Positions 1-64,000 of a DNA stretch of 64,000 nt are shown one piece after another. Made by a program: the position numbers and the translations under genes. The notes beneath the pieces were generated by a model. The model was not told the origin of the DNA and searched no databases. It worked only from the letters and a program-made list of their open reading frames with translations. The first letter of the stretch is position 1; the number at the start of each line of letters is the position of its first letter. The DNA comes from Hydnum rufescens UP504 (taxonomy: Eukaryota; Basidiomycota; Agaricomycetes; Cantharellales; Hydnaceae): positions 343,368 through 407,367 of the forward strand of contig MU128912.1 of the NCBI GenBank assembly GCA_014904985.1, written 5' to 3'.

Positions 1-601
1 GCAGCCAAGGAAACTCACGTTCGACCATCGTTAAATTTTCCTGACACTCCGAATCCAGTTAATCGTACATACGCGTATTTCCTGTCTTTGACAAACTGGA
101 CGTTATAGTAGGCATCTGCACCGGCCGATCCATTGATAAAGTTCAGGGGCAGAAGAAATGGGAGACACAATCATGAATGGGCGCACCCAGACTTAGCACT
201 CCAAATTCATCAATCGTCCCCCACTTGTAACATGTCAGATAATCGCTTACAAGTCATACTAGACCGTATCATACCTCTGCTCCAAGACCGGGAACCACTT
301 GGGCTATCAGCGCACCGTCTGGGGTCGTCCAATTCCCCCTAGGCAGACCAATCAAAATTACGCGTAATGACAATCAACGTTACGGATGCACTGGATTGTT
401 TTCCTACCCAACGATGGTGAGGTTGACACGGGTGTGCCGAGGGGTCCTGATGAAGAATTGTTTGGAAAAATCCACGAGAAGGCTGGTCGTGAAGACATGC
501 TGAAGCTGCGGCTGATGTCCTGCCATTACAGAGCGAATCCCGTAAGAGAGAGCGTTAAAGAAGGCGAATATGTAGAGACTGGGAAGCATGACGAGTGACA
601 A
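1..601 (-). CDS. Unrecognised gene, partial at window edge
   Basis: I do not recognise this gene. On the minus strand an open stretch at 601-404 (65 codons) has a hydrophobic start and ends near a possible GT donor at about 407. Closer to the edge, about 170 down to 18, another stretch reads like real protein (ADAYYNVQFVKDRKY followed by LTGFGVSGKF). It stops at a clear GTGAGT donor (complement of 12-17), so the gene continues off the left end. The two stretches may be exons of one gene, but I could not connect their frames with confidence. The region between (170-400) has no obvious exon. The product and even the single-gene interpretation are inference. Confidence 0.3.
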
Positions 602-1731
602 AGCTGAGGGCCCCAGTTACCTTGCACTTATATGCACGACTGAGGGAATCACAGCACAGGACAAATGACTCCAAACGTGAATGTGGATTTTGTGATGACA
701 AAGGGGCGAGGTCGGCGCAATCAGGCCGAAAATTATTTCGAAATAGAAACGAAGGGCCATAGGAATACAGTAGTTAGCGCGGGGGTGAACAGCCTTCGGA
801 CATGAGGCCAAGCTAGCGAGTCTGTTACGTTCGATCGTCTGGCGGGTTCATTTGAACTAGCGGGTGTGTGTGAGAGGCTGCGGAGCAATTGCTTCACCAG
901 TCTCGCTGCGTGAGGCAGCAGATCTGACTGTGCGGGTATCTGGGATCACTTGCTGCCTTCACGACTAAGCTAGTGGTGAGTTCGGGTTGGGGGGGGGAGA
1001 GAGACTTCAAGTACTACCGCGGTCTAGACGATGCGAACGTCCCAGTCGTCGAATCGCTCGGCCACAGGAAGAAAACACGGCACCGGCCGGCCCGCTCACT
1101 CCCCTCTTCGCTAGTCACTCCTCTGCGCCGTCGTTCCTTGGGACTCAGAGGAATATATCTTTTCAGTGACAGTGAGCTCCGAGAGGTGTATATCATGTGA
1201 CCCATTCAAAAACTACTCAGGCAACTCGAGCTCTGTGATCCTTCATCCAAGTCTTTTTCCCATGTCCTTCCCAACTAATCCTCAGAGGTCTTTATGTGTT
1301 TATTCTCTATTCTCGGTTGCCAATTTTGGTGCAAATCTACATTGTTGCCTGTCGTTGCAACTTTATTTATGGTGGCATCAACGATTTAGGAGAAAGCACA
1401 AGAGAACTGTTGAACAGTGTCACACGGTGACACAGCCTTCGATATTAATTATTTGGTGCCAAGATTATCGAAGGATGGCCCACAAGCACCCTACGGAGGC
1501 ATATCTTAGATTACATGTGGGACTTGCAGGTCTAGGTTACCCCAAAGGAGAATAAAATGTGTTCTGAGCAATGCTTTGGATTGCTCAACTTGCTTCATAA
1601 GTTTTGAGCTCGGAAGACCTTTTCCCCTTGCCGCGCAGGAAAGATACGTCCGAACCGAATAAACGATGAACGACAAAGTCGGACAATCTGGACTTACAAC
1701 AAGCAACAGATCATTCAGCCTCGGGAACGGT
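602..1731. other. Intergenic, no gene seen
   Basis: About 1.1 kb with only short overlapping open frames on both strands and no recognisable domain. I see nothing specific in it beyond a GA-rich run near 985-1000. Confidence 0.5.
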
Positions 1732-3247
1732 CTATGGTGCACTATCGCTCCCCCTGCCTCCACCGGACGGCCTCCCGAAATAATCATATTTGAGACTCGA
1801 AATCGTGCTGACCGGACTATCATGATGAATGTCGTCCATGCCGAAAAGTGGATTACGAATAGGGGGATCCGCTGCAAAAGGGGCTGTAGGGGGGATCGAA
1901 GCGGACTCCTCCGGCGTGTTCCCTGTAGGCTCATAAAGCGTCTCAAGTCTTTTGAGGCGCGGAGGGTGGGATGTGTTTGAAGGGGCTTCTAGGCGCGGAT
2001 TATGAGTATATGGCAGTGGAGGAGACGGTGTGCCCTTTGGATGAGGAATCGAGGATGATGCATGTGAAGGCTTCTGGGTGGCATCATTCGAAGTGGGCAT
2101 TCTAGGAGAAGGGATCAGAAGGGGAAGGAGCGGATCGGGGGGTAAGGAGTTCGAGGGGGAAAGAGAACCGGCACGCGAGTGGGTAGCGGATGATGGAGGG
2201 GGGAAGCGTAATTGGGGGGTAGGTATTCTATGGAATGCTGTGACGGCCTCGGATAAAGAATCCAGCTAATGTACGCATCAATCCATCAGACACAGGAGGC
2301 ACAAAATGAAGGATATGCGAGATACGTACCTTTGCAAGGACCAGCGCGATAGACTCCCTCCTTTTGGCAAATTCATCGTCTGGAAAAGAAGCCGCGTCAG
2401 ACGCCGAACGATTACGACCTTCCGCTACCTTTCCGGCCGATGCGCGCCTATCTTTGGCTCCATCCACAATTCCAGGGCCATCAAGAGCCAAATGCATTCG
2501 CGCAATATCGCTCTGCAAGGTGCGAATCTTTGATAGCTGTGCCCATATGTTCTCAGTAGGTTCCGACATAGCTGTGGAATCTGAATCAGCCCGAAGGCTA
2601 CGTTTAGGAAGACTTGGTTCTGCTGTCGATTGCGCCGTATCCCCCATCAATGGAGATGGTGTGTACATCACGCCAATCAACGCCCCAGTCGCAGGGTCAA
2701 AGATGTCCTCTGGACCCGGAGAGAATATTTCGTTGGCAGATAGGGCTTGGTGTTGGGTTGAACCCGGGCCTTGTGGAGCATCGTTCCGGGGTGCAGATGG
2801 ATCCTCTTGAGATGGTTTATTACCTTGAGACTGATGGGGCGAGATAAACGTTCCTATCCCGAGGCTCCTCACAGCTTGATCGTGGGGAGTCTCATCCCTC
2901 GTGATTGTAGGCCTCGTCTCCTCTGATGACAACCGCTCTCCAGAATCACCAAAGCGCCTGGGAGGCATTCCTGACTGCTTCTCGGAGGCCCTGGTCGTCA
3001 CGGGAGATAATAGAATCGGAGGGGTGGACAGCCTTGGGGATAGCAATGTGTTACTCTCTCCATCGTTGGACACAGGACCTGACCAAGGAAACATAATGCT
3101 GTTTACGGTTGTGGCAGTGCTTGCAGTTGCAATTGCATCCGGTACCGGTCGTCCGAGTTGGAAACGGAGTACTGTTGGGCTCCCTCTCAGGGGAATATGA
3201 ATACGCGTATAGCTGATCAGTGATCCAGTTCCGTTCATATTCTTCAT
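1732..3247 (-). CDS. Hypothetical proline/serine-rich protein
   Basis: I recognise no family. A long open frame runs from an ATG at 3247 (another ATG lies nine bases downstream) to about 2330. A GTACGT donor at 2329 and a TTAG acceptor near 2267 join it, in frame, to a second exon that ends at a TAG at 1732-1734, for a protein of roughly 480 residues. The sequence is low-complexity, rich in P, S, T and charged residues, with a helical stretch (NIWAQLSKIRTLQSDIARMH) just before the splice that could form a coiled coil. No signal peptide or membrane segment is evident. The frame is open upstream as far as a stop near 3332, so an extra 5' exon is possible. It lies head-to-head with the oxygenase fragment on the plus strand; nothing indicates its function. 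Confidence 0.6.
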
Positions 3248-3321
3248 ATCCCTGGGCGTTTGCTCATCATTGCCTTGCTTTCCATCCTTCGTCTTTTTAG
3301 GACCCGCGTCGGTCCTCACAT

Positions 3322-4288
3322 TTGGAAGACTTTAATTGATGGTTATCAAGAGTGCTACCATTGCCAGATCGCCCACCCGGGCTTCGCGAAATCGCTTGCC
3401 CTCGAGACATATACAGTGGCCCCTAAGACTAATTATGCGCGCCACTCTGTCAATTCCAGGTTCGGCCCAGCCGCGGTTCGCCCTGGTCGTGCGCCCGAGG
3501 CTGAGACCCCACCCTCGTTTACTTTCATCTTCCCTACTTGCGGAATTACCATCACTGACAGCATGTGGTATATGATGCGGTACGTCTGAATATCGGGAAT
3601 GTTAGAATGTCAAATTCCCCGTACATAACCTTGATTCTTTCCTCGACAGGGTCGTTCCCATCAGTGCCGTCGAGACGCGCATGAAATATGATGTGTTCAA
3701 GAGGAAGACGATCTCTGCGGAAGACCTCCGTGACTACATAACATTCTACGAGCAAGTGAGCATTCCTACGAGGATTAGAGATGATGAACCAATATCCGAG
3801 TGAACCGACTTGTTAACGGTTTCCCAGAACTGAATTTTTGATAGGTCGAAGATGAAGATTTCATGCTGTGCTGCGCGACGCAGCGCAACTTGAACACGGG
3901 AATCTACAGTCGAGGAATCCTACACCCCGAGAAAGAGGTGGGTCTTGTCGTTGCTCCCCCTTCCCATATCTCCAACTCTCCTTCTCGAGGGTTCTTTTCT
4001 TTCTTTGCTTTCGATATTTTAGAACGCTCAGCACGGTGACTTACCCATATTTTCTTCCCTTTTTTTGTTTGTGTTGCGCAGAATGGGGTGTTGTTCTATC
4101 AGTCTCGCGTGCGCGAGTTCGTGGAGAAGCATCTCGCTATGGAGAAGGAAGTGGGATACGAGGTGAACCCGGTCCAACCCCTCAGCCAGGTACTAGAGGG
4201 CGGTGCGGTTGGCTGTGGGGGTAGACCGGGTCCCGGCGGGGGAACCGATTTGGTATGCTCAAACTTGGGCCCTGAGATGACTTGGTGA
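3322..4288 (+). pseudogene. 5'-truncated Rieske-type ring-hydroxylating oxygenase
   Basis: This encodes the catalytic C-terminal domain of the aromatic-ring-hydroxylating oxygenase alpha family (choline monooxygenase-like). The opening WKTLIDGYQECYHC matches the family segment where the non-haem iron site begins, followed by IAHPGF, FIFPTCGITITDSMW and FYEQVEDEDF. Exons are about 3322-3579, 3650-3755, 3845-3937 and 4082-4288, all joined in frame by GT-AG introns, with a TGA at 4286-4288. The N-terminal Rieske domain (CxH...CxxH) that delivers electrons is missing: the DNA upstream is occupied by a minus-strand gene. Either the gene is truncated by rearrangement or its 5' part lies elsewhere. 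The intact downstream exons suggest a recent event. I treat it as a gene fragment, not as a working enzyme. Confidence 0.7.
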
Positions 4289-4757
4289 AAAGGACCCTCA
4301 GTGGCGGTGCTTCTAACTGGTTCTTCTTATGGATTCTCAAATCTTGTTCCTTCATGTGCCTATACATGTTCTGTTGTCCAGGGCCATTTACTGGTGCCCG
4401 CTCGACTGCTGCGATGGCTCTTGTGCTGCACGGGCGTTACCACTTTGGTGCTACATGCGCGCGACCTCAGCGACCTGTTCTGTTTATTTTTCTACTCTTC
4501 CTCTGCTTTTACCCATGTGTTGTCTCTCACTTTATCTCTTCGGATATGCCCTTTACTTCACGTTTTTCTCCACCCCAAGATGGGCCGGGCCAGTGGTACA
4601 CGAATTAAGGATGGGATTAAATAAAGAGCTGGTGCAACAGAGTAACCAAAGAAGGGAAATGCATACAGTACACGTTCCTGCAGGTTACAGACCCACCTTC
4701 GAGACAACGACGGAGCAAAAACAACATACACGCACAAGAGGTGCCGAAAGTGCAGGG

Positions 4758-5925
4758 TCACCGCGTTCCCTTTGCATCCTCGGCTAGTATTGCATCATTG
4801 AGTTCATCTAGAGGAACGAGCTCGCGTTGCTCGACGAGGTCAAACTGCATTGCCATTGAAACGGGGGGAAAGTGGTCAGGGGAACCGCACGGTGGAGCAG
4901 AGGCCGAAAAGAGCCTTACCTCGTTTATAAAAAGGAAGAAATGGCGGTAGCTCGTATTAAGGTGTGCTGCCCGAGAAAAACCCGGGTCATAAATAAGGGA
5001 TGGGTACCCCCAGACAAGACACGGAAGAGAGATATACCTTCGATACCGAGTGCACATATCTGTTCAAAGTGGCTGCTATACAGATGCCCATACACCCGGA
5101 ACAGGCGACGAAATATCGTCTTAATCGTTTCCCGGAAGTTCTTCGGGAAGGGGACACCTGTCGGTGTAAGTAAATTCTTGATTGAGATGGGGAAGAGATA
5201 GATATACGTTGCCAGGGGGAGTTAGTGCTTACCAATTTTGTGGGGGAAGACCGTCTCGTCGTCGAGGAGACCTTGTACCCAGTTCATGAGTGCATCCACG
5301 TAATCGGGCGCAGACAGCTTGGTCGGTCGCTTATATGTCACACCGTCTTCCCAAAGGTATTCATACCGAGGTCCCGCAGACATGACTGGACACTGCAAGA
5401 TGTCGATAAGAGAGTTAAGAGATATTGATGGAATGGCGTGGTGAAATATCACGCACCTCCTGAGGAGTGCAAAATTCAGTTACGGTGCCGTAGAGCATGT
5501 TGAGATGATTGAAGAAATCGACGGCTGGGAGAGTGATGGTTGGCTTAGAATCGAGACGTAAGGGATATGATATCTGAGGGGGTTTCCATACCATGAACGG
5601 CGAGCCATTCATTCAGATCCTCGCCTTCAGGCAGTACAACAGCTAATCGGAGGTTCCCCGATCCCTACCCAACAGCCCAAATTGTGTCAGTAGCCCCGAA
5701 AAAAAAAGGCAAGGGGAGGAAAAGGCAGAGGTCAGAGGAACATAGCCCTCACAAGGGTAGCTTCTGCGTACTTCCTGAGTTGGTACTGTTTCGTGCCCTC
5801 GGGAACATCTTTCCTAGGCTTGAACGTGCGCGTTTTGGCCCTGAGGCAGGGAAAGCCGTAATTAGTGCTGTTCGGCGTGCCGCAGCGATCGCTGTTTGCT
5901 CTCACAATCCGAAGAAGGAAGACAT
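4758..5925 (-). CDS. MOB1: MOB kinase activator 1
   Basis: Mob1 binds and activates NDR/LATS-type kinases (Dbf2/Cbk1) in the mitotic-exit and septation network. The start is MSSFFG (ATG at 5925), then TFKPRKDVPEGTKQYQL and EGEDLNEWLAVH, followed by the zinc-site and core segments TEFCTPQECPVMSAG, RYEYLWEDG, DDETVFPHKIG, FPKNF and AHLNTSYRHFFLF. All exons join in frame across short GT-AG introns, and the protein ends after EDAKGTR at 4758. The length (about 215 aa) fits the family. The conserved Cys pair and the later HxxxxxxH region are present. It lies convergent to the oxygenase fragment and head-to-head with the mevalonate gene about 690 bp away. I found no lesion; the identification is secure. 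Confidence 0.95.
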
Positions 5926-6613
5926 GCTTGTTGGAGTTGGAGGTGTTGATCGTGCACGTGGTGCGGAAGTAAACAAGTTACAATAGTTCCAGTACTTAAC
6001 GGAATATATGTACATATGGGACGCATGGAGATCATACAGTGCATGGGAAGGGCCTCATTCCACCTATAGATCGATTCCATTGGATTAGACTCACTTCAAA
6101 GTCAGACACATCCACGACCAGACTCTGACAAAGAATTCGAGGGAGTTCTTGTATTATGGAACACTTGATTCACTATTGATAGTCAACCAACATAGCCATA
6201 ACTTGACTGTCCTGAGATGCCAGGCGAGGAATATTTTCCAGTGTAATATTTGGCGCAATCCGACGACTTCCACAATCCTGGTTTCTGAATCATAAGATTA
6301 GAATAAAAAAAGTCGACGTACGGAAGAGCGTATCCCGTGCCGTTTAACGTCCATTCTTATGAATGACACCTCTTAAGGAGGGAAAAGTCTTTGGTTTATG
6401 GAGGTGATCGTAGGATCCCATGAATTCTTCTATGTCTGGAAAGAAATTGGGTACGGCGGTGGCGATGTTTGCGCCGGCAAACCCCAGGGAGGGAAACTTT
6501 GAATTTCGTCGTACGACGTCAATAATAGTATATAGTCCGAGGCCGCCCCTAGATCCTAATCCATACTTCTCAACCCCCCCCCTCCCCACTGTCGGGCCGC
6601 AGAAATATCTACA
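5926..6613. promoter_or_regulatory. Divergent intergenic region MOB1 / MVD
   Basis: About 690 bp between the start codons of MOB1 (minus) and the mevalonate gene (plus). Small open frames on both strands (for example 6344-6589 minus) have no recognisable content. It presumably holds both promoters; I see no specific motif. Confidence 0.45.
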
Positions 6614-7964
6614 ATGTCAAAGTTTCAAGCTACCGCCTCAGCGCCCGTGAATATCGCGTGCATAAAGTGGGGGTTGACATTGGACAATGTTTGCACAACA
6701 ACAGAGTCTCTAACGATCTTCATAATGCCGTAGATATTGGGGGAAACGCGATACCAAGCTCATTCTGCCGACCAACTCTTCTCTCTCCGTTACTCTTGAT
6801 CAGGATCACCTTCGATCCAAGACGACGTCTCGTGCGGACGCATCGTTCGAGAAGGATAGATTGTGGCTGAACGGGAAAGAGGAAGAAATCAAACCCGCAG
6901 GACGAACGGCTACGTGTATTAAAGAATTGCGCAGACTGCGATGCGAGTTCGAGGGTGCCAATCCCAATGAGCCCAAAGTACGCATGCCCAAGTGCAACAG
7001 CATGTCCAGTATAAACATAAATCCCTCACGTAGATAGCGGACCTGCATTTGCATATTTCGTCCTTCAACAACTTCCCAACGGCCGCCGGATTGGCATCCT
7101 CGGCCTCTGGATTTGCCGCGCTCGTCTCATCTTTAGCTGCTCTGTACAAACTCCCAGCAACCCAGAGCGAGCTCTCACTAATTGCGCGCCAAGGCTCCGG
7201 TTCTGCTTGTCGCTCGCTTTTTGGTGGCTATGTAGCCTGGAACATGGGCTCCAAAACGGATGGTACGGACTCCATCGCAGAAGAGATTGCACCTAGATCG
7301 CATTGGCCGGAAATGCACGCACTCATTTGTGTCGTATCTGATGATAAAAAAGGCACTTCATCTACTGTCGGTATGCAACGCACTCTCGAGACGTCCCGCT
7401 GTTGCAGCACCGGATTACTAGCATTGTCCCGGAACGGATGGAGAGGATTACTGACGCTATCCGGCGTCGAGACTTCAACACGTTCGCCGACGTTACGATG
7501 AGGGACTCGAATCAGTTCCACGCCACCTTGCTTGACACGGATCCGCCCATCTTCTATATGAACGACGTTAGCAGGACCATCATCGCGATTATCACTGAGC
7601 TCAACCGCGCGAGCGTTGCGGCTGGTGGATCCCTCAAGGCTGCGTACACATATGATGCCGGCCGAACGCCGTCATCTACGCCCTTGAGGATGACCTCAAG
7701 GAAATTGTGAATCTATTGGCGTCGTATTTCCCGAGCACGCCACGGTTAGAAGATCCCTTTCGTTTGTTTAGCCAGGAGGAGACGCCAGGGTTGGGTGCGT
7801 TGCCCTTGGGCTTCAACGTCGGGGTGGCGAAAAAATACCAAATTGGGGGTGTGAAAGGGTTCATCCACACTCGAGTGGGGGATGGGCCTCGGGTGCTTGG
7901 GGATGAGGAAGCTCTCCTGGATCAACATGGTCTCCCACTAGCAGAGCTCAATGTATCCTCGTGA
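6614..7964 (+). CDS. MVD1: Diphosphomevalonate decarboxylase (two frameshifts)
   Basis: The enzyme makes isopentenyl diphosphate from mevalonate diphosphate using ATP, in the ergosterol and isoprenoid pathway. Exon 1 (6614-6666) starts [18 protein letters not shown], exon 2 (6734-6977) continues [16 protein letters not shown], and exon 3 starts at 7034 with the GHMP-kinase ATP loop [17 protein letters not shown] and the family segment [14 protein letters not shown]. Two one-base losses break the frame in exon 3: near 7391-7397 (before [14 protein letters not shown]) and near 7660-7664 (after AYTYDAG), each inside a short C run. Everything else is conserved to the last exon (TGA at 7962-7964). 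Since the enzyme is normally essential, either another copy exists or these are sequence errors. Confidence 0.92.
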
Positions 7965-8372
7965 TGTGCTCAAATGACCTCGTATAAAGTATGGAAAATA
8001 GTTTCCTGTCGATCCGTTGGGGATCACTCCAAGTTCGGGTACTGCCGAATCCCACACAGTTCACAGGAACGTTCATCTTTAACCAGCGCAGTCCTTCCTC
8101 TCAGTCGGGCCTCTCTAAGGCGCCTATTTAGGATCACAGAGAGCGATTTCATCGCTTCAAGTGTATCCACAACCCCGCACTCCCTCTCATCGTCTGGCTT
8201 GCTGTGGAACGAGTATCGTAACGCCATCGACTCGGGTGGTCGATTTCACTGTCAAGGAGCTGCATTGCCTCGCATCAAGAAGCAGGTTGCTGCGATCGGT
8301 CTACATTGTAACAAGTTTACGCGTCCCGCGCCCATAGTAACAGTTTCATCCTAAACTACATCCATACCAAGT
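7965..8372. other. Intergenic, no gene seen
   Basis: About 400 bp between MVD1 and the phosphatase gene. It holds only short, unconvincing open frames on both strands and presumably includes the promoter of the phosphatase gene. Confidence 0.45.
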
Positions 8373-10353
8373 ATGTTCTCATGTACTGCCTTCACCTTTC
8401 TTCCTAACTTTCGCACCGTCAAAATCGTTAGGCTCCCCATTCCCGGCCATGAATTCTCTCGCATACATGTCTCGCCAATTCGACGCAATTGCCTCCCTCT
8501 AGCATCTTCTCCCTCCCGCCATCCATCAACCTCTTCTTCTGCTCCTCCTTCTCCGACTGCTACTAACAATATTCAAGCTACCCCCACACCACTAACTGGC
8601 TTCCGTAATCGTCGACCATCACAACCTTCACTCACTCGCCAATTGTCTTGGCCTTCCAAGAGCCCCGCTACTAGTTCTAAGGTAGCAACCTCTGCCCCTC
8701 CTGCGTTTGCCTCTCATCGAGCCTCGACGAGTCCGCGGAAACGGCGCCGACGACGGGCTGCGTCCGCTCTCCTTGCAAGACCCTTCCTAGTAATATGGCA
8801 ACTCCTCTACTCTGCATGGCTTTGGGTGTCGCGAAAGGTAGCTGAATTTAAGGAATCCACACCACATACGTCAGGTGGGGGTTCCCTTGATGCTCAAGTG
8901 GATGACCAGAGCGATGTGACCCTGGTGGATTCAGACGTGGATGATGAGGAGAATGTATCTCTGTCCCTTCAAGATTCCATGTCTTCATCTTCCTCGTCTT
9001 CGGTATCCCGTGGTCCTGAAAATGATCCTTTTTCAGCTTCAGCATCTAAGCTTTCCAGCTCGTCTTCCTCTTCTTGGACTGCTGGATCCGATAGGGTACG
9101 AATTTCAATACCCTCACTCCTTAGTCCGACCCGAGGCGAGAATGCGGATGCTGGCAGACAGTGGCGCCCTCGGGTAACGCCATATCCAAGTAAAGAGCGG
9201 ATATCTGCTGCCGACGCTGAGGAAGATGATCGTGAAGCCGATGAGCTCCGGGAACCTTTAACACCTACGCTGAATATAACATCGCCTGTGCCACGTTCTG
9301 ACCTTCCTTTACCACCGTCAGGGTTACGGTTGACTCAACCGCCTCCGCCCAGTGTTCCGTCTACTGCTTCTCCTAAATTATTGCCGAACCGGCTCGGGAC
9401 TTCATACCTTACATCCCCTTCCACCAAGACGAAGGCACCACCACGGCACGCTCCGTCACACCGACCCCAAACACCCTTCCACATGCCCAAGACGCTCGTA
9501 TTAGACCTAGACGAAACGCTCATCCACTCCACTTCTTCTCGCACGCCCCTTCCTCTGACTCCATCGGGTGGAAGGGAGAACATATTTGACTTGGGTGGGT
9601 TGTTCCTTGGTGGTGGTTTTGGCGGTGCGGGTCTTCTTGGTGCCACTCTTGGGGGCGGCCTGCTTGCCGGCACTGGCGGTCTGCTAGGTAGTAATGCCAG
9701 GGCAAGGGGAGGCCATATGGTGGAAGTTGTTCTCGGTGGGCGAAGCACGCTTTATACAGTGTATAAACGGCCGTTTGTGGATTATTTCTTGCGCAAGGTA
9801 CGTGAAGTATTTTGCGTGCGTGACTGCACGGTTTTTTTTTGTTCTTTTGTTGCTAATCTTGGGAAATTTTCTAGGTCTCCTCGTGGTATACTGTGGTCAT
9901 ATTTACGGCATCGATGCAGGAGTACGCGGATCCTGTCATAGACTGGTTGGACGCTGGACGAGGTATTTTAAGTAGAAGATTCTTCCGCGAGGTCAGCGAT
10001 TTTTCTGTCTCTGGCCTTCGTCTTTTGTCTAATTGTTTTGCCGACATCTTGTAGTCATGTACGCTGTTGCCAAATGGGACCTACGCCAAGGACTTGTCAA
10101 TTGTCGACCAGGATCTGAGTCGTGTATGCATGATCGATAATTCGCCTGTGAGCTATAGTTTTGATCAAGGTTCGTTAATCATACGATCCTGTCTTCCTAT
10201 TCTCATAACTTTGGGCATTCAGCAAACGGAATTCCCATTGAAGGATGGTACTCGGATCCGTCAGACGAAGCGCTTCTCGACCTTCTCCCCGTCCTCGATT
10301 CATTACGGTTCACCAGTGATGTGAGGCATGTCCTCGGGCTCAAGGCGTTCTGA
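8373..10353 (+). CDS. NEM1: Nem1/Dullard-like protein phosphatase
   Basis: Nem1 with Spo7 dephosphorylates the lipin Pah1 at the ER and nuclear membrane, controlling fat storage. A basic stretch (PRKRRRRR) precedes one membrane segment ([19 protein letters not shown]), then an acidic/serine linker, then the FCP1/SCP-type domain with the DxDxT motif in [13 protein letters not shown]. After it come [32 protein letters not shown] and [20 protein letters not shown]. Introns at about 9797-9874, 9992-10054 and 10170-10222 join in frame, and TGA is at 10351-10353. A Gly/Leu-rich insertion (about 9585-9690) follows the catalytic motif. The long first frame starts at 8373, but an ATG at 8449 in another frame gives [16 protein letters not shown] and would need one lost base near 8495; I think that is the ancestral start. 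Confidence 0.9.
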
Positions 10354-10813
10354 TGTCCTTTCGTAGATTGCCGTGCCAATCTGCACCCTGATCTGCTCTT
10401 TTTCGTTGGCCCTTGCCGCGTCTTCCTCCCCATTCCCTAACTAGGGTCTTTTGCTATACCCTCCTCGCATACCTGCAATCTTTCTTGGTCGTTTTTGTTA
10501 TCCTGCATCTCATCCCTGCTACGCCTATTCGATTCGGTCTTCAGCCCCTGCTTCCATACCTAGGCTCGCTTCATTGTGTACGCTTGGCTTATAGTGGACG
10601 AGCGAGAGATGGAGGTATGGGGCGTCAAATCCGGTATCTTTATGGGTGTTGCCTTAATCCGCCGCAACGAGACCCTTGTACACATGTGTATTGCATAATG
10701 TAGCGACTCATCGCACTAGTATTGAGTAACATCTCTTTGATTAAGCGGGTTCAGCAGCGACTTTGGAGTGCGGAGAACCGGTGGTGTATTATCACTACCG
10801 CGACGACCAGAGT

Positions 10814-13058
10814 CTAATCGTCGTGTAGAAGCTTGACCATGATATTTGGGTCGTTTGGTATCCCTGCATTTTCTAGATAGGCGTCATTCCTGTAGCGACG
10901 TAAGCGATCTTGGGCGCAACAATTTCCAAAGAGGGAACTGACCAAAACTAAAAGTCCTCCCAAACGACAAAAAGGAAGAATTCAATAAGTATAGTGGCGC
11001 AAGCGTATGAGGCCAAAAACAGAGGTAGGTCCTAGTGACTGACTTTAGAGTAGTGTCGAGTCCCAGAATCACAAAGAATAGTGGTAATGGTGCTACCGCT
11101 TCCTCGACCGAGAGTTTTGGCCAGCCGGACGCATGCGACGAGGTTGCATGCGCTACTGGAGCCTAGGAATAGGCCATCGTTCTGGACGAGGTAGCGCGAC
11201 ATGCTGATCGCTTCGGCATCTGTTATTCTGCCAGGCGTCATGGCACACACCAGGAACACATTCGGGATGAGATATGGGTAAGACGCAAAGGACGAAGGGC
11301 AAGTACACACCGGTAAGCATCGTCGATTACAGGTATACCGAGCTCGAAGTTTTTCGTAAGTCGATTGATCCCTCTACAGTCGCGGTTGAGTTGTACAACT
11401 CACAAGTCTTGGTACATAAGACTTACATGCCCTCGACAACCGTGTCGACCTATGAGCATATTTTCCGGATTTAGCATCAAAGGTATGCATCATCTCCCTT
11501 CCTATGTACCCACCTGGTGACGCCGCTTGGTACCTTCGCTCTCTTTCTTGTCGAACATTACGCCAAACTTGATCTTGTTGTAGAGTCCTGACCCCTCTGG
11601 ATCTGCCAGAACCACCCTCACCTCCGGGTTCATCTCTTTAAGATACTTACCGATCCCGGCGATGGTCCCCCCAGTCCCTATCCAACCCAATTTCATCAGA
11701 GTCCTACTCATTGGGTGACTTTCGTAGGCCAGACAACATACCTGCACCACAAACGAATGCGTCCACATCCCCATTAGTTTGTTGCCATATCTCTGGGCCT
11801 GTGCCTTCATAGTGCGCATCGAAATTAGAGCGATTTTCGAATTGATCTGCGAAGAAACCGCGAGGCCCTCTGACCAATGGATCGCTTCGAGAGCCGAGGT
11901 TATCGTCGTTTCCGGCGGTACTGACTGTTACATCGTTGGACCGATGGATCGCTGCCTTCCCATATTCCAAGGCACGTTGTTTGGCCAAGTTCTACGGGAC
12001 ATGGTTCGGAATTCACGAAATTGAAAATATCACCTCGACGTTTGTGCTTACTACAAACTAAAAAAAAGGGGGAGATGATCGGAAGTGTCAAACGACTGCG
12101 GGAAACGTGATGCTGTATCATTTACCTGTTTTTTGTCTACGATGCTGGCAGGACGCACTTTCTCCACACGAGCGCCCAGCGCTTCGAGAGCTTTGGATTT
12201 TTCTTCTGCAACGTCATCAGGCATGATGATAGCTGATGAAGAGACGCATTTTAGAGGAGCGGTCGAATGAGCAGAGAATTGCACCTCAGCGCACTGCAGT
12301 TGTATCCTCTGCACAAGGGAACGTCAAATCAAAGGCATAAAAGAAAGTTTTGCACATGCCGACCTGGCCTTGGCAATAGTGGCTATCGATATTCCAGTGG
12401 ACCCCACAGTGCCCTCAAAGATGGTGAATCCTTGGTTAGGATACAGTAGCCCTTGTTGTTCCGCATCATCGATAACTGTTGAAGCCAATAGTTCAGCAAA
12501 AAATCCATATGCGACTCTGATGATGCTATCTTACTTCGTAATGCAACGCGATCTTTAACGCTCCCCCCTGGATTTAGGAACTGTGGATAGGACATAAGCC
12601 AGCTTAGATCAGAAAGCCAAGCACAAGACAAGTTCCCAGACCTCGGCTTTACCCTGAAGAATGCGTATGAAACCAAGATATAAAGTCACCGTGCAGCGGG
12701 GAGTCTTACCAATATTTCGACCCCTAGCACATTGCTCAACGAGTTTATTCTGAGGAGAGGCGTGCGTCCTGTTCATGAAAAGATATAGACGGGCACCCCT
12801 TGCCGAAGAGAGGATATTACCTATTGAGCCAGCTACTCCATCTACTATTCCATCACCCCGCAATTCGATAGGTCTTGGACTAGATTCTTTTTGGTCCTCT
12901 GAATCTTTAAGGAGTCTTTGGCGATGGTACAGATAGGAAAGCAACGATATCGAGGAGACGGAAAGCGATGCTCCTATAGTGACTCCAACAAGTATGGCAT
13001 GAGATATCCTTGCTGGAGCACCGACCCAATTGGACAGACGATCACTCCAGGTTGTCAT
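10814..13058 (-). CDS. Membrane-anchored cysteine synthase-like PLP enzyme
   Basis: A member of the PLP-dependent O-acetylserine sulfhydrylase/CBS fold, of the fungal type with an N-terminal membrane anchor (like the yeast outer mitochondrial membrane protein Mcy1). The start MTTWSDRL (ATG at 13058) is followed by one hydrophobic segment ([17 protein letters not shown]). Then come the core motifs [24 protein letters not shown] with the PLP lysine in [41 protein letters not shown] and FLGSSSACN. Ten or more small introns, including several flanking exons of only 12-60 nt, join in frame to the last residues [10 protein letters not shown] and TAG at 10814-10816. No lesion found. Its substrate is uncertain, since the yeast relative does not replace the main cysteine pathway. 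Confidence 0.9.
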
Positions 13059-14298
13059 GAGCGGTTCAGTCTCGTGACTACCGACAACAAATCTAGTGCT
13101 ACGGCAACTCACCCGATCACATAAGCTGATTGTGGTGATAACTGAGATAACTGTGTTGCTTTGACGCAATCCATTGGCAACCCCCATAAGCCCTACATGG
13201 GCCAAGAGGAGTAATATGACCGCTTGGACAACTTGTACCTTGTAGCAAGAGCCGGACCTAACTGGAATTGGGTTACTGTAACGTGTTGGGTACGTACAAT
13301 CCCCCAGTTTGTGAAGATAGTAGATAGCGATATTATTGACCAGCTGACACAGTGTGAGAACAATGCTCGATGGGCCAGGACGGAACGCCAGTTCGCATCG
13401 AGGCACAGTGGTCACAAGCTGCCTACGCAGTTCGCCCGCACCAAATATGGTAATCATTTTCAACTGGATGGGTTACTGCAACAAGGTTGCTGCCAGTGGC
13501 GGCGAAAACTCCGAAATTCTTGGACCACTTTGATAAGTCTTTAGTGAGAATTTTTGATTCGCTGGAGTCCGCATCGCCAGGCACGGTATGTCCCGTTCAC
13601 CAGTTCATACCTATCTGGAATCGTTTGGCTATGTCATTGTCTAGGTCTCGACGCAGTCTAGCGCCCGTCTACCTCTGGGGATAATAATTAACCGATTGAA
13701 TCGATTGTGCCACGAAATCAATGACGTATCTCTTCTCCCTTCATGCGCAGGTATTTCCACCACAGCTTCATCGATAAAGAAATCTGCTTTTATATTGCAA
13801 ATACTGGGACCTGATGAGTCTCTGTGCGTGACTCCGCCTATCAGAAAAAATCTAGTGGTCGGGGGTTGAACCCAGTGAGGGGCCTTTTCGTGAGATTTCT
13901 TCAAAGAAACGGCAGCCACATGCAAGGTATTTGTTAATTCTTTCCATGCGTCAATCCTACAATGCCGACATTTCAGAATGTTGTAAGCTTTGACCCATGA
14001 GAGAGAACTCTGAAAGGAAAGACCAGCCCCAGCTGACTAGTCAGGCACCTTCACGAAGAATTCATTGTTGTGCAGGATCTGGTATTTGATAATATTTATT
14101 CCTCATATAAGTAGTTTGTACTCCCTGCGGAAGAGGAGATATGATCGGTTTGGCGATACTCAGCAGCGTGGCGTTGAATCCATGAATAGTGCTGTATGAA
14201 ATTTCATTTCGCTTGCCGCGCACTGCCGGCCTCAATCGTAAGTATCTTGGATCTTAAGCAATTCTCATCTCGAATTTTTTCCAGCCTCCCCCACAATC
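13059..14298. promoter_or_regulatory. Divergent intergenic region, cysteine synthase / DHS
   Basis: About 1.2 kb between divergent genes. Open frames of 60-100 codons exist on both strands, but none shows a conserved motif or believable splice pattern. It presumably carries both promoters. Confidence 0.5.
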
Positions 14299-15746
14299 AT
14301 GAATGCACCTGCGGGAGCCCAGGCCGCAATTTTGCAACAATCCGTTCCTGTCCCCGAAGATGCTGTTCCCGTCAAAGGCCCGGATTTCGATCGCGCGCTT
14401 GATCTTGACAGTTTTCTGAGGAGCTACAAGAGCATCGGCTTTCAGGCAACAAGTTTTGGTCGGGCCATCGACATTGTTGAGAGGATGGTCAGTAAATTTA
14501 CCCCATAGTATAAGCATTCACTGACAGACTACGTCCGATAATCGATTTCTTATGACCCCTCCATAACGTTAATTTATAACCCAGCGTAAATGGCGATTAT
14601 CTGATGAGCCTATGGCTAAGGACGAAGCAGAGGACTATCGCGATCCGATTATTCGTTCCCAAACAAAGTGCAGGGTTTTCTTAGGCTACACATCCAATCT
14701 CATATCATCTGGCCTACGAGAAGTCATCCTTCATCTTGTCAAACATAATCACGTATCTGCAATCGTCACCACCGCTGGAGGAATTGAAGAAGATTTTATA
14801 AAATGTCTCGGACATACCTATCTTGGAGATTTCAATTTGGACGGCTCTGACCTGCGGAAGAAAGGCCTGAATCGTATAGGGAATCTCATCGTCCCAAACG
14901 ACAACTATGTCAAATTTGAAGACTGGGTTACCCCCATATTGGATGCCATGCTGAGGGAGCAGAAAGAAACTGGCATCGTGTGGTCTCCAAGTTCGGTCAT
15001 CCGACGGTTAGGGAAAGAGATCAATAACGAGGAATCAGTTTATTACTGGGCTTATAAGGTACACACATTTCATCCACCAGTATCCTGACCTCGTTGAGTG
15101 ATATATTCACTCTGGTCGCAGAACAATATACCAATATTCTGCCCTGCGTTGACCGACGGCTCGCTGGGAGATATGATGTACTTTCATTCTTTCCGTTCGC
15201 CAGGTCTAGTCGTTGATATCGTTCAAGATATTCGGAAATTGAATGATTTGTCCTTGAATGCAAGGAAAGCGGGCATGATTGTCCTCGGCGGAGGAGTCTG
15301 CAAGCATCAAATCGCCAACGCCATGCTCGTGGTAAGTATGAGAGCCCCGGTGATGATATTATGCTCTTGACGCACGAATATGCAGCGAAATGGAGCAGAC
15401 TTCTCTGTGTTCATTGTACGTAATAATTAACACCACTGCGTTCTGGTCTTTTGGGCGGTCACTAAAGTGTTTCGCTCAGAATACTGGTCAAGAATTTGAT
15501 GGGTCAGATTCGGGTGCAAGGCCTGATGAAGCCATTTCCTGGGGAAAGATTCGTGCGGGCTCCGAATCCGTAAAGGTGACTATTATACACGCTCTCAACT
15601 TGATTTTCGACTCGCATTAACTTCTCGCCTAGATATTCGCTGACGCAACGTTGGTCTTCCCAATGTTAGTTGCGGCCACGTTCGCCAAGGCGCAGTCTGA
15701 GGGTAGAGATGCTGTAGATGGTATCAGGGCCACCACTATGCACTAG
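14299..15746 (+). CDS. DYS1: Deoxyhypusine synthase
   Basis: Uses NAD and spermidine to put the aminobutyl group on one lysine of eIF5A, the first step of hypusine formation. The start [10 protein letters not shown] at 14299 is followed by [17 protein letters not shown], the NAD-binding segments [14 protein letters not shown] and [20 protein letters not shown], and [34 protein letters not shown] contains the catalytic lysine (human Lys329 equivalent, in WGK). Introns at 14488-14584, 15058-15120, 15331-15385, 15419-15479 and 15574-15632 (approximate) all splice in frame, and TAG is at 15744-15746. Length and all active-site blocks are intact. It is convergent with the TRAPP gene. Confidence 0.96.
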
Positions 15747-16042
15747 GGCGAGTAATCGATTTAGTCAAGAACCAATGTATTGAGCGAAGCCAACGGAAAT
15801 GTACACCCCGTATCTGTCATGATCGTTGAAATCTCGTAGCGAACATGTCATAAGGAGGGTTCGAATAATATATGGTCGAATGAGCATTGTCACGAGGACA
15901 AAGAGCTCGCATAGTCATTCTCGTGGTAACAAAGCGAGAGAAACAAGCGGTTTGACCAATGAGGCAGAGGACGATGGGGAACGGCAAGATTGTCTAGGCA
16001 AAATAGGATAAAAATCATACACATACATGCAAGACCCTCTGA

Positions 16043-16632
16043 TCAGCTAGTAGGTTCTGGTGGTAGGCTTCCAATCGCTCTCCCAATGTTATCGATGCGT
16101 TGTTCTAACCCCTTCCACTCCTTTGTTTGCATATTTAGCAGGGAAGATGGATCGGTGGTGAAGTCCACCATTGTGTTGAGGCGGAGGAAGGGATTGGACA
16201 TGGATTCGTGGTACGCCGTGTGGACAGCCTTGAAGATCTTGTGAAGGTGGTTAGTATTCATCGGGAAGCAGAAGCATCACTCTAGCCTACCGCCACAACA
16301 TCCGCGTCTCGCACGACCGCGTCTGCGAGTTCGAGGGCTAAAATGATTTTTATCCGCGTTGGGGTGACATAGCCATACACTGCGACGTCTTCCAAGGAGT
16401 ACAAGTGCCCAAGGTAGCAGTCCATGAATTTTGGCCCCAGGGCGACTGCAGAGATGAATGTGAATGTGTGCTGGACCTGATGAAAACGGAGATGCTGACT
16501 ACGTTCTTCGATCACATCAAGGCTAGTGTGTGCAACATAGTTGTACTTCAGGTGGTCGCTCAGAGAGAACGAGCGTACGATAATTGGGTGGTTGAGAGGA
16601 GAGACGAGGGCGATGGCATTAACTTTCACCAT
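16043..16632 (-). CDS. TRAPP complex subunit, TRAPPC2L/Tca17-like
   Basis: A small longin-fold (sedlin family) subunit of the TRAPP Rab-exchange complex that works in ER-Golgi and Golgi traffic. The start is MVKVNAIALVSP (ATG at 16632). Family blocks are LKYNYVAHTSLDVIEE, DCYLGHLYSLEDVAVYGYVT, RIKIILALE and SNPFLRLNTMVDF. A likely intron of about 60 nt near 16437-16497 contains no stop, so it could be mistaken for coding. A second intron lies near 16242-16293. The TGA is at 16043-16045 and the protein is about 150 aa. It is head-to-head with the UBC-domain gene, 86 bp between start codons. Confidence 0.9.
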
Positions 16633-16718
16633 TATTATGTAATCAATTTTCGGTGCCAACCGACCCTCAGTTCCAATTGAGACTAACCGCCTCGTTTACC
16701 CACCCGTGCAGAGCAGCA
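16633..16718. promoter_or_regulatory. Short bidirectional promoter, TRAPPC2L / UBC gene
   Basis: Only 86 bp separate the start codons of the minus-strand TRAPP gene and the plus-strand UBC-domain gene, so the two must share upstream control DNA. No TATA-like or other clear motif seen. Confidence 0.6.
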
Positions 16719-19700
16719 ATGAGTGCTAGAAATATACAGCAGCTTATCGACATGGTTAGGGGATATCGCGCCTCAATACACTCCTTTTTTGCTAATTACT
16801 TCTGCATAGGGCGCTACTCCAGCCCAAGCGCGCCGTGCTTTGCAGGATGGGTACGATGTTAATGATGCAGCAGAGAGAATATTTGATGGAAAGTATGCAG
16901 ATGTTGAGGGCGAAGACGAGGATATGCAGGATGTGCAAATAGGGCGCGAGGCCCGTCGTGAATCGCGAATCGAGGTCTGTCTAAGCCACTTACAGGTTTA
17001 CAATCGCTCATCATTTTGATTCAGACCCCTCCAACAGACGGTGATGCGGAAGAGGAGGAAATATCGGATGATGGGGAGGCCGAGGATTTTGCTGATTATG
17101 ACTCGGAGCCTGAGATGGACCCTCATGGACGCGCAGATGGCAGTGGCGTCGATCCGTATGCAGGTTAGCGGTTTCCAAGAACCTCCCATCACTGAGTCTT
17201 AGTGGTGGACTATCTGTCAGGAATCTTCTTTTCTAAGGATCGTCGTGAGGAGGTTATCGAAGTCGAAGAAACGCCTGAGTTTGTCCAACTAGAGGATAAA
17301 ACCCTGATCCCAATCATGACTCAAGGTGAATGGATGAAGGGTTGTCCAGAAGGCGGAGAACAAGGTCTCCTTTTTCAGCTGTATTCTCAGCTCTCAAACG
17401 AGTCCTGCTTATGTCCCAATCGCTGTGGCTACGAAATCAACCGTGACAAAGCTATGTTCTTCGCTCTGCGTGTATGCTTGTGCACTATATAGTGAGTTTT
17501 TCATCGCTTAGGCTGATGGATTGTATTCTCTTTGTTTCCGTAGCCCCAGTTTTCAGATTATATCGAGAACCTTCGCACCACAATACAGCACCGATGTCCG
17601 ATATGCACCACTGATTTCTGTTTGGCTTGCGGTGAACGTGTCGGTCATGTGAAGTCACTCGCTCCCAACTACGATGCATTATTCCATTGTCCGAATCTGC
17701 AAGGTGTCATCCTTGGTGTTGGCCTTGCCAAGCTTGAGCTCGTATACAACGAGCAAGCGAAGTCCGCACGTGCTTTATCTCCAGACGGCTCGAATAAGAA
17801 GAAACGCAAGGTTGCAACTGTCAATATTCCTGATGACGACGACGACGACGCAATTACCGTATACGCTTATGGAGTTCCGAAAGGCAAGAAGGCGAAAGGA
17901 GGAACAGGTTACGCAGGCCACCTCAAAGAAGATGTCAGTGATGAGTATATAGTGACCACACCCTTGGTTCTAAATATTCCCCTTCGATTCAATCGTAGAC
18001 AAGCGGGCAAGTGGAGGCTCTTCTGGCTCAACAAATGCGCGATGCCGAGATAGGAAACCTGATGCGTGAGATCCGCACATTTCTGCCTTCACCTGCTCGT
18101 GCGGGGGCTCAGACAAGTGACTATCTCGTGCACCCCACGGCACTTGCACATCTGCGACGCCGATTCAACATTGTCGGAAGTTCTCTCTTACGCAATGACT
18201 CGCTTTCTGACATGTCTGACCGCTCTGTGCTCTACTTCGAACTCTTTGAGTGGCTTGAGGTGTGTTTAATTTTAATTTGGGATCATATTCTTGCAAGATA
18301 GCTTCAACTCCAACCCTAAGATCATCTCGAATCACGAGGCTCTGGCCTCTATGATGGCTATGCCGATCATGATTGCGACTTCCATCAGCCCTCTAAGGCC
18401 CCAAGCCACGTCTCGGTCTAGTAAGCGCGGCACTAGAGCGGGTCCCGCGCCCCGCGAACGTACGATTGTGTACGAAGGGAGTTCAGGGCCCCGTGAGCTC
18501 ATGGAATCAATCGTTATCCAAGCTCAGGCCGCTATCAAGGGTCTCGGTCAACTCCCTGAGATGTCATCACTTGATGTGCATGCTATGACAGAGCAAGAAA
18601 AGCGCCAAAGCACCTTGGGCGACGACGATTCCAAGGGGAAAGGCAAGGCCACCATGGAAGCGAACGAGGATAATATTAGGCTACGAACATTCTGGTGAAG
18701 ATCAATTCCTTTCGCTTGTTTGCTCGGAGTTGACCGTGATTCTCCATCTCATAGCGGACGTATCCTCTCCACCGCCGCCGCGGTAGATCGTTCCCTGCGC
18801 GAAACCAAGGGAAATGCCTTTGTTGATCGCTTACGCTCAAATTTGCCTAAGATACCCTCGACAACAGCATCTCGAAGCCAAAATGCACCCCCTGGCGAGA
18901 ACATAGAGGATTTCTCCACCATTTACGACGACATCCCTGTTGGTCCGACCGAGAAGGACACGGAAAGAGCATACGTAGAGTGGGCGTCCCGAGTACGATT
19001 TGAATATTGCGATCTCACTATACCAACTCCTCCGAACCCGGATACCAACGCTGAGGAAGACGTGACGCTATCCTATGGTCATGTATTCAATGCTGAGATC
19101 CGGCTGCTTGCCAACGCCGACATTCCTAAGCGGAGCCTTGCCATTGCGAAGGAGGTATGGTTTATGATCGAGAAACGTGCATATATTTTAGGATCTGATT
19201 CCCTCCTTCGTTCCCCCTCCGCTAGCTCGCTGTTTTGACCACAAATTTGCCAATCGCTTGGGATTCTTCAGTATTTTTGAGGGTAGACGAAACTCGTGTT
19301 GACGTGATCAAAGCATTGATCGTAGGCCCTGAAGGAACTCCGTAGGTTTTCGCGGATCATAAGTGCCATCTGACAGACTAATTAATTGTTGGTTCATTGC
19401 AGTTATCAGAACGGATGGTGAATATTGTCTTCAATGATGTGGCTTCATGCAGAGGGGATGCTAATCTCGGCCTTGTCCCAAAGCTACGTCTTTGACATCT
19501 TCCTGGGACCTAATTATAACCAGGGACCTCCATCTGTCAAATATATAACTGTGAGACTGCCTCCATTTTCCATTGCACTATACTATGTATCTAACATTAC
19601 TCCCATGTCAGACGGGTGGCGGAAAATTCCGTTTCAATCCCAATTTGTACAATGTAGGTTGCTGCATCTGTGGATGAGGAAGTGGAACTGATTATCAATT

Positions 19701-20412
19701 TCCGCAGGACGGGAAGGTATGCTTGTCGCTATTAGGAACATGGCAGGGTCCTGGCTGGATCTCTGGGAAATCTACGCTGTTGCAGGTGGGTATTTATCAT
19801 GATGAGACGGTGGCCTTGGGCTAAGGTGTCATTCTCTTGCCTCTAGGTGCTGATTTCCATCCAGTCAATGATCCTGACGGATGAGCCGTACCTGAATGAG
19901 CCTGCTTGGGCTCAGTCATCTGGAACTCCTCAGTCAATTGCTTGTAAGATATCCATCTGATTGAACCCATTTGATGCACCCATTCACTCACATTCTTTTC
20001 TGAAAGACTCTGCCAACGTCCGACGGATGGTAGTCCACACGGCGGTGAGTCTGGACTCCTACCTACTTCGGTGTCACGCATTGATACCAAGCGCCATTTC
20101 CCGAAGATGGTTGGAAATCTCAAGACGCCACCTGAGCCATTTGGGGACATCATTCGCACACATTTCCGCCTGAAAGCGGTGTCAATCGAACAACAGCTCG
20201 ATAAATGGCTTACCATGGACGACGGAAAACCTACGGACGGACGGAACGGCGGGGAGTTCGCCATCTTGCCTGCCATCGGCGGATCAAGTTCGGCAGCATT
20301 CAGGAAAGACGTCGCGGAAATGAAGAGGCTGCTAAATATACTTTCATCGAAGGGTGCCTCGGCGAAAGGGAGGAGCAAGCCGCGCGGTGTTATCGAAGTT
20401 GACATTGCGTAG
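16719..20412 (+). CDS. Large UBC-domain protein with zinc-finger segment
   Basis: A probable ubiquitin-conjugating enzyme with the BIRC6/UBE2O-type extended E2 fold at its C-terminus. The N-terminus (MSARNIQQLIDMGATPAQAR, ATG at 16719) looks like a UBA-type helix domain, followed by an acidic stretch. A Cys-rich part comes next (CLCPNRCGYEI, then HRCPICTTDFCLACGE), resembling an IBR/RING-like zinc site. The E2 domain follows: LIVGPEGTPYQNG, FDIFLGPNYNQGPPSV, TTGGGKFRFNPNLYN and DGKVCLSLLGTWQGPGW, where the Cys in KVCLSLLG is the expected thioester residue. I could splice about 14 exons in frame to TAG at 20410-20412 with no lesion. The protein is roughly 900 residues. A fungal protein joining a zinc domain and an E2 could transfer ubiquitin without a separate E3; that is inference. 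Confidence 0.88.
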
Positions 20413-21063
20413 TTATTTTCCCATTTTCTCTGTCACAACGGACTGGCCCTGTCTGTCTTTCTCGAAATATTTTCTCTATCAAAGATAGCTATCCCGGAGA
20501 AATGCGCATAGGTAAAGGTCCGCAACACTGCTGCAGCTAATATTAATGTTTCTGGTGAAGAGCCATATGATGTACTGGAAACGGTGTCATGCAGTACAAT
20601 CGGTGCGTTCAGAGAAATACAGTACAGTCCCTAACGACCCACATTGGAACCAGGCTCGACTATTGCAATCTGCATTGGACCCAAATGCGAAAATTCCATC
20701 CGTTCTAGCGACGACGTCAAGCAAGGGGACAAATGTGCCGGCGACAAGGAACAATTTTGCCCCATGGACATCCGTCAAAGCGCCGGTCATTGCCTTCAAT
20801 GAAGCCATACTCGATATAAGGTAGTTTTCAGCGAGTATATGGAGTCGCGGACTTCGGTGCGTGCTTAAGATGGATCCAGCTAAAACGCCAGCAAACATAA
20901 TAGATAGGTAGACAATCGACAATCGATCATTTCTACAAAAATTACGAAGGCCCTTTCCGGCAATTGCCATGCTCTCCCGCACGTGCGCGGTGCGTAGTAC
21001 ATGTCCGCCGTCAGTGAGCGCGACGTCGACCCAGCCACGGGGGCAGTGCATTTCATATTCCAG
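20413..21063. other. Gap between UBC gene and PKR1; 5' exons of PKR1 unresolved
   Basis: About 650 bp. Open frames of 90-150 codons occur on both strands (for example minus 20587-21051) but show nothing recognisable. The first exon(s) of the PKR1-like gene must lie here; an ATG at 20870 is one candidate but its splice phase does not fit. Confidence 0.4.
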
Positions 21064-21409
21064 CGCCAGCCGAATCGCTCGCGTCGCACATTCTGACCCC
21101 TGGCTCCACCCTGAACCCTCAGTTCCTCCTTGTACTCGATGGCGCGTTCGGAATGCTCCTTGGGATATTTCTTGTGCTGCTGGTCCTCACGTGGAGCATC
21201 CATTTCATCGCTTTGATATGCATCGAGCTGGGTCTTTGGGCTAGTGTTAAGTTGTATGTCTATGATGATGATGATGATGTTTTAGATCGATTTTTTGCTG
21301 ACAGTATTGGCCTGGTTAACTGTGCAGGTACGTTTCAGAACTACGTAAGGACAACGAGGAAAAGGCAAAACTGCTCCAAAATGGGGATATTAGACCCAAG
21401 GATGAGTAA
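21064..21409 (+). CDS. PKR1: PKR1-like V-ATPase assembly factor (5' end unresolved)
   Basis: Pkr1 is a small ER membrane protein that helps assemble the V-ATPase. Exon 21064-21253 encodes SHILTPGSTLNPQFLLVLDG (the family ILTPGST signature) and two hydrophobic segments (FGMLLGIFLVLLVLTW and FIALICIELGLWASV). A GTATGT-AG intron of about 74 nt joins in frame to 21328-21409 (YVSELRKDNEEKAKLLQNGD, TAA at 21407-21409). The charged tail after the second segment is typical. The acceptor at 21061-21063 implies at least one upstream coding exon that I could not place. It is convergent with PSF3, with 76 bp between stop codons. Confidence 0.72.
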
Positions 21410-21485
21410 AGGATCCCTGACACAAAGTAGGGAATCCCCCTAGTCCATTCCAAGCAAGTAACATGAAAGGCACCTTCCCCAATAG

Positions 21486-22478
21486 TTATCGTTTATCGCT
21501 ACTTTCGTGCCAAGTTTTCATCAAATGGGCACTGTTCTGCGCCAAGGCGAAAACTGTAATATATTTTCGATTTTAGGAATGAATTTTTCTGTTTGTACTC
21601 GTGTGGTTATCACAAATATTGTCACTCACTTTCTCGTTCCGTACTCTCTAGACCTTCTCTAAATTCATTCCCGGTGCCGGACGCGCTCGTGCTGCCTGCC
21701 GTACCGTCAAAGTGTTGTGCTTGATCTATGAGATCTACAAGACGCGCTCGGAACGTCTAATAAACATTTTGTATAGACGCATTCTCGACTTGTTATTACC
21801 CTGAATGAATATAGGTGGGGATAGAATGCAACGTTTTACCTTTGGTAATGCCTCTGTCAAATCTTTGCTCGTTGCCTCTTCTAGACTGCGAAAGGGGTAC
21901 GAAGGTCTGGATCAGCCACGCCCTGAAAAAAGAAACGAGCGAGAATAATAAAGAGAGTTACAGCTCGCTAATTTCTTTTCCGAATTTATACCATGAACCC
22001 CCACCGCCGACAAGGCTTGATAGCTTGACGCTTCGAGGTTCAGCACTGAGTGCCTTTAGGACGGAATAACCAACGGCGGGGGGGATGCGAAATTCGAGAT
22101 AGTCACTATAGGAAGGTAGGTCACGATAGAAAGCTTGTTTCATGATAAGCTCAGTACGTGAATGTGCCAAGCTCACTGTACGAGCAATGGCGCTGCGAGC
22201 CAATACGGCAGGCGCATTTTCGTTTGAGCCGGTATCTAAGCAGTCATATTTTCCATGCGTGGATCAATGCGACTGGACCACAGGGATTGGAATGGATCGC
22301 GGACATTGGGCATGTCTCCACCATCGATGTATCCCAAGTTGGGTACCTCCAACAAGAAGGTACAGTCTAGTTTCTGGGTGGAATTAGCATCAGATACGGA
22401 ATGCAACAGCTTTAATACGGGCTTCGAAACCTGGTTTTCCGCGAATATCGCGTCGATCGACCAGTAATCATTCTCCAT
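21486..22478 (-). CDS. PSF3: GINS complex subunit Psf3
   Basis: Psf3 is one of four GINS subunits; GINS with Cdc45 and Mcm2-7 forms the replicative helicase. The start MENDYWSIDAIFAENQ (ATG at 22478) is followed by CTFLLEVPNLGYIDGG, KMRLPYWLAAPLL, FRIPPAVGYSVLKALSAEP, SVKLSSLVGGGGSWYKFG, FRARLVDLIDQAQHFDG and EIFALAQNSAHLMKTWHE. Six short introns splice in frame; two exon ends look like stops in unspliced DNA, so it is easily missed by simple frame searches. TAA is at 21486-21488. No lesion found. It is head-to-head with the zinc-knuckle gene, 62 bp between start codons. Confidence 0.92.
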
Positions 22479-22540
22479 GAGGGTGCACGCAAGTTCACAG
22501 GAGCCGGAAATAGCCGATTGAAAAAAGTTGCACTAAGGAG
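22479..22540. promoter_or_regulatory. 62-bp bidirectional promoter, PSF3 / zinc-knuckle gene
   Basis: Only 62 bp separate the start codons of PSF3 (minus) and the zinc-knuckle gene (plus). The interval is AG-rich on the plus strand around 22497-22525. Both transcripts must share this control DNA or start inside each other's 5' region. Confidence 0.65.
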
Positions 22541-23536
22541 ATGACCCGCGTAACGAGCATCGTCGCTCGCAAACGACAATATGTTGTGGATGCGGCACCA
22601 GGAGAGCCATCAATTGCAAGCACTCCCTCGAATTTTTCCTCCGCCGATCCTGTAAAACGCGCTAAAGTTCGACGACGGATAGAAGATGCGAAGGATATTG
22701 TACTCGAGCGAACATATCGGAAGAAGAATGATTCACAGGTGCGGGCCAAGCGTCCTCAAGGTACGTTGTCACTCTATCTCTTTCGTTCGTTCGTTGCTCT
22801 CAAAAGCAGGACTCGGTCAGATAAGGCAGCTTCCACGGAGCAGCGTCGAATCCGCCGCATTGAGGAGCGAAATGCAGGTACGACATGTTTTGCATGTCGG
22901 CAGTCTGGTCATAGTGCTCGTGATTGTCCGAATGCCGTGTCAGTCGCAGAAGGGAAGAATGTAGTGGGGATGTGTTATAGGTAGGTGTGGTTATTTTACT
23001 AACATCGCTATTCGTTCTCCATTGTGATGACATGGAAATTGCTCTTTGAATCAGATGTGGTTCCGAGCGTCATAATTTATCTCGATGTAAGAAGAAGGCA
23101 GATCCAGCGAACCCTATGCCTTTCGCGTCGTGCTTTGTCTGCTCTGGGAAAGGCCATTTATCTGGCTCATGTCCGAATAATGCCAAAGGGCTCTACCCAG
23201 ATGGAGGGTGCTGCAAGTTGTGCGGTAATAATGACCACCTAGCCAAGCATTGTGCGATTCGTACTGTTGGTAGGTTCCGAATGATCCTTGGGGCAAAATG
23301 AACAGCTCCTAATGACATTATTTTCAGCGGTAAATTCGAGTGCGTTTTTGGGGATAACCCAAATAGGGAAGGACGCGGGTGCAGATGAGGATGATTTCCA
23401 CATCTTGAAGAGGAGGACGAACGAGATTGCCACAGAAGAGAAACAATCAGTAGAAACACCAATTCCGTCATCGTCTTCTTTGCGATCTCAGGTTCCTCGG
23501 GTTGGTATTAGGAAGCCGAAGGTCGTCTATTTCTGA
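22541..23536 (+). CDS. ZCCHC9-like zinc-knuckle protein
   Basis: A nucleolar RNA-binding type protein with four CCHC knuckles, the layout of ZCCHC9. Knuckles in order: CFACRQSGHSARDC, CYRCGSERHNLSRC, CFVCSGKGHLSGSC and CKLCGNNDHLAKHC. The basic N-terminus (MTRVTSIVARKRQ, ATG at 22541) and the acidic C-terminus (DEDDFHILKRR) fit. Introns at about 22983-23055 and 23272-23328 splice in frame, and TGA is at 23534-23536. One oddity: the interval 22761-22809 looks exactly like an intron (GTACGT...GCAG) but is 49 nt, and removing it moves the downstream exon out of the obviously correct frame. Either the real splice differs or one base is lost or gained nearby. The role in ribosome biogenesis is by family. 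Confidence 0.85.
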
Positions 23537-25779
23537 ACGTGATCAACATGTTGGGGGACGGCGAGGGGATAACCCTTGGAGAATCTGGTTCCTCGGCATG
23601 ATCAAGTGAAGGGTGTCAATCCCCGACTCACCATTTATGATGGTGCTATGCTCTGCATTTCCTCCTCGTGCCCGATGGAACACTGGCGACCTCTAGATAT
23701 GGAAGAATAAGGGCCAAGAACTCCTAGAGCGATAGTATAGGATGGACGATAGGAAGTAGCGTCGCTCGCATTCTACCATGCCCATTATGATCAATCTCCT
23801 TGTGGGGTAAGGTCTGGGTTTCCATTGGCCCTGTTCCACGTCCTCTTTCTTGGTCTTGTTTCGTTCGCTTTGGGTGGATAATCCTATTTGACTGCTTGTT
23901 GCACTCCAATTCGGGCTGAGGTCCCCAACGTGGAGGCGGAAGCCATAATATTTGATGAACCTCATCCTTCAGGAACATTGGCAACCACTCAGACCGTGTC
24001 GGAGCGACAGGAATTGGTATGAATCTCGGTATGGGATTGTTCAATCTGAACTCATTTGCTCAAGATGAGCTGCGGCTTCGTCATTAATGTATTTCTAGGG
24101 TCCAGACCGCCGCCCCATGGTGGTCTGTTCGCCTCCGGGCGCTTAGATTATATTATTTCTTCACGGCGAAAGTGTAAGAAGTGGGGTGCGGCTTCGAACC
24201 TCCCACCCCACCTACTTCTCCGCACCGACTTCCTACTTTATCGGCCACCCCTTGCCCCTTGCACTTGCACCTTTTCATAGGATGCCGGGAACCCACCATC
24301 ATCAAACATGACATCAATCGACCTGCTTTCAGCCCTTTCTTCATTGGAACAAAAACCCTTGGACCGAAAATGTCATCCACTGTGTTGCCTTGGTAGTCAT
24401 GCGGGACCGGTCCCGGTAATTTGTGTCTAATGTATGTGAACCCAGATTTCTCTTGACGGCAAAAGATGCCTGACCTAGATCTCGCCTCGGCAAACACATA
24501 TGTTACCCGTCTGTTCGTTTGGACCAATACTGGGGTGCTTGCACGGTACTTTAAATACCATAATGGGTTAAATGGAAATCCCGTATCGCATTTATCAGGC
24601 CGAGAGCATGTACGAGCGAGATATTCTTCTCGATATTCGATGGGTTCGATTTGGCAAGGGGGTTAGTGAGAAATAGGAGATAGTGGGTCGCCAAACAGGA
24701 TCTTCCTCTTTCTCACAGTACCTTGGACTCACCAAATTTGCAGTAAAGGAACCGTCGTCCTTTGGGCGGAGTTAGCGGCCTCGAGTCGGCTTCGTGATTT
24801 CAGTGGTTTATGCTCCTCCCGGGATTTTTTTGGGGGGACCGGTATGTGGAACGGCACCCTGGGACTTTGAGGGGTGGTGTCTTCACCGTCTAAAACAATG
24901 GTCCACCGGGAGCGTGGCCCAGTCCGGAGTTCCGGTCAGAAGCGTCAGTTTGGAGGGCAGTGTCCAGGGAAGTGTTTTCTTAAGATGTCAGGCAGTTTGC
25001 TTCAATGGGCAGTGGAATCTGCAATGCAGGCGGGTGCTCTAACGTCACCAGAGGAAGTACTACGTGCATATCCCCCAATCAGATAATCCGTACATTAGTT
25101 TGGCAAAGCGCAACCACAGTACCTTCCAAAAAATACGACCACGCTCATGCCACGCGGAAATTTCATTATTCTCCAGTGCTGGCCGCCAGCCGAAATGCCA
25201 GGGGTGCCGTCCCGGCAAACGCAACATTACAATGCCGAGGCATCTGTGTGCTCATTCACTACGCGAGAACGACACTCTAAATGGGGGGACGTAATTTTTC
25301 CTTTTCAGTCAAAAATGCTCTGTACAAGCGGCAATCGATCAGTGTGTTCGCCGCAAACATTCGGTCTGTCTATTGATCGCTTGGAGATGCAGATGGTGGC
25401 GGCAGAAAGATAGTAGTAAAGTTGGGTTATACCCTTTGTGTGTGCATACAGTAATCCTCATCGCTTCGCCCTATCCTCCGTCTCCGGAGAGTGTCATCAC
25501 TACCGGAGATGAGTATAACCAAAGATCATTTTCACATTGATTTCTGTGCTGGCCGTGGATGATCATCGAGAAGCAGCAAGATCGATCAGTATTTCCTCGC
25601 TCAAACTATCCAGGAGAATCGAGATTTGCACATTGCGTCTTGTTGGTAATTTGGGGGGGCACAAGGGCACGAAAGAGTGCGGAGTTTGTGAAGGACATAC
25701 AGGAAACCGCGGAGTAGGGGAAACGAGCTAGCACAAGACAACAAAAAATGGACGTAAGAGGGTCTTATGTGATTTTCGC
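23537..25779. other. 2.2-kb region without a recognisable gene
   Basis: Several open frames of 60-120 codons overlap on both strands (for example minus 24153-24527, plus 24794-25042 and 25147-25413), none with a domain or convincing splice pattern. CpG content is normal here, unlike the region right of 27,000. A tRNA-like hint near 24,180-24,290 did not hold up. Confidence 0.5.
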
Positions 25780-26744
25780 TTAGAGAGTGTTCAAAACGTT
25801 GTCGGCGGCGGTGACGGTGACTTGACCGGGATCCTCCTCGACGAACACTTTCTCCACTTTTCCGGAGTCTGCGATGAGCGCGAAACGATGCGAGCGATGA
25901 CCGCCTAGGACTGGTGTTACTGTATGACGTCATATGTTGAGAGTGGATGCGCAGATTATGAGGTCCAATCGTTAGTGTTTTGTATGGGGTATAAGGAGTT
26001 AGGGAGGCGCACCATCGATGACGAGGCCCAGGGCGCTGACGAACGCAGCCCGATCATCAGAGATGAAGTGAACGTCCGTGGCGTTGTCTCCGGCGAGCTG
26101 GATAGATGGAATCATTGGGGAACGAGCGATAGATCCGTAAAATACACAAACCTTGGCCTTCCAAGCTTTCACCACAAAGGCGTCGTTCACGGTGATGACA
26201 TAGATTCCCGCGATCCCTGCGAGGGTGAGAAGTGAGCGACATGTTTAACCTGACACTCATGGGCCCCAGTGTGCGTGTAATTCTCGATATATGACACTAT
26301 AGAGGGTGGAAGGCTAGTAAAATTGTGTACACACCTTTGGCTTGGAACTGTCAGCATGCGATGGACATGAGTCAGTATATTTTGTTGTAGGACAACAACT
26401 CCTCGATCGTTTGTAGCTTGGAGTTGGGACGCAGAGCCTCACTTTTTCAAAGTTCTCCAAGTATCCTGGGACTTGCGACGAGCATGCGGGGGTGAATGCA
26501 CCGGGAACGCCAACCTGAGAATCAAACAAGCAAAACAGATATCAGCGACCCATGGATCATATAAAATCTTTCCATCCCCCTCATCGACATTCAAAAAGGA
26601 AAGAGCGAAAAAGATGAACAACCAACGTACGATGATGATCTTTCCTTGGAGATCGTGGATGGACGTGGATCCGAGCGGATTGTCTTCTTTCACAGGGATA
26701 TTGGGGAGGTTATCCCCTGGCTTGACAACGGCAACAGAGGACAT
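25780..26744 (-). CDS. Peroxiredoxin, Prx5/AHP1 type
   Basis: Reduces peroxides through an active-site cysteine. The start MSSVAVVKPGDNLPNIPV (ATG at 26744) is followed by the hallmark GVPGAFTPACSSQVPGY, with the peroxidatic Cys in FTPACS. Then come GIYVITVNDAFVVKAW, VHFISDDRAAFVSALG, GGHRSHRFALIADSG and VEEDPGQVTVTAADNVLNTL. Five introns splice in frame; the last (about 25925-26003) begins with GTGCGC. TAA is at 25780-25782. The length (about 170 aa) is typical and no targeting peptide is obvious, so it is probably cytosolic or peroxisomal. It is the last ordinary gene before the CpG-poor domain. Confidence 0.92.
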
Positions 26745-27199
26745 TCTTTATTTACTACTTTGTGACTGAGAGGTGTTGTTTCTGGAGAGTGATGGTGGTG
26801 GAAGAGAGCAAGTCTGATCAATATTGTTGCTTATAACTACTTTGTGACGTAATTATTGCTTGTGACGCACCCGAGTTCCACCAAATGTTTGGAAGGAACA
26901 CATCTTTACCGAGAGCTATAATAAATTCCCGCTGCCTAGTAGTGGGTCTTGTGAGCCCAGATTCCCGAGTTTGCTACAAAATAGACGGGACCTCTGAGAA
27001 AAGTGTGCATCCACCCAGCCCACAGGTTCATCTCAGCACTTCAGACTTTGATGCACTTCAAATGAGCCTTGCTACTTGGGCAGGAAATGGAAATGTCTAT
27101 GGTGCTGGGCTCTTGTAGACACAAGAATACTCATATGTCCATATCACTCCATTCCTATCATAATACATCACTGTTATCATCATTAATAGTGTTCTAAGT

Positions 27200-27449
27200 T
27201 TTAAACATGAGTGTTAAGTTTCTAGTGAGGTCTAAGGATCTGCCCTTCAAAAGCACAAGTTCCCCAAGTTGGGCCAAGGCAGCCACAAATGGGCCCAAGT
27301 TGGGCACAGTTGGGCCCAAAGACTGTAAGCCACCAGGTATCAAAGACCCTGAGTTGGACCCAATTATGTTCCATATTGCTTGGGACCTAGTTAGGTATTA
27401 AAAATGCCTCATTTTTTGACCTAAGGTAGGTGTCATAACTGGCTGACCA
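27200..27449. other. Short GGGCCCAA-type repeats
   Basis: The stretch contains repeated TTGGGCC/GGGCCCAA words (about 27,270-27,320) inside a 64-codon plus-strand frame that I do not believe is coding. It lies next to the hAT relic and may be part of the same decayed element. Confidence 0.35.
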
Positions 27450-27770
27450 AGGTGACCATGAAGGCATACATCACCATTACTGCACATGTTATTATGGATG
27501 AATGGGAACTTGTCTCAGAGCTAATCTCATTCTCAGAACTCCCCAGATTGCACTCAGGTGCAAACATGGCTGCCCACCTCTTTGATGTCATGAAACAAAT
27601 CATCACCCCTGAAAAGGTATGGATTGTTCATCTAACATACTAGCTGCTCTGAGAGCTTACCACTTTATTATTTGAGCTCAGCCATATCACATCTGATAAT
27701 GCTATTGAGAGAGAGGCTATGGTGGCAACTGAAAAGAGTCTACAAGCGGAAAACTACTTGATGTAAATAC
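27450..27770 (+). mobile_element. hAT-family transposase relic
   Basis: The plus strand reads MKAYITITAHVIMDEW, then ELISFSELPRLHSGANMA and HLFDVMKQI. This is the conserved hAT transposase block in which a target-hydrophobic strand is followed by HxGxN. After an interval with stops or an intron-like GTATGG, it continues as ELSHITSDNAIE, matching the family T-D-N-A-S catalytic segment. No terminal inverted repeats or complete open frame are visible, and stops interrupt it. This is a short inactive relic inside the CpG-poor domain. Assignment to hAT is by motif order only. Confidence 0.6.
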
Positions 27771-27929
27771 ATGTAAACAGTCTCCTCTCAACACCCTCCC
27801 TCAATCCAATATGTGAACAGAGTGGATATGTGGATTGGAACCTAGAATACATGAGGAGATCTGGAAAATTCCAACTTGTCAGTATCCACAGTTGCGATCC
27901 TGGCAGACATTGCAGATGGGGACTTGTAC

Positions 27930-28300
27930 TCACACAGGGCAGTAGTGAGGTTTTCCATTGCTGTGGCCAAGCTGGTGGCAGTTGCAGCATTCAATAGTTT
28001 CCATATTAAATTTTGAACAGGTGGCATATGCAGAGGTGGATGGTTCAGGTTTGGGCTCTCTGACTTGGGACTCCTGGTCCACTAGTGCCTGGATTATGGC
28101 ATCGATGCTGTGCTTGTCATCATTGAGAGCTGCCAATTGGACAATTACCGCATCATAGTGGTCACTGACACCCCATGTGAGCATGATGAATATCTCATTG
28201 GCCTGTAATGTCACATCAAGGTCCGAGAGGACACTGGCTTGGGAACAGACAGCTGTGCACCAATCTCACATTGATTGAAGTGGGGCTTTAGACATGTTGT
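27930..28300 (-). mobile_element. Copia-type Gag relic with zinc knuckle
   Basis: The minus-strand frame reads IFIMLTWGVSDHYDAVIVQL, then SIDAIIQALVDQESQVRE, then CCNCHQLGHSNGK. This order (the UBN2-type Gag helix with a 'xxLPxxYdxxvxxL' block, a helix, then a CCHC knuckle) is that of Ty1/copia Gag. The knuckle is imperfect: the last Cys is three residues too far. Integrase or reverse-transcriptase domains were not found nearby, so this is a fragment. It lies in the CpG-poor domain. Confidence 0.6.
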
Positions 28301-28530
28301 ATAGATGGTGGAGTTCTGTCACATGTGCTATAGAAGAAGGGTTGGGAGCTCTGATGACTGTCAAATCAAAATCTGGTTCAGCCAGTGTGTAGATGGGAGA
28401 CTGTATTTCTGTTGTTATTCATTGGGTTGGTTTGCTTCAATGGTTGATCACACTCTGCAAGATGTGTATGGTGTTCAGTGGTGAATAGGAAGGGATATGG
28501 ACTAGCTGTAGTCAATGATGTATCATCTGG

Positions 28531-28625
28531 GATGCTTGTAGAAAGGCTTATACATCTGTGATGCTTGTAGGAAGGCTTATACATTGTGTAGGATGCTTAT
28601 GGAAAGGCTTATATGTTGTTTGTGT
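28531..28625. repeat. Three tandem ~30-bp repeats
   Basis: Units beginning at 28,531, 28,560 and 28,592 share GATGCTTGTAGAAAGGCTTA with small differences and are followed by ATACAT or ATATGT. They may be part of a decayed long terminal repeat of the copia relic. Confidence 0.7.
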
Positions 28626-29879
28626 TGTGTTGGTTCATTTACTGATATTTGTGTATTCTTGTTTACATTCTCCTGGTCAAAATGTGGATATCTGTAGGTT
28701 ATAGACTGGTCAGTGCTTGGTTAGTCTTGTTAGTGTGTTTCTTTCTTCTTTCTTCAAAACCTGATACATATTTCATTATGCTTATTTTTCCTTGGATGTC
28801 CAGCAACTCTAACCTTAGGTCCTGCAACTATCCTTGGCTTTAGTGATTCATGTAGAGGGCTACCAGTGGCTTTGTCTCAACAACCTTGAAGATGACTTAG
28901 CTCATGCATAATTGGCGATAGGTGGGACTTACTATTTACATTAACCAAAGCAGTACCAGGAGACAGACCAGTTACTAATGGACCAATGAAGGCAAATTTT
29001 TCACAAGCACTGTGGAAGATAAAAGCACAGAAAATGTGAAATCCCACTTATCCCAGCCTATGGAAGGATCACATGACCAATTATCTGGCCGAAGCATATT
29101 TTTATTTGACAGTCATTGGAGCTCCCAATCCCTCTTTCATAGCACATGGTGACTTGTCATGCAGGGATAATATAAGAGTGATAACACAGATATGCTGTTG
29201 TTGCTAAAAGTTCAATAGTATATCTTGACTCTCAAGCCTCCAGAATAACATAGACCAATTAGCAATAAAAAGTTTTAAAGTATCTAGACCTCTCAAAGCC
29301 TGAAGCCTAGGAACAATTCAGAGGAATTGGCTGCTCTGTTTTTCCCCAAAGTGGACCACCTTCTTGTCCACAGTTCTTTGCAGTTTGCTTGCTCCAGACC
29401 CCCCAGAGACTCCAGACTTGGCCAGTGACCTTCCTGATGAGCATATTGCTTGTTTGGATACATGGATTCTGCACATGATACCTACAATGGTGTGTAGTCA
29501 TCAAGAATCCCTGCAAGTCTCTCTGCCACATCATATGAGCCTAGTCCATGCAAACCCCCATAACCCATCAAGTCCCTCTCAATGTGAGCCTGGAGCAAAT
29601 GAGAGATAGGCACTGTTTCAAGTGCATTGAATGGGTGTGCATTTGTCCCAGATCGAATCCAAAGGATGACCACTAGTTTAACAACCCAAAATCAGCAATC
29701 TCCTCTGCAGTTAGAATTAGTCTCAACACTGACAAGAAATAAACACCAGATATTGAATATTGATGTGTGATGGGTTAGGCAGGTGAGGCTGGGATGACTG
29801 CTTGAACATCATAGGGGGGAAATCAACAAAAAGGGAAACTAACCAACAGTTTGAGGAAGGGCACACAGGCCTTGATCCC
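28626..29879. other. CpG-poor region without a recognisable gene
   Basis: About 1.25 kb between the transposon relics and the 3' end of the microexon gene. Small open frames (for example 29307-29673, both strands) show no domain. It probably includes the 3' untranslated part of the microexon gene and more decayed transposon DNA. Confidence 0.45.
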
Positions 29880-32800
29880 CTAAATATTTGAGCACCTAAT
29901 GAAACTTAGATGAGACAGGGACATGGTTGGAGGTGAGGTTTGACAATATTTACCAAATAGAGTGAGGACACAGGGAGACAATGAGACTGCAATTATACTG
30001 AATCATTTAGGTGTGTCAATGAGATGTGACTTACAATGTCCTGGAGGAAATCCAATTCAAGGATCATAGTCAAAAGATAACATAGGATTACATTGTATAG
30101 ATCCATGCACTCACAAGCTGTATTGTCAAGGTCAGTGAAATTGGCAAGAGGCAGAAACATACACAGAATGGTAAGAGAGGAAACTTACAACCTATGAGAT
30201 GGGCATTGTGAAATACAAGATTAGCTAGAGATCATGAATCAAAGAGTGCAAGATGGAGACTGACACTCTATGGTGGAAAAGCATCAAGTAGGACATCAAC
30301 AAGCAATGGTGCACCAAATCCTAGGACATCTCAACTCACAGGCTGGATTATCAATGGCATCAAAGTGGAAATAAGCAAGGGATGATGCATTGAATCCAAT
30401 ACATTTGACTTACTGTCTACACAGTCAATGAAATCAAAAGGAGAATGAAGGAAGAGGATACATCAAATTCTAAGAGATCAGAACTTACAACCTAAGTGGT
30501 CAATGCCACCAGAAGATGAATCAGCAAGGGACAATCCATGGAATTCTGAGACATCAAGCCTTACACCCTATGTGGGAAATGGCACCAAAAGACAGGTGAA
30601 CAAGGGATGAATACATCATATGCTAGGACATCCAGACTCACAAGCTATGTTGTTAATGCCATCAAGAACTGAATCAACAAGTGACAGTCCATTAAATTCC
30701 AACACACTGAGACTTACATCCTACATTGTCAACAACACCAAAAGATTAATCAGCACAGGACAATGCATGGGATTCTAAGACTTCCAAACTTACAACCTAT
30801 GTTGTCAATGCCACCAAAAGACAAATCAGTAAGTAACAATGTATGCAATGAGCTCTACAATAGCCTGACTTACATGCTGTGTTGTCAATGCCATGAAGAG
30901 ATCAGTCAGCAAGGGACAGCCACTTGAATACTGAGCATCCAGACTTACATGCTATGTTGTCAATGCCACCAAAAAGGAATCAGCAATAGACAAAGCATTT
31001 CACACCAAGAAATGCAGCCTTACATGCTATGGTTTCAATGCCATCAAAAGATGAATTAGCATGAGACAATGCACTGATTTCCAAGACATCCAGACTCACA
31101 CTCTGCATTGGCAATTCCACCAAAAGATGATCACCAAGGGACAATTCATTGAATTGTAAGACATCCAGACTTACATTCTACACCACCAATGCCACCAGAA
31201 GATGAATTATCAAAGGACAGTCTAGTGAACTGTAAATCATCCAGACTTACAGTCTACATTGTCAATGGCATCAAAAGATGAATCAGCAAGGGCCAGTGCA
31301 CTGAATTCCAAGACATCCAGACTTACCCTCTACATTGTCAATACCATTAAAAGATTAATCAACATGAGAAAATCCACTGAATTCTAAGACATCCAGACTT
31401 ACTCGCTATGTTTCAATGCCACCATGAGATTAATCAGCAAAGGACAATTCATCAAATTCTAAGACACCCAGACTTACAAGCTATGTGGTCAATTCCACCA
31501 ATAATGAATCAGCCAGAGACAATCTACTGAATCCAAAGATACCCAGACATACACCCTAATTGCCAATGCCATGAAAAACTTAATCAGCAAGGGGCAATGT
31601 ATTGAAGTCCACATCCAGACTGACAAGCTATGTTGTGAATGCCACCAAAAGATGAATCAGTGAGTGATAGCCCATTTAATTCTAACACACCAAGACTCAC
31701 ATACTATGTTTTCAATGTGACCAAAAGATGTGTCAGCAAGGGATGATGCATGGAACCCTAAGACATCCAGACTTACACCCTATTTTTTCAATCCCATTAG
31801 ACAATAAATCAGCAAGGGACAATCTACTGAATCCTCAGACATCCAGACTGACATCCTATGTTTTCAATACCACCAAAAGATGAATCAGTAAGCGAAAATG
31901 CATTGGATTGTAAGACATCCAGGCATACATGCTATGTTGTCAATGCACCAAAAGATGAATCAGCAAGCAGCAATGCATTGAAAATTCTAAGACATACAGA
32001 CTTACATACTATGTTGTGAATACCACCAACAGATGGATCAGCAAGGGACAATCCATTGAATCCTAAGACATCCAGACTTACATGCTAGGTTGTCAATGCC
32101 ACCAACAGATGAATCAGCAAGGGACAACACATTGAATTTTAAGACACCAAGACTTACATGCTAGGTTGTCAATGCCACCAACAGATGAATCAGCAAGGGA
32201 GAATCCCTTGACTTCTAAAACATCCAGACTTACAATCTATATTTGTCAATGACACCAAGGGAGGACTCAGCAAGGGACTCCATATTCTATGACAACCAGA
32301 CTTACATGCTATGTTGTCCATGCCAACAAGAGATGAATCAACAAGGGACAATCTATTGGATTGTAAGACATCCAGACTTACAACCTATGTGGTCAATGTC
32401 ACCAAAAGATAAATCATCAAGGGACAATCCATTGAATTTTGAGATACCCAGACTTACATACTACATTGTGAATGCCACCAAAAGATGAATCAGCAAAAGA
32501 CAATGTATTGAATTCTATGGCATCCAGACTTACACCCTATGTTGTCAATGCCACCAAACAATGAATCAGCAAGAGACAATGCATTGATTTCTATGACATC
32601 CAGACTTACAACCTATGAGGTCAATGGCATCAAAAGATGGATCAGCAAGGGACAAGGTAATGAATTCCAAGATCTCCAGACTCACTCCCTAAGTGGTCAA
32701 TGCCACCAAAACATGAATCAGCAAGAGACCATTCATGGAATTTTAAGACATCCAAACTAACAACCTATGTTATCCCACCAAACAATGAATCAGCATGGAA

Positions 32801-35800
32801 CAATAACTTGAGCTTAAAGACATCCAGACTTACATCCTATGTTGTTAATGCCACCAAAACATGAATCAGCAAGGGATAGTGCATTTAATTCTAAGACATC
32901 CAGACTTACATCCTATGTTGTCATTGCCACCAAATGATGAATCAGCAAGGGTCAATTCATTGACTTGCAAGAGACTCCAGACATACAACCTATGGTGTCA
33001 GAGCCACCAAAGAATGAATCAGCACAATGCATTGAGTCCTAAGCCATCCAGACTTACATACTATGTTGTCAATGCCACCCAAAGAGGGATCAGCAAGAGA
33101 CACTCCACTGAACTCTAAGACACCCAGACTTACAAACTATGTTGCCAATGCCACCAAAGATGAATCAGCGAAGGATAGTGCATTGAATGTGAAGAAACCA
33201 AGACTTACTTTCTGTGTTGTCAATGGCATGAGAAGATAAATCAGCAAGGGATAATCCATTGAATCCTAAGATATTCAGACTTACATGCTTTGTTGTCAAT
33301 ACCACCAAATGGGGGATCAACAAGGGCCAATCCATTGAATTCTAAAACATCCAGACTTACATTCTATGTGGTCAATACCACCAAAAGATGGATCAGCAAG
33401 TCAAGAGATCCATTGAATTCTAAGACATCCAGACTTGCATGCTAGGTTGTCAATAGCACCAAAAGACAAGTTACCATGGGACAATCAAATGAGTTCTAAG
33501 ACAGTCAAACTCACAAGCTGGGTTGTCAATGCCACCAAATGATGAATCAGCAAGGGACAATGCACATTGAGCTCTAAGACATCCAGACTTGCATTCTATG
33601 TCATCAATGCCACCAGATGATGAATCAGCAAGGGGAAATCTATCAAATTTGAAGACATCCACACTTACATACTATGTTGTCAACCACCAAATCATGAATA
33701 AGCAAGGGACAATCCATTGAATTCTAAGACATCCAGACTCACACCCTATGTTGTCCAAGTCATGAAATGATGAATTAGTGAGGGACAATCCATTGAATTT
33801 TAAGACATCCAGACTTACACGCTAGGTTGTTAATGCCACCCAAAAATGAATCAGCATGAAACAATCCATTGAATTCTGAGACACCCAGACTTACAAACTA
33901 TTGTCAATACCACCAAATGATGAATCAGCCAGGGACAATGCATCCAATTCCCAAGCATCCAGACTTACATACTATGTTGTCAATGCCACCAAATAATGAA
34001 TCAGCCAGGGCCAATCCATGGAACTGTAAGCCCAGCCAGACTCACACCCTATGTTGTCAATGCCACCAAAAGGTCCATCAGCAAGGGAAAAACCATTGAA
34101 TTCTAAAATGTCCAGACTTACACCCTATTATGTTGTCAATGCCATCAAAAGATGAATTGGCAAGGGACAATGCATCAAATTTTAAGACATCCAGACTCAC
34201 ACCCTATGTTGTCCATACCACCACAGGATCAATCAACAAGGGACAGTGCATTGAATTCTAAGACCTCCAGACTTACATGCTATGTCAATGCCACCAAAAG
34301 ATGGATCAAAAAGGGAGGATGGATTGAATGCTAAAACCTCCAAACTTACAAGCTATGTTGTCAATGCCACCCAGGCATGAATCAGCAAGGGGCAATTCAT
34401 TGACTTCTAAGACAGCCAGACCCACAAACTATGTGGTCAATGCCATCAAAAGATGACTCAGCAAATGACATGCATTAAATTTTAAGACATCCAGACTTAC
34501 ATGCTATATTGCCAATGCCATAGAATCAGCATGTGACAATCCATTGAGTTCTATGACATCCAGACTTACACGCTATGTTGTCAATACCATGGGAATATGA
34601 ATAAAGAAGTGAGAATCCATTGAATTATAAAACATCCAGACTTACCTGCTATGTTGTCAATGCCAGCCAAAGCTGAATCAGTATGACAATCTGTCAAATC
34701 TCAAGACATCCAGACTTACAGGCTATGTTGCCAATGCCATCCACAGGTGAATCAACAAGGGACAATCAACTGAATTCTAAGACATCTGGACTTACATGCT
34801 AGTTTGTCCATGCCACCAATAAATGAATCAGTGAGGGACAATCCATTGAATTCTCTAAGGCATTCAGACTTGCATGCTATGTTGTCAATGTCACCAAAAC
34901 CTGAATCAGCCAGGAGCAATGCCTTGAATTCTAAGACATCCAGACTTACAAGCTATGTTGTCCATGCCACCACAACATGAATCAGCAAGGGAAAAATGGA
35001 TTGAATTCTAAGATATCCAGACTTACATCCTATGTTGTCAATGTCCCCCAAAGATGCATCAGCATGGGCTAATATGTCAAATTCCAAGCTATCTGGACTT
35101 ACTCCCTATATTGCCCATGCCACCCAAAGATGTTTCAACTGGTAACCACTCTTCTGATGGTGGATAATGTGCACTTACATCCTATAGTATTCAGGTTGAT
35201 CAGTGCAGCACCTCAAAAATCCTAAGACATCCCATCTTACCCTCTATGTTATTAATACCAAGGATAAATCAGTCAGCACTAATGTATGGAATTCAAAGAT
35301 CCAGACCCACCCTCTTGGTTCCAGGGGCCATCACACTGAATCAGGCAGAAATCCTGCATCAATCAATATGGATCTGGACTTACATACTATGGTGTTCAGG
35401 CCACCCAAATGTATATCAACCCATGGCTACTCAATGGATGGTGCTGGATACAAACTCACCACCTTACATTGTCCATGTCACCAAACAATGTATCATTCAG
35501 TGACCACACATTCAATTGAAAGAGATTTCAACATACAGTCTACATTTGGGATGCCACCAGGCAATGTATTAGCCAACACCTATATATCAAAGGGTGGGGG
35601 ATGTACTCACTTCCTAGATTGTCAAGGAAACCAGATGATCAAACCCCTGCCTCAAATTATGAGAGCTCATGGGCTCACCAGCTACATTATTGATACCATT
35701 GGTGAGACCAGCACACACTGAGTTGACAGTGGCCAGACTTACCTGCTAGATTGTCCAGTTCATTCACAATGTATCAGCCAGTGATTGTGCATCAAAGTGG

Positions 35801-38800
35801 CAGAGCTCTGAACTGACATGCTACATTATTGTCACCAGAGAATGTATTCACTTGAAATCCTGCATTCAAATAGAGGAGATCCACACTTACCTGCTACATA
35901 ATTAATGGGACCAACCAATGTATCAGAGAGTGACCATCCATTAAATTGTGCAATCCAGCCTTACTTCCTTCATTGTCCATGTCACAGAAAGAAGTATGAG
36001 TCTGCACCCATATATTGCACTGGAAGAGAACCAGACTTACCTCCTACATTGTCCATGTCACCCAAAGACATATTAGCCAACAATAGACCAAATACTCAGA
36101 AATTCAGACTGACATTCTATGTTGTCAGTGCCACCAGTGGATGTATCAGCCCAGCAGCCACCCATTAATGGTGCAAGCCATGTACATACTTCCTATATTG
36201 CCAATTCCACCCAGGAAGGTATCAGCCAGCACTCACACATCAAACTGGGAGCTATCCAGACTTACATTCTACATTGTCAATGGCATTGAAAAATGTATCA
36301 GCTAGGCACAAATGATAGTGGGGGATAAGGACCCACCTCCTACATTGTGAATGCCACCAGCTGATGTATCAGCAGTGAGCCTGCATCAAGTTGTAAGAGA
36401 AGTAGCCCACCAGCTACAGGGTGAATGCCACCAAAGAGATGGATCAGCCAATGATCAGGCACAAAATTGAAAGCCAACTGACATTCTTAATTGTTGAGGC
36501 CATCCAGTGATGTGTCAGCCAGTGATGGTGCATCAAAGTGGAGGAGATCCAGACTTACATGCTATATTATCAGTGTTATCCAACAATGTATTAGCCAGTG
36601 ACCCCACATCAAATTAGAGAACCAAACTTACAGCCTGTGGTGTCTATGCCAAGGAAGAGATATCAGTCTGCCCATGTACATCAAAATGTAAGAGATCCAG
36701 GCTTACTTTCTACAGTAACCATGCCACCAGATGATGGATTAATCACTGGCTATGTGCTAGCCTATAGGAAGTTCCAACTTACATACTACATTATCCACAT
36801 CACCAAATGATGCATTGGCCAACCACCACCCATGAAAGCTAGGAGATGTGGACTGACCTCCTATTTTATCCATCCCACATAATGATGTATCAACCATGGA
36901 CCTCATATTGAATCCACACTTACATACTACAATGTGAATGTCAACAAAAGATTTGTCAACCAGTACCCATCAAATTCCAAGACATCTGGACATACAAGCT
37001 ATGTTGTTGATGCCACCAAAAGATATATAAGTCAGTCATAATACATTGAATGGCAGGGAAAGCTAACCCACATCCTGGGTTCATATCACCAAATGTTCTA
37101 TCAGTTTGTGACCTCTCAAAACTGTGACAGGTCCAGTCATACCTCCTATGTCATTGATGTCACCAAGGCATATATTAGTAGGTAACAGTGTAGATCTGAA
37201 GGTCAGATATTCATACTTACAAGCTATGTTATCCATGCCATCACAATACAACTCAGTGACCTGACATCAACTAAGAGACATGGACTCACTCCCTGTGTTA
37301 TGGATTCCAACAGAAGCTGGTTCAGGGAATGGCCATGCATGGAATCACAGGTGATCTGGACTCACATACTGTGTTCCCAGTGGCACCAAAAAATGTTTCA
37401 GCCATGTATTCAAATTGGCAATTTCCAGACTGACCAACTAATTGACAGCACCACAAAGAGACACATAAGCCTGTGGTTGCACACCAAATGCAAACATTTG
37501 GAACCATACCTCCTATGTTATTAGGACCATCCAATGAACAAATGTGTCATATTGTCAGAACCAGTGTTGCAGTTTTGGCATATGATACCATCAGTAGCTT
37601 AAGTGTTGTGAAAGTGACACATTCACTCACCATGAGAATCCTGAAACCCTTATTTGCCCACAGCTCGGATTCTTCATCTTGCACAATTGGTTGGGCTCTT
37701 GCCACAATATTCCCTGAACATAGTCAAATAGTACCATAATCTTATTGATACAGCTTGAAACTGGACCTTCAATTACACCATCAAGGACACTATGAGATAA
37801 TTGTTAGTCACTATCGATCCATTGGACATCCACACTCACCGCTTCAAAACACTTATGGTATGAATCCGGCGGTTTCTTTTCCGAACCGTGAGGCCAAGCA
37901 GTGATCTCTGGGTCTCATGGGGAAGAGCATCCATCGTGACTCGAAGAAGTCGGTCGCATAATATTCCACTCTGATTGCTAGCTTCACCCATGTCTTTAAG
38001 CCATAGAATTAAGTGTCAAAATTGCTACTCAGATACAGTATACATACCTCCAACCCTGATGAAATCAGCAGGTGGGTACCGCTCCTTCCGAAACCGTGTC
38101 TCGAGTGCATTGACAAATTCCGTTACCTTCTGATCCACCTCACTGGCACGATCAATGAAATCAGAAGGGGTGGCAGCAGGGCCTAGAACCTCCATCTCCA
38201 CTTTTGTTCTTCTTCCATCTAACTTGGTGAAAATCCCAATAATAGGCACTGAAGGGATGCATGGACCAGAGTGCAACGGATAGTGTCGAATGCCACGAGT
38301 GATAGGACATACCTGATGCTGTGGATTCGGAGAGAAACCCTGACTGCAGGAATCCAAAGGGCCTGTCATTATCTGTTGGAATGCAGAGCCTGTAGCAATT
38401 GATGGTCAAAGTATGACGAGCTGTGAACTACATGGGTGAACGCACCAAATCGCGTGCAACTGTTGGGAAGGCGATGCCAACGAACGCTTTCGAATAAATT
38501 TCCAGACGGCCTCGACCTCCTTGACCCCTCCCGCTTCGAAACCACCAGAGTCATGGAAAACGAATGCCGGGTATGATGCGTAAGCGATTTCGTCCTCGAT
38601 ATTGTGGGACCCTCGCTAGAGTGTGAAAGCATCGAGCAACCGCAGTGCACCTTTACTAGGATGGCGCTTACTCGATCGCTTCCTATGGGGACGTCCTGGA
38701 CCTGGGATGAAGGGATTAATTAGACCAGCATTTCTACTGAGTTCGAAGATCTAGAGCAATTACATGTCTTCCGTTCCGAGTCACTATGCCCGCGCCGGTA

Positions 38801-38922
38801 GGGCTGTCTGTTAGTCGCTCGAGCAGAGTGGTCTTTCCTGCGTTTGCCGGTCCCAGTATAAGGACCCTGAAGCGCCTGGCTTTGTTGGTGGCTGTAAGAT
38901 GCTCGTGGATATATTTCCACAT
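29880..38922 (-). CDS. G-domain GTPase-like gene running through the microexon array
   Basis: The first part is a small GTPase-like protein of the Agaricomycete 'G domain-containing' family. The start MWKYIHEHL (ATG at 38922) is followed by the P-loop in LILGPANAGKTTLLERL, HNIEDE, the DxxG-like segment FVFHDSGGFEAGG and the G4-like motif IGIFTKLDG. Exons down to 37840-37993 splice in frame, and exon 37631-37789 (159 nt, RVLDGVIEGPVS...) ends two bases into a codon. From its donor about 100 single-codon exons follow (37512 to about 30115). Next come exons GACATT (6 nt, near 30035), a 33-nt exon ending about 29919, and a last exon that, in the same phase, ends at TAG 29880-29882. If the phase differed the stop would be at 29775-29777. 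The GTPase part is firm; the continuation through the array is inference from splice signals. Confidence 0.6.
30034..37512 (-). repeat. Array of ~100 intron-plus-one-codon units (76-77 nt)
   Basis: Read on the minus strand, each unit has a donor (mostly GTAAGT or GTGAGT, also GTATGT, GTCAGT, GTGGGT), usually followed by CTGGATGTC in the regular half. A CTGAT or CTAAT branch-like word lies about 30 nt before the acceptor, the ac/taCATAG-type acceptor follows, and then exactly three bases come before the next donor. I followed about 68 regular units (30,115-35,178) and 32 more diverged ones (35,239-37,512). In all of them an AG, three bases, then GT (or GC in three: about 33,437, 33,592 and 34,873) can be seen. 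The triplets vary widely (about 25 kinds, e.g. CAT, CTT, GGT, GAG, TAT, AAA, CAG) and none is a stop codon. On the plus strand the array only yields short chance frames. Confidence 0.93.
37790..37839 (-). other. 50-nt GTPase intron resembling the array unit
   Basis: This last ordinary intron of the GTPase gene begins GTGAGTGTGGATGTCCAATG. The regular array unit begins GTAAGTCTGGATGTC and carries AATGGAT a few bases later. It also has a branch-like GTGACTAAC and ends CTCATAG. It could be the ancestor, or a shortened sister, of the array units. Confidence 0.6.
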
Positions 38923-39689
38923 CGCTGGGGTTTTGTTAATAATGGTTCACGGATAGTCAAATGGTTGCGGAGAAGGAGACAGCGGATCGGAGTATGGGTG
39001 TATGTAAGGATGTGAAATGCTACTACAAATACATTTGTCCATGTGCTCCAAATTGTAGGCAACAGGAGCTTCCCTGTTATGTCAACTTGACTAGCTTCTC
39101 TCAATGGGCGCTTGCTCGAGAAGGGCCTGATCTGGCAACGGAGACTACTCAGATTCGAAGGGAGGAAGGTATTGCTACCTTAATGGTCGAAAATCTCTGT
39201 TCCCTATGAGAAATTTGGTAGGCCCCAGATCTGATCCTTTCGGGCCCGCTCATTCCAGATCACACTGGATAACAACCTGATTTTCCTGAGTGACTAATTG
39301 GCATAGTATTCGAGCAGTCCGTAGCTTTCTGTAGTTTCCATTCAGATGAACAAGAACGTGACCTCCGCTTCTTTCAGGATGTAGTCAATGTCGCTAGACT
39401 CCACTTGTTGACTAATAATGCCGCCCCTCAAGTTCGTCCATCGGCGACAAACCGTCCCCACACCAGATTGAGAAGCTAGCTCTTATACTGTGGATTCCCC
39501 TAATCCAGGTGTTAAAAATTCGAGCGAGACTGCAATAGTCCAACCATCGGCATCACCAATGCATCTCGGGACTCCTTCCCGGTCAGGCCTACCACCGACA
39601 CTCAGCTAGGGGATTCTATTTATGCTAGGCTCGTCATCCATACCCCTGTTAGTGCTCAAACTAGCCTCGTTAGGTTCAGAGTACTCTTT
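38923..39689. other. Region between the two GTPase-type genes
   Basis: About 770 bp between a minus-strand GTPase start and a plus-strand degraded GTPase. An open frame at 38961-39209 (plus) has no recognisable domain. It presumably contains the promoter of the microexon gene. Confidence 0.4.
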
Positions 39690-40963
39690 ATGGGCCAAGT
39701 GAACCACGCATCTTTTCCGTTACACTTCACTTATTGGAGAGCATTCGCAGTCAGGACTGGGAAACTCTTCTTTGGTCAACGCAGTATTCGGTGTCAACTT
39801 CACTGTGCGTCCTCCTGCGGTTCCCCCAATCTCGATCCCAATGCATGCGACAGAGAACTTCTGATAACCATGTCACTGAACACGGCATCGACCAAGGACT
39901 CGCCTCTGAGCCTAACTAGCGACTCATTCTACACGATTCACAAGGTTTTGCTGGCGGAGCTATCGCGAATCTTCAAAAGGTGCAAGACTTCATCAAGAGG
40001 AAGAGTGCGGAAAGGGTGCTCAAAGACGGACTACATGCGATTTGGTGCGTGTGACATTACATTCGACCCAGTGTCCCCGTGAAATTGTCCTTTCTCCTGT
40101 TTCTAAGTAGTGTTGCGAGATTTCCATTCTGGAGCTCGAGTTTTTGAGCGGGTAGATGAAATACTTCTCCAGGATGATACCATCCAGGATACATTGATGA
40201 CTTCTCTTGAAACTGGTGCCTCCGTGTCCACTGTAGCAAATGTATCACCCAGCATCCCCCAAGTCCCGATCACTGTCGTACTCACCAAGTACGACCAGCT
40301 TGTGATAGGAAACAAGGGTGATCTCGCACGGGCCCCTGGTAAGAACATAGTCGAATGGGAGCGTGGAGCCAAGGAGACAGCAATGGAGGCCGTCAGAATT
40401 AGCCACGAGACCCTTCGACGTAGTAACAGATAATAGACACGCATGGACCGAGGTTTCTAGTGTGTACTATTGGTTGGACGACGTTGGTTCTCATTGATAC
40501 CGTCTGATTTCCAGCGACGATCGAGTAAAAAGACACTATTGAGAATCTGATCCACCTTTCCAAGACCTCTATCGTCGGTGTTCTCACGGATGTTGAAGGC
40601 TGGCTGGTCATATGCCCAAAGACGTAATTTCGGAACAAAGATTCCAACCTCCATTGAGTCCAGTCTGTTCACTATAGCTTGTCTAACGCTCACATTCCGA
40701 TACAATATCTTCCAGCGCTGGTCGACGCCTTGCGCCCGTTTTGGAAATGCGAGAGATTCTCGTGTCACGTCCACTTTTTCGTTTCCATAGAGTATTGGGA
40801 CTATATGTTCTCAGGACACCTTACTAGCCACCGGCTTGGTGAGTGCGTTGGGGTCATTTATGATAGCTGGAATTTCAAAGGCCCAAACCATCAGGCACGC
40901 CTTGCATCAGCCGTTGTTGCAACGGTCGTTCGCACTAATTGGGTTCTTAGGTGTAGTGTCTAA
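39690..40963 (+). pseudogene. Degraded second G-domain GTPase
   Basis: A paralogue of the neighbouring GTPase. FRVLFMGQVNHASF stands where the P-loop should be, but the GKT residues are absent. Downstream, in a frame opening after the TAG at 39918-39920, come LILHDSQGFAGGAIANLQKV and KRKSAERVLKDGLHAIW, then a GTGCGT intron. After it the frame is broken by one lost base near 40121-40126 (CCC reduced to CC) before HSGARVFERVDEILLQ. The G4 segment VPITVVLTKYDQL is intact, and YWDYMFSGHLTSHRLGECVG near 40795-40857 looks like the family C-terminus. With the P-loop gone and the frame interrupted I judge it non-functional. It is head-to-head with the microexon gene. Confidence 0.7.
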
Positions 40964-42454
40964 AGCCGATGGAATCGTGAGCTGATAACGCATCTGGTCA
41001 CGGGTCTTATAAGCGCCCCTCCAAATCCTCCGGGTCTGTGACCATTGCCCTGTCCTCTAGATCTAAATGACAAGGCATGATATGGAACCATCTCAGCGTC
41101 GATACCACCTTCATGATTATGGCTCCTGCTGCTGCTATGGGCAAGGCTCCCCCGCCTTCAGCATCAATTGTGCTCCCTGTTGCAACTACTGTGGCACTAG
41201 CTTCATCGGCCGATGGAAGGTATTGAAGAAGGTGGGTGTCCATCATGCGCAGATGAAGCTCCAGTTGAATCATGCAATAATATAGTCCCAAAATCCTTCG
41301 ATATCTCATGGGATATGTAATCGGCATGATCATTGTGGTGAGCTGTATATTTGCCTCGGTAAAAGTCCCGTGGAATGGGTCGGAGTGTGGATTGGATCGG
41401 ATATCTCCCGCGACGGTCAGTCTTGTGCTGAGGAGTATTCACGGCGTCCGGGCAGCGTCCATGAGCAGGTCAAATCGTATGCCGACACCGCCTTCGTTGA
41501 AATCGAAGCGTGCGATCGGTCGGATCTCTGAGCTTGTCAAGGCTGAACAGTGCAAGGAACTTCATGCGGCAGCGATATTGGTCGCATCAAGAACCCTGGG
41601 CGAGGAGGAGGTGGATGTCTTCGGATATGATCTTATTGTTTGTATTTCATGCACTATTACATGCACGACTCTGGATACCCTGGATAACTTTGGAACGGGT
41701 GTAGTACTGAACAGGAAATACGACTTGAATGAATATAATGGGCCCCCTGTAAAACTCGACTCACAAGGTGAGGTTTGGACCTCCCAAAACCGCGCCAAAA
41801 ATAGAGGCAATCCTACTATGGCACTGTCCCCCTCTGCTAATGCCACCGCACCCAGCGTGTGGCATAAGTCAATGGTCTCCTGTGGCTCGGTCTTCCGCGT
41901 CGCAGATCCTCGGATAGGCTCAGACCCGGATCCCTCGTCGGGAACCAGGCCTTTTTGGGGCGACAACCTGGATCACATCACGTTTCATTCAGGTAACAAA
42001 CCGATCCATGACAGAACTGAGAGCCACTACGTACTGTAGTAGCAGATTATGTATAAGATTTCCAAAAAGGTGCACATTGTAGACACCCCGTGCCCCAGAT
42101 AACTAAGAAAGAACTAAGACTAGAGATATTGATATGTATGATCACACAGGCCTGTCCAGACGCCAATATCCAGAGATTATCGCAGATCCCATTGGGGGCG
42201 GGAAGGTCTTGAAATTGGGAGTCTAGATTCTCAGATGCATCATGCAAATCTCTAACTCCGGGGTTAAATCGAATGGCCTGTGGACGCCCCGAGAAACCCT
42301 CACAGAGTATCGACAGTTAGTGGTGAAGACCCGCTGGATCCGCGAGCACGACGAAGGAGGTATAGAGGCTTCACAAGGAGGCGAGCTCGGTTTGATCGAT
42401 TGATCACCTTGGCGGGTGAAGAAAGACAGTGAATGGCCCTGGGCCACTGGGACT
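40964..42454. other. 1.5 kb without a recognisable gene
   Basis: The longest frame (plus 41308-42039, 243 codons) is rich in small residues but shows no domain, and a long minus-strand frame overlaps it. I do not accept either as a gene. Nothing else specific seen. Confidence 0.45.
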
Positions 42455-42910
42455 ATGGCAAGACTGGATTGTTCAACAACGTGTGAATTCTGCTGACAAC
42501 ACACTCTCCATTACCAATTCATCATGGTATTGGCGTTCTTGAATAATTCCCAGAATTCGGACATTTTCCAAGAAGTTGAATCCGAGGTTCTTTGTGAACT
42601 CCTAATATTCTGGATACCATCCCGAAAATTCCCAATCTATGATGGCGGCAATATGTCTGTCCCTGTAAAGGATGTTGCGTGGTCCAAGGTCCGAATGAGA
42701 GAAGACAATACGGTAGGTGCGATGTCGGCAACGGTCCAAAGCTTCGCGAGTATACGAGTGACCGGAAGCCAGTCCGTCACGTATGATTGTGTTCAAAGTG
42801 CAGGTGGAAATGATCGACTGCAGCAAGAGGGCCGAAAGGTTCCGATCCCAATCGCACTTCGATCAAGGAACCGCTGTCAACGGCAGCTACCACGTTTAGA
42901 TGATGTTTGA
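42455..42910 (-). pseudogene. APH-type kinase-like protein, broken
   Basis: Fungal member of the aminoglycoside-phosphotransferase/choline-kinase fold. Reading the minus strand: SGSLIEVRLGSEPFGPLAAV, then the catalytic loop FSHSDLGPRNILY (HxDLxxxN) and IAAIIDWEFSGWYPEY, where the Asp of IDWE is the metal ligand. The next codon, where the family has Trp (WEFTK or WEYTK), is a TAG stop at 42602-42604, after which EFTKNLGFNFLEN and family-like tail sequence continue in the same frame to about 42485. A second break exists upstream, near 42795. Only the C-terminal half is recognisable. This fits a pseudogene fragment; its original substrate cannot be told. Confidence 0.7.
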
Positions 42911-43754
42911 GAACTTTAGCCCCGGTTCGGATCTCACCAATTCGCAAAAGCCAAGCCTATTGCAATCCCCTCGGCCGCGCGAAGACGTGGTAGGGAAAGA
43001 CCCGCTTTCGAGGAATGCCATCATTTCGCATAGCCGGGTGTTACGGGTCGCACGACGAACGAAAGGGGAGGGAGGGAGGGGGGGGGCAATGAAACGGGCG
43101 CGAGCCCCTTCATTTGAAGATGCACCGTTGTAGATAGGCAGCAAGCCGTGAGACCTGTAGATACAATTGTTCTACTGGCTGATTCTGACCTCCAATGGAT
43201 TCAGATCCATCTTGGATAAGAAGTGTACCCAGGACCTTTTCGTCCACGGGAATCATATACCTCGTTCGATTGGCCAAGTTAAATTCAGGCCCACCGCCCA
43301 TTATTTTGTTTGCTCTTCCGTATTAGAGTCGGACTTGATATCCTTGCACGTAGGAGGATCTTTGGCACCCGGTTCGGCGCTCACGACCCTCGATGAGCCG
43401 TGGACACCCGTGGTTGGGTGACATCAGTGCCGACGAATTGGTTAGAGGACTGGTCACACTGCTGACGTCACAACTTTGCTTCCGCCTCCTGATGGGCTTA
43501 TTCGAAGCACCTGGATGGGACACTGGCACTACGCCAATAGTCAACAATGCAACTGGTCCATCGCTCAAACGAAGCAAAAGAAAGCGCGCGGAGAGCAACG
43601 ATGATGCCAGCGATACGACCACCTCCACGACACAAGTCAATTTGCAGAAACTCATGCGAAAAATGCGGCTCGAGAATTACTCCAACAAAACTAATGGCTT
43701 GTCCGGGTCGCATAGGGGAAATCCAAAGACAAAACGGAAAGATCCACTACAAAT
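42911..43754. other. Gap before RRP8, no gene accepted
   Basis: A plus-strand frame (43393-43941) overlaps the start of RRP8 and looks like a shadow. A short run of G (about 43070-43088) lies here. No domain recognised. Confidence 0.4.
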
Positions 43755-45169
43755 ATGGATCCGCCTGACTCTCCTGCATCTAAAACAACCCGACCATTAC
43801 CACCGCCGTCCTCGTCTCCTATGGATCAGTCCCTCCCACCATCGAAGAAACCCCGCCTTCAACGGGAAGAGAGCGATATCCTTCCGCCATCTTCGGCCGG
43901 GGATGGAGAGGAGGACCCGGGGTCTGTTCTATCTCATATAAAAACTAAGAAACGATCTAAGAAACAAAGAAAACTCGCCGCTACCTCCTTGGCCGCCGCG
44001 AAGAAATCCGTTGACACTGCCGGTGCAATAGTCGATGTCTCAGACGCTGGTATGGAGACGGAAACAGATGGAAATCGTAACACTGGCAGACCGACTCATG
44101 GCTGGAGAGCAATTGAGGACGACAGTAGCTCGGGGGAGTTCGCGGGACTGACAAAGCTCCAACGTGAAATGAAGCAAAAACTGAGCGGTGGAAAATTCAG
44201 GTCTGTAGTAATTCTGAAAATTTGGCCTGTTGTCACTACGAAGCACTAATTTGTCTTCCTCACACGTTAGGATGATCAACGAACTCTTGTACAAATCTGA
44301 TAGTGCAGGCGCGCACGAGATGATGAGAAAGAACCCTACTATGTACAACGAGGTGCGCTAATTGGGTTGTACTGAATGGGTATCGCTTACGAGGGTGAGA
44401 ACCCTGTACAAGTATCACGCCGGATTCAGAAACCAAGTTGTCTCGTGGCCTACTAATCCAGTGTCGTATTACACGTCAATCATTTCTTCATACCCTCAAA
44501 CGACAGTCGTTGCCGACCTTGGATGCGGAGATGCTGCTTTAGCCAAGAACTTGGTGCCACAGGGGGTCCGGGTCCTCTCATTTGATCTTGTCTCGGACGG
44601 CGAATGGGTGGTAGAAGCCGACATTTGTGATCGAATCCCCCTTCCTGGAAAGGACGATGGCAAACAGGCACAGGTGGTGGACATCGTCGTGTGCGCTCTG
44701 AGCTTGATGAATCTGAATTGGATAAGGTGTATTCGAGAGGCACGTCGTATACTCAAGATAGGGCATGTGGCTGTCATCTTCCTCATATCATGGCTAGGAA
44801 CTGATCCGATGGATTCCTTCAGAGGTGAACTTAAGATTGCGGAGGTCTCTAGCCGATTCAATGATGTGAAAGCATTCCAGGCGGTCATATGTTCTATCGG
44901 GTTTGACTTCCTATCCAAGGCAGGTTATGAGTAGATTGTTGACCAAGTGCATGTATTGACTCTGAGACTTGATCTGATAGGAAGAACCTAGCACGCATTT
45001 TGTACTCTTTGAATTCCGGAAGGCCTCGCGCTCACGACCGTTCTCGAAAAAAGAGTGGGGAGTCGTGGAAGGGAAGCGAAGGATCTGCTTAGTCCATGCG
45101 AGTACAAGCGACGGTAGTTGTAACCCTAACCTCGCCCAAAATGGCACAATATTACTCCCCGTCGCGTGA
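43755..45169 (+). CDS. RRP8: 25S rRNA adenine-N1 methyltransferase Rrp8
   Basis: Rrp8 methylates one adenine of the large-subunit rRNA in the nucleolus. It starts MDPPDSPASKTT (ATG at 43755), followed by a basic, disordered N-terminus (KTKKRSKKQRK). GLTKLQREMKQKLSGGKFR then leads into RMINELLYKSDS, YHAGFRNQVVSWPTNPV, the SAM site VVADLGCGDAALA, FDLVS and ADICDRIPLP, CALSLMNLNW, EARRILKIGG and FVLFEFRKA. Exons splice in frame through GT-AG introns near 44200-44271 and 44352-44410. Two further introns must start with GC (44759 GCATGT and about 44931 GCAGGT) to keep the frame. TGA is at 45167-45169; 73 bp later the hexokinase gene starts on the same strand. Confidence 0.93.
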
Positions 45170-45242
45170 CTTGCTCTTGATCGATTAATTCCAATCCACT
45201 ATCCCTTTTTGGATCTCTCTCTTGTAAATCCCTCTGTTCACT

Positions 45243-47477
45243 ATGCCAGTAGTTCCCAGTCCAAACGAGTCAGCTATCCCTACTGCGACGCTGCGCGCGT
45301 TGTACGAGATCGAGCAGGACTTCCACCTCGACGCCACAAAGCTACATTCGATCTTAGAACACTTTGTCGCTGATTTGGGGACTGGTCTGGGTAAATATGG
45401 CCACGGGATGGCGATGGTGACATTATCCTAGTCATCTAGTGCCCATATGTCTGCGTACTCATACCCAAACAATTAGGTTCCTACATTCGTGACTGGTGTC
45501 CCAACAGGCAAGGAAACTGGGTTAGCATGAATATATGCGTGCGCTTAATGACCCCCCATTTATCTCTGGAAATTCTGTAATACAGGACTTTCCTCGCACT
45601 TGATCTTGGTGGTACAAATCTGTATGTGAGGTCAACCAGCACAGGGTAAGATGTCGCCAACCAATTTACCGACATCAGGCGTGTATGCGAGGTGAAACTA
45701 GATGGGAATCATACGTTCCAATTACGGCAGCAAAAGTACAAGGTGTCTGACGACCTCAAGACAGGCGATGCCAAGTTTCTGTTTGGTTAGTGAATGCACT
45801 CTAGCCGCTCACCTTCTCTCTAAATCCCAATATCTTTCCCATCTTCATATATTCATGCAGATTACATGGCGGATAGCGTCGATGCCTTCCTCACGCAGAC
45901 GGATACGGAAATCGGGGATGAAGATTCTCTGAAACTGGGCTTTACATTCAGCTTTCCGTTGAGCAGACCGCGCTGGATAAGGGTACCTTGCTCACTTGGA
46001 CCAAGGGCTTCTCTGCCACGAATGCTCAGGGGAAAGATGTTGTCAAGATGCTCCAGGACGCCCTCGACCGTAAACATTTGCACGTCAAGTGTGTCGCACT
46101 TGTAAATGATGTATGTGCACCCTCCTTCCCTCCGAACAAGTCTTAAGGCTGCATCGTTTTAAAGACCGTGGGGACGTTATTGTCTCGATCTTACCTCGTC
46201 GGCGATTGTCTCTTGGGATGCATTTTCGGGACGGGGACCAACGCCGCATATCTGGATGATGCATCCACCTTTACTAAGTCGAATGATATTGCCTCTCAAG
46301 GTGGGAAGATGATCGTAAACACAGAATGGGGCGCATTTGACAATGAGGTATGGTGGTAGGGTGTCCATCGATAGTCATTCAACACTCATTTCAGGGACCT
46401 CACTCTCGTAGAGAATCGTACTTCCATTCACCGAGTACGATAACAAAGTCGATCGGGAAAGTATAAACCCGTAAGTCCTGAGACCCTGATTATGCCTCGT
46501 AAGGGATAATCCAAATTATTTTGCGTTTTGAAGTCGCTTCCAGGCATTTGAGAAATTTATTTCTGGAATGTGTGAGTATGCATGCGATCTCTGGCCGTGC
46601 TTCTCCCAAAATTTATCACTTATCCCTGTCTACAGATCAGGGCGAGGTCGTGCGCAACGTTATCCGTGAGTCTGCATTCCTTCTGATAGCAAGGATGAGA
46701 ATTCACACTTAACCTATGGTTCAAAACCCCCCACAGTCCACCTCATAGATAAAAATCTCCTCTTTCGAGGCTACTCTACCCCAGAATTGAACGCGCATTA
46801 TGGCTTCGACACAAGTTTCATGGTGTGTCTTCTCCCCTTCCTTCGTTATTTCTTTCTCAAGTATCACAATGTTACTCAGTCCGAGCTCGAGCCGAGAACG
46901 CCCGTACCCCGGAATTCTACACCCGAGCAAGAAAGGTGTTCATCGAAAAGCTCGGATTTTCCAAATATACTGGTCCAAACTCAAGTGGACGCGGGGCAGT
47001 CAAATTCGAAATCACCGACGCAGACTGCGAGATCACGAGACGGGTGTGCGAGACGGTGGCTACGCGGGCGGCGAGGCTGAGCGCTATTGGTATCGCGGCT
47101 GTAGTGCAAAAGACGGAAGTGGCGAAGAAGACTGAGGGTAATATCCAGGTCGGCGTTGATGGCAGGTGGGTGTATTTTATCGTTTGGATAAGGAATGGCT
47201 CTCTGACAAGGACATTTTGTGCAGTATGGCCGAACATTATCCTTATTTCGAGGTGCGTGTACGTGAGGCTCTGCGTGTTGTCCTCGGCCATGAGGTCGAG
47301 CAGCGCATCAAAATTGGGATGGCGAAAGACGGTAGCGGTGTCGGTGGTTAGTGGTCTTTGATACATTCCGACCTGTCATGGGTTTATGATTGCACTCATC
47401 ATCCCTATCTTATCCTAGCCGCCCTTGGTGCGCTCCAAGCCCTGAAGGCTGCTGAGATCACGGAACCGGCGACATAG
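45243..47477 (+). CDS. HXK: Hexokinase (two frameshifts)
   Basis: Phosphorylates glucose with ATP, the first step of glycolysis. The start is MPVVPSPNESAIPT at 45243. Motifs in order: FLALDLGGTNLR (phosphate loop), DDLKTGDAKFLFDYMA, LGFTFSFP, LLTWTKGFSATN, CVALVND, CIFGTGTNAAYL, VNTEWGAFDNE, LPFTEYD, FEKFISGMY, LLFRGYSTPEL, CETVATRAARLSAIGIAAV and GMAKDGSGVGAALGAL. About 12 introns splice in frame, and TAG is at 47475-47477. Two single-base losses break the frame: near 45955 (after FTFSFP; CCC to CC) and near 46890 (start of the exon following DTSFM). Length is otherwise typical (about 490 aa). As elsewhere in this window I cannot tell error from mutation. Confidence 0.92.
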
Positions 47478-47822
47478 TACCTCGGCAAATATCTCGGGCT
47501 GTCTCAATTGTCCTGCAATCATTATGGCATCATGGTATTCGTCTGTCCATGTTAACCACCATATGTAACCTATGTAATGTGCAGCATTGCGAGTATCCTT
47601 TGGGCCGAGTTTGTATTCAATAGAATCTGCGAAGCATAGCCTTTGAATGTCAAATCATAATCCAAAATCTATAACAGGTGTCATTGGCATATTGATACAG
47701 ATACAAGCGGCGTTACGGGTGCGACCGAAAAGGAACTCGAGTAGAAACAACAAATGTACAGAGTATAACTCTCCCTAAACTGCAAACATTTCAGTAGGTT
47801 ATCAGTGTTTCTGTGGCAATTT

Positions 47823-48883
47823 TCAATGTTGACTCGTATTGTTCAGTCGATCACCCTACGGTTTCCAAACGCAAGTTGGAAGTCAATATACGGATGAATC
47901 AAAAATGGGGCGGGTATGAAATGTTTACGCACCGCATCTCCGAGGCCGGGCGATATTATCCCTTGGGGCGTGAGGACTGGATCCACGGCTGCGACCCATA
48001 TCTAATAATGTTCCAGTTCAAAGGCCACAGGGTCTGGAAGGAGAGGAACACTGCGTGCATACTTCGAGTTCTGGAAACTGTTTGAGAACTATATCCAGCC
48101 CGTCGCGTGACGCGAGGATTACAAGAAGTTTCACTCTGGAAACTAGATAAAAAGTCTGATCAGAATACAACCCTGTTTGACCAAGAAAAGCGAATGGAAA
48201 AGAACGCAACTCGGAAAACCCCAGTCGACTATCATTTGGAGTGCGGCACAGATAGTACCTCCAGTGGCGATGAGGGGATCGAGCAAAAAGACACGGTCTA
48301 CATCAGGTGTGGTTGGCAGCTTGGAATAATCTGGGGGTCCGCAGGTTCGCACCGAAGGAGGGAAAATATATCCTCGTTAGTAATGCAGACAATCATAGTC
48401 CCAGTCTGCTCACACTCCACTGGTTGTAAGCTGACTTTCTCCCTAAACAATCCAAGATGAAAACATTTGGCTTCCGGGAACAATCGCAGTAGGGCATCGG
48501 ACATAGGTAGTCCAGCGCGGAGAATGGGAAGAAGTGCTATGGATTCGGTTATTTTAGAACCCGTAAAATCCGCAATCGGAGAGGTCTACGAATAAATAGC
48601 GTGGGGAGCGATGAGCCTGCCACAGACCGGACCACGAAAACGAGTAGACTAACTCCCCGAAATTCAGTGACAGGGATATCTCTGCTTGCTTCAACACCGA
48701 GGATGTAACTCAGGTCGTATATTCCCTTCGAAAGTCCCCGTGACTATTACCGCCACCCCATAACGGATTCGAAGTACGTACCTCTCGGAAATCCTTATGA
48801 TTTGTTACCGTCTGGCGCAGTGCACTCAATTTGGCCGCTACGAGGGGGTGTGATACGATGTGTAGGTTGTTTGCGTTTGCCAT
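47823..48883 (-). CDS. FUR1: Uracil phosphoribosyltransferase
   Basis: Makes UMP from uracil and PRPP in pyrimidine salvage. The start is MANANNLHIVSHPLVAAKL (ATG at 48883). Motifs in order: YDLSYILGVEASRDIPV, SIALLPILRAGLPMSDALL, LGLFREKVSLQPVEYYSKLP, the PRPP loop DRVFLLDPLIATGGT (LDPxxATGGT), KLLVILASRDGLD, VAAVDPVLTPQGIISPGLGD and finally GDRLNNTS. The GLGDxGDR end is the uracil-binding signature. Six introns splice in frame, and TGA is at 47823-47825. No lesion found. It is convergent with hexokinase. Confidence 0.94.
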
Positions 48884-49264
48884 GATGAAAGCTCTTAGCG
48901 AACGTGAGTACCGACGTTCGGGGATTCCCGGTCTGCCCCTAGGGCAATAAATATCCTGGTTATCGTGGCCTGAGTAACAAAATTCAATACAGAAAGACCG
49001 GGACGATCAGGGTGTTGTTAGCGATGGGGTAAGGTTTCTCCTTGAGTGGCTAGCGTTCCCGCCGAAGCCGGTTGTGGGAACTTGTGGCTATGATCAAAGA
49101 GAAAGTTCCTTGTAGGCTTTGCAATGAAATTCAAGCTTAATTCATGTATGATTCCCATTCTCCGACCGATCAAACATTTTCTCACTAGAAGCCCGGCGGG
49201 AGAAAATAGATCAGAATTGTCAAATCAAGAGGCGCTTTCCGGGATTGGCTTTTGCACACAGATT
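48884..49264. other. Intergenic
   Basis: About 380 bp upstream of the phosphoribosyltransferase gene and downstream of the AP-3 gene (both minus strand). No coding signal; presumably the promoter of the former. Confidence 0.5.
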
Positions 49265-51224
49265 TTAGAGCCTCCACTCTATTGATCCCCTTGCACTAAA
49301 TCGGACGCCCTTATAAGGCTTGTATCCCTCTTTAGCCATCTTCATTTGCTCCACTTTTAATCCCGAAAGCGAGCTCTGAGGTAGGCTGAACGTGGCACTC
49401 AAAGACCGTGATATACGGGGATGCGGTACTCTTGAAATATCATTAGTTCGTGTAACGGGAGTACAAAAGTGCAAGACGAAAACCCACGATGATGTAAATG
49501 TCCCCTTAATCGTTCTCGCAGCAGATAACAGCGAAGGTATGTTCCACCGCAGAATCTGTTGAACCATCGTATGAGGCGTAGACCACTCAGCCAAAAACTC
49601 TCCAGAGTCAGAACAACACAAACCTGAGTTTTCGGTTCGAAATCCCAAGAGCCTTCTTTCGTGCCATTCCCAACGGCAGACACGCCACCATGGCCAATTC
49701 CTGCATTGTCGGAAATGGTGAAGCTAGCAGAGGAGGCACTTTTCCCAAGGAAGAGAGTGATGGTGACATTCTCGAGTGATTTTGTCGAACCAAGGCGGCA
49801 GCTCGCCGATATCTCTATCGACCCTGTATGCGAAGGGAAGTTTCAACGGTGAACAAGGCAGACAAAGGACGGACAAACCTCCTTCCTCCGATAGGCGGAT
49901 TGAGGACTTGAGAAGCAGGGGCACATGTCCACTGCTTCCAGCCCCGATAAGCGTCGAGGAGTCGACGCGATACTCCATTAAAGTAAAATTCCCATCTGGC
50001 GGGACGAAAGAAAGCGATTTATCAGTTGCAAACTTGTTTAATCTGGGAGTCGAATACGTCAGGCTGCCACTGCGAGTATATAAAATGGGAAAAATCGTGA
50101 GAGCCATTTACCGGACGCAGGGGTGAAGGGACGGGTCGGCCAATATGTGGGGGTTCGAAAATGACAGGAGTAAGTCAGGCGTCCCTGCAATCAAGGATCT
50201 TCAATAATGCCAAGCGTCCAATAGACTCACAGGAGACACACGTACCAGACAGTCTTGCATTGCAGTGGATCTTCCCCCATATCTCGTGGGATATTGTTTT
50301 GCCTGTGCTGATCAGAATGAGGCTCCCACGAGGCCCAGAAGACCATAGTGTAACAGAGAAAAACACGATACTTTGATATAACAGCATTAAGTTCTTCCAT
50401 TATGTCGAAATAAATTTCGTTGTTATTGTATCGCAATCCAGCCTTTCTCCATGGAATCGGAGACGAGAAGGGAGCAGGAGTGGCCGTCGGCAATCTATGC
50501 GAAAACGTGGAAGCCATGAACATAAACTCCGCCCACCAGATATCGACAGCCATTCACCCTGCCGCGCCTGCCACGCCCAAAATTTTGTTCAAAAGAGATG
50601 GAGGGAGAACGATGTCACGCAAAGTATTTGGTTCTGTGGTGAGTGGGACTCCATCGTCCAGCATTTCCTCCAACAACTAAGAAAGTGAAAGTGAGGGAGG
50701 TGCTTTTGAATAAAGACATGAGAGAAGTACCTGATACACAATGTCAAAATGCTCTTTGAGCAAAGATGACGAGACATCTCCTAGATACTCCTCCAGTATA
50801 CCGATGAGTGTGTCAACAAAAGCAAAGACGTAAAGTGGATCCACTACAGCGCTGTGTGAGAACATTGAATGGAGTTGGACAATTGCAACTTACCATCGAC
50901 GCTAACGAGACACAAGATATGCAAACTATTACGCTCCACGTGGCAACACACGGAATTCGTCCGGTCTGGGGAGGCAGGGATATTGAAGAATAACACAGGG
51001 TCCAGACGAGCGGAACCTGTTGCGGTGGACTGAACCTTTTCTAGAGCGTTATTGAAGGCGTCAACGTGAAGGAGGGGATAGGATGGAAAGACGTTGCGAA
51101 AGTTCGTCTGGATGATTGGGCGTCTATATCAGAGCTGGAGTTACTTTTCTTCATAGCATAGCGTTCGCAGAATCCTCGAATACCCTGTTTCGTCCACAAT
51201 GATGACCCCATCTAGATTGACCAT
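49265..51224 (-). CDS. APM3: AP-3 adaptor complex mu subunit
   Basis: The medium subunit of AP-3, which sorts cargo from Golgi or endosomes to the vacuole. The longin part starts MVNLDGVIIVDETG (ATG at 51224), then RPIIQTNFRNVFPSYPLLH, SVCCHVERNSLHIL, VDPLYVFAFVDTLIGILEEY, DIVYQLLEEMLDDGVPLTTE and RDIVLPPSLL. The mu-homology domain follows: PWRKAGLRYNNNEIYFDIME, WGKIHCNARLSGTPDLLLSF, SLHPCVRLNKFATDKSLSFV and PPDGNFTLMEYR. The family end is SGLKVEQMKMAKEGYKPYKG with VRFSARGSIEW. About ten introns splice in frame to the stop at 49265. No lesion. It is head-to-head with a hypothetical gene. Confidence 0.93.
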
Positions 51225-51265
51225 GTTTGGAGGAGTTTGGTCTTGTTCACGTAATCTTTATAACA

Positions 51266-52912
51266 TGGCTCTACCTCGTCGTCTTGCAATCACAACGCGC
51301 TTGACAGGGCACCCAGGGTCACGAAATACCACACCGTGGGGTAGGCCGTCATCTCTCTCGCTCAGACGTCGCAGCTTCTCTTCAGATAGCATCTCTGAGT
51401 CTGACGCGCCACCCGATATCTGGATCCTCCTGGAAGACCTGGACTTGTATCTTTATGAGAAGGAAACAGATCTGGATACCATCATACTATTGGTGGAGAA
51501 ACTCTGGGGATTTCTCTTTCTTTGGTCTCCACATCGACGTGGCCACTCGACCCTTCTGAAGCTCAGTCACGCGTCCAGAAATCTAGTACCAACTCCCTCG
51601 AAACTTCGAGCGGGTGCGTGCAGCTCATAGAAGCGCGTCTATCTTGCCGATGTAGCTGTACACTTTCGGCAGGGACATTAATCCGCTTTCTAGCATATAT
51701 CCGTCGCCCGCTCATACCCCACAGCAGCCATTGTCTCCTATAATGTTTTCCGCAAACCTTCAACGATATCCCCTCCTGAAGAATGATGTGCTTTCCAAGG
51801 AATTATCTTTCAGCACGACTTCCCATGAGAAAACCAACGATCAGACGAAATCCGACGTAATGCCTGTTTTCCTCTCTTACCCCGTGGATGAAGATGATGA
51901 TCCAATGTCACTCTCTGTGGATCTGGAATCAGAGGAGCCTTTCGATGAAGATTTATATACCTGGCTCATCCATCAAGGCAACCTCACCAAGTCTCCAATA
52001 CCCAGTTCACAGGACGCTACATCCTCGAGCTTAGCATCGGCTTTAGTCGGCGCCAAACCAGCTTCACCGTCACTGCATAACTGTGATGTGGATAAAGTTC
52101 GCCCTATTTTTGATACGATTCAGCCTCTATCCACGTCGATGCCTCTGTCTCCGCCCCCGACGGTCAAGTTTCCCTCGCTCGTCGTGTTCGCCTCTCCCAC
52201 CATTCAACCTCCTAGTGTTCCCCCAGTGTCAAACACAGCTCCTGGCCAGGACCTCAGCCCAGAATCCGTTATCGCTTTCCGCCGCACTTCCAAATCCAAC
52301 CTCGCATCTGATACTCTCGTGGCGGCACACATCAAGCTTCAGAACGCACTCCGTGCCCATGATGATACGCATGAACGCCCTTCTCATAATTTTAAAGCGA
52401 CCACTCCCGCAAACAACGAAAATCCACCGGGGCTTAACGAAAACACACCACAAACAGACTTTCATACTCGTTCCAACTCTAGTCTAAAATTGATACCCAA
52501 GGGCGATGAGGAAACGCAAGCATGCAACACGAATATTGGAGCTGATCCGGACGCAGGGCCGTCCCTCCAGATCCACCGTCAGTTCCAGCAGGTTATTGCG
52601 GAAATGAAACTTAATCGATCCAATGGCCCCTCTAAGAATTCAATTCTCACCACTGCTCAACTCAAGTCTGTGCCCACTCCGCCTCACCCCAATCAATGCG
52701 ACAGGTCTAACGGTCGATCGGAACCATCAAGAATGCGAGGGGAGGAACACGAAGGATCAAATGAGGCGCGAGCAGATGCGGTCGCCCTCAAATTGCTCGA
52801 GGAGAGTGTCCTGGAGCAGCAGCAAGAGAAAGCGTTGCGAGGGCTCGCAGACCGACTGAGAGAGACAGCGGCGAAGAAGAGATCGTTGGCCGCGGTATTG
52901 GCAAGAATGTAG
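51266..52912 (+). CDS. Hypothetical coiled-coil protein
   Basis: I recognise no family. A first exon-like stretch (MALPRRLAITTRLTGHPGS, ATG about 51266, through LEDLDLYLYEKETDLDTIIL to about 51510) is followed, after one or more unresolved splices, by a long open frame that runs from about 51731 to TAG at 52910-52912. The latter is hydrophilic, rich in S, P and D, with an acidic segment (DEDDDPMSLSVDLESEEPFD) and a C-terminal helix likely to form a coiled coil (LKLLEESVLEQQQEKALRGL). No membrane segment. The junction between 51510 and 51731 is uncertain, so the two parts could be separate genes, but their composition is similar and spacing is short. Confidence 0.55.
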
Positions 52913-53458
52913 GATTGCGTGCACATTCAAACTCGATAGTCAGACACGGTACAAGCGCTTCTATGTGTCTAGTAGTGCCTGTGCATTGTACCTGCAGACT
53001 TCCCAGGGAATTATCGAGAGGATCGGACAGCGAACTCGAGACACTCTTGGGACATGTACAGCCTGGGTGATCCCAATATGGATCCATTGGGATCCGATGT
53101 TCATGAAGAAATTACACCACTCTCTGGTCCGCATTGCGTCGTGATCAATGACTTCTCTAATTGAGATGTCGACTTCATAACCGGGTCCGTCCACATCGGC
53201 CATAATGAGATCTTTCCGCATCGAACCCCTATTCGGTTCATTTTGGATGGATTCCGGTAGGACGGGAAGTAGCGATATGATCCCCCAAATGGCCGCTGTA
53301 TATCATTACACCGCACCCTCTTTGCCTTCACCCGCTCCAGGACCAGGATCCGGCTGGAATTAGACCATTCCCATCAATCGTTGGGGGTGAGGGGGGTTGA
53401 TCAAAGGTGCTCACATCGATGCGTCATTGACTGGATATAGTAAATGATGATATAGGCA
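52913..53458. other. Gap with weak minus-strand coding signal
   Basis: Minus-strand frames at 52961-53221 and 53101-53331 read partly like protein (for example GGSYRYFPSYRNPSK) but switch frame and match nothing I know. Possibly a small gene or its relic; I do not call it. Confidence 0.3.
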
Positions 53459-55762
53459 TCAGAATAAGGGTTCGCTTGATTGTTCCTGCCCTTGAAGGGT
53501 GCGAAAGCGAGCCATAAGCGTTTCCAGCCAAGTTTGCTCCTTCGTCCCATCGAAATTCAAATGATTTTCCCTCCTCTTCATCCTCCGGATCATCGAGCGA
53601 GCGAGATCCATATGACGCCCGTTTAAAGCTCCATCGAAGACGTGCAGATACACTGCAAGATCGGGCTTGGGGAGCTTACGATTATCCTGCATTCTTACGG
53701 GTCCCTCCCGCGTGCGATGCGTTGGTGTCTTCAAGGGCGAAAAGCCACCGGTCTCCATACCACCAAGGATATTGTCGATGATGTCCGCCCTGCCTGCTCG
53801 CCCTAAGCGGTTAAGGTACATAGACCAAATCTGGAGCGAGGGTTCCAAACCGAGTCGCTGCATATCAAGGATGATGCTAGTGGAGAACCCAAGGGTTTGA
53901 CGTTGCACGACGCGCATCAGCAATATGAAAACGGAATCGTCGGGGAGTAGAACAGGAGGTGGTACAATCGGAACACTGTGATGACCCTCGGGAGAATCAT
54001 ATATATGTTTGTTAATGGTGGTAGTAGAGATATCGGCATAGGCATCGTAGGCCTTTATGACGTCTGGTATATCATGTTATGTTTGATAACATTTGGAGGA
54101 AGGCCCAGTGGTTGGGTGTGTCGGCCAAAATCGGATAGAAGGACGTCAATGAGGACTGTGATGGTATGAGAGGATGGAATAAGCAGACGCTGTCCTCTGA
54201 AGGAGACACCAAGGAGGGGGGACCGAGGTGATGATATCCCCAAGTTATCCAGAACAAGTTCCGCAAGATTTCGTCCAGGGACACCGTGCAAACGAAAGTA
54301 TGCGCAATAGCTTGGATTGCCATGACGGGGAGGCCTTGATTTCGAAAAAGAACCATTTCGGCCGTCGCCCACAAGACTGTGGGTGAAGGACTGGGCGGAA
54401 TATTGGAATTTCTGTGAAGACGTCGCAGACGTCTATACAGAAGAGACAGTGCTCGCGTTCGGCCCAAATTCAAATAGTCCTGCATAAATCTGGCAAGCTT
54501 CAAGGGAAGACGGGGATCCCTCGACCTGATTGTCTTCCGAAGTCGATGAAGCCTTGATGGCATATGGTTCTCCACTGTCTTCGAAGGCTTCACGGACGAC
54601 ACCAGGGATACGGACGGCGAAGAGGTGAGGGAGAATACGGACGCCTCGGGGGAGATGAGATCACCAAGGCTCTCGAGGATGGTCTGCCATTCATGTGCAG
54701 GAAGATGCTTCGCTGCCAACGCAGCGATCGCATTATAGCGACCGATTCTATGGACGGCCCGAAGCTCAGATAGGAGAATACGATATGTGGAACGATGAAT
54801 GCATTTAGGGAGAGCAGCACACAACTCCTCCAGAAGACCGCACGCATGGTCTAAGCGGCCTACCAACACATGAGTTCGCACGACGAGGTTCAACCAACTC
54901 GCAATCCGACGTCGGACATTGCCCATTAGGTTGGTCCCATGCAAAGATAAAGCCGAGGCCCATGATCCGGGGGCACAGAGATAAGTTTATCTCGATGAAT
55001 ATTACGGTCCCAAGCTTTATACCGGCCACCGCCCCAAACACGAATTTCAATTTGAATAATTTTCACCAGGAATGCATCGCTGAGATTGACGGGCGCAAAG
55101 CGCACAACGTGAGGAATGAGTCTACGGAGATTGCCCCCGTACCCTTTTTCTGCGGCTAGGATACCGAAATCCAAGAGGTGGTGCATGTCGATTCGGTGAG
55201 TGACGAGCGAATTGAGGATGGAGACTAGACCCGTCTCTTTCAGCTCCCGGGCGCATCCCGGGCGTGAGGGATGAGAGATGCCCATGTCATAAGCGACTGA
55301 AATTCGGAGCTTAGGCTCTTGGTCATGGTCGCGGTTTCTAGAACTGAGGAGAGTCGAATAATGCAAAGCAACGCCCTCGAAGACAAAATTCGGCTCGATG
55401 TGTGTCCCCGCGTGATTCATACCCTCTCGTAAACTTTCGGCCAATTCGTAGTTTTCGGCCTGAACAGCAACAAGAAGTTCTGCATTGGCTTGTTTTGCCG
55501 ACGCTGTCTTGTGCATCTCGCCAGGGTATCCATACTCCTCGGTAAGATCCTCGAGGAACGCAGCGGAAGTAGCGATGCTTTCTGTAGAATTAGAGGCTGT
55601 AAACGTAGGTGGCTGATCGACAGCGATCGTGGACCAGTCTGCAACAGTCGAAAACTGGACATTGGTTCGTTTTGTATAAAAAACAGGGCACGTAGGCTTC
55701 TGGAGAGTCTTGGGACATGGTCGTGGACATGCCAAGCGCGTTAAGACCCAGTAGCTTCGCAT
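53459..55762 (-). CDS. PPR-like mitochondrial protein (two frameshifts)
   Basis: An intron-poor gene of about 730 codons with helical-hairpin composition like fungal pentatricopeptide-repeat RNA-binding proteins. It starts MRSYWVLTRLACPRP (ATG at 55762), with a basic N-terminus compatible with mitochondrial import. Repeats read like SLRAVHRIGRYNAIAAL..., VLVGRLDHACGLLEELC and MYLNRLGRAGRADIIDNI. Three long frames follow one another: 55762-54960, then 54963-54072, then about 54070-53459. Moving between them needs a one-base loss near 54957-54963 (a G run on this strand) and a one-base shift near 54071-54080. No intron with proper borders explains these. Function in mitochondrial RNA handling is inference by repeat style; individual repeats are weak. 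Confidence 0.6.
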
Positions 55763-56897
55763 GCAGCTCTATTCCATAATCCCCGGGAATAGCCGGGCCA
55801 GAGGTTGCAAGCCTTCTAGCATTTCTCAAGAGGCTATTCTCACAATGTTGGGAAGGTTGATGCACTATGGCTTTGATGCATTGCTTATCTCCGCATTCTT
55901 GGCGGGGATCAAGCGTTCCACGGGATTGACGTGAGAAACAATCGTGGCCCCCCGCAGTCCTTTCACTTAGGCGACTCTTTGCAGACCAGTGCTCTCTCGA
56001 GTCCCAAACAAAGACCTCAGACGTGAGTTTGAACTATTCTTCCTGCCTCATGACAGCGTGTTATACTCATGGTTGATTCGCATATACTAGAACTCTTACG
56101 ATCATATCTTGAACTGGGGGAGTACACTTTCGACTTTGCAGTTGTCTTCTTTGGGGTTCGTCCGTTGATTGCCACTGCCCCAAGGAGTCACTCTGATGAT
56201 AGCATTCACGCAGAGATCATCCTCGTTTGAACGCAAGCGATGATATCACAATGTGGATTCCTCCTGGTCTTGTGCATTCCGTGTATCATGTGTACTTCTA
56301 TAATTTAGCCCTGCCTCCAGTCCCCGCATCATGGCCATACTCTCTCTAAGAGAATCGCAGGTCTTGTTCTCCCTGAACCCTTGGCCCACTCCCTTTCATT
56401 CTCAGCCTCGTCGCCGTGGATCCTGACTATCAATCTGCTCCGATACGACAGAGATGCACCTCGATATGGGCATCATCAGAAAGGTTGGAGCCAGATACAT
56501 GGCTTGGCTGCCTCCCTCACCTGGATCGTGCGCTGTGGTGACCGGATTTGCCATATTCGCTACGACAGGTTGATACGTCAGAAGTGGCTCAACATGCAAC
56601 TCGAACTTTGGTCGCGATATCACTTATCAGCGTGGTCAACATGAACATAAAGCAGACTGTTTTTGAGGCATCAACGCATCCTGGAGTGCTCAAGTCTATT
56701 CTAGCCGTCAAATTCCGTAGCAGATCCTGTGTTGCGTGAGGAGATGCATTGTACTGTACCACTCCCTTCGTCTGTTCGTGGTATCTAGGTTTTGGGACCT
56801 GTAATATCGCAGGTTTGAACGTAGCGGCACACGGGATAAGGACATCTTCGTTTCCAGCAATTCACTGCACATGTACAGGGGATTGAGGAGGACAAGC
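55763..56897. other. 1.1 kb without a recognisable gene
   Basis: Short frames on both strands (for example 56381-56644 plus) show no domain. It lies upstream of the PPR-like gene and downstream of OST2. Confidence 0.45.
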
Positions 56898-57440
56898 TTA
56901 TCCAAGGAAATTGAATACAAAGAAATGCAACACAATGGACCCCACTGCAAAGTCGGCAAAAGCCCTACACGGGTCGACAGGATACACTGGTGTTAGGGTA
57001 TAACCAAAAGCATTGCACGATCAGGACACTTGCCGCTGTGGAGAGATTCCTTTAAATTGCTCCCTGTTGGTGGGATTCACTTGCGATCGCAGTGAGCAGT
57101 GAGGACGAACTGGCCTATCGTGCTTGCGAACCTGGTCACGAGTCAAATGATCAGATACATACCACATGCGTTATCCAAGTTGTTCAACCATACCCCGACA
57201 AGAATGCATTATATGGGTATGTTGTGATTAAGACGCAGTAGGCAAATTGTATGATGCCCGACGCCATGATAAAGATCAAGAATGAGTCGATGACTTTCAG
57301 TCTAGATGGTGTTTCGTCATAGTAGCTGTAAATTTTTGCATCAGCACTGGGAAGAGACCTCCCGCGTTTTCCAAGCACCTGTTCCATAAAGTAAGAAAGG
57401 GTGACAGGTTTGCTTTCACTGCTAATTTTGGAGGCGCCAT
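56898..57440 (-). CDS. OST2: Oligosaccharyltransferase subunit Ost2/DAD1 (one frameshift)
   Basis: A small ER membrane subunit of the complex that transfers glycans to asparagine. Exon 1 is MAPPKLA (ATG at 57440). After a 41-nt intron come YYDETPSRLKVIDSFLIFIM and IIQFAYCVLITTYPYNAFLS, then ASTIGQFVLTA, RSQVNPTNREQFKGISPQR and AFADFAVGSIVLHFFVFNF. One base is missing near 57093-57097 (between VLTA and LRSQ). The last intron, about 56973-57045, starts with GCAAGT, so it is a GC-AG intron. TAA is at 56898-56900. All membrane segments are conserved. It is head-to-head with mS42, 66 bp between start codons. Confidence 0.9.
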
Positions 57441-57506
57441 CGTGGCGGTTTTGGTTAGATAATCGTCGGCAAATGCCGATATTTTTCAATTTCACTCTTG
57501 GGTGAC
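57441..57506. promoter_or_regulatory. 66-bp bidirectional promoter, OST2 / mS42
   Basis: Only 66 bp separate the start codons of OST2 (minus) and the mitoribosomal gene (plus). No clear core-promoter motif seen; the two transcripts must share this interval. Confidence 0.6.
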
Positions 57507-58753
57507 ATGGCGTCACGGACGCTGTCTTCCTCTGTCCTGCGAATAGCACGGTGTCCACGTACTAAACTATTTAAAGGCTGTCGTTCTGTGCACAGCATTC
57601 CCCAATTTTTCCCACCCAATCGACAGAGGGTTAGGCGATTTTCTCTCTCCGGCTGCACTCCATACAATCGCCGTCGAGTACCAAGGGGGTTTGCTTGCTC
57701 GATTAAACGAATTGGTTGCAGGTGGGCTCTCCTGAGTACGATTTTTCTGCTCCAAAGGATTTATTTGTCCGCAGGAACACGTCTGGAGCATGAGAGTGTG
57801 GCTTCAGACTGTTATTAGCTCTGCGACGGATGCCGATCTTGCTCTGACTTTTAACGTTGCAAGTCAGGCCCTTAATAATAGTTCTTTCTGGATAATCTCG
57901 TGAGTAATTATCTATCATGCTAAGAATATGTGCCAATTGACACGGTGTTCTCTTTGCCAGAAACCTCCTCCAGCCGAGCCGCTCCTTGATGAGGATGACA
58001 AGCCAATTATTGGGCACGAAAATTTTCTCGGTTCCTCTCTTAAGACTGAAATCGTGGCAAATTTTGGTTCTGTGGAACAGTTGAAATCCACCGTGAGCGC
58101 AGCAGCGATGGGTATGATGGGCTCTGGCTGGATATGGGTTGTGATGGACCAACAGAAGCATATGGGTGTCGTGCCTACGTATGGAGCGGGGACTTTGCTT
58201 GTCCGATCTCGTTTACAGCGCACGCCTCGGTCGTACGTTATTGGCGCCCGAAGCAAGTCGCGCGCAGACAATTATAACCCCACTCTTTCACGGCGATCAT
58301 CATCCCCGGGATCCACGTCAGTACCGCCCACTGATTCATCGTCCGGTACAGCTGCATCCCATCCACTCGCTAAGAACATCCCGCCCACGCGAAATTCTCC
58401 GGATTCAACGCGAAGCTACTCTACACAGACGGGCCCAAAAAAAATATTTCTCGTTCGCGGTCTACCGTTGCTGATGCCCGCGACATGTACGAAAGCGGCT
58501 CCAGGATCCCATCCTCTTCTGCCTCAAATCCATACGGCCGCAATACGACCATGATAAGTCCAAGCTATGCGCTGAAAAATCTCTTCCTCGTCGGGGCTCA
58601 ACTCTCCCCTCTCTTCTGCGTGTCCGTGCACGAACATGCATGGATACTGGATTATGGGTACAGGGGAAGCAGGAGTACCTTGCACGGTTCTGGAACGCGT
58701 TGGACTGGGAGCGCGTGGTAGAAAACTTTGAGTATTTTACAAAGAGGCCTTGA
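57507..58753 (+). CDS. Mitoribosomal small-subunit protein mS42-like (several frameshifts)
   Basis: A protein of the mitochondrial small ribosomal subunit with the Fe/Mn superoxide-dismutase fold (Rsm26/Mrp1 type, catalytically dead). It starts MASRTLSSSVLRIARCP (ATG at 57507), a typical mitochondrial import sequence. Then come GLGDFLSPAALHTIAVEYQG and GLLARLNELVAG, QTVISSATDADLALTFNVAS and QALNNSSFW. After an intron: IVANFGSVEQLKSTVSAAAM, GSGWIWVVMDQ and VVPTYGAGTLLV, then an unconserved linker. The end is PLFCVSVHEHAWILDYG and KQEYLARFWNALDWERVVEN. TGA is at 58751-58753. Four one-base indels break the frame, near 57606-57610 (T run), 57802, 57891 and 58655-58658 (G run); the linker also changes frame at 58240-58480. 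This is more than any neighbour shows. Confidence 0.82.
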
Positions 58754-61700
58754 AGTACTTCAGAATCATTTTTCGCACCAGACCTTTCTGTGGGTCAGTC
58801 AGTTACATAGTCGCCAATATATGTGGCGCGGTTTTGCATCCGGCTTACATGTACATTAGTAGCTTCCTGGCGTAGAATGCCAACAGACTTTCTCTAGCCT
58901 CACAGATCGATGAGACTGACAGGAATACAAGTTAAAAATGAAGAGGTCCCTCTCTAAAGTGAACTGCCTTGGTCATTCCCAGCTGGGTCTGCGACCTGTG
59001 GTTCCGTATGAACTCTAGGTCCTCAAAAAAATTGAATCCTACTGGATTCAAAGTCAGTGGCTCACCGTGGCTAGAGGACATTCTCAGGGACACACGGAGA
59101 AGCGTGCTATCTCACGAATATTCCCGTTAGTCATACTTATGCCTATGATCTCCTTTCCTAACGTGAATTGTTAACGAATTATTAACAGGGGAGATAATGG
59201 CTAAACGTCGATTGGTATGGTCGAAATACCTCGGAACTGCTGCCTATATTTTCTATTTTTCATAGGTTATTTGACCGATCTAATATGGCAGTACAATACT
59301 TTCGCTCTGAAGGGTGCTGATAATCGTCTGGAGTCGAGTCGGTCCCCCCAGGGGAAGCAAGGGAACCCGGACACCGATAAAAAGATCAGACCTTCCTGGG
59401 CCAGCTTCGACTCTAAATGACTTTAGGTCTGCTCGAGGTATGAGACCGGCTCACCTATCCAAATCTTGATGCACAAAGTTGCATGTAATGGCTTCTTCTT
59501 CTTTGCTTCGAGCATTCAAGGCGTTCCCGGATCAAGCGTTGGCGTGTGATCTCCACCGAGCCCATTGGCGAAGACGAACAACCTCTTAATGGCCTGAAGG
59601 AACCAGTGGACAACACTGGACATAGAGAATCTCCGCTTGTGCTTGTCAAAGAGGAATAATTGGAAAGGACAATCCATGGGGCCTTGGAATTTCTGCGGTT
59701 TCCTCTCGGTCTTTGGCCTTCTTTCCCAACCGCCCACAATATTGAACCTGTCATCAACCTCGAGGCTGAGAAACAAGAGGATGCCTCCTACGGCTTATCC
59801 TTCACGTCATCTTTGCGGGATGGGAACGAGTTGCAAAATTCCGAACAGAAATCTGTAGCTGTGCAACCTTGGGGGTGCCCCTTCTCGTTCTTTGCCTTCG
59901 AAGCCAATAATCAGGCCTCCAACTTCTGATGTAAGCCCAACGGATTCAGAGGCACCTGGATTTGGTATGCTGGGTCGCGTGAACTAAGCCCTGCAGTCTT
60001 CAACGATGATTATGACCGAGCGTGCTCATCGTCACCTCTCCCGCCCGCCGGCCTTCGACAGGTCTTGTTCACTATCATTTCCTTACTTTTCCTCGGCCTT
60101 GGGCTTCAGCCCCGCTCCTGATGCGACCTCATCCAGTAATGTGATCGATTTATCTCTCACGGCCCCTTCGACATCTTCCTAGAAAGGGAAATCAACCTCG
60201 CGAAAGCTCATTCCAGCACGATACTTCGGGCGAAGAAGTCGTGGTCGGTCGTCTGACCACCTTGCTGCATTGAAGCTACGTCCTACGCCTCTCTTTTTTT
60301 ATCTCCAGTATCAAATACTGCTCCTGGTTCGCCGAAAAAAGGAATTCGAGATGCCAATCCCGGCCTCGGGCCATACCACTGAGGAAAACCTAAAGGGAGC
60401 AAGAGTGGAAAAGTTCCACGGACAGATCTTCCTTTAGTTGGCCATCAGAGGCAAATTGCAATGCAGGGTCCTTCGCGGGAGTTCTGTTCCGTTCAGGGCT
60501 CCTGATCTTATCCTAGGCCCAACCTGCCCAGCTGGGAGACTGCAGGGACCAAAGATGGCCACCACCCCCACACTCTACGGATTTTCCCATCATTCCAAAG
60601 CGGTCCGAATACCGACCCTCCAAACAGGATTCCAGCGAACGGGTGCTGTTGCTATCAGAAATTGATCCCCTTTTCGGCACAAGGTCGCTGCCGAGCTGGA
60701 GATCCACAAGGCTTCACAGTCACCGAGGAAAGCTGCTCAGATCCCAGAAAATATTTCGACAGCTCAAGTTCCTTGCAGCAGAGCACGATGTCGAATCATA
60801 CACGCCCCTGAGAAGGCCGGTTATCACAGCGGGGCCGATGCCCAGCTTATGCAAGACTGTATGCAGTCAGTCGTGTTTCCTGAGTGTATGCTTGCTCTTT
60901 AATCTGGATGCTAGTGCGTGTACGGCGGGTGCCTCGGGAAGCGACTCTCTGACTTCTCGTTCCCTGATGCTAGTACCTCTGCCTTCACATCGTTGCTCTT
61001 CGCTGTCAGAATAGCGCCCACGTACCCCGGCTCCTGAATCTGAGCTCAGTAGGCCAGTCGGCTTGTGTTGTCCTGGTATTTCATTTGCCCATGCCTTGGA
61101 CGAAGTTCTCCCCGGTCTCAATGGCAAAATCGCCCTCATGGCCGGCAGGATGTGACTTGTATAACCTCGCTTTCTGCCAGATCATGGGAAGTTGCGATTT
61201 CTGGTGGCCTCGATCATAAAGTATTCCGGTGGTCAATTGGGTGCCAGGTCGACGGCGGCAACCAGGAAAATTTTTACTGTCCAAATATTGGTGTGGCGTC
61301 CGTGCGGCCCAGCATACGTCCCTTGGTCAGCAGTGTCATTCTGGCACAAGGGATTGACTATGCTCTGTAGAGCTCTCGCAAGAGACTTTCTCGTGGAGAC
61401 AGATCAGTGATACGCCATTTATCTCTCGGAACCCCGTCCATCGCGTTCACATCCGTCCAACAGATGGCAACGTAGCTATTTCTTGAAGTAAGGGCGATTC
61501 GTTACCGCCTCTGATCCCCGTGGCCTGATGTACCGTTGGAAACGTTCTAGATCTAGATTGGAAAGGCTTTGATCGTTGGTCACGACTGGCGAAAACCGAC
61601 GCAACAAAGCAACCCACCCGATTTGTTCTAGAACTTGGTGATATTATTCGCTGAGCCGAGCAGAGAACTCAGGATCTGCTAGAGGCATCCCTTGGCAGCA

Positions 61701-62868
61701 TTCGTCCCTCCATCTTCAAGTCGAGGGGAGGGAAACCATCGAATATCCAGAATACTGTGCAAATCGCGAGCAGTTTTTCATTGTCACAGAATTCCTTTCT
61801 TATCTACGGGAGGCCTCTGGCCCAGAAAGCACACGAGCAACCTGGCCGCGCACGTTCCTCTTCTAGGGACCACTTTAGCGGCAACCGTAGACACCTTTGT
61901 TGGCTTACTCCTATCTGCTTTTGTGTTTAGACGATATATAATAATACACTTTGTGAACTAGTGATTGTCGGACAAGCCGCCTCATAACATTGCACAAAGG
62001 GAAATGGATCACAGCGGTGTCAAGCCAAACAAAGGCGCCCCCAATATTTTTCGAACACTCAGACTAAAATGTTTCTCAAGGTGGGGGGATTTTAACCAAG
62101 TAGCGGGCGAGGCCAACGTTCAAAATAATCGCGGGGTGAATGTTTGAAATTTGTCTACCTTGTGTTTTGGGGGGGCAGGCCACATACTACTTTCTTGGTG
62201 GTGTGGCCTAGAGGTGATTTACAAGCCTGAGTGCAATACTATACAAGGCTCGCGTCTTTCATTTCTCTAGTTTTCTTATCTTTGGACAGCTGACTGCGGT
62301 GTCAACACTATGCCCGAGGTATCATGCCTACGAGTGAATTCGCCAAAAACTGAAGGGACTTATGGCTACCCATCCTTAACTTGTTGAGCGAATACACTAC
62401 TTACATTGTCCAACCGCGTTTGCGCCACCTGTTGCGGGCATAACAGAAAGAGTCCACCTCCAAAGCAATTTGCAAACGCGATGCCCACATAACGCACGCA
62501 CCGCTCGCTTTGCTACTAATTTGGCGATCGATCTACCACTTCCAAAAATAGGTTATTTCACGCACCACCCACTAATTTGTTATTTCGCCCGACTCGATCG
62601 CCAAAAAACACTCACGGGCAGCAGAACCAGGTAGAAAGCGAAAGAGGGCACGATCAACGATGGGGTTTGGCGATGATTCTCGAACGTGGGACGGTTTACC
62701 GAGAAATTTTTGGAATTTCTGGTGCATTTCCACTGGGAAAAGAACCCCGGAATTTGGGCCTTTGTGTTGTGGCTGTCAGCCTAAGTAACGGGGATCTCAA
62801 GCACAAAGGCCGGTGACAGAATGTGAGATTATCTGGAGAACAAAACGAAGGACGGGGAGGAAACCAAA
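58754..62868. other. 4.1 kb without a recognisable gene
   Basis: Many short frames on both strands, none long or conserved enough to accept. A plus-strand stretch at 59660-59929 and another at 60643-61014 have coding-like composition. A fragment near 61,155-61,225 (ISGGLDHKVFRWSI) resembles a single WD40 blade. The region could hold decayed genes or transposon relics; I see no repeat ends. Confidence 0.45.
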
Positions 62869-63410
62869 CTAAGCGGTAGGAACGGCATCCGATGTGTCAA
62901 CCCGGAACCTTGCCTGAGCGCTAATGATGTTTCCATAAGAATTCTGAAGGGTGAAGAGATTATGACTTGCGAATTCGTGAGGTAATGTAGCCGATTTTGC
63001 CCGCTTGAAAGTCACCAATGCGCCCTGGTCGAAGATGAAGGCCATGTTATCGCACGTGGAGGTCGCTCCAGCCGTGATTGCGAACAAACCACAGGAATCC
63101 AAATTTGGGACTGCTGCCGTTAATGAGGATGCACCATGAAATGCATTCACATTTCCAGTTCATCTTGGAATTATGTACTCAGCTCCTCCAAGCTCCCGCG
63201 AATCCCACGCCGAAAACCGCATTGTTCCTGCGCCATTGACGAATCGGAGGTGGAGAATATGGGGCCAATATTGGGCAGAGCGCCGAGCGAAATGAGAGCT
63301 CCAAGGGGAAAATCACGAGCTTGTGGCTCCAGCGCATTAGATCTGGAGCCTCCTATATGGCGCAAGTATTCACCAGCACCGAATGTCATTTCACCGATAG
63401 AGATCATGGG
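62869..63410 (-). CDS. Possible small hypothetical gene
   Basis: Two minus-strand open frames, 63407-63171 and 63150-62869, follow each other with coding-like composition. The second (SSLTAAVPNLDSCGLFAITA, then IISAQARFRVDTSDAVPTA) ends at a TAG/TAA-type stop at 62869. They could be two exons of a short protein, but no family is recognised and the junction is not resolved. Treat as tentative. Confidence 0.25.
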
Positions 63411-64000
63411 GTGAGGGCGAATGTGGCATTGGATATGGGCGATGATATGACCGCATTTTTGGGCTGCTTGTTCGCTATGACACGTACCGCATGGTCATCG
63501 CTATTATTCGGCTAAAAGCGAGACTGCACCTGCAGCTTGAATGCACTGCGACTGGGCAAACACAAAATGTGTCCAAGTACTCGTATTTGTGCTCCTACAA
63601 GAGCGACCTCGCCTTGACGCGCAGCAGTCTGGCGTAATAAGCGCCGGGGAAAACGCATACAGTTGCCGACTGTATCATTGCAGCCTTATCGAGGTTCTCG
63701 CCGACCCGTCTCCTGTAACCGGGGAATGGATTTCCTTTTGAAGCAAATGTTGGTATCGAGGCCAAAAGCTCAGAAAAAATCGAGTAGTTTCAAGACCTTA
63801 AGAGGATTGACATGCCTGATCATACACTCCACCCTGTTGGTTAATGTGTGCCGACGAGAAAAACTACCCTGTATGTGGGGAGAGATATTTGTGGGTTCGT
63901 CCGTAAATGAAGGGGTACGGATGATTGCGAAGATTCGCGATGCAAAACATCGCAATTCGGGTCTGCCACTTGTGGCTAATCGATCTTTGGGAATACGGCC
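63411..64000. other. Right edge, nothing recognised
   Basis: About 590 bp with only short frames on both strands. Confidence 0.4.

Follow-up and report, generated by a model that had tools for sequence, protein, structure and literature searches.

A tandem array in a predicted GTPase gene of Hydnum rufescens that is very probably spliced as 100 single-codon exons

The tandem array on the minus strand of the window (the whole 64,000-nucleotide stretch of Hydnum rufescens UP504 DNA analysed here) very probably encodes the tail of a predicted GTPase, as a run of 100 single codons that lie between intron signals and are spliced as 100 three-nucleotide exons. If confirmed, about 100 three-letter exons in a row would be a new extreme for spliceosomes; a three-letter exon is too short to hold splicing factors on both sides at once. 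One protein record joins 72 of these micro-exons without error. Confirmation would also show that coding sequence can take the form of a tandem satellite and be absent from public gene models, and the array would offer a test system for two questions: how tiny exons are recognized, and how codon diversity is uncoupled from the surrounding sequence.

The array and the gene that contains it

A unit-by-unit check of the signals found 100 consecutive AG-NNN-G(T/C) units on the minus strand from 37,512 to 30,115, the first triplet being 37,512-37,510 and the last 30,117-30,115. The spacing from acceptor to next donor was exactly three bases in 100/100 units, with 97 GT and 3 GC donors; the original prediction, which had reported about 100 units with this spacing and three GC donors, was thus reproduced. 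The 99 introns between units measure 59-77 nt (73 nt in 45/99). A strict AG-NNN-GT chain with steps of 60-85 covered 44 units, being interrupted by GC donors and short units, compared with at most 3 in 50 Markov shuffles. When exon length was left free (0-12 nt), 508 of 526 exons were 3 nt long, in one best-scoring chain per source rather than in whole arrays (17 of 18 array sources, L041 having no chain of 15 introns; the window contributes 29 exons). The 18 exons of other lengths came from L049 (8), L044 (6), L043 (3) and L050 (1).

The predicted gene model containing the array has 113 exons, spans 9.6 kb and encodes 534 amino acids. Its features are the following, in order of transcription:

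38764..38922, minus strand: exon 1, with the start codon and the predicted GTPase's P-loop, GPANAGKT (gene model, likeness to BS47DRAFT models)
38672..38701, minus strand: exon 2 (gene model, likeness to relatives)
38446..38615, minus strand: exon 3, G3 motif DSGG (gene model; exon end joined in P0006)
38313..38389, minus strand: exon 4 (gene model; joined in P0006)
38048..38248, minus strand: exon 5, G4 motif TKLD (gene model; joined in P0006)
37840..37993, minus strand: exon 6 (gene model; joined in P0006)
37767..37789, minus strand: exon 7, 23 nt (gene model; joined in P0006)
37631..37713, minus strand: exon 8, ending ...FRILM in phase 0, donor at 37,630 (gene model; joined in P0006)
35103..37512, minus strand: micro-exons 1-34 and the introns between them, tail common to paralogs (ELYG..EYK..NLE..LETVYRRDG; units 1-30 joined in P0006)
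36635..36643, minus strand: nine bases ACACCACAG, retained through an upstream acceptor at codon 13 (T-P-Q before A; P0006 compared with the window)
35363..35383, minus strand: beginning of the intron that follows unit 30, kept in P0006 (read as VSPDPY and a stop; P0006 compared with the window)
30115..35029, minus strand: micro-exons 35-100 with their intervening introns; the codons are variable, specific to the locus and mostly NNT (P0121 joins units 29-100, 72/72)
30035..30040, minus strand: 6-nt exon DI (P0121)
29844..29879, minus strand: 36-nt exon GIKACVPFLKLL (P0121)
29734..29788, minus strand: 55-nt exon PHLPNPSHINIQYLVFIS (P0121)
29486..29672, minus strand: 187-nt exon (P0121, family copies)
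29293..29416, minus strand: last exon of the P0121 isoform, including the stop (P0121)

The border between shared tail and variable part (micro-exons 34/35) was set by eye. With the last intron unspliced, the 187-nt exon runs immediately into a TAG, and several family records end in that form.

The motifs GPANAGKT, DSGG and TKLD, found by eye, correspond to G1, G3 and G4. Together with homologs (E down to 1e-114), they place the predicted protein in the Agaricomycete 'G domain-containing' P-loop GTPase family. In a Pfam scan of the relative P0003 and the fragment P0006, Arf was matched in P0003 at 22.7 bits (cut-off 22.3) and not in P0006. As for secretion, which marks the products of micro-exon genes in the Schistosoma sense, the N-terminus (MWKYIHEHLTATNKARRFRVLILGPANAGKT) looks by eye like a P-loop start with no hydrophobic leader.

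The borders of the array were redrawn in part. It adjoins a GTPase exon ending at 37,631, as proposed, but the single exon expected at 37,631-37,789 is two exons (37,789-37,767 and 37,713-37,631) separated by a 53-nt intron and joined in P0006. Short exons do follow the array, but instead of lying at about 29,880-30,036 they are placed by P0121 at 30,040-30,035, 29,879-29,844, 29,788-29,734, 29,672-29,486 and 29,416-29,293. A GTPase ending at the TGA at 37,629-37,627, followed by a separate gene starting from the ATG at 37,633-37,631, was considered and rejected, as in P0006 exons 7 and 8 connect the GTPase with the tail without a change of frame.

Joined codons in protein records and the reading frame

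Joined micro-exon codons were found in 12 JGI records (short protein records), which we infer to be translated transcripts. P0121 agrees over 207/207 residues with the product expected from splicing of units 29-100 and the five downstream exons; its 72 consecutive micro-exons (72/72) are identical to the window locus, and this is the longest coverage by a single record. P0006 joins units 1-30 (30/30) with three extra residues, T-P-Q, from use of an acceptor nine bases upstream at codon 13, and ends by reading through into the intron after unit 30, as the genome predicts. It is a relative's record, with 8 substitutions and a 4-residue gap ahead of the tail compared with the window model. The full 100 units are covered by P0121 and P0006 taken together, which supports the proposal that splicing joins about 100 single-codon exons in a GTPase gene.

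The other records join fewer codons: 28 each in P0029 and P0123, which are identical where they overlap and therefore represent one gene, 20 in P0142 (L051 units 50-69), 11 in P0130, 9 in P0134, 8 in P0135 and 4 each in P0025, P0136 and P0139. For P0122 the count is 42, taken by analogy with L054, with which it shares blocks that contain 32 of these codons. Five of the 12 records end by read-through of one intron (6/6, 10/10, 22/22, 21/22 and 19/22 residues fit). P0130 fitted a read-through at 4/6 residues, and the DSRYHID end of P0029 and P0123 at 1/7; the latter might have arisen by a two-unit skip to an AG within a donor. Single retained introns occur in most records other than P0121 and P0006, as would be expected of partly spliced RNA.

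It is extremely improbable that the array is a non-coding satellite resembling introns, skipped in one 7.5-kb splice or untranscribed, with the triplets as spacers. It is indeed a tandem repeat, with at least 1,047 unit matches at no fewer than 29 places in the genome, and the public gene models examined (P0001, P0003, P0005, P0007 and P0015) stop where the array begins, run on into its first intron or include one or two of its codons. Against this, the triplets are joined in order in P0121 and P0006, and phase 0 held 1 stop in 827 triplets (12 loci) compared with 18.1 +/- 3.4 expected, a count as low being reached in 0/5,000 shuffles. This stop test used the longest chain per locus, so that the stop with which another L050 chain opens falls outside it. 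Phase 2 held 149 stops in 815 codons and phase 1 only 2 in 815; since phase 1 is thus nearly open as well, phase 0 is set by the joined records.

Conservation of the triplet string among paralogs was dropped as proof of coding, because introns at the same positions are equally conserved: in the shared tail, identity between paralogs was 0.81 for triplets and 0.83 for introns, with 678 non-synonymous and 74 synonymous triplet differences. The shared tail shows no sign of purifying selection apart from the stop and spacing tests, and the coding argument consequently rests on stops, spacing and joined records.

Could the records with joined codons stem from an intronless retrocopy that sits in a related genome, the array being its decaying intron-laden sister? 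The records are inferred to be RNA-derived and P0006 belongs to a relative, but P0121 matches this very locus, and different records retain different single introns at the predicted places, as partial splicing would produce and an intronless gene would not. A search of this genome for an intronless copy found none (at E 0.001, neither P0121 residues 1-85 nor P0006 past residue 180 had a match). We regard this origin as very improbable.

Apart from P0121, every joined-codon record (11/12) carries a retained or oddly joined piece, and complete splicing may therefore be a rare, minority outcome. The array might then be mainly regulatory, most transcripts retaining an intron and ending early, so that the amount of full-length protein is tuned; this idea, compatible with the 100-exon reading, appears unlikely. 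Retention after codon 4 was seen in three records, and by computation retention of any one intron would stop or shift the frame for 95/99 array introns. However, the 11/12 figure may mislead, as the protein-likeness search favours short open pieces; P0121, P0122 and P0142 extend through variable stretches; and non-random codon choice (chi-square 47.8, p 2.7e-7, some expected cells below 5) and stop avoidance would be superfluous for a pure brake.

For the 100-exon reading, we propose that splicing acts by intron definition. The introns look ordinary (GT-AG, three GC-AG, about 73 nt), and each would be excised separately through its own donor, branch site and acceptor. Exon size would be irrelevant because introns are cut one by one, provided that their neighbours are also removed. 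Strict 5'-to-3' recursive (ratchet) splicing is not what the records show: P0122 begins inside a retained intron that precedes N, P0142 inside the retained one ahead of L051 unit 50 (5/6 residues), and both have at least 19 later introns removed, so strict order is unnecessary.

In the product, the G domain would be followed by an acidic tail common to the family, then by a variable stretch in which His, Gly, Asp and Val are abundant, and finally by a common end that includes a short hydrophobic stretch. Gain or loss of a unit would change a single residue without a frameshift, because a unit is a whole codon plus one intron, and the variable stretch would form an easily diversified surface. 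To judge from this pattern, it would probably serve recognition (self/non-self or defence), which is a guess.

Comparison with known systems

In our literature search, which took in few subscription papers, microexon genes were listed but no gene with a comparable run of 3-nt exons. With a long run of few-nucleotide exons spliced into mRNA, the gene can be classed as a micro-exon gene insofar as the records derive from RNA. Schistosoma micro-exon genes have 10-20 short exons, with very short ones of 3-81 bp, and their introns range from 100 to nearly 5,000 bp (PMC10526429). They likewise combine many very short exons with a protein family poorly traced by automatic annotation, but their exons are mixed in size, and the available text of that source mentions no equal single-codon run in a tandem intron repeat (PMC10526429). 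The aphid megacycle gene has more than 100 microexons for about 2,000 amino acids, or about 20 codons per exon (PMC9168663). The bicycle and megacycle families are also fast-evolving; bicycle internal exons are almost all phase 2, whereas here each exon is one codon in phase 0 (PMC9168663).

Spliceosomes, fungal ones included, can take exons of one to a few nucleotides, as reported for 1-nt exons in Fusarium CYP621A (PMC12940212) and plant APC11/VPS55 (PMC8831610) and for a microexon in Trichoderma Xlr2 (PMC11121469); those genes have one isolated microexon each, unlike the array. Introners and introner-like elements are also near-identical short introns in many copies (PMC9860276, PMC4457414), but they are described as scattered over many genes (PMC9860276), whereas the units here are arranged head-to-tail and separated by single codons, and wherever the array start is seen they belong to one gene family; single copies at other genes may exist beyond the matches listed. 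HYP proteins have a central hyper-variable domain varying in number and order of pieces; there the variation is motif-wise and allelic, here it concerns single intron-framed codons among paralogs of one genome.

The family of arrays and the origin of the variable codons

The array belongs to a family whose codon region is diversified, a point missed in the original prediction. Family arrays share a layout of common tail, locus-specific variable part and common end, and the array start follows the same GTPase exon end in 11/18 sources (the other 7 do not show it). Several copies are irregular, with 1-, 2- or 4-nt spacers and broken frames (L041, L043, L044 and L049) or, in L050, with a TAA inside one chain and a second chain that opens with a stop; these are dead copies or assembly errors. 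Divergence, lag, kinship, codon-choice and stop analyses used 12/18 sources (window, L040, L042, L045-L048, L050-L054), leaving aside L039, L041, L043, L044, L049 and L055 for gaps, broken spacers or block repeats.

In the variable part, codon positions 1 and 2 differ at saturation (66% and 68%), position 3, mostly T, at 7%, and introns at 2.9%. Ordinary unit duplication followed by strong diversifying selection on codons, introns being alike by descent, is a plausible explanation, although we rate it below an even chance. It agrees with the restriction of saturation to positions 1 and 2, the scarcity of Ser, Cys, Thr and Ile codons, the weak correlation of codon with intron divergence across loci (0.33 and 0.41), and the stability of codons between relatives (P0122/L054, z 8.3; P0142/L051, 20/20). 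However, such saturation at 2.9% intron difference would require an extreme rate, saturation is similar in arrays with 5% and 24% intron divergence, and intron kinship has little tie to triplet identity.

Through intron-precise homogenisation, introns might instead be rewritten in place from a local master copy, leaving older codons untouched; this is rather doubtful. Intron variation is star-like, singletons exceed the neutral expectation in 11/11 loci with at least 15 units (L051, with 13 units, is not in this table), intron likeness within arrays shows no distance effect (pairs of equal intron length with less than 15% mismatch), and the intron consensus is locus-specific (introns of 73 nt less than 25% from consensus). 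Yet codons appear to have been renewed too: in six close paralogs the variable codons were not alignable in 15/15 pairs (z -1.6 to 1.3), despite shared-tail introns 94-97% alike in four of them (L042, L045, L048 and L053). Alignment z-scores were computed for the same 12 arrays and P0122 (78 pairs), with ends of the variable stretches chosen by eye.

Two other candidates were discarded. Short-tract gene conversion with edges blurred at the codons was not borne out, as entropy within the introns did not rise toward the triplet (unit picking itself fixes the adjoining AG and G), and constant hypermutation of codons disagrees with their retention in relatives (P0121 72/72, P0142 20/20, P0122/L054 z 8.3).

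We tentatively consider, as a possibility that is itself unlikely, a codon-by-codon diversity engine. A satellite of intron and NNT codon would be regrown at each locus, units being born with codon positions 1-2 rewritten and with intron and third T copied faithfully; the result would be spliced as a stop-free peptide library on a GTPase, with frame-neutral gain and loss of units. Diversity-generating retroelements and NNT codon libraries combine two random codon positions with a fixed third that excludes stops. The variable codons resemble both in this respect, but conservation of intron adenines speaks against the adenine-specific change of retroelements. In L055, copied blocks keep their codons, which agrees with diversifying selection and speaks against codon rewriting at every duplication.

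The chain of units and the gene model

On the minus strand of the window, 100 units of the form AG-NNN-G[TC], each a predicted 3-nt exon with its intron, follow one another in an unbroken chain from 37,512 to 30,115, in agreement with the original prediction of about 100 consecutive units with 3-nt spacing throughout; the three GC donors that it had noted among GT donors were also recovered (3 GC, 97 GT). The introns (n = 99) measure 59–77 nt, and 45 of the 99 are exactly 73 nt long. With GT donors alone allowed, the chain extends over 44 units, compared with a longest chain of 3 among 50 Markov-shuffled copies of the region. When exon length was left free (0–12 nt), 3-nt exons made up 508 of the 526 exons in the best chains of 17 sources; the 18 others were confined to four paralogous arrays (L043, L044, L049 and L050). 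The window is part of a 618,593-base contig in the 63 Mb genome of Hydnum rufescens UP504, a Cantharellales mushroom.

The gene model has 113 exons: 8 on the GTPase side, then 100 micro-exons and finally 5 end exons. It encodes 534 aa (1,605 nt with the stop) in a gene of 9,630 bases, of which 8,025 are intron. Exons 1, 2 and most of 3 were placed by likeness to relatives, and the end exons by protein record P0121.

End exons of the gene model (from P0121)
30,040–30,035, minus strand, end exon 1
29,879–29,844, minus strand, end exon 2
29,788–29,734, minus strand, end exon 3
29,672–29,486, minus strand, end exon 4
29,416–29,293, minus strand, end exon 5

Motifs G1, G3 and G4 were read by eye in the predicted GTPase. 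Pfam found Arf in the relative P0003 (22.7 bits versus a cut-off of 22.3) and no domain in records P0006, P0121 and P0122. The public family models P0001, P0003, P0005 and P0007 end at the array or read into its first intron; model P0015 takes in one or two array codons. Ahead of the G domain, some GTPase relatives (P0007, P0013, P0015, P0028) have a repeat at the N terminus, for example EVPDEEVPDE, so that the family has another variable part driven by a repeat.

Joined codons in protein records

Searches with the predicted protein, a tail profile and a profile of variable parts led to short JGI records. Two of these bear out the predicted splicing of single codons of a GTPase gene, provided that the records derive from RNA. 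P0121 (207 aa, 983-nt contig) is identical at 207/207 residues to translated units 29–100 followed by the five end exons, and the introns that it spans include all three with GC donors. In P0006 (219 aa, 936-nt contig), GTPase exons run on into units 1–30 (30/30). An acceptor nine bases ahead of codon 13 in the window accounts for three extra residues, TPQ, in this record, and its terminal VSPDPY is exactly what reading on into the intron behind unit 30 would give. P0006 comes from a relative: against the window gene, its GTPase part has 8 substitutions and a gap of 4 residues.

Joined micro-exon codons occur in 12 records in total, the other ten joining 4 to 42 codons of the window gene or of paralogs; P0029 and P0123 represent one gene. 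Retention of one intron predicts the end residues of five records (6/6, 10/10, 22/22, 21/22 and 19/22), and the read-through fit is poorer at the ends of P0130 (4/6) and of P0029 and P0123 (1/7). P0122 and P0142 start inside a retained intron and lack the later ones. A retained or oddly joined piece is thus present in 11 of the 12 records, P0121 being the sole exception. A genome search at E 0.001 found no match to P0121 residues 1–85 or to P0006 beyond residue 180. From the joined codons, the predicted intron retention and the lack of a genomic match, we infer that these records represent RNA. In both P0029 and P0123, 28 joined codons are followed by a terminal DSRYHID, whose final six residues look like a different frame of an intron in the paralogous array L045; use of an alternative acceptor that lies within a donor may explain this.

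Each short intron carries a full set of signals and would be removed singly, by intron definition. With one intron gone, a long exon would lead up to the next donor, and the 3-nt exon size would then be no obstacle. Records that keep an earlier intron with later ones gone show no fixed order of removal. Since the exons are whole codons in phase 0, gain or loss of a unit would never shift the frame.

Coding capacity and codon diversity

In the longest chain of each of 12 loci, phase 0 contains 1 stop in 827 triplets. The expectation is 18.1 ± 3.4 when third bases are shuffled within loci, and none of 5,000 shuffles gave one stop or fewer. Phase 2 contains 149 stop codons in 815 and phase 1 only 2, so the stop test alone cannot tell phase 0 from phase 1. 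In the variable part, the third codon base is T in 338 of 373 units, and a third base fixed as T excludes stops. Counting against coding, identity between paralogs in the shared tail is no higher for the triplets than for the introns (0.81 versus 0.83).

In this part, 1,717 within-array unit pairs have ungapped introns with at least 95% identity; the intron difference in these pairs is 2.9% of sites, against 66%, 68% and 7% at codon positions 1, 2 and 3. Selection after unit duplication may account for this divergence, as may rewriting of codons at unit birth or intron-precise homogenisation. Rewriting at every duplication is opposed by array L055 (contig C47, 42–9,440), where whole blocks have been copied, codons included (DDPDSDHHDDYPHDHR and YYYYYYLPY.PGY, each present twice); multi-unit duplication therefore keeps codons. 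Intron divergence is about 5% in arrays L040 and L050 and 24% in the window, yet diversity at codon positions 1 and 2 is similar (0.54–0.74 versus 0.70–0.73), and over the 12 loci codon and intron divergence correlate weakly and positively (0.33 and 0.41). Neighbouring units are hardly closer than distant ones: introns mismatch at 5.7% of sites when the lag is 1 and at about 6% when it is greater. Units that have rare intron variants in common are hardly more alike in their triplets, identity being 11–12% with none shared, 11–15% with one and 19–25% with two (only 16 pairs). Most intron variants are rare, and each of the 11 loci tested has more singletons than expected under neutrality.

The codons depart from random combinations of two bases (chi-square 47.8, p 2.7e-7; expected counts below 5 in some cells): few specify Ser, Cys, Thr or Ile, and many specify His, Gly, Asp or Val. 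No variable parts could be aligned among six close paralogs (15/15 pairs, z −1.6 to 1.3); those of array L054 and record P0122 align (z 8.3). The picture is of codons that would be replaced while a locus is building its array and kept thereafter. From the diversity, our guess is that the protein functions in recognition.

Related arrays, published systems and neighbouring genes

The genome contains at least 1,047 unit matches, and those listed fall in at least 29 places on at least 25 contigs. The shared end exon has matches at 41 places, including the window (45 rows, of which two extra are the window's and two belong to another exon). Arrays were read in 18 sources, 17 fetched loci and the window: the shared tail start (ELYG...) is present in 13 and the shared end (ESM, ASM or PEDL) in 10, and where both occur the variable part has about 17 to 70 codons. 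Neither was found in the 3-nt chains of L044 and L055. One chain of L050 contains a TAA and another begins with a stop; L043 also has a TAA. Spacers of 1, 2 or 4 nt occur beside frequent intron indels in L041, L043, L044 and L049, which we take to be dead copies or assembly errors. Directly before 3,072 in L044 (contig C2), a stretch resembles, by eye, a retrotransposon integrase; an insertion may have interrupted this array.

Schistosoma micro-exon genes have 10–20 exons of 3–81 bp (PMC10526429), aphid bicycle/megacycle genes spread about 2,000 aa over more than 100 microexons (PMC9168663), and isolated 1-nt exons are on record (PMC12940212, PMC8831610); introners (PMC9860276) and HYP effectors (PMC11228951) are also among the nearest systems. 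In the accessible portions of these sources, from a literature search mostly outside subscription journals, no tandem intron satellite with a succession of equal single-codon exons was found.

The neighbours of the array gene identified by Pfam in the window are all ordinary genes; a tandem repeat lies downstream of the gene.

Other features of the window
8,373–9,941, NIF-type phosphatase (Pfam)
28,524–28,613, tandem repeat of 29–30 nt, three copies
44,362–44,934, Methyltransf_8 methyltransferase (Pfam)
46,825–47,361, hexokinase piece (Pfam)
57,928–58,554, Fe/Mn superoxide dismutase piece (Pfam)
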